A DNA stretch of 40,886 nt. Source: Candidatus Bipolaricaulota bacterium. GTDB taxonomy: Bacteria; Bipolaricaulota; Bipolaricaulia; UBA7950; UBA9294. The translations under genes and the position numbers were made by a program. Of the stretch, positions 1 to 40,886 are shown piece by piece. The stretch is from positions 1 through 40,886 of the forward strand of contig JAUVYF010000006.1 of the NCBI GenBank assembly GCA_030603215.1. The letters are read 5' to 3'. Below the pieces are notes generated by a model that saw only the letters and a list, made by a program, of their open reading frames with translations, made no database searches and was not told where the DNA came from. Position 1 is the first letter of the stretch. Each line of letters starts with the position of its first letter.

Positions 1-912
1 CGTGACCATTTCACTTACTGAATGCTCAACCTGGATGCGCGCGTTCACCTCAATAAAGAAGAAGAAGCCCTCCACATCAACTACAAACTCCACTGTTCCG
101 GCGTTCTGATAGCCAATTGTTCGCGCGGCTGTAACCGCGGCTGCGTAAAGCTCTCGGCGTAGCTCAGGATCAAGACAAGGAGCGCCCGTTTCTTCAATCA
201 ACTTCTGGTGACGACGTTGAATAGAGCACTCTCTTTCTCCCAAGTGCACGATTTTTCCACAACTATCGGCAAGGATCTGCACCTCTATATGACGTGGGTT
301 TAGGAGCGCATGTTCCAGATAAAGGCTGGCATCTCCGCATGCCGCACCAGCCTCACTGCCCGCCGCGCGAACAGCGTTTCTTAGTTCCTGCGGCTCGTTC
401 ACTAGGCGCATTCCCCGTCCACCGCCGCCAAAAACTGCTTTTACAAACAACGGATAACCTACCTGCTCTGCCGTTATCTCCAGTTGGTCGTCTTGCTCCG
501 GAACCGCCGCGCCAGGAAGAACGGGTACACCAGCGGCAGCGACTACTTCCCTTGCGGCAAGTTTGTTTCCAGCGAGTTCCATCACCTGATAATCCGGACC
601 AACAAAAGTAATGTTGTGCCCCACGCATACTTCAACAAAATGGGGATTCTCAGCGAGAAATCCATACCCTGGATGAATGGCTTCAGCCCCCGTTAACTCA
701 GCCGCGCTAATTATAGCAGGAATACTCAGGTAGCTCTTCTTCTGATTGGCAGGGCCAATGCAAACCTTTTCGCCGGCAAGCTTGAGATACGGCATTTCCC
801 TATCCGCTTGCGAGAAAACTGCAACCGAGTCAAGGGAAAGCTCGCGGCAGGCCTCAATTACACGTAGAGCAATCTCTCCTCGATTGGCAATCAGTACTTT
901 ACCCAGTGTCAC
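1..912 (-). CDS. accC: Biotin carboxylase subunit of acetyl-CoA carboxylase (C-terminus outside window)
   Basis: ATP-dependent carboxylation of biotin on the carrier protein, the first half-reaction of acetyl-CoA carboxylase in fatty acid synthesis. About 303 residues are present. The N-terminus reads [20 protein letters not shown], the biotin carboxylase N-domain signature. The ATP-grasp glycine loop GGGGRGMR follows, then [25 protein letters not shown] and, at the window edge, [15 protein letters not shown], which holds the catalytic Arg and Glu region. The GTG start overlaps the accB stop as GTGA (912-909), so the two genes are translationally coupled. The last third, with the C-terminal lid, lies beyond position 1. 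Pyruvate or other acyl-CoA carboxylases share this subunit, but the accB-accC pairing favours the acetyl-CoA enzyme. Confidence 0.95.
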
Positions 913-1319
913 GTTCTCTCAAACAGAAACAGCGGGTCTCCATATTCCGCCGTCTGTCCATCTTCAACTAGAATTCGCAGCAATCTCCCAGATTCTGTGG
1001 CATTGATCTCATTTAGCGCCTTCATTGCCTCTATAATGCATAAGGTGTCGCCAGGCTTAACCAAGGATCCTTCATCAACGAATGGCTCTTCTTCTGGTGA
1101 AGAACGACGGTAGAAAGTTCCCACAAGGGGTGAGGTAAAGATGAATTGATTCTTCTTTTCCTCTTCAACATGTGATGAAACATCCCTGTCACGATTCTCC
1201 TTTTCAGAAACACTCTCCCTGCAGACGGTCATCCGCTTTTTTCCGTCCCAAATAGTGATTTCTGTCAAATCTTCCGCTTTCAGTAATCGTATGACTCGCT
1301 CTAGCTCCTCGATATTCAC
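909..1319 (-). CDS. accB: Biotin carboxyl carrier protein of acetyl-CoA carboxylase
   Basis: Carries the biotin that AccC carboxylates. An N-terminal helical segment ([14 protein letters not shown]) leads through a charged linker to a C-terminal biotinyl/lipoyl domain with EAMKALNEI. The Lys of EAMK, about residue 100, is the biotin attachment site; family members usually have EAMKLMNEI. A longer reading from ATG 1358 exists, but GTG 1319 is preferred. A strong Shine-Dalgarno (GAGGAGG) lies 4 nt upstream of it, the family normally begins at this NIEE motif, and a good promoter (-10 TAGAAT) would start transcription at about 1336, inside the longer reading. Coupled to accC by a GTGA overlap. 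Confidence 0.93.
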
Positions 1320-1342
1320 CTCGCCTCCTCGGGTACCACATA

Positions 1343-1372
1343 ATTCTATCTTAACCATGCTTTACTGTACAA
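1343..1372 (-). promoter_or_regulatory. Candidate promoter of accB-accC
   Basis: On the minus strand TTGTAC and TAGAAT are separated by 18 nt, giving a start near 1336, just before the GAGGAGG ribosome site of the GTG start at 1319. Read by eye. Confidence 0.45.
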
Positions 1373-1377
1373 TGTCC

Positions 1378-1405
1378 TTGCAAGCAAAGAATAGCCTTCT
1401 ATAAT
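1378..1405 (+). promoter_or_regulatory. Candidate promoter of the CNNM/CorC gene
   Basis: TTGCAA, 16-nt spacer, perfect TATAAT (1400-1405). Transcription would start near 1412, which leaves the GAGGTGAG ribosome site (1414-1421) in the transcript and favours the GTG start at 1430 over 1418. Confidence 0.5.
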
Positions 1406-1429
1406 TAGGATATTGAGGTGAGCCTAACC

Positions 1430-2725
1430 GTGGCAATTGGCGCACAAGCTGCGCTGCTAGTTTTTCTTGTTGTTTGTTCTGCCTATTTCTCTAGCGCAGA
1501 AACCGCTATTACTTCTCTCGATGAAGGGCGGTTAAGCTACCTAGTAAGCGCGTATAAGAAGAAGCGAAAAGCGTTCTCCGCTCTCCTTAAGGAGCCCAAT
1601 AATCTTATCACCGCCCTACTCATCTTAAATAACCTGACCAATATTGGGGCAAGTTCGCTGATGACACTAGTTGTGCTGCGGTTCTTTCCCAAGGGGATCC
1701 CAAATTATCAAGTAGGGTTGCTGGCAACTGGTATCATGACTGTTTCTCTTCTCATATTCGGTGAGATTACGCCAAAGAACTTCGCCAAGAAGAACGCAGA
1801 GCGATACGCCTTGGCCACAATCAACCAAATCTACTTTTTCTCCCGCCTGCTGTGGCCGCTGATCGTTGTGTTCCGTTGGTTAGCTTACGGAATCGTACGA
1901 TTGTTCGGAGAGGACCTTTCACAGGAAGAGCCCATACCGGTTAGTGATGAACAGATTGAAACCCTGATCGATGCAAGCGAAGAACGTGGCCTCCTTGACG
2001 TGGAAGATGGAGCAATGATTCGCCGTATCCTTTCTTTCGACGAAATGACCGCCAATCAGGTGATGATCCCTCGACCTGACGTTCAGCTAATCGAAGCGGA
2101 AACCTCCCTGGCAGAGGTAAGGGAAATAGTCATCAAAGATGGACACTCACGTTTCCCGGTATACGAACAGACACCAGATAATATTGTCGGCACCCTATAC
2201 GCGAAGGATCTGCTAGCGCCAGCCGCAGACTCTCGCACTAGCCTGCGAGATATGCTGCGCCCGGTCTACTATACGCCAACAAGTAAGCCGATCAATGTTC
2301 TATTGAGGGAGTTCCGGCGGGAACGCGTACATATGGCGGTTGTAGTAGACGAATTCGGCGGAATGGCTGGAATTATCACGCTAGAAGATATCCTTGAAGA
2401 GATCGTAGGAGAGATCGAAGATGAGTACGATCACCCAATAATGTTGATCAAGCGTATCTCGCCCGATGAGGCGCTGATAGATGGAGATACCTCGATCCAT
2501 CAGCTCAATCAAGCAATGGATCTCGATCTTCCGGAAGACAAAGGAGTAACCATAAATGGATTACTCTTTCACTTCCTCGCGGCGATGCCTAAGAACGGAG
2601 AGCAAGTTACTATCGGTTCAGTGACAATCACTGTGGAAAAGGCAACGGAGCGAGAGAGTACCTCGGTAAGAGTGAAAACCAGCAGGATGATTCAGGAAGA
2701 GGAAAGAGCAGGCAACGAGAAATAA
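1430..2725 (+). CDS. CNNM/CorC-family membrane protein (DUF21 + CBS pair + CorC_HlyC)
   Basis: Predicted cation (Mg2+) transport or efflux-related membrane protein of the family that includes CorC, YtfL and MpfA; older databases call it hemolysin-like. Residues about 5-190 form a DUF21 transmembrane domain with several hydrophobic helices and the conserved SSAETAITS start. A CBS-domain pair follows (VMIPRPDVQLIEAE ... VVVDEFGGMAGIITLEDILE), which in relatives binds adenine nucleotides. A CorC_HlyC domain of about 80 residues closes the 431-aa protein. GTG 1430 has a well-spaced GAGGTGAG; GTG 1418 in the same frame is the alternative. Transcribed divergently from accB. The exact ion is not readable from sequence. 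Confidence 0.9.
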   Translation: MAIGAQAALLVFLVVCSAYFSSAETAITSLDEGRLSYLVSAYKKKRKAFSALLKEPNNLITALLILNNLTNIGASSLMTLVVLRFFPKGIPNYQVGLLATGIMTVSLLIFGEITPKNFAKKNAERYALATINQIYFFSRLLWPLIVVFRWLAYGIVRLFGEDLSQEEPIPVSDEQIETLIDASEERGLLDVEDGAMIRRILSFDEMTANQVMIPRPDVQLIEAETSLAEVREIVIKDGHSRFPVYEQTPDNIVGTLYAKDLLAPAADSRTSLRDMLRPVYYTPTSKPINVLLREFRRERVHMAVVVDEFGGMAGIITLEDILEEIVGEIEDEYDHPIMLIKRISPDEALIDGDTSIHQLNQAMDLDLPEDKGVTINGLLFHFLAAMPKNGEQVTIGSVTITVEKATERESTSVRVKTSRMIQEEERAGNEK

Positions 2726-3006
2726 GCAACCAAGGACGCTTGAATTATCCTTACGCGTTGCGCTTAGGGAAAAGAATGAACAGCCCATTAAGAAACAAGG
2801 TTCCTCACAGTTAAGGTAAGGCAACCCAGAGAAAGACTCATAAGATGAGTCTCTCGCAGAGACGCAGAGAACACCAGAAAACAAGCGAGAGAGGGATACA
2901 GGAGAATTAGAAACAAGAGAAATGAGAAGCTTGAATTCTTGGCGATCTTAGCGACTTAGCGAGAAAACGAATTTGCCAGAAGGAGGTCGTTATTCCATCC
3001 CGTACC
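2726..3006. repeat. Spacer with 9-nt quasi-repeats and a hairpin
   Basis: No convincing gene. AGACTCAT (2834-2841) and ATGAGTCT (2845-2852) form a perfect 8-bp hairpin with a 3-nt loop but no T-run. It runs into a nonameric CTCGCAGAGACGCAGAGAAC stretch. A second 9-nt pattern (ttggcgatc / ttagcgact / tagcgag) lies at about 2939-2963. A perfect AGGAGGT ribosome site sits at 2981-2987. Confidence 0.5.
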
Positions 3007-5769
3007 TTGCGTGAAGCGCGAGGAACCAGAAACAAATTGATGGTACTTGTCCTGCTAATCATTGGGATCATTAGTATTATCGATCTCGCCGTTGCTGCAA
3101 CAGCTTACTCAATCGACGTAACCTATGACCCCAAACAGAAGACCCTGGTTGGCGTAGAAGAAGTGACCTTCACAGCAGATTCCCCTACGGCTTATTTCTT
3201 TCTTCTCGCCAACCTAGGACAGGAGGAAAACCCCTTTTCCAGCAGCCGAACAATCGATGACCTCTATCCGCAGGGTTTTGAGCCAGCATCAACAACCATT
3301 GAAACAGTAGAGATGCTCCAGCCGCAAAGCGATAAGACGCTTCCATTTCGGCTTCTCTCCCTCCCGCCTGCGATCCAGACTTTTTCCCTGCAACATACAG
3401 TCCTTGCGGTCGATCTTCCCGCGGTACAGAACCAGACGATCACCTTACGAATACGTTTTTCTACGCGCATCCCAAGGACCACTGCCGGCGACCAGGGAAT
3501 CGAACAAGAGATTCTTACTTGGCGCTTTGGATGGTACCCGCTGCTTGCTCATGACCAACCGTGCTGGAACGAGCAAAACGACATATTATCCTCTGAATCA
3601 GCGGAGGGATTCCCTTTTGAATTCCCTGTCGCTGACTACTCAGCGACGATCGCCCTTCCGGCGAGTTACACGCTTGTCTGTGGAAGCGACCATATCACAG
3701 AGATCGAACCTGAGGCGGAGAACTTCAGGCGTTACGTCGCATGGAATGATTCCCCTACTCGTACGTTTGCTATTACTATCGGCCCCAATTATGAGTACTT
3801 CGCGCTCGAAGACTTTCCGATACCAATCAAGGTCTTCTTTCTCCCCGGCCATGAAGAAACGGCACGCCTTTTTTCCACCTACGCAATAGATATCTTGGCG
3901 GACTATCAACAAAGATTTGGCCCCTATCCGCACTCCTCTCTTACTATTGTAGAGAATCCCAACCGCTATGGCCTGTCCATGGCTGCAGATGGTATCGTTT
4001 GGCTATCCGATCTGTTCTTTAGCCATCGCAATGTAACCGTGCCGGGAGTCCTGAATCGTTTCTGCGAGTTCACGCTGGCTCATGAGATCGCCCACCAATG
4101 GTGGGGCCTTAGTGTGGGAGTAGACCTAAACGCGCAAAATTGGCTCTCCGAAGGAATGGCACAGTACTTAGCGGTAAGCTATTTTGAACGCCAGCATGGT
4201 GAGTTCGGGCCAAACATCTTTGTTTTGAAACAAGACGGCATCTTAGAGAATGTCGTACGCTCACAATTTGGCTTTCTCAACCTGAGGGAACACGAAATCG
4301 AGCTTCCCTATATTGTGAACTATGAGTATGGTTTCGACGAGGCAGTCATAAAGCCTGCATCAGAGGTCCGTTACGAAAACGCCTCAGTCATCAGGCTATA
4401 CGATAAGGGATACTTGGTAGCGCGGACAATTGCCGCCGCCATGGGAAGAGAAAGATTCGAGATCGGCCTCCGCAGTGCAGGGCTACAGTTCCGAAACAAG
4501 ATCATTGATGTAGACGAACTACGCATTGTACTTGAGAGGGAAGCAGGCTATTCCCTTGCGCATTTGTTTGAAACCTGGCTGGCAAGCCCGGGAGGCGTTG
4601 ACTACACAGTGAAGATAGTCTCCCGCAATCCGACGGAGATCGGCCATCAAACCACCCTACACGTAAGCCGCAGCGGAGGCGCCATACAACCAGTAGTAAT
4701 CGAACTAGTCTTAGTCTCAGGAAATATGGTGCGCCGACAATGGGATGGGGCCACCGAATCAGCCACGCTTACTTTCGAAACAGAGGAAGTAGTCCGCCGA
4801 GCAACAATCGATCCCGATCATCTGCTTCCTGACTACAACCGGCTGAATAACAACTCGCCCACAAAGTTGCTCACAGCAGTAAGCGCTAATACATTGCCGC
4901 TCGACGCCTATTTGATCCAACCTGACCTGGAATCGAACGGACTAAGCATTAGCTTCCTTAACCGGCTGCGCTTAACGATCGGTCAAGGAATAGTTTCTGT
5001 AAGTATCTGGGAGGGGCGCAACCACTATTCCTTCCTCTCAGCTGCCCTTAAGGAAGGAGAGGTCGCTGGAACACTAGGCTACACGCTCACTTCTTTTTCT
5101 CAAGCAAAGACCGGTTCTCCCGGGATCTTCTGGCATCCTACGCGCACAATTACTCTGAGCGGCCACCGAATCGTCACCACCAAGGAACCATTCTCTTATT
5201 TGCACATTGGAGCAGCAGAATATGGGCCACCTGGAGACAATCGCGTAACTACATTCGCTCTCGATCTGAGTCCTGGCGCAGCAGGGAGGGCAACGCTTAG
5301 CGCGTTCAACGAAATTCGCCTCTTTCCTCGCATCTATCTTCAAGGAACTGTTACGTTGGGAACAGGGATTGGCAGAGTTCCCTCCCCTCTCCTGTTTGAC
5401 CTTGAAGAACTCATAAGCTTTGGAAGGACGATCGGGGGTACCTGGTTCAAAGCAACGTTCCCAGGCGAGCATAAGCTCTATGGCCATCTCGCGGTAGAGT
5501 TTTCCTCGCTTGTCAACAAGTCATATAATCTGGCAAACCTGATGATGCTTGACAAGCTGGGTGGGCGCGTCTTTGTCGCTGGCGGAACAAGCTGGACAAA
5601 TTTCGATGAATTCGGTAAAACTACCCCCAAAGTAGAAGCTGGTGTAGAGGGAATGCTCGACCTTTCCGCAATTGGTGGCCTCCTGCCGATAAGGGTAACG
5701 GTTGGGTTCGCTAGGCCAATCCTGGGAAACGGAGAAGGCGTCTTCTATCTTGAGCTTTCTATGGAATGA
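3007..5769 (+). CDS. Exported M1-family zinc metallopeptidase with a long beta-rich C-terminal region
   Basis: Predicted secreted or membrane-anchored aminopeptidase-like protein of 920 aa. A hydrophobic segment at about residues 12-31 (LMVLVLLIIGIISIIDLAVA) acts as signal peptide or anchor. The M1 catalytic core carries HEIAHQWWG with zinc ligands H359 and H363, and E382 in NWLSEG (HExxH-18-E). A GAMEN-like exopeptidase loop is not clear; SMAADGI occupies that area. Residues from about 620 are glycine-rich with alternating hydrophobics and end in FYLELSME, resembling an outer-membrane beta-barrel or a large beta-sandwich; this is inference. The start is uncertain. TTG 3007 lies 19 nt after the perfect AGGAGGT, ATT 2992 is well placed but unusual, and ATG 3040 would still keep the signal segment. 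pheT begins 18 nt downstream. Confidence 0.85.
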   Translation: MREARGTRNKLMVLVLLIIGIISIIDLAVAATAYSIDVTYDPKQKTLVGVEEVTFTADSPTAYFFLLANLGQEENPFSSSRTIDDLYPQGFEPASTTIETVEMLQPQSDKTLPFRLLSLPPAIQTFSLQHTVLAVDLPAVQNQTITLRIRFSTRIPRTTAGDQGIEQEILTWRFGWYPLLAHDQPCWNEQNDILSSESAEGFPFEFPVADYSATIALPASYTLVCGSDHITEIEPEAENFRRYVAWNDSPTRTFAITIGPNYEYFALEDFPIPIKVFFLPGHEETARLFSTYAIDILADYQQRFGPYPHSSLTIVENPNRYGLSMAADGIVWLSDLFFSHRNVTVPGVLNRFCEFTLAHEIAHQWWGLSVGVDLNAQNWLSEGMAQYLAVSYFERQHGEFGPNIFVLKQDGILENVVRSQFGFLNLREHEIELPYIVNYEYGFDEAVIKPASEVRYENASVIRLYDKGYLVARTIAAAMGRERFEIGLRSAGLQFRNKIIDVDELRIVLEREAGYSLAHLFETWLASPGGVDYTVKIVSRNPTEIGHQTTLHVSRSGGAIQPVVIELVLVSGNMVRRQWDGATESATLTFETEEVVRRATIDPDHLLPDYNRLNNNSPTKLLTAVSANTLPLDAYLIQPDLESNGLSISFLNRLRLTIGQGIVSVSIWEGRNHYSFLSAALKEGEVAGTLGYTLTSFSQAKTGSPGIFWHPTRTITLSGHRIVTTKEPFSYLHIGAAEYGPPGDNRVTTFALDLSPGAAGRATLSAFNEIRLFPRIYLQGTVTLGTGIGRVPSPLLFDLEELISFGRTIGGTWFKATFPGEHKLYGHLAVEFSSLVNKSYNLANLMMLDKLGGRVFVAGGTSWTNFDEFGKTTPKVEAGVEGMLDLSAIGGLLPIRVTVGFARPILGNGEGVFYLELSME

Positions 5770-5787
5770 TCCTAAGCGAGGTCAATA

Positions 5788-8160
5788 ATGAAGGTACCAT
5801 CCCGATGGCTGGCGGAATATGTAGACATAGATGTAACTGAAAGGTCGGTTCAACAACTTGCGAACCAGCTAACTCTGGCCGGTATTGAAGTTGAAGGAAT
5901 TATCCCCACTGGGGCATTGCGCGGTGCTGTAGTCGGACGTGTGGTCTCACACCGTCCTCATCCCAACTCTGATCATCTCCTCCTGTGTGTTGTTGACACA
6001 GGTACCAGCCAAGCCCAGATTATATGTGGGGCCCTCAATGTAGTTGATGGTGCAACCGTTCCCGTAATCATGGTTGGAGGGAAGCTGCCCGGCGGTTTAG
6101 TAATAGAGGAGCGCAAGATTCGCGGAATTACGTCCCAGGGGATGATCTGTTCGAGAACTGAGTTAGGATTAGAAGAACATTCTGCTGGCATATGGAATTT
6201 CGATCCAAAGCTCAATCTGTCCCTTGGTGTAGATCTAGCCGAGCTTCTAGAATTCGAGGACTACATCCTCGATATCTCGGTAACCTCAAATCGTCCGGAC
6301 TGCTTGGGAATCTACGGAATCGCCCGTGAGGTTGCCGCAATCACAGGAAAGAGACTACAGCCCCCCTTGCTGACATTCAATGGGTCTTCCCCCCCAACAG
6401 GAGAGCGATTTTCGGTTGAAGTGGAAGACGCAGCTGATACACCACGCTATACCGCGTCCCTCATGAGCAATGTCACTGTCGACTCTGCCCCGCCTCTCAT
6501 GCAGCATCGTCTATCAAAAGCGGGAATGAGGCCGCTGGCTAACATAATAGATGTGACAAACTATGTCATGTTAGAGCTTGGCCATCCTTTACACGCATTC
6601 GATGCCGATTTAGTGAAAGACAGGATCATTGTTCGCCATGCCAACAAGGGGGATTCCTTCTGTACCTTGGACAAGGTTGAGCGCAAGCTTGGGCCCGAAA
6701 TCCTGATGATCAGTGATCCTGTTGGAGATCTGGCAATTGCTGGGGTAATGGGAGGAGAGCGAAGCGAAATCAGAAAAGAGACAACAAACGTTCTCCTAGA
6801 AGCAGCAACCTTCTCCCCAGCTACAATCCGCAAGGCAACCAGATTTCTTGGCCTTCGCAGCGAAGCCTCGCAGCGCTTCGAGCGTGGCGTTGATCCTGAA
6901 AGCGTACCCATAGCAGCAAAGCGTGTGGCACACCTGCTACAGAAGATGACGGGGTGCTGTGTACATCGCGGAATGGTTGATGTGTATCCGCGCAAACGGG
7001 CTTTGCGAACACTCACGCTCCGTCCCAGCTACGTCACTAGCCTCTTAGGTATTGAGATCAAGCACCCGGAAATGACAGAGATTCTTACCCGATTAGGAAT
7101 GAAGGTGAGCAACAAAGGAGAAAACCTGTTAGCACAAGTCCCTTCCTTCCGTCCCGATCTCAACCGCGAGGTAGATTTGATTGAGGAGATTGGCCGAATC
7201 TATGGTTACAATCGCCTTCCTTCTACTCCGCCAGAGACAACTCTACAAATGGGGGAAAAGCCCCCTATGGAACTGTATAAAGACCAGATACGAGCTATCC
7301 TTACTGGGCTAGGGTTAGATGAAGTAGTAACGGATGGCTTTGACAAGAGACAGTACAGGGAAGCCCTTGCGTTGCCGGCTGAAAACTTGGTGAAAATCAA
7401 GAACCCAATGACTGTTGGACAACGAGCATTAAGGGGAAGTCTCCTTCCTGGACTTCTCTCTGTGGTTGAAACCAACTTAAAACGGGGCGTTGCGGGTGGG
7501 ATGCTATTCGAGGTAGGCCGGGTATTCTCCAAGCCACGAAATGAACACGAATCTCTTGCTGGTCTCCTGTTCGGTCGTACCGCACTTCCCCTTTCCGGTA
7601 GAAGGAATATTGACCTGTTGGCAGCGAAGGGAGTTATCCAGAATCTTTTGGCTTCCCTGAACGTGGGAGAGCCACGCTTTCTCACTAATGATATTCCAAC
7701 CTTTCTTCACCCTGGGCGCGCGGCAAGAATCACGTTAGCAGGAGAAGAAATGGGACTGTTGGGCGAGCTCGCCCCCACTGTTTGCGACGATCTTTCCAGC
7801 AGCGCTACCTTGATCATGTTTGAGATCGACATAGACAAACTGCAGCGCTTGGGCAGAACCAAGTATCTATTCACGCCTCCTGGACGTTTTCCCGCTTCCA
7901 AACGAGACCTTTCTCTGCTCGCTCCAATTGAGCTTCCCGAGGAAAAGATCCGCCGGGCAATCGCATCCGAGAAACTGATTGACAGCGTGTTGCTCTACGA
8001 CCTATACCAGGGAGAGCAAGTCTCTGAGCACGAAAAAAGCCTCACGTACGAAATCTCCTTGCGCGCGGACGACCACACACTAACCGACCAAGAGGTAGAC
8101 CGGAGTGTTCATCGTATCATGAAACGTTTGACCAAGCTTGATGCTCGCCTGCGCGAATAG
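5788..8160 (+). CDS. pheT: Phenylalanyl-tRNA synthetase beta subunit
   Basis: Beta chain of the (alpha beta)2 PheRS, which charges tRNA-Phe. It is 790 aa, the usual bacterial length. Visible regions in order are: the N-terminal EMAP-like tRNA-binding domain (about 39-150, with HPNSDHLLLCVVD and GMICSRTELGL); the B3/B4 editing domain (about 205-380); B5 (about 400-475); the catalytic-like core with EIGRIYGYNRLP and NPMTVGQRALRGSLLPGLL; and the C-terminal FDX-ACB anticodon-binding domain (RFPASKRDLSLL onward). The pheS gene is not adjacent, which is unusual: in many genomes pheS-pheT are contiguous. tsaE starts on the base after its stop codon, so the two are probably co-translated. Confidence 0.97.
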   Translation: MKVPSRWLAEYVDIDVTERSVQQLANQLTLAGIEVEGIIPTGALRGAVVGRVVSHRPHPNSDHLLLCVVDTGTSQAQIICGALNVVDGATVPVIMVGGKLPGGLVIEERKIRGITSQGMICSRTELGLEEHSAGIWNFDPKLNLSLGVDLAELLEFEDYILDISVTSNRPDCLGIYGIAREVAAITGKRLQPPLLTFNGSSPPTGERFSVEVEDAADTPRYTASLMSNVTVDSAPPLMQHRLSKAGMRPLANIIDVTNYVMLELGHPLHAFDADLVKDRIIVRHANKGDSFCTLDKVERKLGPEILMISDPVGDLAIAGVMGGERSEIRKETTNVLLEAATFSPATIRKATRFLGLRSEASQRFERGVDPESVPIAAKRVAHLLQKMTGCCVHRGMVDVYPRKRALRTLTLRPSYVTSLLGIEIKHPEMTEILTRLGMKVSNKGENLLAQVPSFRPDLNREVDLIEEIGRIYGYNRLPSTPPETTLQMGEKPPMELYKDQIRAILTGLGLDEVVTDGFDKRQYREALALPAENLVKIKNPMTVGQRALRGSLLPGLLSVVETNLKRGVAGGMLFEVGRVFSKPRNEHESLAGLLFGRTALPLSGRRNIDLLAAKGVIQNLLASLNVGEPRFLTNDIPTFLHPGRAARITLAGEEMGLLGELAPTVCDDLSSSATLIMFEIDIDKLQRLGRTKYLFTPPGRFPASKRDLSLLAPIELPEEKIRRAIASEKLIDSVLLYDLYQGEQVSEHEKSLTYEISLRADDHTLTDQEVDRSVHRIMKRLTKLDARLRE

Positions 8161-8583
8161 ATGAATAAGACAATCATCGTTCACAACTCGCTAGAAATGG
8201 AAGAGGTCGGAATTGACCTTGCCAGTATGCTCACCGATGGGATAGTTGTTTCTTTAGTTGGGCCGCTTGGCGCGGGGAAAACAACCTTGGTCAAGGGAAT
8301 TGCCAAAGGGCTGTTGATTACCGACATCGTCGTTTCTCCTAGCTATCTGCTCGCTCGTGATTACTATGGGCGGCTCGCCCTACATCATCTAGATGCCTAC
8401 AGGATCAACTCCCTGGGTGAGCTTGCTGAAGTAGGGCTCGACCAGTTTCTGCCGCCAGCGGAAGGAGTAACCGTAATTGAATGGCCCAATCGAATCAAAG
8501 GTATAGTTGAAATCAGCGATATCGTGATAAGAATAATCCTGCTTGAAGATGGTAAACGAGAAGTAGCAATCGCTAGGGAGTAA
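8161..8583 (+). CDS. tsaE: tRNA threonylcarbamoyladenosine biosynthesis ATPase TsaE
   Basis: Cytoplasmic ATPase that works with TsaB and TsaD to make t6A37 in ANN-decoding tRNAs. It is 140 aa. Walker A is GPLGAGKTTLVKG (about 34-46), followed by the family SPSYLLARDYYG (family SPTFTLVNEY) and the Walker B-like HHLDAYRI, then VIEWPNRI near the C-terminus. It starts directly after the pheT stop with no spacer, so translation probably depends on termination-reinitiation. Its end overlaps the end of convergent amrS by 11 nt. tsaB and tsaD are not in the window. Confidence 0.95.
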   Translation: MNKTIIVHNSLEMEEVGIDLASMLTDGIVVSLVGPLGAGKTTLVKGIAKGLLITDIVVSPSYLLARDYYGRLALHHLDAYRINSLGELAEVGLDQFLPPAEGVTVIEWPNRIKGIVEISDIVIRIILLEDGKREVAIARE

Positions 8584-9595
8584 ACCAAACTCCATCAATC
8601 TGGGCGTCACAAGCTGGACATCGATCCATTTGTAAACGGTTTTCTTTCACCAGAAACCCAATTCTCTTTATCAGCAATTCTCCGCAGGCAGGGCAATAGG
8701 TATGCTCTCCTTCACCGGGGACATTTCCTACATATACGTAGCGCAGGCCAACCTCGTAGCCAATCTTTCGTGCTTGCTCAAGGGTAGCCACTGGAGTGGG
8801 AGAAAGGTTTGCAAGCTTATACGCAGGACTAAAGCGGCTCACATGCCATGGAATCGTATCTGAAATACCAAAGATCGCCTCAGCAATCCAACGAAGCGTC
8901 TCCGGGCTATCATTCATGCCCGGGATAACTAGGGTCGTCAGTTCCAGCCACACGCCAGTCCTAACAAACCGCTCGATCGAATGCAGCACTGGTCTCAGAT
9001 TACCTCCCGCTACCTCACGATAGAACTTATCTGAGATCCCTTTGAGGTCAATATTGATGCCGTCAAGATAAGGAATGATCGCGTCAGCCGCTTCAGGGCT
9101 CATATAGCCATTTGAGATGAATACGTTTCGCAATCCTTCCTCATGCGCGAGACGCGCAATGTCGAGAGCATACTCAAAGAAGACAGTTGGCTCAGTATAG
9201 GTATAGGCAATGGTCCGGCAGCCTTCTTGCTTGGCTTCCTTAATAACCTCGCTAGGGGAAATATCGTCTCCCATCGCGATGATCTGCCCTGAATGTTCTC
9301 GTGGGTATTGCGAAATATAATGATTCTGACAATTCAAGCAGGTAAAATTGCAGCCAACTGTACTAATTGAGTACGCGCGCGTGCCGGGCAGGAAATGAAA
9401 CAATGGCTTCTTCTCAATTGGATCGACATCGCAGGCAACCGGCTTACCGTAAACCAAGCTATAAAGCGTCCCTCTCCGGTTCTCGCGCACACCGCAGATC
9501 CCTCGCTTCCCTTCCTCAATCTGGCATCGATGTGAGCAAAGAAGACAGTGAACACGTTCTCGACTGAGTTTCTCATAAAGCATCGCTTCTTTCAT
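8573..9595 (-). CDS. amrS: AmmeMemoRadiSam system radical SAM enzyme
   Basis: Radical SAM protein of the AmmeMemoRadiSam group, formerly annotated as pyruvate-formate-lyase-activating-like. The preferred start gives 340 aa. An N-terminal cysteine set (C17, C20, C24, C34) precedes the radical SAM cluster motif GCNFTCLNCQ (C82xxxC86xxC89). YTYTEPTVFFEY, GINIDLKG and a C-terminal zinc-ribbon-like YCPACGELL...RCPACDAQIDG follow. The frame extends upstream to 9652, but ATG 9595 begins at the family-like N-terminus. The usual partners (AMMECR1 and Memo domain proteins) are not adjacent. Transcribed divergently from the ABC-F gene. The substrate is unproven. Confidence 0.92.
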   Translation of the reverse strand: MKEAMLYEKLSRERVHCLLCSHRCQIEEGKRGICGVRENRRGTLYSLVYGKPVACDVDPIEKKPLFHFLPGTRAYSISTVGCNFTCLNCQNHYISQYPREHSGQIIAMGDDISPSEVIKEAKQEGCRTIAYTYTEPTVFFEYALDIARLAHEEGLRNVFISNGYMSPEAADAIIPYLDGINIDLKGISDKFYREVAGGNLRPVLHSIERFVRTGVWLELTTLVIPGMNDSPETLRWIAEAIFGISDTIPWHVSRFSPAYKLANLSPTPVATLEQARKIGYEVGLRYVYVGNVPGEGEHTYCPACGELLIKRIGFLVKENRLQMDRCPACDAQIDGVWFTP

Positions 9596-9700
9596 CTGGT
9601 CGCACCTACTAATCATACTATATGCGGCAAGAAGAAGAAAAGAGCAGGTCACTCGCTTCCTTTTGCCAGAAGGTTACTTCTTGTACCATCTGTAGACGAT

Positions 9701-11602
9701 ATGTCATTGATACAACTAGAGCAGATAGAGAAGTCTTTCGGCGCACAGCTACTATTCTTGCCATCTTCGACCCAAGTCTCACGCGGAGATAAGATTGCCC
9801 TTATAGGAGATAACGGAACAGGGAAATCGACCCTCCTTGAAATCATCGCCGATATTCAGCAGCCAACCTCGGGAAAGGTACATCGCGCAAGAAGTATACG
9901 CATTGGATATCTGCCACAGCATGCGCGACTCACATCAAATGGGACGCTCTACCAATCATTGCAGGAAGCATTCTCTGGCCTACTTGGCATGCAGGCAAAG
10001 CTTCGCCACATGGAATCACAGATGGCTGACACAAGCGATGCCGAGCTTCTTCATTCTTACGACAACCTTCTACACACATTTGGGCAACAAGGAGGATATA
10101 CTGTTGATGCTAGGATCAAAGCCGCCCTCATCGGAGTCGGCTTCACGCGTGAATCATTCAGCAACCCAGTAGAGAGATTATCCGGAGGAGAAGAAGCGCG
10201 TGCGGCGCTAGCTCGCGTACTGGTCGATCCCCCCGATCTTCTCTTATTAGATGAACCGACAAACCATTTAGATTTCTTCGCATTAGATTGGCTGGAGGAA
10301 ACCCTTATTGCTTTCTCTGGCGCCATCATCCTGGTGTCGCATGATCGGCATCTTCTGGATCAGGTGGCAAACCGCGCTTGGGAGATTGCGTTTGGTGAGC
10401 TTTTGTTCTATCGCGGTGGTTATACCAGATCCCGTGTCGCACGCAAGGCCAAGCTTGCTCAACAACAGCAAGCCTACACCGAGCAGCAACAATGCATCAA
10501 GCTGCAAGAAGACTTCATCCGTCGACACCATGCTGGACAGAAACACCGTCAGGCAAAGGATCGAGAAAAGAAGCTACAGCGGATAACAAAAGAATTGATT
10601 GCCCAGCCTCGGCAGTCAAAACACATGTCACTTACAATCCCCGTGAAGATACCGAGTGGAAAACGAGTCCTGCAGACAAGAGGCCTACAAGTCGGTTTTG
10701 CATCGGCTTTGTTCGGTTGCCCCGATTTTACACTCTACCGCGGAGAGAGAGTTGCAATTATCGGGCCAAACGGATGTGGAAAAACAACCCTCCTAGAAAC
10801 ACTAGCCGAGAATGTTGCTCCCTTCGCAGGCACTGTTCACATGGGGCACAAGGTAATACCGACAGGCTATAACCAACAGCAAGAAGGACTTTACAGGAAC
10901 GAAACTGTTCTCGATACGATCCTCGCTCATTCTTCCCTTACTATTGCCCAGGCGCGAGGGCTGCTTGGGCGCTTTCTGTTCAGCAAGGATGAAGTATCAA
11001 AACAGATGAGAACACTCTCGGGAGGAGAGCGAAGCCGGGTAGCTCTTGCCATCCTTTCTCTAATGAAGGGAAATCTTCTACTGCTTGATGAACCAACGAA
11101 TCACCTTGACCTGGCAAGTCAAGAGATCTTGGAAGCAACCCTCTTAGCGTACAAAGGAACCATCTTACTCGTCTCTCATGACCGCGCTCTGTTAAGTGCA
11201 GTCGCCACGCAGGTATGGGAAATTGAGCAAGGATGTTTGCGTGTTTTCTCGGGCGGGTATGCCCACTACAAAGAATACATCGCCACCAAGGCCACTCCCT
11301 CCCAGTCTAATCAGAAGAAACAGACAAGAGAATCAAGAAATACTCGGAAAGATCCAGAAAGGACAACACGTAACAAATATCACCAGCAACGACTTCTCCA
11401 GGGCATCGAGCAACTTGAGAAAGAGATCGAACGCCTGGAGAAGGAGTTGAGCAAGACCGAAAGAGACCTTCTTATAGCCACCAATCATGCCGATACGACA
11501 AAGGTCGCCGAGCTTGGATCAAAATACAAGGCACTCAAGGAAAGACTTGACAGGTGCTGCGCGGATTGGGGGGAAGCCTCAGAAAAGGCTAAATCGCTTT
11601 AA
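9701..11602 (+). CDS. ABC-F family ATPase (Uup/EttA-like)
   Basis: Soluble twin-ABC protein without membrane domains. ABC-F members act on the ribosome (translation factor or antibiotic protection type). It is 633 aa. The first nucleotide-binding domain has Walker A GDNGTGKST (36-44), signature LSGGEEARAALAR and Walker B LLLLDEPTNHLD. A charged linker of about 80 residues rich in Gln/Lys/Arg follows. The second domain has GPNGCGKTT, LSGGERSRVALA and LLLLDEPTNHLD. The last 70 residues form a heptad-like coiled coil (LEKEIERLEKELSKTERD), as in Uup, whose length it matches. The frame is open back to 9548, but ATG 9701 (MSLIQLEQIEKSFG) is the normal family start. Uup-like is my best guess among subfamilies. 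Confidence 0.92.
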   Translation: MSLIQLEQIEKSFGAQLLFLPSSTQVSRGDKIALIGDNGTGKSTLLEIIADIQQPTSGKVHRARSIRIGYLPQHARLTSNGTLYQSLQEAFSGLLGMQAKLRHMESQMADTSDAELLHSYDNLLHTFGQQGGYTVDARIKAALIGVGFTRESFSNPVERLSGGEEARAALARVLVDPPDLLLLDEPTNHLDFFALDWLEETLIAFSGAIILVSHDRHLLDQVANRAWEIAFGELLFYRGGYTRSRVARKAKLAQQQQAYTEQQQCIKLQEDFIRRHHAGQKHRQAKDREKKLQRITKELIAQPRQSKHMSLTIPVKIPSGKRVLQTRGLQVGFASALFGCPDFTLYRGERVAIIGPNGCGKTTLLETLAENVAPFAGTVHMGHKVIPTGYNQQQEGLYRNETVLDTILAHSSLTIAQARGLLGRFLFSKDEVSKQMRTLSGGERSRVALAILSLMKGNLLLLDEPTNHLDLASQEILEATLLAYKGTILLVSHDRALLSAVATQVWEIEQGCLRVFSGGYAHYKEYIATKATPSQSNQKKQTRESRNTRKDPERTTRNKYHQQRLLQGIEQLEKEIERLEKELSKTERDLLIATNHADTTKVAELGSKYKALKERLDRCCADWGEASEKAKSL

Positions 11603-12340
11603 GACGTAAAGCAAAGTCATTTTACCGCAGAGGGCGCAGAGATCGCGGAGGAAGACAAAGGCATAATTCATAATTAAGAGAATTAAAGGATTACAGATCA
11701 TAACACAAGCAAGAGTTCTCCTTGGCGTACTCAGTGGTTAGATGGTATTTTGTGCCAAGAGATATGCTTAGGTTTCACCCTGTTCCTGGTTTCCTCTGCG
11801 TCCTCTGCGGTTAAATGTCTTTGGCAGTAAGTGGATGTGTTTTCACCTGTTCCTGGTTTCCTCTGCGTCCCCGCAATCCGAGATCTGCCTCTTCTCCACT
11901 TCTCCTCTGCTCCTCTGCTCCTCTGCACTCCCACACCCCTGCTTTCTTCTTCCTCTGCGTCCTCTGCGGTAAAATGACTTTGCTTTTAGCAGTAAGATGT
12001 CTTTGCCTCTAAACCATTCTTCTGCTTTCCTCTGCGGTCAACTGCTTGTCACCGCGGGACTTGTCCTGGGGCATTCGTCATTCCGGCGGACCCCGGATCG
12101 GGTCCAGGGCAGGGCCCGGGAATCCAGCGTAATGGTGGTTCCACGTTACCCATTACGCATCACTCATTACTGTTTCTCAACCTTGGACGTTGGACGTTGG
12201 ACCATGGTCTTCTCTACGTCTTCGCGAGAGGCTAAGCTTTTCCCTTCGCCCGTTCGTTTCACTCACTCTGTAGGTCTTATCTCTCAGGCCTGTAGTTGAA
12301 AAGATATCTGTGATGAAGGAAGATATTTGTCATAATATTG
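11603..12340. repeat. Repeat-filled spacer (nonamer CTCTGCG repeats, long dispersed repeat copy A, heptamers)
   Basis: About 740 bp without a credible gene. An inverted copy of the motif (ttaccgcagagggcgcagag) is at about 11620-11640. Direct copies of CTCTGCGTC-type nonamers occur near 11797, 11860, 11953 and 12030, often followed by taaaatg(t/a)ctttg. The segment 11951-12178 recurs at 35979-36184. It includes a hairpin around CATTCCGG...CCGGGAATCC (about 12080-12126). A heptamer run ttggacg x3 is at 12183-12203. Frames in this spacer translate the repeats and are not genes. Confidence 0.7.
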
Positions 12341-12355
12341 TAAGGAGTGATCGGA

Positions 12356-13084
12356 TTGCAGCGCAAAGTTTTCTTACTCGTCACGGTGTTGATGTTTTTC
12401 TGCTTCAGTGCAGCAGCTCAGGAGGAGTCTACACCAAGTTCCTCTACAGATTATTCGATTGCAGCCATCGTCAACGGAGAGATCATTACACAAGACACGC
12501 TAGCAACGAGCGCGCAACTTGTGCAAATTTTCCAGGTAATCATCCAGCAGTTTCCCACCTTTGGGCAGACCCTTTTTACCACCCCGGAAGGCGACGCGCT
12601 CCTGTACGCCTACCAGTTAGGCATACTTGATACAATAATAACTAGCCGTCTTGTGATTCAACAAGCAGAACAACATGACATCGCGCCAGACGAGAAGAAA
12701 GTTGAGGAACAGGTAGAAGAACAGCTCAATCAGATCATCGAGCAAAATCAACTGACGATTGAACAAGTAGAGGCTATCTTGTCGGAACAAGGGTCTTCCT
12801 TGGATGAATATAGGCAAATGATGAGAGAATCCTTTGCCGAACAATCCATGGCGCAAGACTTGTATACCTTGATCACTCAACCTGTAGTCATAAGTAGTGA
12901 ACAGATCTCTGCCTACTACCAGGACCATGAGGAGGAGTTCGTCGCAGAAGATGGATCGATCTTTCCCTTAGATGAAGTAAGAGAGCAGATTCATGAGGAT
13001 TTGCTGGAAAATGAGCAAGCCAACGCGTGGAATACGTGGTTCGATGATGTAAAGGACAAGGCCAAAATCGAAATCCTCTTCTGA
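12356..13084 (+). CDS. Exported SurA/PrsA-like chaperone lacking a rotamase domain
   Basis: Predicted periplasmic or cell-surface protein of 242 aa. A signal peptide (LQRKVFLLVTVLMFFCFSAAAQ) precedes a SurA N-terminal-type helical chaperone module: IAAIVNGEIITQDTL, then long Gln/Glu-rich helices, then a final short segment SIFPLDEVREQIHEDLLENEQ that resembles the helix following the PPIase domain. The parvulin PPIase domain normally inserted there is absent, so it likely acts only as a holdase. TTG 12356 lies 8 nt after AAGGAG and is preferred; GTG 12347 overlaps that site. Followed after 92 nt by the ABC ATPase gene. Confidence 0.82.
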   Translation: MQRKVFLLVTVLMFFCFSAAAQEESTPSSSTDYSIAAIVNGEIITQDTLATSAQLVQIFQVIIQQFPTFGQTLFTTPEGDALLYAYQLGILDTIITSRLVIQQAEQHDIAPDEKKVEEQVEEQLNQIIEQNQLTIEQVEAILSEQGSSLDEYRQMMRESFAEQSMAQDLYTLITQPVVISSEQISAYYQDHEEEFVAEDGSIFPLDEVREQIHEDLLENEQANAWNTWFDDVKDKAKIEILF

Positions 13085-13176
13085 CAATAATCTTGGCCCT
13101 GGGCACAATTTGTAGTAGCATACTGCTAGAGAAGAGACGAATCCCACAGGAAATAATAGAGGAATTAGGAGGATCG

Positions 13177-14256
13177 ATGGCGGAAGTAACGCTTACCAAG
13201 GTAATGAAAACGTTCGGCGACTTTGTTGCCGTAAACGAGATCGATCTAGTGGTGGACGATGGCGCATTCACAGTGCTAGTTGGGCCATCCGGGTGTGGGA
13301 AGACGACGACGCTGCGGATGATCGCTGGGTTGGAAGAGGTGACATCGGGTGAAGTGCGAATTGGGGAGCGAGTGGTGAACCGTGTTCCGCCGAAGGACCG
13401 TGATATCGCGATGGTCTTTCAGAACTACGCGCTTTACCCGCACATGGACGTGTATAACAACATGGCGTTTGGTCTCAAGCTGCGCAAGACTCCAAAGAAG
13501 GAGATCGATGAGCGTGTGCAAGCGGCGGCGGCGCTTCTTGGCATAGAGGAGAAGCTGAAGAGCAAGCCGCGTGAGCTCTCCGGCGGGCAGAGGCAGCGAG
13601 TTGCTGTGGGGCGAGCAATCGTGCGTGACCCAAAGGTATTCCTGTTCGATGAGCCGTTGTCGAACTTGGATGCCAAGCTGCGCGTACAGATGCGCACTGA
13701 GATTGAGCAGCTACACCACAAGTTACAGACGACAACGGTGTACGTGACGCACGACCAGGTAGAGGCGATGACGCTAGGGAGCAAGATCGCCGTGATGCGC
13801 GATGGGGTAATCTATCAGTACGCATCGCCGCAGGAGACGTACGATCGGCCATCGAACCAGTTTGTCGCTGGTTTCATTGGAAGTCCGGCGATGAACTTGC
13901 TTACGGCAAAGGCCGCGATGAACGACGGTACGATCTCCCTGACCGGAACAGGGTTCATGATCAATCTACCCGCAGATGGGAGGATCGATGCCGTTCCAGA
14001 GCAGGTAATTGTTGGCATCCGTCCGGAGGATCTCGCCGGCCCAGTCGCTGAGGGGGAGAATCTCCTTGAGATGAGGGTAAAGGTGACAGAGCCGCTGGGC
14101 AACGAGCTACTCGTGTACGCGGACTGCGGCGGAGAGCAGGTAGTAGCGAACCTTGATCCTCATCAACATATCGAGATCGACTCCACAATCAAGCTCTCTC
14201 CCAATCTTAAGACTCTTCATCTGTTTGATTCAGAGACAGAAGAGACCATACTATAG
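13177..14256 (+). CDS. Carbohydrate-type ABC transporter ATPase (MalK/UgpC/MsmX-like)
   Basis: ATP-binding subunit of a CUT1-type sugar importer, 359 aa. Walker A GPSGCGKTTTLRMIAGLEE, Q-loop FQNYALYPHM, signature ELSGGQRQRVAVGRAIVR, Walker B VFLFDEPLSNLDA and H-loop VTHDQVEAM are all intact. The C-terminal about 110 residues form the MalK-type TOBE/OB regulatory domain (VIVGIRPEDL, VTEPLGNELLVYADCGG). ATG 13177 has AGGAGG 5-6 nt upstream; the frame is open to 13093. No permease or binding protein gene is next to it, so it may be a shared ATPase serving several permeases, as MsmX does in Bacillus. Confidence 0.93.
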   Translation: MAEVTLTKVMKTFGDFVAVNEIDLVVDDGAFTVLVGPSGCGKTTTLRMIAGLEEVTSGEVRIGERVVNRVPPKDRDIAMVFQNYALYPHMDVYNNMAFGLKLRKTPKKEIDERVQAAAALLGIEEKLKSKPRELSGGQRQRVAVGRAIVRDPKVFLFDEPLSNLDAKLRVQMRTEIEQLHHKLQTTTVYVTHDQVEAMTLGSKIAVMRDGVIYQYASPQETYDRPSNQFVAGFIGSPAMNLLTAKAAMNDGTISLTGTGFMINLPADGRIDAVPEQVIVGIRPEDLAGPVAEGENLLEMRVKVTEPLGNELLVYADCGGEQVVANLDPHQHIEIDSTIKLSPNLKTLHLFDSETEETIL

Positions 14257-14412
14257 GCTGTTCTCGGAGATGGATCGACAGTTCGTTCTTTCACAAGATG
14301 AACCTCGCGCGTGTACTTTGTCGTTCTTTACCAGTTCGCGCAACAAGTGACGTGGGAACAAGGTAAGGACGGAAAAGCGCCCGCACCTAATAGCTGTTTT
14401 GGCTTCGGTTGA

Positions 14413-14844
14413 TCAGTCCTCCACAGTGAAGCGGATGCGGACGACCCCCTCTTTTCTCATATCGTGGCTTCTCACGCAGAAGCGGCCGATCTGCGCCGTG
14501 TACCCTACATGGTCCCCGGCACATGGCATGGCGTTCAGGTCGCCAATAGTAACGATGCGAATGTTGGTTACATCCCCAGGCACTTTCCACAGGTCGTAGT
14601 CTTCTTGTGCCTCCTCGATTGGTAGTACCTGCACAGTGATAGGGTAATCCTTCTCGATCTCCGCATTCACGGCTCTCTCGATTGTAAGGATATCTTCCTG
14701 TAGGAGCGCTTGAGAGACGGCGTAGTCACACTTCGACTTCTTGTCGCCTAAATGCGACTCGAGGTTCCGCGGAGAGCCGAATTCTCGCCGCATCACCGCG
14801 GTCAAGATATGCTCCGCACTGTGCATCCTCTGTAATTTGTTCAT
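14413..14844 (-). CDS. Free-standing alanyl-tRNA editing protein, AlaX family
   Basis: Trans-editing deacylase that hydrolyses mischarged tRNA-Ala, homologous to the AlaRS editing domain. It is 143 aa, a small form without the N-terminal AlaRS-like beta-barrel. The metal-binding motifs HSAEH (near residue 9) and CAGDH (HxxxH...CxxxH) are intact, with DLWKVPGDVTNIRIVTIGD between and GVVRIRF at the end. ATG 14844 fits the domain boundary and has AAGGAG about 13 nt upstream; the frame is open to 14940. The residue specificity (Ser, Gly or other) cannot be read from sequence. Confidence 0.85.
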   Translation of the reverse strand: MNKLQRMHSAEHILTAVMRREFGSPRNLESHLGDKKSKCDYAVSQALLQEDILTIERAVNAEIEKDYPITVQVLPIEEAQEDYDLWKVPGDVTNIRIVTIGDLNAMPCAGDHVGYTAQIGRFCVRSHDMRKEGVVRIRFTVED

Positions 14845-15243
14845 AGCTAATCCATTGGCTCCTTTGACTCCTAGACTAACTGTGTGTGTTAGGATGATAC
14901 CGGCGTTGGTCCTGTGCCGCACCCTTCTGGGGCAATACACCCCCCTGTTTTTTTAGCCTCGGCGCAGTCTGCAGTCTCACTTCCGGCAGGGGGAGGAAGC
15001 CCCGGCAGCTGGCGGAGAATAGGGATGGCAATAACAGTCAAGAAGATGAAAAAAGGCTGAAAAGTAAGTAGAAACATGGTCTACAGCTGTTGTCTTCACT
15101 AAAGGTGCAAAACGATGCTCAGGCTATTCCAGGAGGCAGTGTTCACCGGACGGAGAGCATCAAGGAAACTTGCCAGGAGTGCGAGGGTGATTTCCATTAA
15201 TCATACGATATAATCTTGTATCCGTTTGTTAATGGGGGTTGCG
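14845..15243. other. Divergent spacer between the AlaX gene and glnA
   Basis: About 400 bp with no gene I can support. It holds a GC-rich stretch (14960-15015) with two direct CCGGCAG words. A weak hairpin followed by seven Ts (about 14928-14955, TGGGG/CCCCC) reads as a terminator on the plus strand, but no plus-strand gene ends there. A perfect TATAAT (15209-15214) lies 29 nt before the glnA start and has no good -35 partner at 16-18 nt. Confidence 0.4.
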
Positions 15244-16563
15244 ATGCAGGAAGATCCGCGGGACAAGGTGTTACGTGAGACTAAAGAGAAAGGGGTCCGG
15301 TTCATCCAGCTCTGGTTTACGGATCTGTTGGGAAATCCGAAGAGCGTGGAGATCACGGCGGCCAAGCTAGAGGAAGCGTTAGATGAGGGTTTCGGTTTCG
15401 ATGGTTCTTCTATTCATGGTTTCGCCCGGATTGATGAAAGTGATATGCTCGTCAAGCCCGATCCTAATAGTTTTACCCTTCTCCCTTGGGGAGAGGTTGC
15501 TCGCCTAATCTGCGACGTGTTCAAGCCCGATGGAGACCCCTACAGAGGCGATCCACGCTGGGCTCTCAAGCGAGCGTTGGCTCGAGCAGACAAACAGGGC
15601 CTTGTGATGCAAGTTGGCCCCGAGGTAGAGTACTTTTACTTCCGCTCTGACTCCCTGCCCGAAACCCTGGATTCGGGTGGGTATTTCGACTTGGTGCCGC
15701 CAGACCTGAGCTCAAAGATCCGCAGGGAGACCGTGCAGACTCTCGAGGAGATGGGTATAGCCGTAGAGGCTACTCACCACGAGGGTGCGCCCAGCCAGCA
15801 GGAGATTAATCTCCGGTATAACGATGCTCTCACGATGGCCGATAGCCTAATGACCTGCCGATTGGTGATCAAGCAAGCAGCGCGCAAACACGAGGTGTAT
15901 GCAACCTTTATGCCCAAGCCGCTCTTCAGACAGAACGGTTCGGGGATGCATCTTCATCAGTCTCTGTATTACAAAAATGGGGGTAACGCCTTCTTCGAGA
16001 GGGGGGCTCCCTTAGGTTTATCGCTTATCGCCAGGGGTTATATCGCTGGGCTCCTGAAGCACGCCAAGGAGATCATGGGGGTTTGTGCACAATGGGTTAA
16101 TTCTTACAAACGTCTTGTGCCAGGGTATGAAGCCCCAGTTTACATCACCTGGGCACATCGTAACCGCAGCAACATGATTCGTGTCCCCACGTACAAGCCC
16201 GACAAAGAAGCAGCCTGCCGGATTGAGTTCCGGGCCCCTGACCCGGCGTGCAATCCTTACCTCGTCTTTGCGGTGCTACTTCACGCAGGCCTCGAGGGGA
16301 TCGAACAGGGGTACCCACTTCCAGAGCCCATGGAACAGGACGTTTACGCGATGAGTGAGTCGGAAAGGGATAAGCTAGGTGTCGAATCGATCCCGGGAAG
16401 CCTCAACGAGGCCATTGTGCTGATGGAGAAAAGCGAGCTCGTACGCCGGGCGCTGGGTAATCACATCTTCGAGAAATTCATCCAGAACAAGAAAATCGAA
16501 TGGGACGCTTACCGCTCCCAGGTTCATAGTTATGAACTCGAGCGCTACCTCGCTGTGCTCTGA
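15244..16563 (+). CDS. glnA: Glutamine synthetase, type I
   Basis: Makes glutamine from glutamate, ammonia and ATP; forms cytoplasmic dodecamers. It is 439 aa, the length of the GSI-alpha (Bacillus/Thermotoga-like) group. Conserved blocks are FGFDGSSIHGFARIDESDM (beta-grasp), GPEVEYFYF, HHEGAPSQQEINLRY, NGSGMHLHQSL (ATP site), NSYKRLVPGYEAPVYITW and CRIEFRAPDPACNPYL. The adenylylation segment of GSI-beta enzymes is not evident, so regulation by feedback or regulators is more likely (inference). ATG 15244 follows a GGGGG tract; ATG 15232 in frame is an alternative. TATAAT at 15209-15214 may be its -10. Confidence 0.96.
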   Translation: MQEDPRDKVLRETKEKGVRFIQLWFTDLLGNPKSVEITAAKLEEALDEGFGFDGSSIHGFARIDESDMLVKPDPNSFTLLPWGEVARLICDVFKPDGDPYRGDPRWALKRALARADKQGLVMQVGPEVEYFYFRSDSLPETLDSGGYFDLVPPDLSSKIRRETVQTLEEMGIAVEATHHEGAPSQQEINLRYNDALTMADSLMTCRLVIKQAARKHEVYATFMPKPLFRQNGSGMHLHQSLYYKNGGNAFFERGAPLGLSLIARGYIAGLLKHAKEIMGVCAQWVNSYKRLVPGYEAPVYITWAHRNRSNMIRVPTYKPDKEAACRIEFRAPDPACNPYLVFAVLLHAGLEGIEQGYPLPEPMEQDVYAMSESERDKLGVESIPGSLNEAIVLMEKSELVRRALGNHIFEKFIQNKKIEWDAYRSQVHSYELERYLAVL

Positions 16564-16692
16564 GCTCAGTAGATTACAGTGGATGAGATATACTCACGTT
16601 TTTCCAGGAGAGGTCGTGATTCCACCGCTGGCCGCTCGGAAAGAGCGAGATTAGGTGTTAAACTGATAGACTCAGGGGGTGAATGACGACCT

Positions 16693-16986
16693 ATGTCAAG
16701 TGAAGAGAAGATGAAAGTCACGGTGAAACTCTTTGGCGGAATAGGTAATTTCGCTGGTATTTCGACGGTAAGCGTCTTGCTTCCTCCTCATGCTGCGATC
16801 AGCGAGGCGTTGAAAGAGCTTTACCAGAGCCACTCCGCGCTACAAGAGAAGTTGGAGAAAGGCGTTGCGGAGGGTTATATCAACATCATAGTGAACGGTC
16901 GAAACATTCGCTTCCTGGGCGGCCTAGAGACATCCCTTTCCGAAGGGGACAAGATTGCCTTCCTTCCCCCGATCGGCGGAGGATAA
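16693..16986 (+). CDS. MoaD/ThiS-family sulfur carrier protein
   Basis: Small beta-grasp ubiquitin-like carrier, 97 aa, ending in the exposed PPIGGG tail. In this family the terminal Gly is adenylated by an E1-like enzyme and then thiocarboxylated to deliver sulfur for molybdopterin, thiamin or other products. KVTVKLFGGIGNFAG matches the MoaD beta1 strand and IIVNGRNIRFLGG the central strands. ATG 16693 has GGGGGTG about 11 nt upstream; an in-frame ATG at 16711 with GAAGAG is the alternative. The E1-like partner gene ends 40 nt downstream on the opposite strand. No moaA/E or thi genes are nearby, so the sulfur acceptor is unknown. Confidence 0.87.
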   Translation: MSSEEKMKVTVKLFGGIGNFAGISTVSVLLPPHAAISEALKELYQSHSALQEKLEKGVAEGYINIIVNGRNIRFLGGLETSLSEGDKIAFLPPIGGG

Positions 16987-17026
16987 GACTGGCCAGCGAC
17001 AGCCAGGTACTTACCGGCCACGCTTC

Positions 17027-17779
17027 TCAATCAAGGAACTCGTAGCGCCCCTCGCTGCAGCAGGGGCAATGCTTGGCCTTGTGGATCTTCTGAGCGCTGA
17101 AAGTGTTCCGCCAGATATCGTAGGTGATGAGCTTCACCGGACACTCTGGCGAACCAAGGAGGATCTTAAGTGCCTGGGTTGTCTCTATGGTCGCAATCGC
17201 TCGCGGAATGGTGTTGATAATCCCAGCATTTCTCGCAGTGAGGACGATTTCGTCGGGGACAGGACTGGGGAAAAGACAGCGCAGACAGGGTCCCTTGTTG
17301 GGAAGGATTGGCATCGTCATCCCGTAGGTGGCAGCAACGGTGGCGAAGATCCACGGTATGTCGTGCTTGACGCAGGTGTCGTTTAGCAGGTACCGGGCCT
17401 TAAGATTGTCAAATCCGTCCAGAACAAGGTGGTATCCCTCGATTAGTTGCTCCACATTGTGGGCCTCAATCTTGGTAACCTCATAGCTCACTTCAGACTC
17501 CGAATTTATCGCCGTGAGAGCCTTCGCCACAGCCTGAGCCTTGGGCCGCCCAAGGTCAGCCTCTCCCATCAAGGCCTGGCGCTGCAAGTTGCTAAGTTCG
17601 ACCCTGTCGTGATCGACAACGGTGATCTGCCCGACCCCGGCACGAGCGATGAGATCGGCAAGGTTTGTCCCCAGGGCGCCACACCCGGCAATGAGAACCC
17701 TCGCTTGAGCCAACCGTTGCTGACCTTCCTCCCCTATCTCGGGGAGAATCCGTTGCCTGAGATAACGATCGCTTGTCAT
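17027..17779 (-). CDS. E1-like adenylyltransferase of the MoeB/ThiF/HesA family
   Basis: Predicted to adenylate the C-terminal glycine of a sulfur-carrier protein, very likely the MoaD-like product encoded convergently at 16693. It is 250 aa, the size of MoeB/ThiF without a rhodanese domain. The Rossmann nucleotide loop is GCGALGTNLAD, followed by TVVDHDRVELSNLQRQ, the KAQAVAKAL region, the metal/ATP motif VLDGFDNLKARYLLND and two zinc-knuckle pairs CLRC and CPCC. Start ATG 17779 gives the canonical MTSDRYLRQRILPEIG. MoeB and ThiF cannot be separated by eye. Confidence 0.9.
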   Translation of the reverse strand: MTSDRYLRQRILPEIGEEGQQRLAQARVLIAGCGALGTNLADLIARAGVGQITVVDHDRVELSNLQRQALMGEADLGRPKAQAVAKALTAINSESEVSYEVTKIEAHNVEQLIEGYHLVLDGFDNLKARYLLNDTCVKHDIPWIFATVAATYGMTMPILPNKGPCLRCLFPSPVPDEIVLTARNAGIINTIPRAIATIETTQALKILLGSPECPVKLITYDIWRNTFSAQKIHKAKHCPCCSEGRYEFLD

Positions 17780-17910
17780 TGCCCAACCTTCTTTTACCGC
17801 GTTTGCTCAAGAATACGGGAAGAGGATTCTATATGCAGCGCAATAGGCACATCCTGAGAAGTCTGTCCGCAAAGAATCCTCGCCACAGCTGTTACCTAAA
17901 GCTGCATGGA

Positions 17911-18600
17911 TTAACCGCTTGAAGAGAGAACTAACTTCTCCTGAAACTGGCGCGTCCACTCGCCCAACCCGCCGAGGAGGCTCTTCGCCTCAGGAAAACC
18001 CGCGCCACTCAACATCTGCGCCGCCTCATCACTCACAGAGCCATCCTGATCGTAAAGAATGATCAGCACACCCTGAGGGAGGCGGCTCGTCCAGTCACCC
18101 AGTTCCGCGTAAGGGATGTTGATCGCGCCCATCAGATGAGCGGTTGCGTAAGCCTCCGGATCTCGCAGGTCGATCAACAAGTAGAACAGGTAGTCCAAGT
18201 CACTCACTGCGATATGGTAGCGCTCCGGTTGTTTCACCGTTCCGGTAACCCGCAGCGTGAGTGTAGGGGTTGTTGGGTCGTTCGATTCGATGTAGATACG
18301 CTTGGCGATATTCCCCCTGAACCCCGCTGTATCTACGCTGATCTCAAGCTCAGTCGATTCTCCGGGAGAGAGGTTGTCTTTCGGGAGGTCTGTAGTAGTA
18401 CACCCACAATCCGCGCGCACCCGCTTTATCACGAGGGACTCATCTCCGACATTCCTCAGGGTGAACGTGTGAGCGACGGCGATCCCTTCGAGTATTTCTC
18501 CGAAGTCGTACATGGAGCCCTCGACATCGATCTTCGGTGCAGCCACTACAGTGGCTCCCAGGGCGATGATGATTAACAAAAAGACAAATCCAGCTTTCAT
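17911..18600 (-). CDS. Exported DUF1573-rhodanese fusion protein (rhodanese Cys missing)
   Basis: Predicted secreted protein of 229 aa. A signal peptide (MKAGFVFLLIIIALGATVVA) is followed by a DUF1573 beta-sandwich (about 25-125) with YDFGEILEGIAVAHTFTLRN and the conserved VRADCGCTT. From about residue 130 a rhodanese-like domain reads LLIDLRDPEAYATAHLMGAINIPY ... GVLIILYDQDGSVSDEAAQML ... LLGGLGEWTRQ. The active-site Cys normally found in the Y-C-x-x-G loop is Asp here (LYDQDG), so sulfurtransferase activity is unlikely; ligand binding or a structural role fits better. ATG 18600 has a perfect AAGGAGG 6 nt upstream, and the frame extends to 18747. Confidence 0.85.
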   Translation of the reverse strand: MKAGFVFLLIIIALGATVVAAPKIDVEGSMYDFGEILEGIAVAHTFTLRNVGDESLVIKRVRADCGCTTTDLPKDNLSPGESTELEISVDTAGFRGNIAKRIYIESNDPTTPTLTLRVTGTVKQPERYHIAVSDLDYLFYLLIDLRDPEAYATAHLMGAINIPYAELGDWTSRLPQGVLIILYDQDGSVSDEAAQMLSGAGFPEAKSLLGGLGEWTRQFQEKLVLSSSG

Positions 18601-18762
18601 TAATTCCTCCTTGTATCCGTTCTGAGTTCTCAAGTTAGGTTCCCCAGGAAAGTCAAGCAGAGAATGGACATTCGAACTCTGTTTTCGTAACCGCCACCAG
18701 CACAGGCAGTAACTGGCGGGAATTTCAGATAAACGCGACCTAACCACTGCATCGATGTTGTA

Positions 18763-18846
18763 TCAACTTACTCGCCGCACCCGCCGCCCCCCGCTAAGGG
18801 CAGAAACTACGAAGAGAAGAGAAAGCATAACCACTCGTCTCGGCAT
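18763..18846 (-). CDS. Possible 27-residue hydrophobic peptide
   Basis: A short frame reads MPRRVVMLSLLFVVSALSGG and ends in an Arg-rich tail. GGAGG lies 10 nt before its ATG. It resembles a truncated signal peptide or a small membrane peptide. It sits alone between bshA and the DUF1573 gene. It may be chance, and I know no family for it. Confidence 0.2.
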   Translation of the reverse strand: MPRRVVMLSLLFVVSALSGGRRVRRVS

Positions 18847-18943
18847 GTATTTCACGCCTCCAGTTAACCTACATAAAGATACCCAATCGGTAGGAGAGAT
18901 CAAGTGAAATAGCACAGGCCGGGTTTCATACTACACAGTTTTC

Positions 18944-20065
18944 CTAGCTGTATTTCAGCACCCGTTCATAGATCGCCTCGTACTGCGGGACGATCCCTCG
19001 ATAGTTAAAGACCGTGGCGGCACGTTCTTTGGCCGCACGCGCGAAAGCCTCTTTTCGCGAACAGTTGGAGAGAAGCTCAATGGAGTAACTGGACATTTGG
19101 TCGAGGTCTCCTACCGGAGCAAGGTACCCGGTAACCCCATGCTCCACTACTTCAGGAATCCCACCAACGTCACTCGCCACCACCGGGACCCCGCTCGCCA
19201 TCGCCTCCAATGCGGCCAACCCAAAACTCTCTGTCTCGCTGGGGAGCAAGAAGAGGTCGGCAGCTTGGAGGATCGGAGCGACCCGTTCCACCACCCCAAG
19301 AAACGTAACGCGATCGTCTACCCCAAGCTCTATGGCAGTTTGCTCAGCTACTGAGGCATCTGGTCCGTCTCCAACCAGGATCAGCCGCGCGTCCATCACT
19401 GCGGCGACCCTGGCAAAGACGGTAATCACGTCCCGGATCCGCTTGACGGGACGAAAGTTTGATATGTGCATTAACGTGACCTGTTGCGGGGAACCGCAAC
19501 GTGGAATACAAGGTGAAATCTCGCCTTCATGCAGCTCCGGGTCAATGAAGTTATAGATAACGTCAATCTTGCGAGTCACTCCAAATTGACGTTTCGTCTC
19601 CTCCTGTAGGAAGTGGGAGACCGCCGTCACTGCATCGGCTTTTTCAATCGTCACCGTTGTGACCGGTTTAAACGACCTATTGTTCCCAACTAGGGTGATA
19701 TCGGTCCCGTGCAGGGTTGTTACTACCTTGAGACCCGAGCTCCCCATAATCTGTTTTGCGAGCAAGGCTGCTGCCCCGAACGGGATTGCGTAGTGCACGT
19801 GGAGGATCTGAAGCCTCTGCATCCGTGCTACCTCGGCCATCTTAGAAGCAAGCGCAAGGGCATAGGGAAAGTGTCTGAGAAGCGGGTACTCCTCGATCTC
19901 AACCTCATGGAAGCTAACGCGCGGTGGGAGCTCTGCTAGCCGAAGCGGCGCGGCATAGCTGATGAACGCCACCTCGTGTCCCCGCTCTGCCAGGTGCTTC
20001 CCGAGTTCGGTAGCCACTACTCCGCTTCCTCCATGAGTGGGGTAACAGGCGATGCCGATCCGCAT
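18944..20065 (-). CDS. bshA: N-acetyl-alpha-D-glucosaminyl L-malate synthase
   Basis: GT4 glycosyltransferase that joins UDP-GlcNAc and L-malate, the first step of bacillithiol synthesis. It is 373 aa. The N-terminus MRIGIACYPTHGGSGVVATELG is diagnostic for BshA. LHVHYAIPFGAA, TTLHGTDITLVG and HISNFRPVKRI follow, then the GT4 donor site with FLLPSETESFGLAALEAMASGVPVV. The SD AAGGAG overlaps the bshB stop region, leaving 9 nt between the two genes. Last gene of the MBL-methyltransferase-bshC-bshB-bshA operon. Confidence 0.96.
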   Translation of the reverse strand: MRIGIACYPTHGGSGVVATELGKHLAERGHEVAFISYAAPLRLAELPPRVSFHEVEIEEYPLLRHFPYALALASKMAEVARMQRLQILHVHYAIPFGAAALLAKQIMGSSGLKVVTTLHGTDITLVGNNRSFKPVTTVTIEKADAVTAVSHFLQEETKRQFGVTRKIDVIYNFIDPELHEGEISPCIPRCGSPQQVTLMHISNFRPVKRIRDVITVFARVAAVMDARLILVGDGPDASVAEQTAIELGVDDRVTFLGVVERVAPILQAADLFLLPSETESFGLAALEAMASGVPVVASDVGGIPEVVEHGVTGYLAPVGDLDQMSSYSIELLSNCSRKEAFARAAKERAATVFNYRGIVPQYEAIYERVLKYS

Positions 20066-20074
20066 GCTCTCTCC

Positions 20075-20791
20075 TTAGAATGACCGAAATTCCAATGCTA
20101 TCGGATCCTCGACCTCCAACTTACCTCGTATTAAGAAGCCCTCTCCATACCTCTTTCCTATAAGTGATCCATAATAGGCCATGCGGCTGCGGATAAACCA
20201 ATCCGTCTGGGGCGAGGTAAGCCGTGTCGGCGCGTAGCTCGATTCATCCGCTCTGAATTGCGTGGTATAGGCATAGATTGCTTCCATCTTCTGATCGAAT
20301 TGGTCAGTGATATCGACGATGAATGTCGGATCGAACTCCTCCCATGCCATATAGTAGAGAATCTTGGTTGGACGATGGCTCTCTTGGCCTGTCTCATAGC
20401 GGGGGAGCCCGGCGAGAAATATCCCTTCGTAGGCCAGTTCGCTTGCGTGCGCATGGTCGGGATGCCGCACGCACCAATGGGGAATGAAAACCAGCTGTGG
20501 CTTCCAACGACGAACAACCTCGACCACTTTATGCTTGGCCGGAGTAGTCGCGCGAAGGTTTCCATCCTCGAGATCCAGGTTCTCCCTTGTGGTCACACCA
20601 AGGATCTCAGCGGCGGCTGTCGCCTCCTGCCGGCGCGTCACTACCGTTCCTCGGGTCCCCAACTCGCCACGGACCATGTCCACAAGGACAATAGATCGGC
20701 CAGTGCTAGCCAATTTGGCGAGCGTCCCCCCACAGCCAAGCTCGATGTCGTCCGGGTGAGCACCAAAAGCGAGTACATCTGCTTCAGCCAT
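20075..20791 (-). CDS. bshB: Bacillithiol biosynthesis deacetylase (LmbE/PIG-L family)
   Basis: Zinc-dependent deacetylase that removes acetate from GlcNAc-malate, step two of bacillithiol synthesis. It is 238 aa. The LmbE motif AFGAHPDDIELGCGGTLAKLA supplies the catalytic Asp and metal ligands (HPDD), and HWCVRHPDHAHASELA supplies the distal zinc His. ATG 20791 has GGAGG 6 nt upstream; GTG 20797 in frame has none. It overlaps the bshC end (stop 20786-20784). Closest to the BshB1 type by context. Confidence 0.95.
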   Translation of the reverse strand: MAEADVLAFGAHPDDIELGCGGTLAKLASTGRSIVLVDMVRGELGTRGTVVTRRQEATAAAEILGVTTRENLDLEDGNLRATTPAKHKVVEVVRRWKPQLVFIPHWCVRHPDHAHASELAYEGIFLAGLPRYETGQESHRPTKILYYMAWEEFDPTFIVDITDQFDQKMEAIYAYTTQFRADESSYAPTRLTSPQTDWFIRSRMAYYGSLIGKRYGEGFLIRGKLEVEDPIALEFRSF

Positions 20792-22349
20792 TTTCACCCT
20801 CCAAGGTTATCACATGATGTGAGAAATCGTCAACTCGTCCCATCGAGAAAAGTCTATTCACAAACTCAGATCCATATCGGTTGATGAAATAGGGCAGAGG
20901 AAAGACGCGCTCCTGGGGTCTTCCTCTTGGGAAGAGAGCGTTACAAAGTTGTTGGAGCTTCCGCGCTCCAAGGCCGCGCTTTGCCAGCTCGGCCCGGATG
21001 GCACGATTCTCCAGCTGATCAATGTTATAGAGGGAGCTTGTTCGAGCCTTCTCTCTCCTTTTTTCCAAACCGGGGTCGATCTCTTCAAGAAGGGCGCGCA
21101 GCGGAACAAACGCCTGGGCTGTTGTCTCTCGTGCCGCCGAAAACCGCGATTTTAGCTCCTTTGGCGCAAGCTCGCGCAGTACCTGTCTGGCGTTGAATGT
21201 TGCCGAGAGAATAGCGGCAACGCTCGTCCCGTAGCGCGTAATCAGATCGGCCTCTTCTTGAGCCAACACGGTATAGCTCTTCCTCGGGAAGAGGACCGGC
21301 TGCGGCAGGCGAAAGAGCTGATACAGTGGCTTCAGCATGGCATGATACGCGGTTTCTCCTGGACCGAGAACGTTCGCCACACTCGGAAGGAGTGTGTCGG
21401 AAAGCAGTGGACGGAGAGCGGCATCGGTCGAGTAGCGCTCGGGATGTTCTATCACTTCCGTAAGATGATCGAAAGGGGATTTCACCCGGACCCTACGTCC
21501 GTCAGCATCACGGGTGAACAGGCGCCCCGCCCTATCAGGGGATAGGGCCGGCTCGTAACCCGCATCACTAAGACTTGTGGCGGCTTCGCGCAAGTGCTGC
21601 CCAATCGCCTCTTGTTTCTCTAAAACCGTGCGAAAGAAAGTACTCGCGGGGGAGCAAAGAACCGATGGATCGACAATGACAAGGCCACGACTAGAGAACA
21701 GGCGCAACCAAATCCGCGCGTGCCAGGCGCAGTAGTTCTCTCCTGGCTGAGGGGCAAACAACCTCTTCACAGACGAGCAGTTAGCGATGGCGGGGAGGGT
21801 ATCAAGATACGTTTGGTAGCCGCGCAGAACCTCCTTGGTCAGCGGAAGATCGGAGATCGGGCGCCCTTGCTCTTCCCACGCGAAGGAAACCACGCCAACC
21901 TCACCGTCCTGTTTGAGAAGGTAGGCACGGTTGATCTCAGTGAAGTCATGATCCTCGCTGGCCAGCCAAAAGAGAGGAACAACTTTCACATGGAGCTCCC
22001 TTTCCAACAATTCAGCCAGGCGAATCGTAGTAATGATCTTGTAGAGCGTGTAGACCGGCCCACCGAGGAATCCAGCCTGTTGACCCCCAGTCACGCAGAA
22101 GACCGATTGCTGCCTCAGGGCAGCAATGTTCTCCAGTGCAACGGGATCGGCCTGGAGGCGCGCGTTGTAGGTCTCGAGAAGGCTGCAAACCTCCTCCCTG
22201 GGGTAGTCCACCTCGCGGCGAGCTGTCAGTGCCGCTGCGAACCCCGACGGAAGGTGCGAAAAGAAAGACGCGGCCATTCCTTGGCCGGAGATGTAGTCAA
22301 GGTACAATCTGTTCCCTGGGTAGACCGTCTGAGCATCAAGGCTATTCAG
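20784..22349 (-). CDS. bshC: Bacillithiol biosynthesis cysteine-adding enzyme
   Basis: Predicted to ligate cysteine to GlcN-malate, the last step of bacillithiol synthesis. It is about 521 aa with the family signature VTGGQQAGFLGGPVYTLYK, LFWLASEDHDFTEIN and a long C-terminal coiled-coil. The start is uncertain. CTG 22349 is preferred because GGAGGAGG lies 5 nt upstream and the alignable N-terminus ([19 protein letters not shown]) begins there. TTG 22373 and GTG 22439 in the same frame lack a ribosome site and extend into the methyltransferase gene. The CTG overlaps the methyltransferase stop as CTGAATAG. Confidence 0.93.
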   Translation of the reverse strand: MNSLDAQTVYPGNRLYLDYISGQGMAASFFSHLPSGFAAALTARREVDYPREEVCSLLETYNARLQADPVALENIAALRQQSVFCVTGGQQAGFLGGPVYTLYKIITTIRLAELLERELHVKVVPLFWLASEDHDFTEINRAYLLKQDGEVGVVSFAWEEQGRPISDLPLTKEVLRGYQTYLDTLPAIANCSSVKRLFAPQPGENYCAWHARIWLRLFSSRGLVIVDPSVLCSPASTFFRTVLEKQEAIGQHLREAATSLSDAGYEPALSPDRAGRLFTRDADGRRVRVKSPFDHLTEVIEHPERYSTDAALRPLLSDTLLPSVANVLGPGETAYHAMLKPLYQLFRLPQPVLFPRKSYTVLAQEEADLITRYGTSVAAILSATFNARQVLRELAPKELKSRFSAARETTAQAFVPLRALLEEIDPGLEKRREKARTSSLYNIDQLENRAIRAELAKRGLGARKLQQLCNALFPRGRPQERVFPLPYFINRYGSEFVNRLFSMGRVDDFSHHVITLEGENG

Positions 22350-23103
22350 CGCGTCCTCCTCCTTTTTCGGCAACGAGGATGAGTCTGGGGCTCTCGGCTC
22401 GGTGAGGAGCGCCCTGAAGCGACCCGTAGCGCCGCACACCTGTTAATCCCGCTCTCTCCAGCAATTCCTCCATCTCGGATGGTGTATACATTCGCACCGA
22501 TTCGTAGAACACCTTCTCCTCACCGCCCGGGCTGATCACTCGGACCTTCTTCTCCACACGACGTCGATCTTCGCTTACGCGCCGCTCGATCCAAAAACGC
22601 TTGCCGTCACGAACCAGCTCTTCCTTGGGGATGAGGTGAGTGATCACCCAGTCGCGGTTGAGATAGTCGATCAGGAACCGTCCCCTTGACTGCAGGGACC
22701 GGCTGACTGTGACAAGAACCGCTCTGTTCTCTTCGTCATCTTCGAAATACCCAAACGACGTGAACATGGACAACACCATGGCAAAGTGATCTACATAGGG
22801 GATATGTCGCATGTCGCTATGCAGAAGCTCAACGTCTCCCGCTCCTATTGCTGCAAGCCGCTCCTTGGCGACCTCGAGGAGTTCCCGCGAAAGGTCGAGG
22901 CCACTCAGCTGGTGGAAGCCCGCCTTATGCAGCGCGAGAAGATGACGCCCGGCCCCACATCCCAAATCAAGGAGCGGCTCCTCTCTCGGGGGAGCGACCA
23001 GATCGATGATTGCCCGCACATCTGCCCGTGCTTCGACATCGTCGCGATGTGGATAAAGATCGAGATATTCCTGACGAAAGCTCCGCACATACCAGGGGAT
23101 CAT
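22342..23103 (-). CDS. SAM-dependent methyltransferase in the bacillithiol operon (possible N-methyl-bacillithiol synthase)
   Basis: Class I methyltransferase of 253 aa. SAM-binding motif I is [16 protein letters not shown] (about 43-58), motif [20 protein letters not shown], then [14 protein letters not shown] and the strand [15 protein letters not shown]. The C-terminal half holds [18 protein letters not shown]. It is translationally coupled to the preceding MBL gene (ATGA, 23103-23100) and reads into bshC. N-methyl-bacillithiol is known from Chlorobium, where a SAM methyltransferase (NmbA) is implicated. The operon position here suggests the same role, but that is inference from context. 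Confidence 0.85.
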
Positions 23104-23741
23104 GCTATCCCATGCTCCTTCTTGTAGATCAACCAGTTCTGCTTCAGGTGGACAAACGCCTCGAAGTTAGGCTGAAGGAGAAACGGGTTCGTCCTCCGCT
23201 CTCTCCCGATCGTCGACTGCGCTGCGGTACCGTAATCGTGTCCTGGGAAAACGCGGGTCGAATCAGGTAGGACAAGGAGTTTCTTGTGAAGAGACGCATA
23301 TTCTTCTCGCGCCCCCGAGCCGAACCCGGTCCCTCCTACTTTGCCAACAAATAGGGTATCTCCAGTGAAGACCGCGTCTTCGATGTGAATGCATATTGAA
23401 TCCTCGGTATGTCCCGGGGTATGCAGAATCGTCACCCCCAAGCTCCCTAAGGGGAATTGAGCCCCGTCCTCCACGCGGATCCCGGTTGTCGGGTCCGTAG
23501 TTCTAAAAAACAGCGGTTGCTTCCCGGTGAGTCGTCCGATTACGTAGTTCCCGTTCGTGTGGTCGATGTGGTCGTGGGTAACGAAGATATAGACGATCTC
23601 ATATCCCTTTCCACGCGCGTAATCCACGATCATCTCCGGAGAGAAAGAAGGGTCGACCACGAGGGCCCTACCACTCACCTCATCGGCGGCAAGATAGCCA
23701 AAGTTGCGATCCCCACCTGTTACGAATTGCTTAATTAACAT
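23100..23741 (-). CDS. MBL-fold hydrolase (glyoxalase II / persulfide dioxygenase-like)
   Basis: Metallo-beta-lactamase fold protein of 213 aa. Metal ligands lie in [29 protein letters not shown] and FPGHDYG. The tail [14 protein letters not shown] resembles ETHE1/hydroxyacylglutathione hydrolase proteins, which act on thiol adducts. As first gene of the bacillithiol operon it may act on bacillithiol persulfide or S-acyl-bacillithiol (inference). ATG 23741 has AGGAAGGA directly upstream. A promoter candidate lies at 23784-23812. Confidence 0.85.
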
Positions 23742-23783
23742 TCCTTCCTCTTACCTCCAAGTATCGAATAGATGAATCTAAAA

Positions 23784-23812
23784 AGTGTAAGCACTTCCGT
23801 CTTCACACACAA
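23784..23812 (-). promoter_or_regulatory. Candidate promoter of the bacillithiol operon
   Basis: Minus strand TTGTGT, 17-nt spacer, TACACT, about 40 nt before the MBL gene start. No other promoter candidate stands out within the tightly packed operon. Confidence 0.4.
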
Positions 23813-23991
23813 CACGCCCACACAAAGCCGGCGCTCCTCTTCTGTCAGCATATGGGGAGCGCTGTATCCGGGCCGGTCCAGCCAGCGCTTCGAGGATACT
23901 TGTAACACTCTTGTGGTAGTTGATGGTCGCCTTCGTGCCAAATTGATAACTGGTCCCTATGCTAGCGCAAGGCTTGAATGATCGAGAATGA

Positions 23992-24039
23992 GATTCACTT
24001 GACAAGGGCCATGCTTTCGGTTATAAAGCCTAGTGAATC
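23992..24039 (+). promoter_or_regulatory. rrf2 promoter inside an inverted repeat
   Basis: TTGACA (23999-24004), exactly 17 nt, TATAAA (24022-24027), giving a start near 24034. The perfect 8-nt inverted repeat GATTCACT (23992-23999) / AGTGAATC (24032-24039) flanks the core promoter. This suits autoregulation by the Rrf2 protein encoded just downstream. Confidence 0.65.
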
Positions 24040-24070
24040 CATATATTTACTGGAGATAGTGAGGTTACTT

Positions 24071-24502
24071 ATGTCATTCTCAACCAGAGGACGATACGGC
24101 ACAAGAGCGATGCTCGAGTTGGCTCTAAATTATGGGAAAGGACCTGTTCCCCTCAAGGATGTTGCCAAACGCCAGGAAATCTCTCAGAAATATTTAGATC
24201 AGCTGGTTATGTCTCTCAAGACGATTGGCCTGGTAAGGAGTATCCGTGGGGCTCGCGGGGGGTATGTCTTAGCTAGATCTCCCGCGCAAATAAAACTCAG
24301 CGAAGTGATAAGGGCCTTGGATGGCCCTATCCTATCAGTGGATTGTCTTAACGATCCTAGCGCTTGTAATAGAGTTAGCTTCTGCGCAGTCCGAGAAGTG
24401 TGGGAAGAGGCACGGCAAGCTATAAATAATGTTCTAGAGTCGACAACCCTACAGGACTTAGCAGATCGCCAAAGAAGGAAGTACCTAGAGGAAAACAAAT
24501 AG
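24071..24502 (+). CDS. Rrf2/IscR-family Fe-S-sensing transcriptional regulator
   Basis: Winged-helix repressor of 143 aa heading a Fe-S assembly operon. The DNA-binding half contains RGRYGTRAMLELA, ISQKYLDQLVMSLKTIGLVRS and the wing RGARGGYVLAR. Three cysteines at 92, 99 and 105 (DCLNDPSACNRVSFC) match the positions of the 2Fe-2S ligands of E. coli IscR (92, 98, 104). ATG 24071 is preferred with GAGGT 5 nt upstream; the frame opens at 23978, upstream of the predicted transcription start. It is likely to sense cluster sufficiency and repress its own operon. Confidence 0.9.
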   Translation: MSFSTRGRYGTRAMLELALNYGKGPVPLKDVAKRQEISQKYLDQLVMSLKTIGLVRSIRGARGGYVLARSPAQIKLSEVIRALDGPILSVDCLNDPSACNRVSFCAVREVWEEARQAINNVLESTTLQDLADRQRRKYLEENK

Positions 24503-24554
24503 AGGTTTAGTAAGAATGGAAGCGACGAGTTTTCAGGAAAGGAGTGAATCCAAG

Positions 24555-24776
24555 ATGAAAGAAAAGGTTGAGAAAGCATTAGAGGGAATAAGGCCATCTC
24601 TTCTGGGCCATGGCGGAAATGTGGAACTGGTTGAAGTTAGTGATGATGGCGTGGTGAAAGTGAGATTGACAGGTGCCTGCATAGGTTGTCCTATGAGCCA
24701 GATGACCCTAAAGCAAGGAATCGAAGAGACCCTCAAGAGAGAGGTCTCTGAGGTAACAAGAGTGGAGGCTGTTTAG
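24555..24776 (+). CDS. NifU C-terminal-domain (Nfu-type) Fe-S carrier
   Basis: Small scaffold/carrier of about 73 aa that transfers 4Fe-4S or 2Fe-2S clusters. The sequence begins with KEKVEKALEGIRPSLLGHGGNVELVEV and carries the cluster motif GACIGCPMSQMTLKQGIEETL (CxxC). ATG 24555 matches the family start and has AAGGAG 10 nt upstream; ATG 24516 in frame would add 13 residues. Lies 52 nt after rrf2 and before nifS. Confidence 0.9.
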   Translation: MKEKVEKALEGIRPSLLGHGGNVELVEVSDDGVVKVRLTGACIGCPMSQMTLKQGIEETLKREVSEVTRVEAV

Positions 24777-24881
24777 GAAGACGGTATTCACGTTTTTTTC
24801 GGGGGAGGGGGGGGTCGTCTTCTGTTATCCAAGCTTACGTGCTCTTGAAGGCGCCACGCCAAACCCTGAGACGGGAGAATC

Positions 24882-26051
24882 ATGAGAAGAATATACCTCG
24901 ATTATGCGGCTACAACACCAACGCATCCTTTAGTTCTAAAGGCCATGCTGCCGTGGTTTACAGATGGCTTTGGCAACCCCTCCAGTATCCATTCCTTTGG
25001 CCAAGAAGCCAATGGAGCTATCGAGGAGGCCCGAGAGAAGGTAGCCCAGCTTATCGGGGCTAAAGGCAACGAGATTGTCTTCACCGGCAGCGGTACAGAA
25101 GCGGATAACTTCGCCATAAAGGGAGTGGCTTACGCTAAAGAACATGAAGGGAAGCACATTATCACTACTGCTATTGAACATCACGCAGTGATAGAGACGT
25201 GTAAGTTCTTGGAGAAGAGAGGCTTCAATGTGACCTATCTCTCAGTAGATAGAGATGGTTTAGTAGATCTCGGGGAAGTTAAGAAAGCCATTACCGATGA
25301 AACTATTCTCATCTCGGTGATGCACGCCAACAATGAAATAGGGACAATCGAACCTATACAGGAGATAGCTAGAATCACCAAGGATAGGGAGATCTGCTTT
25401 CACACTGATGCAGTACAGACTGTGGGGCACCTCCCTGTAGATGTCGATGAACTTAAGGTAGATCTGGTCAGCATATCTGCTCATAAATTCTGTGGTCCCA
25501 AGGGAGTAGGGGCACTCTATATCAGAAAAGGCACCAAAATAGTTCCCTTCATGCACGGCGGCGAGCAAGAACACGGGCGGCGAGCGAGCACTCAAAACGT
25601 CCCAGGAATAGTAGGATTTGGAAAGGCTTGCCAGCTTGCTCAACAGGAGATGGGACAGGAGAAAGAACGACTGGAAACCCTGCGCGACAAACTGATAAAG
25701 GGAATATTGAATCGCATTGACCACGTCCATTTAAATGGTCATCCTACGCAAAGGCTGCCCAACAACGTCAACATAAGCCTAGAATTTGTGGAAGGAGAAT
25801 CGATTCTCCTCAACCTAGATTTGATGGGTATTGCCGCCTCCACTGGTTCTGCCTGTAGTTCGAGCGTGTTAGAGGCTTCCCATGTGCTACTAGCGTTAGG
25901 GCTTCCGCATGAGTCAGCTCATAGCTCTCTGCGCCTCAGCTTAGGACAAGAAACCACGGAAAAAGATGTGGATTACGTACTAGAGAAGCTGCCCCAGATT
26001 GTCAACAAGCTCCGAACAATGTCACCATTGTATAAGCCAGGCAAGAAATGA
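24882..26051 (+). CDS. Cysteine desulfurase, NifS/IscS family
   Basis: PLP enzyme converting cysteine to alanine and enzyme-bound persulfide for Fe-S assembly. It is 389 aa. YLDYAATTPTHP at the N-terminus, HANNEIGTIEPI, the PLP lysine K202 in SISAHKFCGPKG, and the catalytic loop cysteine C325 in TGSACSSS are intact. The loop reads GRRASTQNV where most homologues have GRRSGTENV. The long active-site loop marks group I (IscS/NifS) rather than SufS. Stop overlaps the iscU start (ATGA at 26048-26051). The 105-nt gap upstream holds a T7/G-rich stretch of unclear role. Confidence 0.95.
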   Translation: MRRIYLDYAATTPTHPLVLKAMLPWFTDGFGNPSSIHSFGQEANGAIEEAREKVAQLIGAKGNEIVFTGSGTEADNFAIKGVAYAKEHEGKHIITTAIEHHAVIETCKFLEKRGFNVTYLSVDRDGLVDLGEVKKAITDETILISVMHANNEIGTIEPIQEIARITKDREICFHTDAVQTVGHLPVDVDELKVDLVSISAHKFCGPKGVGALYIRKGTKIVPFMHGGEQEHGRRASTQNVPGIVGFGKACQLAQQEMGQEKERLETLRDKLIKGILNRIDHVHLNGHPTQRLPNNVNISLEFVEGESILLNLDLMGIAASTGSACSSSVLEASHVLLALGLPHESAHSSLRLSLGQETTEKDVDYVLEKLPQIVNKLRTMSPLYKPGKK

Positions 26052-26455
26052 AGAGAACAAAAGATTTGCGGTCATTGTATAGCGAAAAAGTCATGGAGCA
26101 TTTCCAGAATCCCAGAAATGTCGGAGAGATGGAGAGCCCTGATGGAATAGGCCACGTTGGAAATCCTGTATGTGGCGATATCATGGAACTCTATATCAAG
26201 GTAAGGGATGATATTATCATAGATGCCAAGTTCAAGACATTTGGGTGTGGAGCAGCCATTGCTACGAGCTCCATGGTCACCGAGATGGTAAAAGGGAAGA
26301 CCATAGAACAAGCGCTAAAGATATCTAATAAAGCAGTAGCAGAGGCCCTGGATGGTCTTCCGCCTATTAAGATGCACTGCTCGGCTCTAGCCGAGGAGGC
26401 ACTCAAGCTAGCTATCGAAGACTATTTAGCTAAGTCAAAACGCAAAGAAGAATAG
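26048..26455 (+). CDS. iscU: IscU/NifU N-terminal-type Fe-S scaffold
   Basis: Scaffold on which NifS sulfur and iron form a 2Fe-2S cluster. It is 135 aa. YSEKVMEHFQNPRNVG at the start and the three ligand cysteines C42 (GNPVCGD), C67 (TFGCGAAIA) and C111 (IKMHCSALA) are present, with D44 and H110 as in IscU. It has no C-terminal Nfu domain, which is provided by the separate gene at 24555. Translationally coupled to nifS. No hscA/hscB or ferredoxin gene follows; the operon ends in a repeat field. Confidence 0.94.
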   Translation: MKRTKDLRSLYSEKVMEHFQNPRNVGEMESPDGIGHVGNPVCGDIMELYIKVRDDIIIDAKFKTFGCGAAIATSSMVTEMVKGKTIEQALKISNKAVAEALDGLPPIKMHCSALAEEALKLAIEDYLAKSKRKEE

Positions 26456-26509
26456 TGAATAGTAGGTAGTGAGTGGTGAATGGTAAGGACCAACTGATAA
26501 CTGAAAACT
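26456..26509. repeat. Heptamer quasi-repeat tract
   Basis: Period-7 run of degenerate words (agtgaat, agtaggt, agtgagt, ggtgaat, then ctgataa, ctgaaaa) reaching the left end of the MITE. A similar tract follows the MITE at about 26667-26690. Confidence 0.6.
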
Positions 26510-26665
26510 GAGACCTCTGAAAAACCCTGTTTGCTGCCAATTCTGCAGATTTCGCCTATCAAGACCGACAGCCGTAAATCCAGTAATAGTCTTTGCTTGC
26601 GCATGTTGACGGAATTCTTTGCCCTTGCACAATACAGGGAAAAGAGGGGTTTTTCAGAGGTCTCA
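26510..26665. mobile_element. MITE-like element, copy 1 (156 bp)
   Basis: Perfect 18-bp terminal inverted repeats GAGACCTCTGAAAAACCC (26510-26527 and complement at 26648-26665) bound a non-coding 156-bp element. Copy 2 at 35634-35788 has the same ends and about 70 percent internal identity by eye. No transposase is encoded, so a full-length element elsewhere would have to mobilise it. Confidence 0.8.
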
Positions 26666-26689
26666 AAATTGATTACTGACAACTGCTCA

Positions 26690-27011
26690 ACCGCGAAGGA
26701 TGCAAAGTACACCCTCTTTTCTTCTTCTCTACAATCATATTATGGTTTTGTATGTAAACAAAGAATATGCCTTCCTCCGCGATCTCCGCGCCCTCCGCGG
26801 TAAAATGTCTTTTGTTTCTAGTGAGGATAAGATGGTTTTGTTTTTCCCCTATTGTTGGTTTCCTCTGCGCCCTCTGCGGTAAAATGTCTTTGTTTTAGCA
26901 GTAGGATATCTTTGCTCTTAACCATATTGTTGCCTTTCTCTGCGATCCTGGCGTCTTGAGTGAGTGAAACGAACAGGCGAGAGATAAATCTTGGCTGGAG
27001 TGTGAGGAGCC
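26690..27011. repeat. Nonamer CTCTGCG repeat field
   Basis: Two tandem units of about 80-90 bp, each a CTCTGCGCC/CTCCGCGGT nonamer run followed by taaaatgtctttt/g. The second (about 26860-26946) aligns with 11951-12035. At 26957-26990 a gtgagtgaaacgaacaggcg word is present that occurs inverted near 12250-12270. No gene is supported. Confidence 0.65.
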
Positions 27012-28172
27012 TCATTTAATGCCCATTTTCTTGGTGGCAACCACCTCGGGCAACATGAAGCCAATAGATTGATCGGCCGTGACCCCTCGTCTGTCAGCCA
27101 GAGTCAACAGCAATGCGTGGACAATGGCAAGATGCGCAGCCTGGATCTTGCTCGATGAAGGGCCCTCAGGCTTGGCATTGCTCTTGATAAGGTAATCGGC
27201 TGTCTGGCCCAAAGGAGTGTCCACATTCTCAGTTATGACTACTGTGATGGCTCCTTTATCCCTCGCCCGCCTCAACGCATCGTATACAAAGCCTGTTCCG
27301 CCACTAGCTGAAATCCCAACAATTATGTCTCCTGGATTAACAGCCAAGGCAATATAGCGAGATAACCCCATCTCCTCTTCGCCTATTCCCTTAGAAAAAC
27401 TGACTGGCTGGGCGGTAGCCAGATCGTTGGTAAAGACCAGGATTGGCACACCGGTTTCTAGCCCCTGTCCACTCATCTCCATGGCCACCAAGCCACTGGC
27501 TCCTGCCCCAGTAACCACAACCTTATGCCCTGATTCGATCTGCGCGTTGAGCACTTCCACTACCTGCTCAAGCCCATCGAGTGCGGTCTCCAAGGTAGCC
27601 AAGATACCCTCAGCATCCTGGCGCAACACACGAGCCAGCTTCTCTCTAGAAGATTGACAGTCAGAGAGATCTACACTAACCATCATCGGCTTATTGATAT
27701 CAATCACCTGTCCAATGGTATCGATGAGCGTGTAACCCTCATAACTGTATTGAGTGAACTCTAAAGTAGTGCCCGGCAGATTGCCAATCGCCAGATCCAG
27801 TCCAGTTAATTGACTGATGAGACTGGTCTTCCCGCTATTGAATACTCCTAGAATTGCCACCCGGTCGCCCGGGGAGAAAGCATCCCGAAAGCGTGATTTG
27901 ATCGCTTCTGTGCCCTCACCAGTGACCATCGAGGCTGGGACAAGATCTAGGCCCAGCTTGTCTCGCGTGGCGCTCAGCTGAGCCTTTTCAACGAGATCCA
28001 TCTTGTTGGCTACTAAGAAGAACGGCAATTGTGCATCTTCGATGGCTTCTAGGAAAACGCGCATCGTACTTATCTGTGGATCCAGCATGTTTATCATGAG
28101 AATAGCGCCGCTCGGTTCAAGACGATCGAATGGGGTAGAGACTTTCTTAAGAACGCGTTTGCTCGCAGACAT
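27012..28172 (-). CDS. Circularly permuted GTPase fused to a MurQ-like SIS domain
   Basis: Fusion of 386 aa that I do not recognise as a named family. Residues about 1-165 carry GTPase motifs in permuted order: G4 NKMD (56-59), G5-like PASMVTGEG (79-87), G1 GVFNSGKTS (109-117), G2-like PGTT (133-136) and G3 DTIG (151-154), as in RbgA/RsgA-type proteins. Residues about 200-365 are a SIS sugar-phosphate domain closest by eye to MurQ/GKRP: VVTGAGASG (220), GDIIVGISASGGT (281-293) and EGPSSSKIQAAH (336-347). The positions of both MurQ catalytic Glu residues appear to hold Q236 and K261, so sensing rather than etherase activity is likely (inference). ATG 28172 has AAGGGAG 6 nt upstream. A glmS-type ribozyme lies in its leader. 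Confidence 0.85.
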   Translation of the reverse strand: MSASKRVLKKVSTPFDRLEPSGAILMINMLDPQISTMRVFLEAIEDAQLPFFLVANKMDLVEKAQLSATRDKLGLDLVPASMVTGEGTEAIKSRFRDAFSPGDRVAILGVFNSGKTSLISQLTGLDLAIGNLPGTTLEFTQYSYEGYTLIDTIGQVIDINKPMMVSVDLSDCQSSREKLARVLRQDAEGILATLETALDGLEQVVEVLNAQIESGHKVVVTGAGASGLVAMEMSGQGLETGVPILVFTNDLATAQPVSFSKGIGEEEMGLSRYIALAVNPGDIIVGISASGGTGFVYDALRRARDKGAITVVITENVDTPLGQTADYLIKSNAKPEGPSSSKIQAAHLAIVHALLLTLADRRGVTADQSIGFMLPEVVATKKMGIK

Positions 28173-28341
28173 TTTTTCTCCCTTGAGTACCTGATCGATC
28201 AAGCATCATCTAGTAATGTGTTTGCCCGTTAGATTCGCCATCCTAGCTGTGAGAGCTACGCACGTAGCCTACATCGGGGAACTTTCCAGCAAATAGAGTG
28301 AATTCCTCACATAGATGGTAACGCTATGAAACACTTGCACT

Positions 28342-28551
28342 GCACTCCTTCATTGTCCCGCCGGTCGCCCGGCGGATTTGTACAGGAGCGCTTTTCCCTT
28401 TGGAAGGGAAGAAGAAGACTGTGCCAGCCTTGAAGGCTTCCGCTGATCTCTCGATTTTCCCCCTCGGCATCATGCCTTAGAGTTAGCCCCAAATTACAAC
28501 AGGGAACCTCCACCTCGTCAGCTGGGGATCATAATCCCCAGCCCATGCGCT
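28342..28551 (-). ncRNA. glmS-type self-cleaving ribozyme/riboswitch, with an inserted helix
   Basis: Read on the minus strand. The cleavage-site context is A|GCGC (28551/28550). The P1-position hairpin GCTGGGGAT-TATG-ATCCCCAGC (28542-28521) is followed by the near-invariant core TGACGAGGTGGAGGTT (28520-28505). Further on are ATCGA...TCAGCGGAAGCC (28455-28435), which match the glmS TCGGCGG-GCC block, and a P3-like hairpin GGCTG-GCA-CAGTC. TTCCCTT/AAGGGAA comes next. A final arm (AGCGCTCC/GGAGTGC) encloses a GNRA-capped CCGCCGG-GCGA-CCGGCGG hairpin (28375-28358). About 45 nt between GGAGGTT and ATCGA form an extra helix (TTCCC/GGGGA) absent from the Bacillus RNA. The class senses glucosamine-6-phosphate. 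The RNA lies about 170 nt before the GTPase-SIS gene. Confidence 0.82.
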
Positions 28552-28564
28552 GCTCTTCCCTCTG

Positions 28565-28594
28565 TATCTAGAATCGAGTTTACATATTTGTCAC
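28565..28594 (-). promoter_or_regulatory. Candidate promoter of the ribozyme/GTPase-SIS transcript
   Basis: Minus strand GTGACA, 18-nt spacer, TAGATA, giving a start near 28558, a few bases before the ribozyme cleavage site. The -35 overlaps an AGGAGGTGACAAAT-ATG-TAA start-stop. A second candidate further upstream is TTGAAT, 18 nt, TAATAT. Confidence 0.35.
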
Positions 28595-28751
28595 CTCCTA
28601 TGGAATATTACCTTCATCTTCCAACAAGATTCAATGACAAGAGAGATCTCTCCCCCTCAATATTGTCCTTCTACTTGAAGTATTCTTCGTCTGGAAATCA
28701 CGCACCCACAAGTGGTAAAGTTTGATACCCAAACAATAATAGGGAGTGTGG

Positions 28752-30062
28752 ATGTTCTCATTAAAGGCTTTTCTTCACCACGAGGTAAAACCAGCGTTGG
28801 GTTGTACAGAACCTGGTGCCGTCGCGCTTGCGGTAGCCAGGGCAGCACAAGAGCTACCTCGCGATGAGGAAATCTCCTTTGTGCGAGTAACGGTGAGCGA
28901 AGGAATCTACAAGAATGGAGTGGCAGTTGGCATTCCTGGAGTCAAGGGAGCAAAGGGCAATGCCGTCGCTGCCGCCCTTGCAATGACCTGCGGACAAGCA
29001 GAGTACGGCCTACAAGCACTGAAAGACTGCAAGCCTGCAGATGTGTCAACGGCGCTAGAACAACTACGGCAAGAACGGGTAGAAATCATCCGGCGGATGG
29101 ATGGACCGGAGATCTACGTAGAAGCCAGCCTCTTTACGCCGCATCATCAAGCAACCTGTATTATTGAACAGGAGCACGCTGCCATCACTAAAGTAGTAAA
29201 AGATGGCAAGGTAGTTTTTGAGAAAAACGCCTCGACTTCAAACAAGAAAGGTAAGGGAACTTTCTTGTCACTAATCAGAGCCCTCTCCTACAAGCAATTA
29301 CTGGAACTAGTTGAAGAAATGGATTCACAAGATGTGAGCTACATTTGGGATGGAATACGGATGAACCGTGCTATCGCGGAATACGGCCTTAGGCAAAAGG
29401 CTGACAACGGTCTGAATTCTGGTCAAATCATGCAAACAATGATCGCAGAAAGAGTTCTCAAGAACGATCTTGGTTATCGTGTCCGCGGTTGCTGCTCGGC
29501 AGCCGTATCTGCCCGTATGACAGGAGTACAGATGCCGGTAATGAGCAGCGCCGGGAGCGGTAACTCCGGAATCCTTACCATTCTTCCCATAGCTATGGTT
29601 GGAGAGAAGAAAGGTAACACAGATGAGCAAATCGCTGAGGCTATCGTTATAGGTCATCTAACGACAAGCTTTGTTCGGGCAAGACTAGGACTCCTTGCTC
29701 CAATTTGTGGAAGCGTAGTAGCAGCTGGCAGCGGAGCGGCTGCTGGGTTAACCCACTTACTTGGAGGAGGATTGGAGCAAGCCACTCAGGCTGTGAAGAT
29801 GATGCTGGCAAACCTTGCCGGAGTTCTCTGCGATGGAGCAAAGGCAACCTGCTCCCTAAAGGCGGGAACTACAGCGCTGGAAGCTTATCTTGTCGCCTTG
29901 TTCGCCCTAAAGGGACAAAACGTCTCCAATGAGGGCATAGTCGGAGCGTCGATAGAGGAAACAATAGATAATGTAGCGCATATCAGTCAGCAGGGAATGA
30001 AAGATGTTGACAAGGTAGTGCTCGAAGTATTACAGCAACGCGCCCGTGAGAACTACATCTAA
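28752..30062 (+). CDS. cyuA: L-cysteine desulfidase (CyuA/CdsB, UPF0597 family)
   Basis: Iron-sulfur enzyme predicted to break L-cysteine into pyruvate, ammonia and sulfide. It is 436 aa. KPALGCTEPGAVALA at the N-terminus is the family hallmark. Four cysteines fit the 4Fe-4S ligands of the Methanocaldococcus enzyme in spacing: C18, the Cys in LLAPICGSVV, and a pair seven apart in VLCDGAKATCSLKAG. Glycine-rich SSAGSGNSGI supports substrate binding. ATG 28752 has GGAG 5 nt upstream; GTG 28746 is in frame. It converges on cysS with a 4-nt overlap of the stop codons. Serine/threonine deaminase activity is an alternative for family members. Confidence 0.88.
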   Translation: MFSLKAFLHHEVKPALGCTEPGAVALAVARAAQELPRDEEISFVRVTVSEGIYKNGVAVGIPGVKGAKGNAVAAALAMTCGQAEYGLQALKDCKPADVSTALEQLRQERVEIIRRMDGPEIYVEASLFTPHHQATCIIEQEHAAITKVVKDGKVVFEKNASTSNKKGKGTFLSLIRALSYKQLLELVEEMDSQDVSYIWDGIRMNRAIAEYGLRQKADNGLNSGQIMQTMIAERVLKNDLGYRVRGCCSAAVSARMTGVQMPVMSSAGSGNSGILTILPIAMVGEKKGNTDEQIAEAIVIGHLTTSFVRARLGLLAPICGSVVAAGSGAAAGLTHLLGGGLEQATQAVKMMLANLAGVLCDGAKATCSLKAGTTALEAYLVALFALKGQNVSNEGIVGASIEETIDNVAHISQQGMKDVDKVVLEVLQQRARENYI

Positions 30063-31468
30063 GCCCAGATCGTTCCTTGTGGGGTATCTTTCAGCGTAAT
30101 CCCCAGTTTGGCTAATCGCGCGCGGATGGAATCAGCAAGGGCAAATTCCTTGTGCACGCGCAGTTCAGCGCGCAGATCAATCAACAAACGGATAAGTTCA
30201 TCCTGCAGGTCTCGCCCTCTTTCTCTTTCCCTTTGGAATAACCCCAGTGGGTTACCAAGTTCACGGATAAGCCCCACAACCTGTGTTAGCGCTTGCCGAT
30301 CCTGTCCCTCGGCGGTCTTCCGGAAGCGATTGGCTTCGGAGACAAGTTCCTGAATAACAGCAATAGCCGCAACAGTGTTGAGATCATCATCCATTGCCCC
30401 GCTGTAACGCTCACGAAACTCACCAAGCGAGTCGACAAATTCCCGTCCAGTCAATTCAACCTCCCCTTTCTCTCCGGTGGCAAACTCCGCTTCCACCTCA
30501 TCAATTAAGGCATATACGCGGGAAAGAGCTTTGCTAGCTTCCGCGAGACCTGTCTCTGAATAATCAAGTGGTTTGCGGTAGTGGCGGGAAAGGTAAAAGT
30601 AGCGAACGCTCTCTGCGTCAAACTTCTCTAACACTTGATACGCGTAAGCAAAGTTACCTAGGGATTTAGACATCTTCTCCCCATTAAATGTGAGCATGCC
30701 GTTGTGCAGCCAAAAACGCGAGAAAAGCTTGCCACTCCTTGCTTCCGCCTGAGCAATCTCGTTCTCGTGATGAGGGAAGATAAGATCGTTTCCACCGGCA
30801 TGAATGTCAAGCGTATCCCCAAGAACTTCTCCAGAGAGAACAACACACTCCGTATGCCATCCTGGTCTTCCCTCACTCCACGGAGATTCCCACTTCGGCT
30901 CACCCGGTTTGGCTGCCTTCCACAACGTAAAATCAAGGGCGTCTTTTTTCTTCGTCGAACATGCGACGCGAGCCCCAACTTCGAGTTCCTCAAGTCGCCG
31001 TCCAGAAAGCTTTCCGTAATTCTTGAACGCTGCCACACTATAATACACATCGCCATCACATTCATAGGCATAACCCTTCTCAATCAACGTCTTGATTAAC
31101 TCGATCATGTCGCCAATATGCTCGGTGGCTCGAGGGCTGTTCGTTGGTTTCTTGACATTGAGTTGTTCCAGCAAGTCAAAATATGCCTTGGTGTACTGGT
31201 GAGCAAGCTTCTCTACCGCCAACCCCGTTTCCAGCGCACGCGCAATCAGCTTGTCCTCAATATCGGTAATATTCTGAACATAAACAACCTTCCATCCAGC
31301 AAAACGCTCCATATACTTGCGTAGCGTATCAAAGACGATAATTGGCCGAACGTTTCCAATATGCAGGTAATCATAGACGGTTGGGCCACAAACGTACATC
31401 TTCACAGTCTTACCGTCCTGTGGCTGAAATGTCTCTTTCTTGCGCGTGAGGGTGTTATACAGTTTCAC
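30059..31468 (-). CDS. cysS: Cysteinyl-tRNA synthetase
   Basis: Class I synthetase charging tRNA-Cys, 469 aa. Zinc and catalytic motifs: MYVCGPTVYDYLHIGN (zinc Cys and the HIGH-type HIGN), HTECVVLSG and FPHHENEIAQ (remaining zinc ligands), and KMSKSLGNF. The C-terminal anticodon domain is complete. GTG 31468 is preferred: GGAGG lies 9 nt upstream and VKLYNTLTRKKETF matches the family N-terminus. The frame is open to 31501 with ATG 31492 as an alternative. Divergent from the COG2426 gene and convergent with cyuA. Confidence 0.96.
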   Translation of the reverse strand: MKLYNTLTRKKETFQPQDGKTVKMYVCGPTVYDYLHIGNVRPIIVFDTLRKYMERFAGWKVVYVQNITDIEDKLIARALETGLAVEKLAHQYTKAYFDLLEQLNVKKPTNSPRATEHIGDMIELIKTLIEKGYAYECDGDVYYSVAAFKNYGKLSGRRLEELEVGARVACSTKKKDALDFTLWKAAKPGEPKWESPWSEGRPGWHTECVVLSGEVLGDTLDIHAGGNDLIFPHHENEIAQAEARSGKLFSRFWLHNGMLTFNGEKMSKSLGNFAYAYQVLEKFDAESVRYFYLSRHYRKPLDYSETGLAEASKALSRVYALIDEVEAEFATGEKGEVELTGREFVDSLGEFRERYSGAMDDDLNTVAAIAVIQELVSEANRFRKTAEGQDRQALTQVVGLIRELGNPLGLFQRERERGRDLQDELIRLLIDLRAELRVHKEFALADSIRARLAKLGITLKDTPQGTIWA

Positions 31469-31550
31469 TGAACCCCGCCTCCAGACATCCATTATAGACA
31501 ACGGTACAATGGACTACCATCTTCAGCGACAAATCACTACACTTAGCCTC

Positions 31551-32018
31551 ATGTCTGTGATTCATATGCTCTATGTTATTCTGGCATCAGCTATGCCCGT
31601 AGCCGAGCTACGGGGAGGATTACCTCTGGCCTGTGAATATGGATTCCCGCCAGCTATGGCATTCTTCATTGCAGTCTTTGGAAACCTGCTTCCAGTGATC
31701 CCGCTTTTCTTTGCACTACAGCGAGGCGAGAGATTATTGTACCGCTGGACGCCTACCACCAGGGTGACTAACTGGGTATTCGCGCGAACGCGCCGCAAGG
31801 GCAGGCTCATCGCCCGCTATGGAGCAATTGGCCTAATCTTAATTGTGGCAATCCCCCTTCCCGCAACCGGAGCATGGACTGGAACGATCGCCGCATTCTT
31901 GTTTGGGATACCGTTAAGGCGCGCCTTCCCTTTGATCGCAGTTGGGGTACTTATTGCTGGTACTATCGTCCTTTTCGCCTATCTTGGTGCAATTCGCCTA
32001 TTTGGCATATCGGGCTAG
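31551..32018 (+). CDS. Small multidrug export-type membrane protein (COG2426)
   Basis: Integral membrane protein of about 155 aa with four hydrophobic segments. The family signature SAMPVAELRGGLPLACEYG lies near the N-terminus, followed by FFIAVFGNLLPVIPLFFAL, a basic loop (RTRRKGRLIARYG) and LILIVAIPLPATGAWTGTIAAFLFGI, which matches the conserved PLPGTGAWTG region. No transport substrate is established for the family despite the name. The start is uncertain: ATG 31551, 31566 and 31509 are in frame and none has a strong ribosome site. Confidence 0.82.
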   Translation: MSVIHMLYVILASAMPVAELRGGLPLACEYGFPPAMAFFIAVFGNLLPVIPLFFALQRGERLLYRWTPTTRVTNWVFARTRRKGRLIARYGAIGLILIVAIPLPATGAWTGTIAAFLFGIPLRRAFPLIAVGVLIAGTIVLFAYLGAIRLFGISG

Positions 32019-32020
32019 GA

Positions 32021-33091
32021 CTAGCCTCGATCCGGTTTCACAATATAGCGACCAAGCAGCGGCAACAACACAGCGGCAAGGACAAGCATAGCGATTGTGA
32101 TCCCCCAGAAGCGAGTTTCTGCCATCTCGGTAACACCTGTGACATACCGCATTGCGTCGGCCATATAGGTTAAGGGAAGGGCTTTGCTAAGCACCCGCAA
32201 ATAGGAAGGCATAATCTCAACCGGAAAGTATATTCCGGCAAGGAACATCATAAGCATAGAAACAACGTTGGCAATGTGGCTTGCACTAGAGGGCCTTCGA
32301 ACAACAAGAGCAATCAGCGAGCCTAGCCCCATCACTCCCACAGTTGAGCTAGTCACAAAAATCGTGTAGCGAAGCCAGGAAACAGTGAAGCCCAACTTCA
32401 GCACCACTACCGCGACAAGAAGCGTAATCAAAGTTGAAATATACACTATGACAAGCCGCACACAGATAACAGCGGACAACAACATGATTGGGCGCATCGG
32501 AGTCACGATCATTTGATCGAGAAGTCTTCTCTCCTTCATCGCAGTGATGTGTCCGGATACGGCGAATAACCCTGCTGAAAGAATGGAGAAGGCCATAATT
32601 CCAGGTACTACAGAGCTAAACCAACCTGTGCTTGCCTTTCTCCCTACATGGATCCTTTCTGCTGTAAGAATCTGAAACAAGCCCTGATGGCTAAGATTGA
32701 ACTGGGCGGCAATACCTGTGGCAAGTTGCTGAAATGCGTAATTCTCCTGCACTCGGGTGGAATTGTAATGGAAGATCAGCCTTTCTCCATCCCAGACAAG
32801 CCCAAAATCAATCTTCTTTTCCTCTAGAGCGTCCTGCAATGCGAACTGATCGCTGTAGTGAGTCACCGATATCGACCCTATTCCTGCCAAGACTTCTTCC
32901 AAGACTTCTCCTGTACCTCCATCTGGCATATATAGCCCAAGGCGGGCACCCTCAGCGCCCCCCATCCCTCCCATAAGGAATCCAAAAAGAAGAACGAAGA
33001 TGAGCGGAAAAAGAAAGGTGAAGGTAAGAGCGGCTTTGTCGCGGGCAAAAATCACACACTCAGCATAAAGTAGTGCTCTAAACGACCTCAT
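32021..33091 (-). CDS. ABC-2 type transporter permease (second subunit)
   Basis: Membrane subunit of a putative drug- or lipid-type exporter, 356 aa. A first transmembrane helix (LTFTFLFPLIFVLLFGFLMG) is followed by an extracytoplasmic domain of about 150 residues and then five helices typical of ABC2_membrane_3. The conserved LLDQMIVTPMRP coupling region and AGIYFPVEIMPSYLRVLSKALPLTYMADAMR are visible. ATG 33091 overlaps the preceding permease stop as ATGA (33091-33088). The frame runs open to 33148. Last gene of the ATPase-permease-permease operon. Confidence 0.88.
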   Translation of the reverse strand: MRSFRALLYAECVIFARDKAALTFTFLFPLIFVLLFGFLMGGMGGAEGARLGLYMPDGGTGEVLEEVLAGIGSISVTHYSDQFALQDALEEKKIDFGLVWDGERLIFHYNSTRVQENYAFQQLATGIAAQFNLSHQGLFQILTAERIHVGRKASTGWFSSVVPGIMAFSILSAGLFAVSGHITAMKERRLLDQMIVTPMRPIMLLSAVICVRLVIVYISTLITLLVAVVVLKLGFTVSWLRYTIFVTSSTVGVMGLGSLIALVVRRPSSASHIANVVSMLMMFLAGIYFPVEIMPSYLRVLSKALPLTYMADAMRYVTGVTEMAETRFWGITIAMLVLAAVLLPLLGRYIVKPDRG

Positions 33092-34302
33092 CGTTCCACA
33101 TCCCAGCTCAGTCGCCATGAGGCTACGGCAACGCAAACAGCGATCCACGCCAACGGGACAGCAATCATCGAAACAGATAGCGTTCCCACCTCTGTTCCCA
33201 AGCTTACGCGCAAGCCCTTGGCAAGATAGGTGAGTGGATTTACATAGACGATCGCCTTGAGCACCAAAGGCAGTCCAGCCACCGGAAAGAACAGACCACC
33301 GAGGAACATCATTGGCATATTCAGAATATTACCGATCGCCATTCCCGTGTTGGCCGTTTTAGCCACGGAAGCAACAAAGAAACCGAAAGCGAGAAAAGTT
33401 ATCGCGGCGAGCAGCAACAGGAAAATCGACACCGGCTGACAAAACGTGACTGTAGCCCCAAAAGCAAACCGTCCAAGCAGCAACAAAATGGCAAACTGAA
33501 CCAAGCATAGCATCAGATGCCCAACGGAGAACCCAGCAAGGTAATGAGTAACAGTAAGTGGTGTCACCCAGTAGCGACGTAACACACCCTTATCGCGGGC
33601 AAACAAGATTGACCCAGGGACACCAAACAGACCATTCACAAAGAATCCCATCAGAACAATACCGGGCAAAAGGAAATCCACATAAAGCACTTCTGTTCCA
33701 CTACTTCCTATCCATAGCGTTTCCGTTGGGATGGCTTGTTGCTCTTGAAACCGGCCCATGCTGGTGAGAATATTCCGCTCGACTCCGGCAAGAATCTGGT
33801 CAATAATAGATGTTGCCATCCCAGACGCGGCGCTTCCTTCATTAACGTAGATCATAAGGGAACAGTCAGGGCCAGATGATGGACCATCTCCCATCACGCG
33901 GAGCAGCAAACATTGGTTAAACCCCTCGGGAATAACAATCACCGCGGCTCGATCTCCAAATCGAGTCGCCTTTTTCTCACCAGTCAAGAAATCCTCCAGG
34001 GCTTCCCCGCTTGCTGGAGAGCTAATGACAAACAGGGGTTCCTTCCCTTCCTCAGACGGCTTCCCCGCTTGCTCAAAAACACCTTCAATAATGCCTGCAA
34101 AGTCAACCGGACCTGCAGTATCTGTCTCCAGATTCACCACAGCTATGGCAAAGCTAATCTCGCCCTCCGCACCCATATTGCCAAAGATTAGTGTTAAGAT
34201 AGCTAGAAGAAACAGGGGAAAGATAAGAAACCAAAATAGCGTTATCTTCTCCCGCAGTGCAGTAAGTAAGTGTGCTTGAGCGACACGGAGGATTCCCTTC
34301 AC
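33088..34302 (-). CDS. ABC-2 type transporter permease (first subunit)
   Basis: Membrane subunit paralogous to its neighbour, 404 aa. TM1 (FWFLIFPLFLLAILTLIFGN), a large extracytoplasmic domain (about 45-210), then helices around LLPGIVLMGFFVNGLFGVPG and FLGGLFFPVAGLPLVLKAIVYVNPLTYLAKGLR. The coupling segment reads DKGVLRRYWVTPLT. The GTG start overlaps the ATPase stop as GTGA (34302-34299). The two permeases presumably form a heterodimer served by the upstream ATPase. Confidence 0.88.
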   Translation of the reverse strand: MKGILRVAQAHLLTALREKITLFWFLIFPLFLLAILTLIFGNMGAEGEISFAIAVVNLETDTAGPVDFAGIIEGVFEQAGKPSEEGKEPLFVISSPASGEALEDFLTGEKKATRFGDRAAVIVIPEGFNQCLLLRVMGDGPSSGPDCSLMIYVNEGSAASGMATSIIDQILAGVERNILTSMGRFQEQQAIPTETLWIGSSGTEVLYVDFLLPGIVLMGFFVNGLFGVPGSILFARDKGVLRRYWVTPLTVTHYLAGFSVGHLMLCLVQFAILLLLGRFAFGATVTFCQPVSIFLLLLAAITFLAFGFFVASVAKTANTGMAIGNILNMPMMFLGGLFFPVAGLPLVLKAIVYVNPLTYLAKGLRVSLGTEVGTLSVSMIAVPLAWIAVCVAVASWRLSWDVER

Positions 34303-35228
34303 TCTCTTAGTTTCCTTCCGGTGAGTGATAAGAACACGTCTTCCAGGTTAGGTTGGCGCACAATCATGTTTTTTAGAGGGATTCTCTTTTCTCTTGACCA
34401 CGCGAGCATCTGCTCCATTGTTTCGACAAGATCTTCCGTTTCTACATACACGATCTCCCCATCTTTGCGGACTCCCTTCCCAAAGCTACTGAGCTGGTCA
34501 AGCCATTCCGTGTCAATAGAACCAGCGCTAAACTCGATAATCGTTTCCTGGCCAAGTCTCGCCGCCAGTTCACGTGGAGTTCCCTCAGCAATAATGACCC
34601 CATTATCCATGATGCACACATAGTCAGAGAGGGCTTCGGCTTCTTCCATGTAATGAGTGGTAAGAATGATCGTCTTTCTCTGCTCTTTCAGATTCGTAAT
34701 CACCGACCACATGTTCCTTCGTGCCTGTGGATCAAGGCCGGTCGTTGGTTCATCAAGAAAGATAAGATCGGGATCGTTCACAAGCGCAACGCCAACAGCT
34801 AGGCGCTGCCGCTGGCCACCGGAAAGCGTTCTAATATAGGCGCTCCCTTTCTCTTGTAGCGCCACTCGCCGAAGGACTTCTTCCACGGATAATGCTGCTG
34901 GGAAGAAAGAAGCAAAGAGCTTCACTACTTCCTTTACCTTCAGGTAAGGCTCAAAGTTCCCATCCTGGAGAAGGACCCCTAGCCGCTTCTTTACTTCACG
35001 GTCTATCTGCTTGACTCGAACCCCGAAAACTTCGATCTCTCCAGCATCGGGGACGCGAATCCCTTCTAAGATTTCCAAGGTTGTCGTCTTGCCAGCGCCA
35101 TTTGGTCCAAGGATAGTAAACACGCTACCACTTGGAATCACAAAAGAGACGCCATCAACGGCATGTATCTTACCATAGTACTTCTTAAGCTCAGTAACCC
35201 GTAGGGTAATTCCATTTGTCGCCGTCAT
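34299..35228 (-). CDS. ABC-2 exporter ATP-binding protein
   Basis: Nucleotide-binding subunit of the exporter, 309 aa. Walker A LGPNGAGKTTTLEILEG, Q-loop LLQDGNFEPYLKV, signature TLSGGQRQRLAVGVAL, Walker B LIFLDEPTTGLDPQ and H-loop LTTHYMEEAEAL are intact. A C-terminal extension of about 90 residues (EIVYVETEDLVETMEQML ... PNLEDVFLSLTGRKLRE) is typical of DrrA/CcmA-type ATPases. ATG 35228 has GAGGAG 4 nt upstream. Promoter candidate at 35254-35282. The substrate is unknown. Confidence 0.93.
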   Translation of the reverse strand: MTATNGITLRVTELKKYYGKIHAVDGVSFVIPSGSVFTILGPNGAGKTTTLEILEGIRVPDAGEIEVFGVRVKQIDREVKKRLGVLLQDGNFEPYLKVKEVVKLFASFFPAALSVEEVLRRVALQEKGSAYIRTLSGGQRQRLAVGVALVNDPDLIFLDEPTTGLDPQARRNMWSVITNLKEQRKTIILTTHYMEEAEALSDYVCIMDNGVIIAEGTPRELAARLGQETIIEFSAGSIDTEWLDQLSSFGKGVRKDGEIVYVETEDLVETMEQMLAWSREKRIPLKNMIVRQPNLEDVFLSLTGRKLRE

Positions 35229-35253
35229 TTTCTCCTCTCAATCATAGGGGGAA

Positions 35254-35282
35254 ATATTACCATCTGAAGCAGCATTGAGCAA
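35254..35282 (-). promoter_or_regulatory. Candidate promoter of the ABC-2 exporter operon
   Basis: Minus strand TTGCTC, 17-nt spacer, TAATAT, about 25 nt before the ATPase ATG. Confidence 0.5.
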
Positions 35283-35314
35283 GCAGACTTAAGCTTACGC
35301 AAGGCATTTCTCTC

Positions 35315-35633
35315 GGAAAGGCGGTGAGTGGTAAGTGGTGGGTGGTGGGTGGAAAGACAGTCGGGAGTCTAGAGTCGGCAGTCGGGAGTCAAAAAACGGT
35401 GAAAGACAAGGAACCCGGAACTGAACACTGTTTACTAAGAACCAAGAGCTAAGAACTGATTTCAAACAATCTTCCCTCCCCGATCGAGGGAGGGAATTAA
35501 AGGGAGGGGGAGTAATAGACAGTAATGAGTAATGGGTGACAAGACAGTCGGGAGTCGAGAAAAGGCGAGTTGAATAGTTGATTGGTTGACTGGTTGAATG
35601 GGAAGGCAAACTGACTACCGAAAACTGATTACT
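35315..35633. repeat. Heptamer quasi-repeat field
   Basis: Degenerate period-7 words dominate: gagtggt/aagtggt/gggtggt, agtcggg/agtctag/agtcggc, ctgaaca/ctgttta/ctaagaa and ctgacta/ccgaaaa/ctgatta. Around 35577-35600 an attggttg/actggttg word repeats with period 8. Frames in this stretch are low-complexity translations, not genes. Confidence 0.65.
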
Positions 35634-35788
35634 GAAACCTCTGAAAAACCCTGTTTGCTATGAATTCTACCGATCTTCCCTGTTAGCGCCGGCAGTCGAC
35701 AATCCAGTACTAGTCTGTGCTTACGCATGTTGGCGAAATTCATCGCTCTCGCACAATCCGGGGTTAGCAGGGGTTTTTCAGAGCTCTC
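35634..35788. mobile_element. MITE-like element, copy 2 (155 bp)
   Basis: Terminal inverted repeats GAAACCTCTGAAAAACCC (35634-35651) and the complement GGGTTTTTCAGAGCTCTC (35771-35788) have two mismatches between them. Length and interior match copy 1 at 26510-26665 (shared ctgtttgct, gaattct, aatccagta, cgcatgttg and cgcacaatc-type words). Flanked on both sides by heptamer tracts. Confidence 0.78.
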
Positions 35789-36332
35789 ATTACTGATAAC
35801 TGAATCAGAACACAGAGCCACCATTACGCTGTATTCGTATAGGGTTGTGCTTGTGTAGCGTCGTAGCTTGCCTGCGACGTTGTCTTTAACCTTGGACACA
35901 GGTTCCAACGCTACGAACGGTCTGACAACTGTAATGCGTGAAGGGTTTATTTATACCTCTTTCCTGGCTTCCTCTGCGTCCTCTGCGCCCTCTGCGGTTA
36001 AATGTCTTTGTTTACAGTGGGGTAAGATGTCTGTGTTCTTAAACCCATCTTCTTGTTTCCTCTGCGGTCAACTGCTTTTCACTGCGGCACCTGTCCTCGG
36101 GCATTCGTCATTCCGGCGCAGGCCGGAATCCAGCGTAATGGTGGTTCTACGTTACCTATTACGCATCACTCATTACTGTTTCTCGACTCCCGACGCTGGA
36201 CTGTTCTTGGCTTCACCCAACGAACCCCTGCCCCGTGAAGTGATTTTGGCAGTTATACTTCTACTGGGGCAATGAACCCTACGAACTCTACGAACCCATC
36301 ACGATTTATGGGTATGCGACCCCGAATTTGCG
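35789..36332. repeat. Long dispersed repeat copy B with nonamers and a CATTCCGG hairpin
   Basis: No gene supported. 35979-36184 aligns with 11951-12178: nonamer CTCTGCG run, taaatgtctttg, tcctctgcggtcaactgct, gggcattcgtcattccggcg, cgtaatggtggtt, cattactgtttctc. Here the hairpin is the compact CATTCCGGCG-CA-GGCCGGAATCC (about 36107-36130). A 9-nt gaaccctac/gaactctac/gaacccatc run is at about 36274-36300. Confidence 0.7.
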
Positions 36333-37139
36333 CTACAGCTCTATTACTGTCCCTGCATCGATCTTCCGCGCTCCCAATTCACGTCTCAGCCAGCAAACAG
36401 CCGGCAACCCCGTACAGTGACCGGGGAACAACTCCCTGATCTTCATCTGTTTAAAGGCTTCAATTATGCGAGCCAGGCGATCATTAGTCGCGTCAACCAG
36501 ATGAAAACCACCAACAAGAGCATACACAGCCTGGTTCCGGAATCGCTCAGCAAAGCGAGCAACGTTCAGAATTCCAGCGTGAGCGCATCCCGTTACAACC
36601 ACCGATCCCTTCTCAGTGTCAAGGATGATAGAGCCGTCATCGTGAACAGGATCCGGTATGCGGGTATCACCTTTGTAGTGATAGCAAATCGTTCCAGGAT
36701 CTTCAAATGTCCGCGGAACTGCGCCGGTGAAATGAATAGAATCACTAAGAGAGAACACATCCGAAGAGAGAACAAGATCGAAGGCAGCAGCAGCCTCATC
36801 CTTGGTAATAGGAGATCCGATCTCCTCGCCATTCTTTCTTACCTTGCGCTCGAATACGTCCGGGTGGGCAATCAGCTTAACTCCTTTACCTCCCCATCTC
36901 TTAATCGCGAACGGAAGTCCGCCAGTGTGATCGTAATGGCCGTGACTGAGGATCAGGGCATCGATCACCTCCAAGTTGACGCCGAGCATATCCGCGTTGC
37001 TTAGAAACAGATTGCTCTGTCCCACATCGAATAACATTCGCTTCCCCGCGTGTTCGATAAGCAGAGAAAGACCATGCTCGCTGCGCAGCCCTCGTATATC
37101 CGTCCGAACGGTGTCCTCAACCAATACTGTAATCTTCAT
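36333..37139 (-). CDS. MBL-fold metallohydrolase, COG1237 type
   Basis: Metallo-beta-lactamase fold protein of 268 aa related to the group that includes methanogen dihydropterin-dependent RFA-P synthase and many bacterial proteins of unknown role. Metal motifs: LILSHGHYDHTGGLPFA, the HDDGSIIL region, VVVTGCAHAGILN, GGFHLVDA and ELFPGHCTGLPA. The N-terminus MKITVLVEDTV with EHGLSLLIE is characteristic of COG1237. ATG 37139 is the family start but has only a weak ribosome site. Substrate not predictable. Confidence 0.87.
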   Translation of the reverse strand: MKITVLVEDTVRTDIRGLRSEHGLSLLIEHAGKRMLFDVGQSNLFLSNADMLGVNLEVIDALILSHGHYDHTGGLPFAIKRWGGKGVKLIAHPDVFERKVRKNGEEIGSPITKDEAAAAFDLVLSSDVFSLSDSIHFTGAVPRTFEDPGTICYHYKGDTRIPDPVHDDGSIILDTEKGSVVVTGCAHAGILNVARFAERFRNQAVYALVGGFHLVDATNDRLARIIEAFKQMKIRELFPGHCTGLPAVCWLRRELGARKIDAGTVIEL

Positions 37140-37321
37140 CGCTACACCAGCTTACATCTCGAGAATGCATTCCGCAAGCGAATCATGGTGCTTGTCCAAG
37201 GGCATTCAGGTGACTATCTCATTATGTTACGCGAACAACAAGAGATCCCTTCCCGGTACACCAATCTATTGGTTTTGTGGGTGCGCAAGAGGTTACTATG
37301 AAAGGAGAAGGAGGGAGCATA

Positions 37322-37666
37322 ATGGAGAAGATAATCGCTTATTGCGGACTCGTGTGCACTGACTGCCCGGCGTACATTGCCACGCGGAACGATGACCAGG
37401 AAGGCTTGAAGAAGGTCGCGGAACAATGGAGCAAGGAGTTTAAGGAATCACTTGCTCCGGAAGACTGTCTATGTGATGGCTGCCTAACCTCCACCGGACG
37501 GCAAATTAGCCACTGCTCTGAGTGTGAGATCCGAGCCTGTAGCATAGAGAAGAATGTCCGAAACTGCGCGCATTGCAGTGATTGCTCCTGCCAGAAACTC
37601 GAGAAGTTCTTTGGCTTTGCCCCGGAGGCAAAGACTACGCTGGAAGGGATTAGGCGAAGACTGTGA
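37322..37666 (+). CDS. DUF3795 cysteine-rich protein
   Basis: Small protein of 114 aa with a cysteine pattern diagnostic of DUF3795: AYCGLVCTDCPAYIATRN at the N-terminus, then LCDGCLTS, HCSECEIRACS, NCAHCSDCSCQKLEKFFG. In total 14 Cys suggest metal or Fe-S binding. The function of the family is unknown. ATG 37322 has GGAGAAGGAGGGAG upstream. It stands alone, followed by decamer repeats. Confidence 0.85.
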   Translation: MEKIIAYCGLVCTDCPAYIATRNDDQEGLKKVAEQWSKEFKESLAPEDCLCDGCLTSTGRQISHCSECEIRACSIEKNVRNCAHCSDCSCQKLEKFFGFAPEAKTTLEGIRRRL

Positions 37667-38151
37667 GACACCTCAACCACGGATGTACACGGATATACAC
37701 GGATCAAGAAATCACAAGAGACAATTGAGAGAGGGTTAAAACCTGCATCAATCAGTATACATCAGTGTTAATCCGTGGTTCATGTTCTTCGGACAACACT
37801 AACCACCGAAAGACACTCGTCAAGCTTAACCACGGATGTACACGGATATACACGGATGAAGAGAGTTTATAGAGTTTGTTGGGTTGAAAAGCCAGTCGGC
37901 AGTCGAGAGTCGGCAGTCGAGAGTCGAAAACAATGAAAGAAAAAGAAGTGGTGGAATGTTCAGACCTTCATTCTTAGGATTCTACCGTTTCCGTAATCTG
38001 TCATGCGATCACGCTGACTGTGGAGAAAAACAACACCAGAGAATCCTCCAAGGTATGGAAGGTCGGATTGGAGTCGTGTCTTTATTCTTGGTGTCTTGAA
38101 ATATGTAGCAGGTGCACCCTCGGCGCAAGGGAGCCGGAATGCGACGACCAC
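37667..38151. repeat. Spacer with decamer and heptamer repeats
   Basis: An identical 30-bp block built of acacggat(g/a)t decamers occurs at 37675-37704 and 37828-37857; a related inverted copy is at about 37755-37780. A heptamer tract agtcggc/agtcgag is at 37893-37927. A copy of the 24-bp direct repeat flanking the abiE genes is at 37954-37977. No gene supported. Confidence 0.65.
37954..37977 (+). repeat. 24-bp direct repeat, left copy (flanks abiE)
   Basis: GAATGTTCAG-AC-CTTCATTCTTAG; the right copy at 40030-40053 has GT in the middle and is otherwise identical (22/24). Each copy also contains GAATG...CATTC as a short inverted repeat. Confidence 0.7.
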
Positions 38152-38196
38152 TTGACAAAGGGCAACACAATACGTAAGAATATTGCGGGTTGTGTT
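38152..38196 (+). promoter_or_regulatory. abiE promoter with palindromic operator
   Basis: TTGACA (38152-38157), 17 nt, TAAGAA (38175-38180). The perfect inverted repeat AACACAA (38164-38170) / TTGTGTT (38190-38196) covers the -10 and start site. AbiEi antitoxins are known to repress their own operon by binding inverted repeats, so this is a likely operator. Confidence 0.65.
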
Positions 38197-38221
38197 ACTT
38201 GATGTCAAGAAGGTGAATGAA

Positions 38222-39028
38222 GTGGACGTTCATGGATTCTTTGAGAGAAATCCAGTCTTCTCTACAAGCAAGTTTGCAGCATTTCTTCAGTCACAGAGGG
38301 CTGGTAGCAACAGGACGACGGAATCGCTCCTTCGATATCATACAAATCAGGGTCGCTTGCTCCGGGCACGTCGCGGATTGTACGTAGTGGTCCCGGCAGG
38401 TTTCAATCCAACATCCTACCAGGTTGACCCTTACCTGCTAGCAGCTAAGATGACCGACGATGCAGTGCTTGGCTACCACACCACGCTGCAATTCTATGGC
38501 AAGGCCTACTCCTCCAGTAGTCGGTTCCTCTACCTGACTAAGCGTGCAACACGTGTTACCACGTTCCGCACGAATGAATTTCGTGGTGTCCGATTCCCTA
38601 AACAGCTTCAGGAGGAAGGAAAAGAATTCTCTGGCATAGAGATGCATGAGCGGCTGGGAATGCCCGTTCGGGTTACTAGCCTGGAACGAACATTGGTGGA
38701 TGTCCTCGACCGACCGGAACTGGGGGGAGGATGGGAAGAGATATGGCGATCCCTAGAAGCAGTGGAGTTCTTCGATTTGGACGCAGTTGTGAGGTATGCC
38801 CTGCTTTTGGAGAACGCGACCACTGTGGCTAAGGTCGGATTTTTCTTGGAGCAACATCGGGATAGATTCATGGTCGAGGATGATCACCTGGCGACACTAC
38901 GCGCCCATTGCCCACGGAGTCCACACTATATGATGCGCACCACCAGAGAATCAGGGCGTTTGATCCCAGAGTGGAACTTGGTGGTTCCTCTGGAGATCCT
39001 GGAGCGTAGTTGGGAGGAAGTGCTGTGA
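38222..39028 (+). CDS. abiEi: AbiEi-type antitoxin/transcriptional repressor
   Basis: Antitoxin of a type IV toxin-antitoxin system, 268 aa. An N-terminal winged-helix region (SKFAAFLQSQRAGSNRTTESLL, then LLRARRGLYVVVP) precedes the AbiEi C-terminal domain with DPYLLAAKMTDDAVLGYHTTLQFYG, the VTSLERTLVDVLDRPELGGGWEE motif and a helical end. GTG 38222 is chosen because AGAAGG lies about 8 nt upstream and the frame opening at 38183 would start before the predicted transcription start. Coupled to abiEii by a GTGA overlap. Predicted cytoplasmic DNA-binding protein. Confidence 0.88.
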   Translation: MDVHGFFERNPVFSTSKFAAFLQSQRAGSNRTTESLLRYHTNQGRLLRARRGLYVVVPAGFNPTSYQVDPYLLAAKMTDDAVLGYHTTLQFYGKAYSSSSRFLYLTKRATRVTTFRTNEFRGVRFPKQLQEEGKEFSGIEMHERLGMPVRVTSLERTLVDVLDRPELGGGWEEIWRSLEAVEFFDLDAVVRYALLLENATTVAKVGFFLEQHRDRFMVEDDHLATLRAHCPRSPHYMMRTTRESGRLIPEWNLVVPLEILERSWEEVL

Positions 39029-40005
39029 GGATGTCCAAGGAAAGGCTTCTTTCCGAAGCGGAGGCCACCGGGTTCCGCACGGAGATGCTTGAAAAGGCCA
39101 TACTTCTACTCCACCTCCTGGAGGCTCTCTTCCATCACCCCTTTCTGAAGGATCGGCTAGCACTGAAAGGTGGAACTGCGCTAAACCTGTTTCTGTTCGA
39201 GCTTCCACGACTTTCGCTAGACCTAGACCTCAATTATGTGGGGAGCCCTGGGATCGAGGTCATGCGTGAGGAAAGGCCAAAGATTGAGGAAGCGATCCGG
39301 ACGGTGTGCGAACGTGAGGGGCTCAGCATCCGTCGGCAGCCATCCAAGAATGAACATGGTGGTGGAAAATGGTCGCTTCGTTACGAAAGTGCATTGGGAA
39401 CAGGGGGCAACTTGGAAATCGATCTCAACTATGTGTTCCGTGTTCCGCTATGGCCTCTTGTGGCGCGTGATTCCTACTCCATTGGTACAACCCAAGCATG
39501 TGGCATTCCTATGCTTGATCTACACGAGCTGATAGCAGGCAAACTGGCCGCCCTCTTGTCACGCAAGGCAAGTCGTGATCTGTTCGATGTGCATTTCTTC
39601 CTCAGGTCTACGGATCTCGACGCAAAACGCTTACGGTTGGCGTTCATCGTTTACGGAGGCATGAACCGCCGAGATTGGCGCATGGTAAACATTCAAGACG
39701 TAGACTTTCAAGAAAAGGAGCTAAAGGACCGGCTCTTGCCGCTCGTGCGGAAGAAGTCCACGGATTCATCGGAGACTGTTCAGCGCTGGGCAATCCGCCT
39801 CGTGGAAGAGTGTCAGGAGATGCTTGGCTGTGTGCTTCCTTTCACCGATGCGGAAATGGAATTCTTGACCCGGCTGCTCGACTATGGTGAGATCGAACCT
39901 GCATTGCTAACGCAAGATGAACCGCTGGGTGAACGCATCCGGCAGCATCCCATGCTGCGATGGAAGGCACTGAATGTTCGGCAATACAAGGGTCGGACAA
40001 CCTAA
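39025..40005 (+). CDS. abiEii: AbiEii-type nucleotidyltransferase toxin
   Basis: Toxin of the AbiE pair, 326 aa, DUF1814/nucleotidyltransferase fold. Motif I is KGGTALNLF (48-56) with S64-L-D66-L-D68 as the metal-binding DxD. Motif II is in NLEIDLNYVFR. The later DLHELIAGKLAALLSRKASRDLFDVHFFL matches the family Lys and RDLFD motifs. All catalytic residues appear intact, so it is probably functional. Family members act on nucleotides or tRNA ends and cause abortive infection in Lactococcus. GTG 39025 has GGGAGG 7 nt upstream and overlaps the antitoxin stop. Confidence 0.88.
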   Translation: MRMSKERLLSEAEATGFRTEMLEKAILLLHLLEALFHHPFLKDRLALKGGTALNLFLFELPRLSLDLDLNYVGSPGIEVMREERPKIEEAIRTVCEREGLSIRRQPSKNEHGGGKWSLRYESALGTGGNLEIDLNYVFRVPLWPLVARDSYSIGTTQACGIPMLDLHELIAGKLAALLSRKASRDLFDVHFFLRSTDLDAKRLRLAFIVYGGMNRRDWRMVNIQDVDFQEKELKDRLLPLVRKKSTDSSETVQRWAIRLVEECQEMLGCVLPFTDAEMEFLTRLLDYGEIEPALLTQDEPLGERIRQHPMLRWKALNVRQYKGRTT

Positions 40006-40029
40006 AGCGACCTGCTGGTAGTCCAAGCA

Positions 40030-40053
40030 GAATGTTCAGGTCTTCATTCTTAG
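40030..40053 (+). repeat. 24-bp direct repeat, right copy (flanks abiE)
   Basis: Partner of 37954-37977, 25 nt after the abiEii stop. The two copies bracket about 2.05 kb containing only the abiE promoter and genes. Confidence 0.7.
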
Positions 40054-40142
40054 TGTTTCTCTGACAGCCGTTCTTCGTACGTCGAGGTCTACCATCGTAC
40101 TTTCAGGTGACGAGCTCCATAGAAGTATGAGTACTGGACTCA

Positions 40143-40188
40143 CTTCACGCCGTGAAATGTAGAACAGAAAAAGATTTCACAGGGCAGG
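40143..40188 (+). repeat. 46-bp direct repeat, copy 1
   Basis: cttcacgccgtgaaat ... aacagaa ... acagggcagg; copy 2 at 40515-40559 shares most positions with a 1-nt length difference. The two copies bracket the transposase remnant. Confidence 0.65.
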
Positions 40189-40304
40189 AGTTTGTTGGGT
40201 TCGTTGAGTTGACTGGGTTCATAGGGTTTGTTGGGTTCATTGAGTGAGTAGGAAGGGCGAATTGAAAACTGGTACCTGGTATCTGGTACCTAGTACCTGT
40301 CTTC
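40189..40304. repeat. Nonamer and heptamer tract
   Basis: Period-9 words (tttgttggg, ttcgttgag, ttgactggg, ttcataggg) at about 40189-40250, then period-7 words (ggtacct, ggtatct, ggtacct, agtacct) at about 40271-40300. Confidence 0.6.
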
Positions 40305-40484
40305 ACCTTGATTCCTCAACGACCAGCCTGGAATAGAGTTATATCCCTTGCATTCCAGTCCCATCGCCGTGTCTAGGATCTTCCCTTTGTCTTTCTTGCC
40401 CGCTCGTTTGTAAGTGAGTGCGCCTTGTTTGGTTACCGCGTGTCCCTCGTTCATGGTTAGCCCCATCGATATCTCCTCGCTCAC
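40290..40484 (-). pseudogene. Transposase N-terminal remnant
   Basis: A 64-codon frame. Its middle, VTKQGALTYKRAGKKDKGKILD, resembles the helix at the N-terminus of a group of DDE transposases/integrases that read like VTRxLAxRYRxAxKKEKGxILDEF. The homology stops after ECKGYNS, where the full protein would continue for several hundred residues. It is therefore a decayed fragment. Recognition is by eye. Confidence 0.45.
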
Positions 40485-40514
40485 AGAATGACTGTGTTAG
40501 GAGACAACTGTAGC

Positions 40515-40559
40515 CTTCACCCCGTGAAATACAAACAGAAGAAGATTGCACAGGGCAGG
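40515..40559 (+). repeat. 45-bp direct repeat, copy 2
   Basis: See copy 1 at 40143-40188. It runs into the hairpin at 40560-40596. Confidence 0.65.
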
Positions 40560-40596
40560 CCCCGTGGAATATCCCCATCTCTCTTATTCCACGGGG
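40560..40596. repeat. 12-bp perfect hairpin
   Basis: CCCCGTGGAATA (40560-40571) and TATTCCACGGGG (40585-40596) with a 13-nt loop. No T-run on either side, so not a standard terminator. Could be an element end or a REP-type structure. Confidence 0.55.
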
Positions 40597-40644
40597 TAAA
40601 CCTCCAATATCGAGTACATTTCTTAGATGAGGCAATGCGGGGAA

Positions 40645-40673
40645 TTGCTCCGGAACACTTCATTTGCTATACT
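40645..40673 (+). promoter_or_regulatory. Candidate promoter of the gene at the window end
   Basis: TTGCTC (40645-40650), 17 nt, TATACT (40668-40673). The leader that follows is about 110 nt and structured. Confidence 0.45.
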
Positions 40674-40701
40674 GGCAGCCAACGCTCCGAACAATCTTCA
40701 A

Positions 40702-40790
40702 ATCCTGTAGACTGATGGTCTAGTATGTTACCAGTGACACAGTACAGATCGCCGTGTCTCGAATCTCGTGTACTAGTCCCTCAAAGGAGG
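40702..40790 (+). promoter_or_regulatory. Structured leader before the last gene
   Basis: GGTCTAGTA can pair with TACTAGTCC (one mismatch), enclosing a GACAC/GTGTC hairpin, with the strong ribosome site AAAGGAGG (40783-40790) right after the stem. The arrangement could be regulatory, but it matches no riboswitch class I know. Confidence 0.3.
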
Positions 40791-40795
40791 TTTCA

Positions 40796-40886
40796 ACGCA
40801 CAAGAAAAGAGTACCGACAGCTCTTAGATGGTTCTTTTTCGTTCTTGGTATCGGCACAATGATCTCGGCCGGAATCAATCTCAAAG
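40796..40886 (+). CDS. Start of an unidentified membrane protein (cut by window)
   Basis: After AAAGGAGG the open frame reads THKKRVPTALRWFFFVLGIG and continues TMISAGINLK, a basic N-terminus followed by a hydrophobic helix, reminiscent of YczE-like membrane proteins. No ATG, GTG or TTG is at the expected spacing; ACG 40796 lies 5 nt after the ribosome site, and ATG 40859 is far downstream. Only 30 codons are visible, so identity is open. Confidence 0.35.

Follow-up and report, generated by a model that had tools for sequence, protein, structure and literature searches.

Judged from its sequence, the element at positions 28562-28334 of the minus strand in the window, the 40,886-nt stretch of DNA analysed in the present work, is a structurally complete glmS-class ribozyme that is situated in the 5' leader of a gene for a GTPase-SIS fusion protein and is predicted to cleave itself. 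The glmS ribozyme, which has been known almost only as a control element of glmS, here has a second target that is evolutionarily stable, and its hosts are uncultured bacteria of the phylum Bipolaricaulota. The most satisfactory explanation, which we consider probable, is that cleavage triggered by GlcN6P represses the GTPase-SIS protein as a member of the hexosamine pathway. It is based on the sequence, the structure, the linkage to the gene, the single clade of carriers, the separate glmS without a ribozyme and the operon of an archaeal orthologue, and it is from these that we infer the cleavage, the ligand, the direction of control and the activity of the protein.

A search of the whole window with cmscan against Rfam 15 returns a single match above the gathering threshold, which is to RF00234 (glmS) at 28562-28334 and scores 55 bits against a threshold of 37 (E 3.6e-10); the match is full length, covering model positions 1-167 of 167, and the 1.74 Mb genome that holds the window contains no second RF00234 match above gathering. 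The original prediction had placed a glmS-type ribozyme on this strand from a series of landmarks, and had named a search with Infernal and RF00234 as the appropriate check. The score bears out this assignment, and all of the landmarks can be located on the minus strand: the AGCGCA cleavage context at 28551-28546, the P1 hairpin at 28542-28521, the core strands TGACGAGGTGGAGGTT (28520-28505) and TCAGCGGAAGCC (28446-28435), the P3 hairpin at 28431-28415, and the GNRA-capped arm, which takes the form of a GCGA-capped arm at 28375-28358. Homology to RF00234 puts the predicted cleavage site, between A(-1) and G1, at 28551|28550, the same position as had been proposed. The lower limit of the element, which had been set at 28342, has to be moved, because the 3' strand of P3.1, GUGC, which pairs with GCAC in loop 3 and is kept in all five of the sequences compared below, occupies 28340-28337, so that the ribozyme runs past the earlier limit. 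The probability that the match is a chance or artefactual product of the covariance model is negligible: a relative of another genus (G014) is by itself barely above gathering, at 37.2 against 37, but the E-value of the window match, the presence of pseudoknots to which the Rfam model gives no score and the exact co-occurrence of RF00234 with one gene all speak against an artefact, and the conservation data already contradict it.

Because the Rfam model is nested, the pseudoknots go unscored and were laid out by hand. The helices P1, P2, P3 and P4, a GCGA-capped P4a, and the pseudoknots P2.1, P2.2 and P3.1 can all be recognised in five sequences, that of the window and those of four relatives. 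In the window (all coordinates on the minus strand), the P1 hairpin is delimited by both the RF00234 match and the hand layout, and the 5' strand of P2.2, CGC (28549-28547), has as its partner GCG at 28443-28441, a pairing that holds in all five sequences. The core strand UGACGAGGUGGAGGUU (28520-28505) contains the 5' strands of P2.1 (CGA, 28517-28515) and P2 (GGAGG, 28511-28507), while the region AAUCGAGAGAUCAGCGGAAGCCUUC (28456-28432) contains the 3' strands of P2.1 (UCG, 28454-28452), P2.2 and P2, and fits the B. subtilis pattern, AUCGA-N4-U-CNGCGG. The loop of the P3 hairpin, GGCAC, supplies the 5' side of P3.1, which in the five sequences joins the loop-3 letters GCAC or GGCAC to a 3'-terminal GUGC or GUGCC, and P4 (28391-28342) contains the IL4 purines (AAA / ACAA) and the GCGA tetraloop. 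Single mismatches occur in P4 and P4a of some relatives. In the aligned core of the five genomes, standard pairs make up 99.1% of the 112 pair cells, and this falls to 32-57% when the partners are slid by 1-3 columns. A single pair, in P3, has changed on both sides (AU to GC), and several others have changed on one side. Covariation does not exceed the shuffle control; it is weak because the alignment contains only two independent lineages, four of the five sequences coming from one genus.

The 3' strand proper of P2.1 is located in AAUCGAGAGAUCAGCGG, and an insertion of about 48 nt (28504-28457) therefore falls between the 5' strand of P2 and P2.1; the RF00234 alignment has 54 inserted positions compared to 6 in the model. 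The insertion is composed of a first hairpin, CCCUG/UGGGG, the invariant GGGGCUAACUC and a second hairpin, and the stems of both hairpins are kept in the five sequences though their letters change. At the P2.2 pair 5-53, where the T. tengcongensis core has C-G, all five sequences have A/A. It is imaginable, though unlikely, that the A/A at 5-53 together with the insertion has shifted the specificity or kinetics of the ribozyme, for example towards another amino-sugar phosphate tied to the MurQ-like protein, given that A5, A53 and the insertion are common to all five ribozymes and that the SIS domain resembles that of MurQ. The active-site strands AGCGC, GACGAGG, UCG and GCGG are, however, unchanged in the five ribozymes, and catalysis by glmS ribozymes needs a free amine such as that of GlcN6P. 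The 5-53 pair, moreover, varies among glmS ribozymes, being poorly conserved in natural ones (PMC7125110). Mutating it in the T. tengcongensis core nevertheless costs about 1000-fold on average (PMC7125110), and activity of a ribozyme with A/A at these positions is therefore not to be presumed.

The gene downstream of the ribozyme starts with an ATG at 28172 and extends to 27012 on the minus strand, beyond a leader of 164 nt (28336-28173) in which neither a terminator-like site nor a glmS remnant was found. Its product has the composition that had been predicted, a GTPase and an SIS domain without a glutaminase, and with only one SIS domain it departs from the glutaminase and two SIS domains that identify GlmS. 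The GTPase part matches the RsgA_GTPase and YqeH models and is circularly permuted: the motifs G4 (NKMD), G1 (GVFNSGKT) and G3 (DTIGQ) occur in that order, and an alignment of 17 orthologues places G4/G5 before G1-G3. All 17 share the GTPase-then-SIS layout and the C-terminal end ATKKMGIK. A resemblance of this end to the catalytic tail of GlmS was considered and dropped, the nearer counterpart being VVATNEKL in the MurQ alignment. By both sequence and fold the SIS part, which is fused to the GTPase as a MurQ-like domain, is nearest to MurQ, GmhA and MurR (fold matches 4lzj, 4s12 and 7en7; mean pLDDT of the AlphaFold2 model of the protein 75), and of these MurQ and MurR bind amino-sugar phosphates. 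The protein is not an etherase of the MurQ family by score (47.6 bits against a cut-off of 302), and the position of E. coli Glu83, a catalytic residue in MurQ, is an invariant Gln in 17 of 17 orthologues, whereas that of Glu114 is an invariant Glu; the replacement of Glu83 implies that the GTPase-SIS protein is not a standard MurNAc-6P etherase. The gene is surrounded by a sulfur/thiol cluster (20784-31501) that includes BshC, a Rrf2/CymR-like regulator, NifS, NifU, CysS and serine dehydratase alpha, and the window also carries a toxin-antitoxin pair of the AbiEi/AbiEii type (38183-40005, plus strand).

The relatives retrieved by protein comparison are MAGs of Candidatus Bipolaricaulota, along with a small number of others. 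Among 100 genomes of the phylum the gene is present in 15, and RF00234 in five: that of the window, three of the same genus (G001, G002 and G003), and G014, which belongs to another genus of the same family (f1), so that the carriers represent two genera; the filters used in the 100-genome search were stricter and may miss weak matches. In each of the five carriers the gene directly behind the ribozyme is the GTPase-SIS gene, in agreement with the earlier proposal that the target is a gene other than glmS. Within family f1 the same 5 of 33 genomes hold both the ribozyme and the gene, a co-occurrence whose naive probability among the 33, 4e-6, is overstated because four of the carriers are close kin. 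The carriers constitute one clade (support 95/95). Comparison of the window with G014 gives identities of 33% for the upstream flank, 30% for the leader and 65% for the ribozyme, with the catalytic strands unchanged, so the core has been conserved in relatives across two genera, as a genuine element had been expected to be. The upstream neighbour differs among carriers: it is a divergent serine dehydratase gene in the window, a same-strand cysS in G001 and another divergent gene in G014. The ribozyme in front of the GTPase-SIS gene is not a stray copy.

The orthologous genes were also searched with permissive Rfam settings and with a model constructed from the five sequences. Real matches were obtained at the window and at locus L009 only, and no ribozyme was found at ten orthologues in another family (f4) or at L010, L019, L020 and L021; weak matches (18 bits or less) were rejected, as they lay opposite the P1 palindrome of the ribozyme itself, on the other strand, or else at the gene's 3' end or well away from the gene. 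The question, raised at the outset, of whether related GTPase-SIS genes carry the ribozyme is accordingly answered in the affirmative for the five f1 genomes and in the negative for f4 and these four loci, which makes the ribozyme a trait of one clade and not of the whole protein family. It was either gained once in the carrier clade or kept solely there.

The simple alternative to a new target, that a glmS gene once intervened and was lost, must be judged against the whereabouts of glmS itself. All five carriers have a full-length, separate glmS elsewhere (about 470 bits), which in the window's genome is on another contig and has no ribozyme, and no RF00234 match was found near glmS in any of the five. 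A glmS-family match exists in 95 of the 100 phylum genomes, and every ribozyme that was found stands before the GTPase-SIS gene, instead of occupying the 5' UTR of glmS that is usual for the class, although membership in it does not require that location. With an intact glmS elsewhere in every carrier, the loss of an intervening copy is disfavoured. The same glmS could be invoked for a relic, a ribozyme that once served a glmS which has moved off and that now persists without function; the failure to find RNase J in the five carriers and the departure of positions 5 and 53 from consensus could be added in its favour. We regard a relic as very improbable, since the core strands are unchanged across two genera while the flanks have diverged to 30-33% identity, the ribozyme tracks the same gene though its upstream neighbours differ in the window, G001 and G014, and the leader is free of any glmS remnant. 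The first two of these observations, conservation of the core far beyond that of the flanks and constancy of the downstream gene, also weigh against a lost glmS.

The retention of full-length glmS in all f1 carriers also means that the GTPase-SIS protein is not their sole source of GlcN6P. Presence of the gene does not complement absence of GlmS within the phylum, given the 95 genomes with a glmS-family match, and this pattern was rejected. In the five carrier genomes no MurQ above cut-off was found, and NagB was not found in four and is weak in G002. Full-length glmS across the phylum falls into two score classes, one of about 465-500 bits, to which the glmS of every ribozyme genome belongs, and one of about 765-850 bits; in G018 and G024 there is one gene from each class.

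By homology to the known class, GlcN6P would act as the cofactor that promotes the cut at 28551|28550, the coding fragment of the mRNA would then begin with a 5'-hydroxyl, and plentiful GlcN6P would lower expression of the GTPase-SIS protein. If this protein belongs to the hexosamine pathway (GlcN6P to UDP-GlcNAc), whether it supplies GlcN6P enzymatically or serves there as a GTP-driven regulator, the circuit would be one of negative feedback, as it is for glmS. In B. subtilis the cleaved glmS mRNA is degraded by RNase J1 (PMC3997798). RNase J (TIGR00649), on which that form of decay depends, was not found in the five carriers (G000-G003 and G014; 87-93% complete, with positive controls), and the B. 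subtilis route may therefore be missing there. RNase Y is present in all five (about 600 bits), and with RNase J not found, cleavage would have to lower expression through RNase Y or in some other way. These genomes raise the question of how a cleaved message with a 5'-OH is removed, or silenced by other means, where no RNase J is detected. On the 5' side of the cleavage site, at 28599-28580 of the minus strand, AGGAGGUGACAAAUAUGUAA combines a ribosome-binding-like site with a minimal AUG-UAA start-stop ORF, the AGGAGG being spaced before the AUG-UAA; a possible promoter (TTGAAT-18-TAATAT, 28634-28605) precedes it and the cleavage site follows it. The element is kept in the four same-genus genomes and absent in G014. 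Cleavage would also take off the leader that bears AGGAGG...AUGUAA.

The contexts of orthologues in other lineages suggest, independently of the ribozyme, a role in the hexosamine pathway. The contig of L021, which is labelled Aenigmatarchaeota (DPANN) and has archaeal neighbours (ATP-dependent ligase, TRM1 and MEMO1), contains a GlmU-like gene, the GTPase-SIS gene and a GlmM-like gene in one overlapping operon (L021:4904-8495), the GTPase-SIS gene having 4-nt overlaps with the GlmU-like gene in front and the GlmM-like gene behind. The former matches TIGR03992 (317 bits, cut-off 292), and the latter matches TIGR03990 at 323 bits, under the cut-off of 439. At L020 the adjoining gene encodes a nucleotide-sugar dehydrogenase whose best match is UDP-GlcNAc C-6 dehydrogenase. 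No GlmS was found in the L021 genome, where the best glmS-family match is PurF, and none above cut-off in that of L010, a Parcubacteria MAG; as these two MAGs are small and their completeness is not stated, the absences are suggestive only.

What the protein does within the pathway can be read in two ways, both of which leave the explanation of the ribozyme as it stands. There is close to an even chance that the GTPase-SIS protein has a regulatory or sensing function rather than an enzymatic one, with the ribozyme tuning a regulator of GlmS or GlmM, which is a sub-case of GlcN6P-triggered repression on the protein side and no rival to it on the ribozyme. GCKR is a MurQ-derived sensor of F6P, GTPase domains are typical of switches, the protein has an invariant Gln at the Glu83 position with Glu114 kept, and a complete glmS coexists with it in all five carriers; on the other hand, the genomes of L021 and L010 lack a found GlmS, and a location between glmU-like and glmM-like genes in L021 suits an enzyme. 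It is possible, but rather doubtful, that the protein is a new, GTP-gated, glutaminase-free source of GlcN6P that replaces GlmS in some small genomes (L021 and L010) and whose feedback by the ribozyme was acquired in one Bipolaricaulota clade.

What is new is a conserved, named and, as far as sequence can indicate function, functionally sensible second target of the glmS ribozyme in Bipolaricaulota, and the linkage would give a GlcN6P-connected role to an uncharacterised and deeply conserved GTPase-SIS family. The glmS ribozyme is described as lying upstream of GlcN6P synthase (PMC11476745), and our literature search found no report that joins it with an SIS domain or with Bipolaricaulota. Among known systems, the protein resembles the circularly permuted GTPases RsgA and YqeH in its motif order (G4-G5-G1-G2-G3), but differs in its fusion to an SIS domain and in having no identified ribosome-binding partner domain. 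It resembles the SIS domains of MurQ and MurR in its best sequence and fold matches, in the kept Glu114 and in a similar ATxx tail, and is unlike MurQ in its Gln for Glu83, its low family score and the GTPase fused in front. The ribozyme shares with its class the full-length match, the cleavage context, P1, P2, P2.1, P2.2, P3, P3.1, P4, the IL4 purines and the GNRA loop; it is distinguished by a target other than glmS, the insertion between P2 and P2.1, the A/A at 5-53 and a host in which RNase J is undetected. McCown et al., in 2011, reportedly found Deinococcus-Thermus variants whose cores have additional stems, a feature that the present form would share, and all but two of 463 glmS ribozymes are said to have lain in glmS mRNAs in the same survey. 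With two such exceptions a location away from glmS is rare and not unprecedented; compared to these forms, the one described here occurs in a different phylum and has a named target to which it is repeatedly linked.
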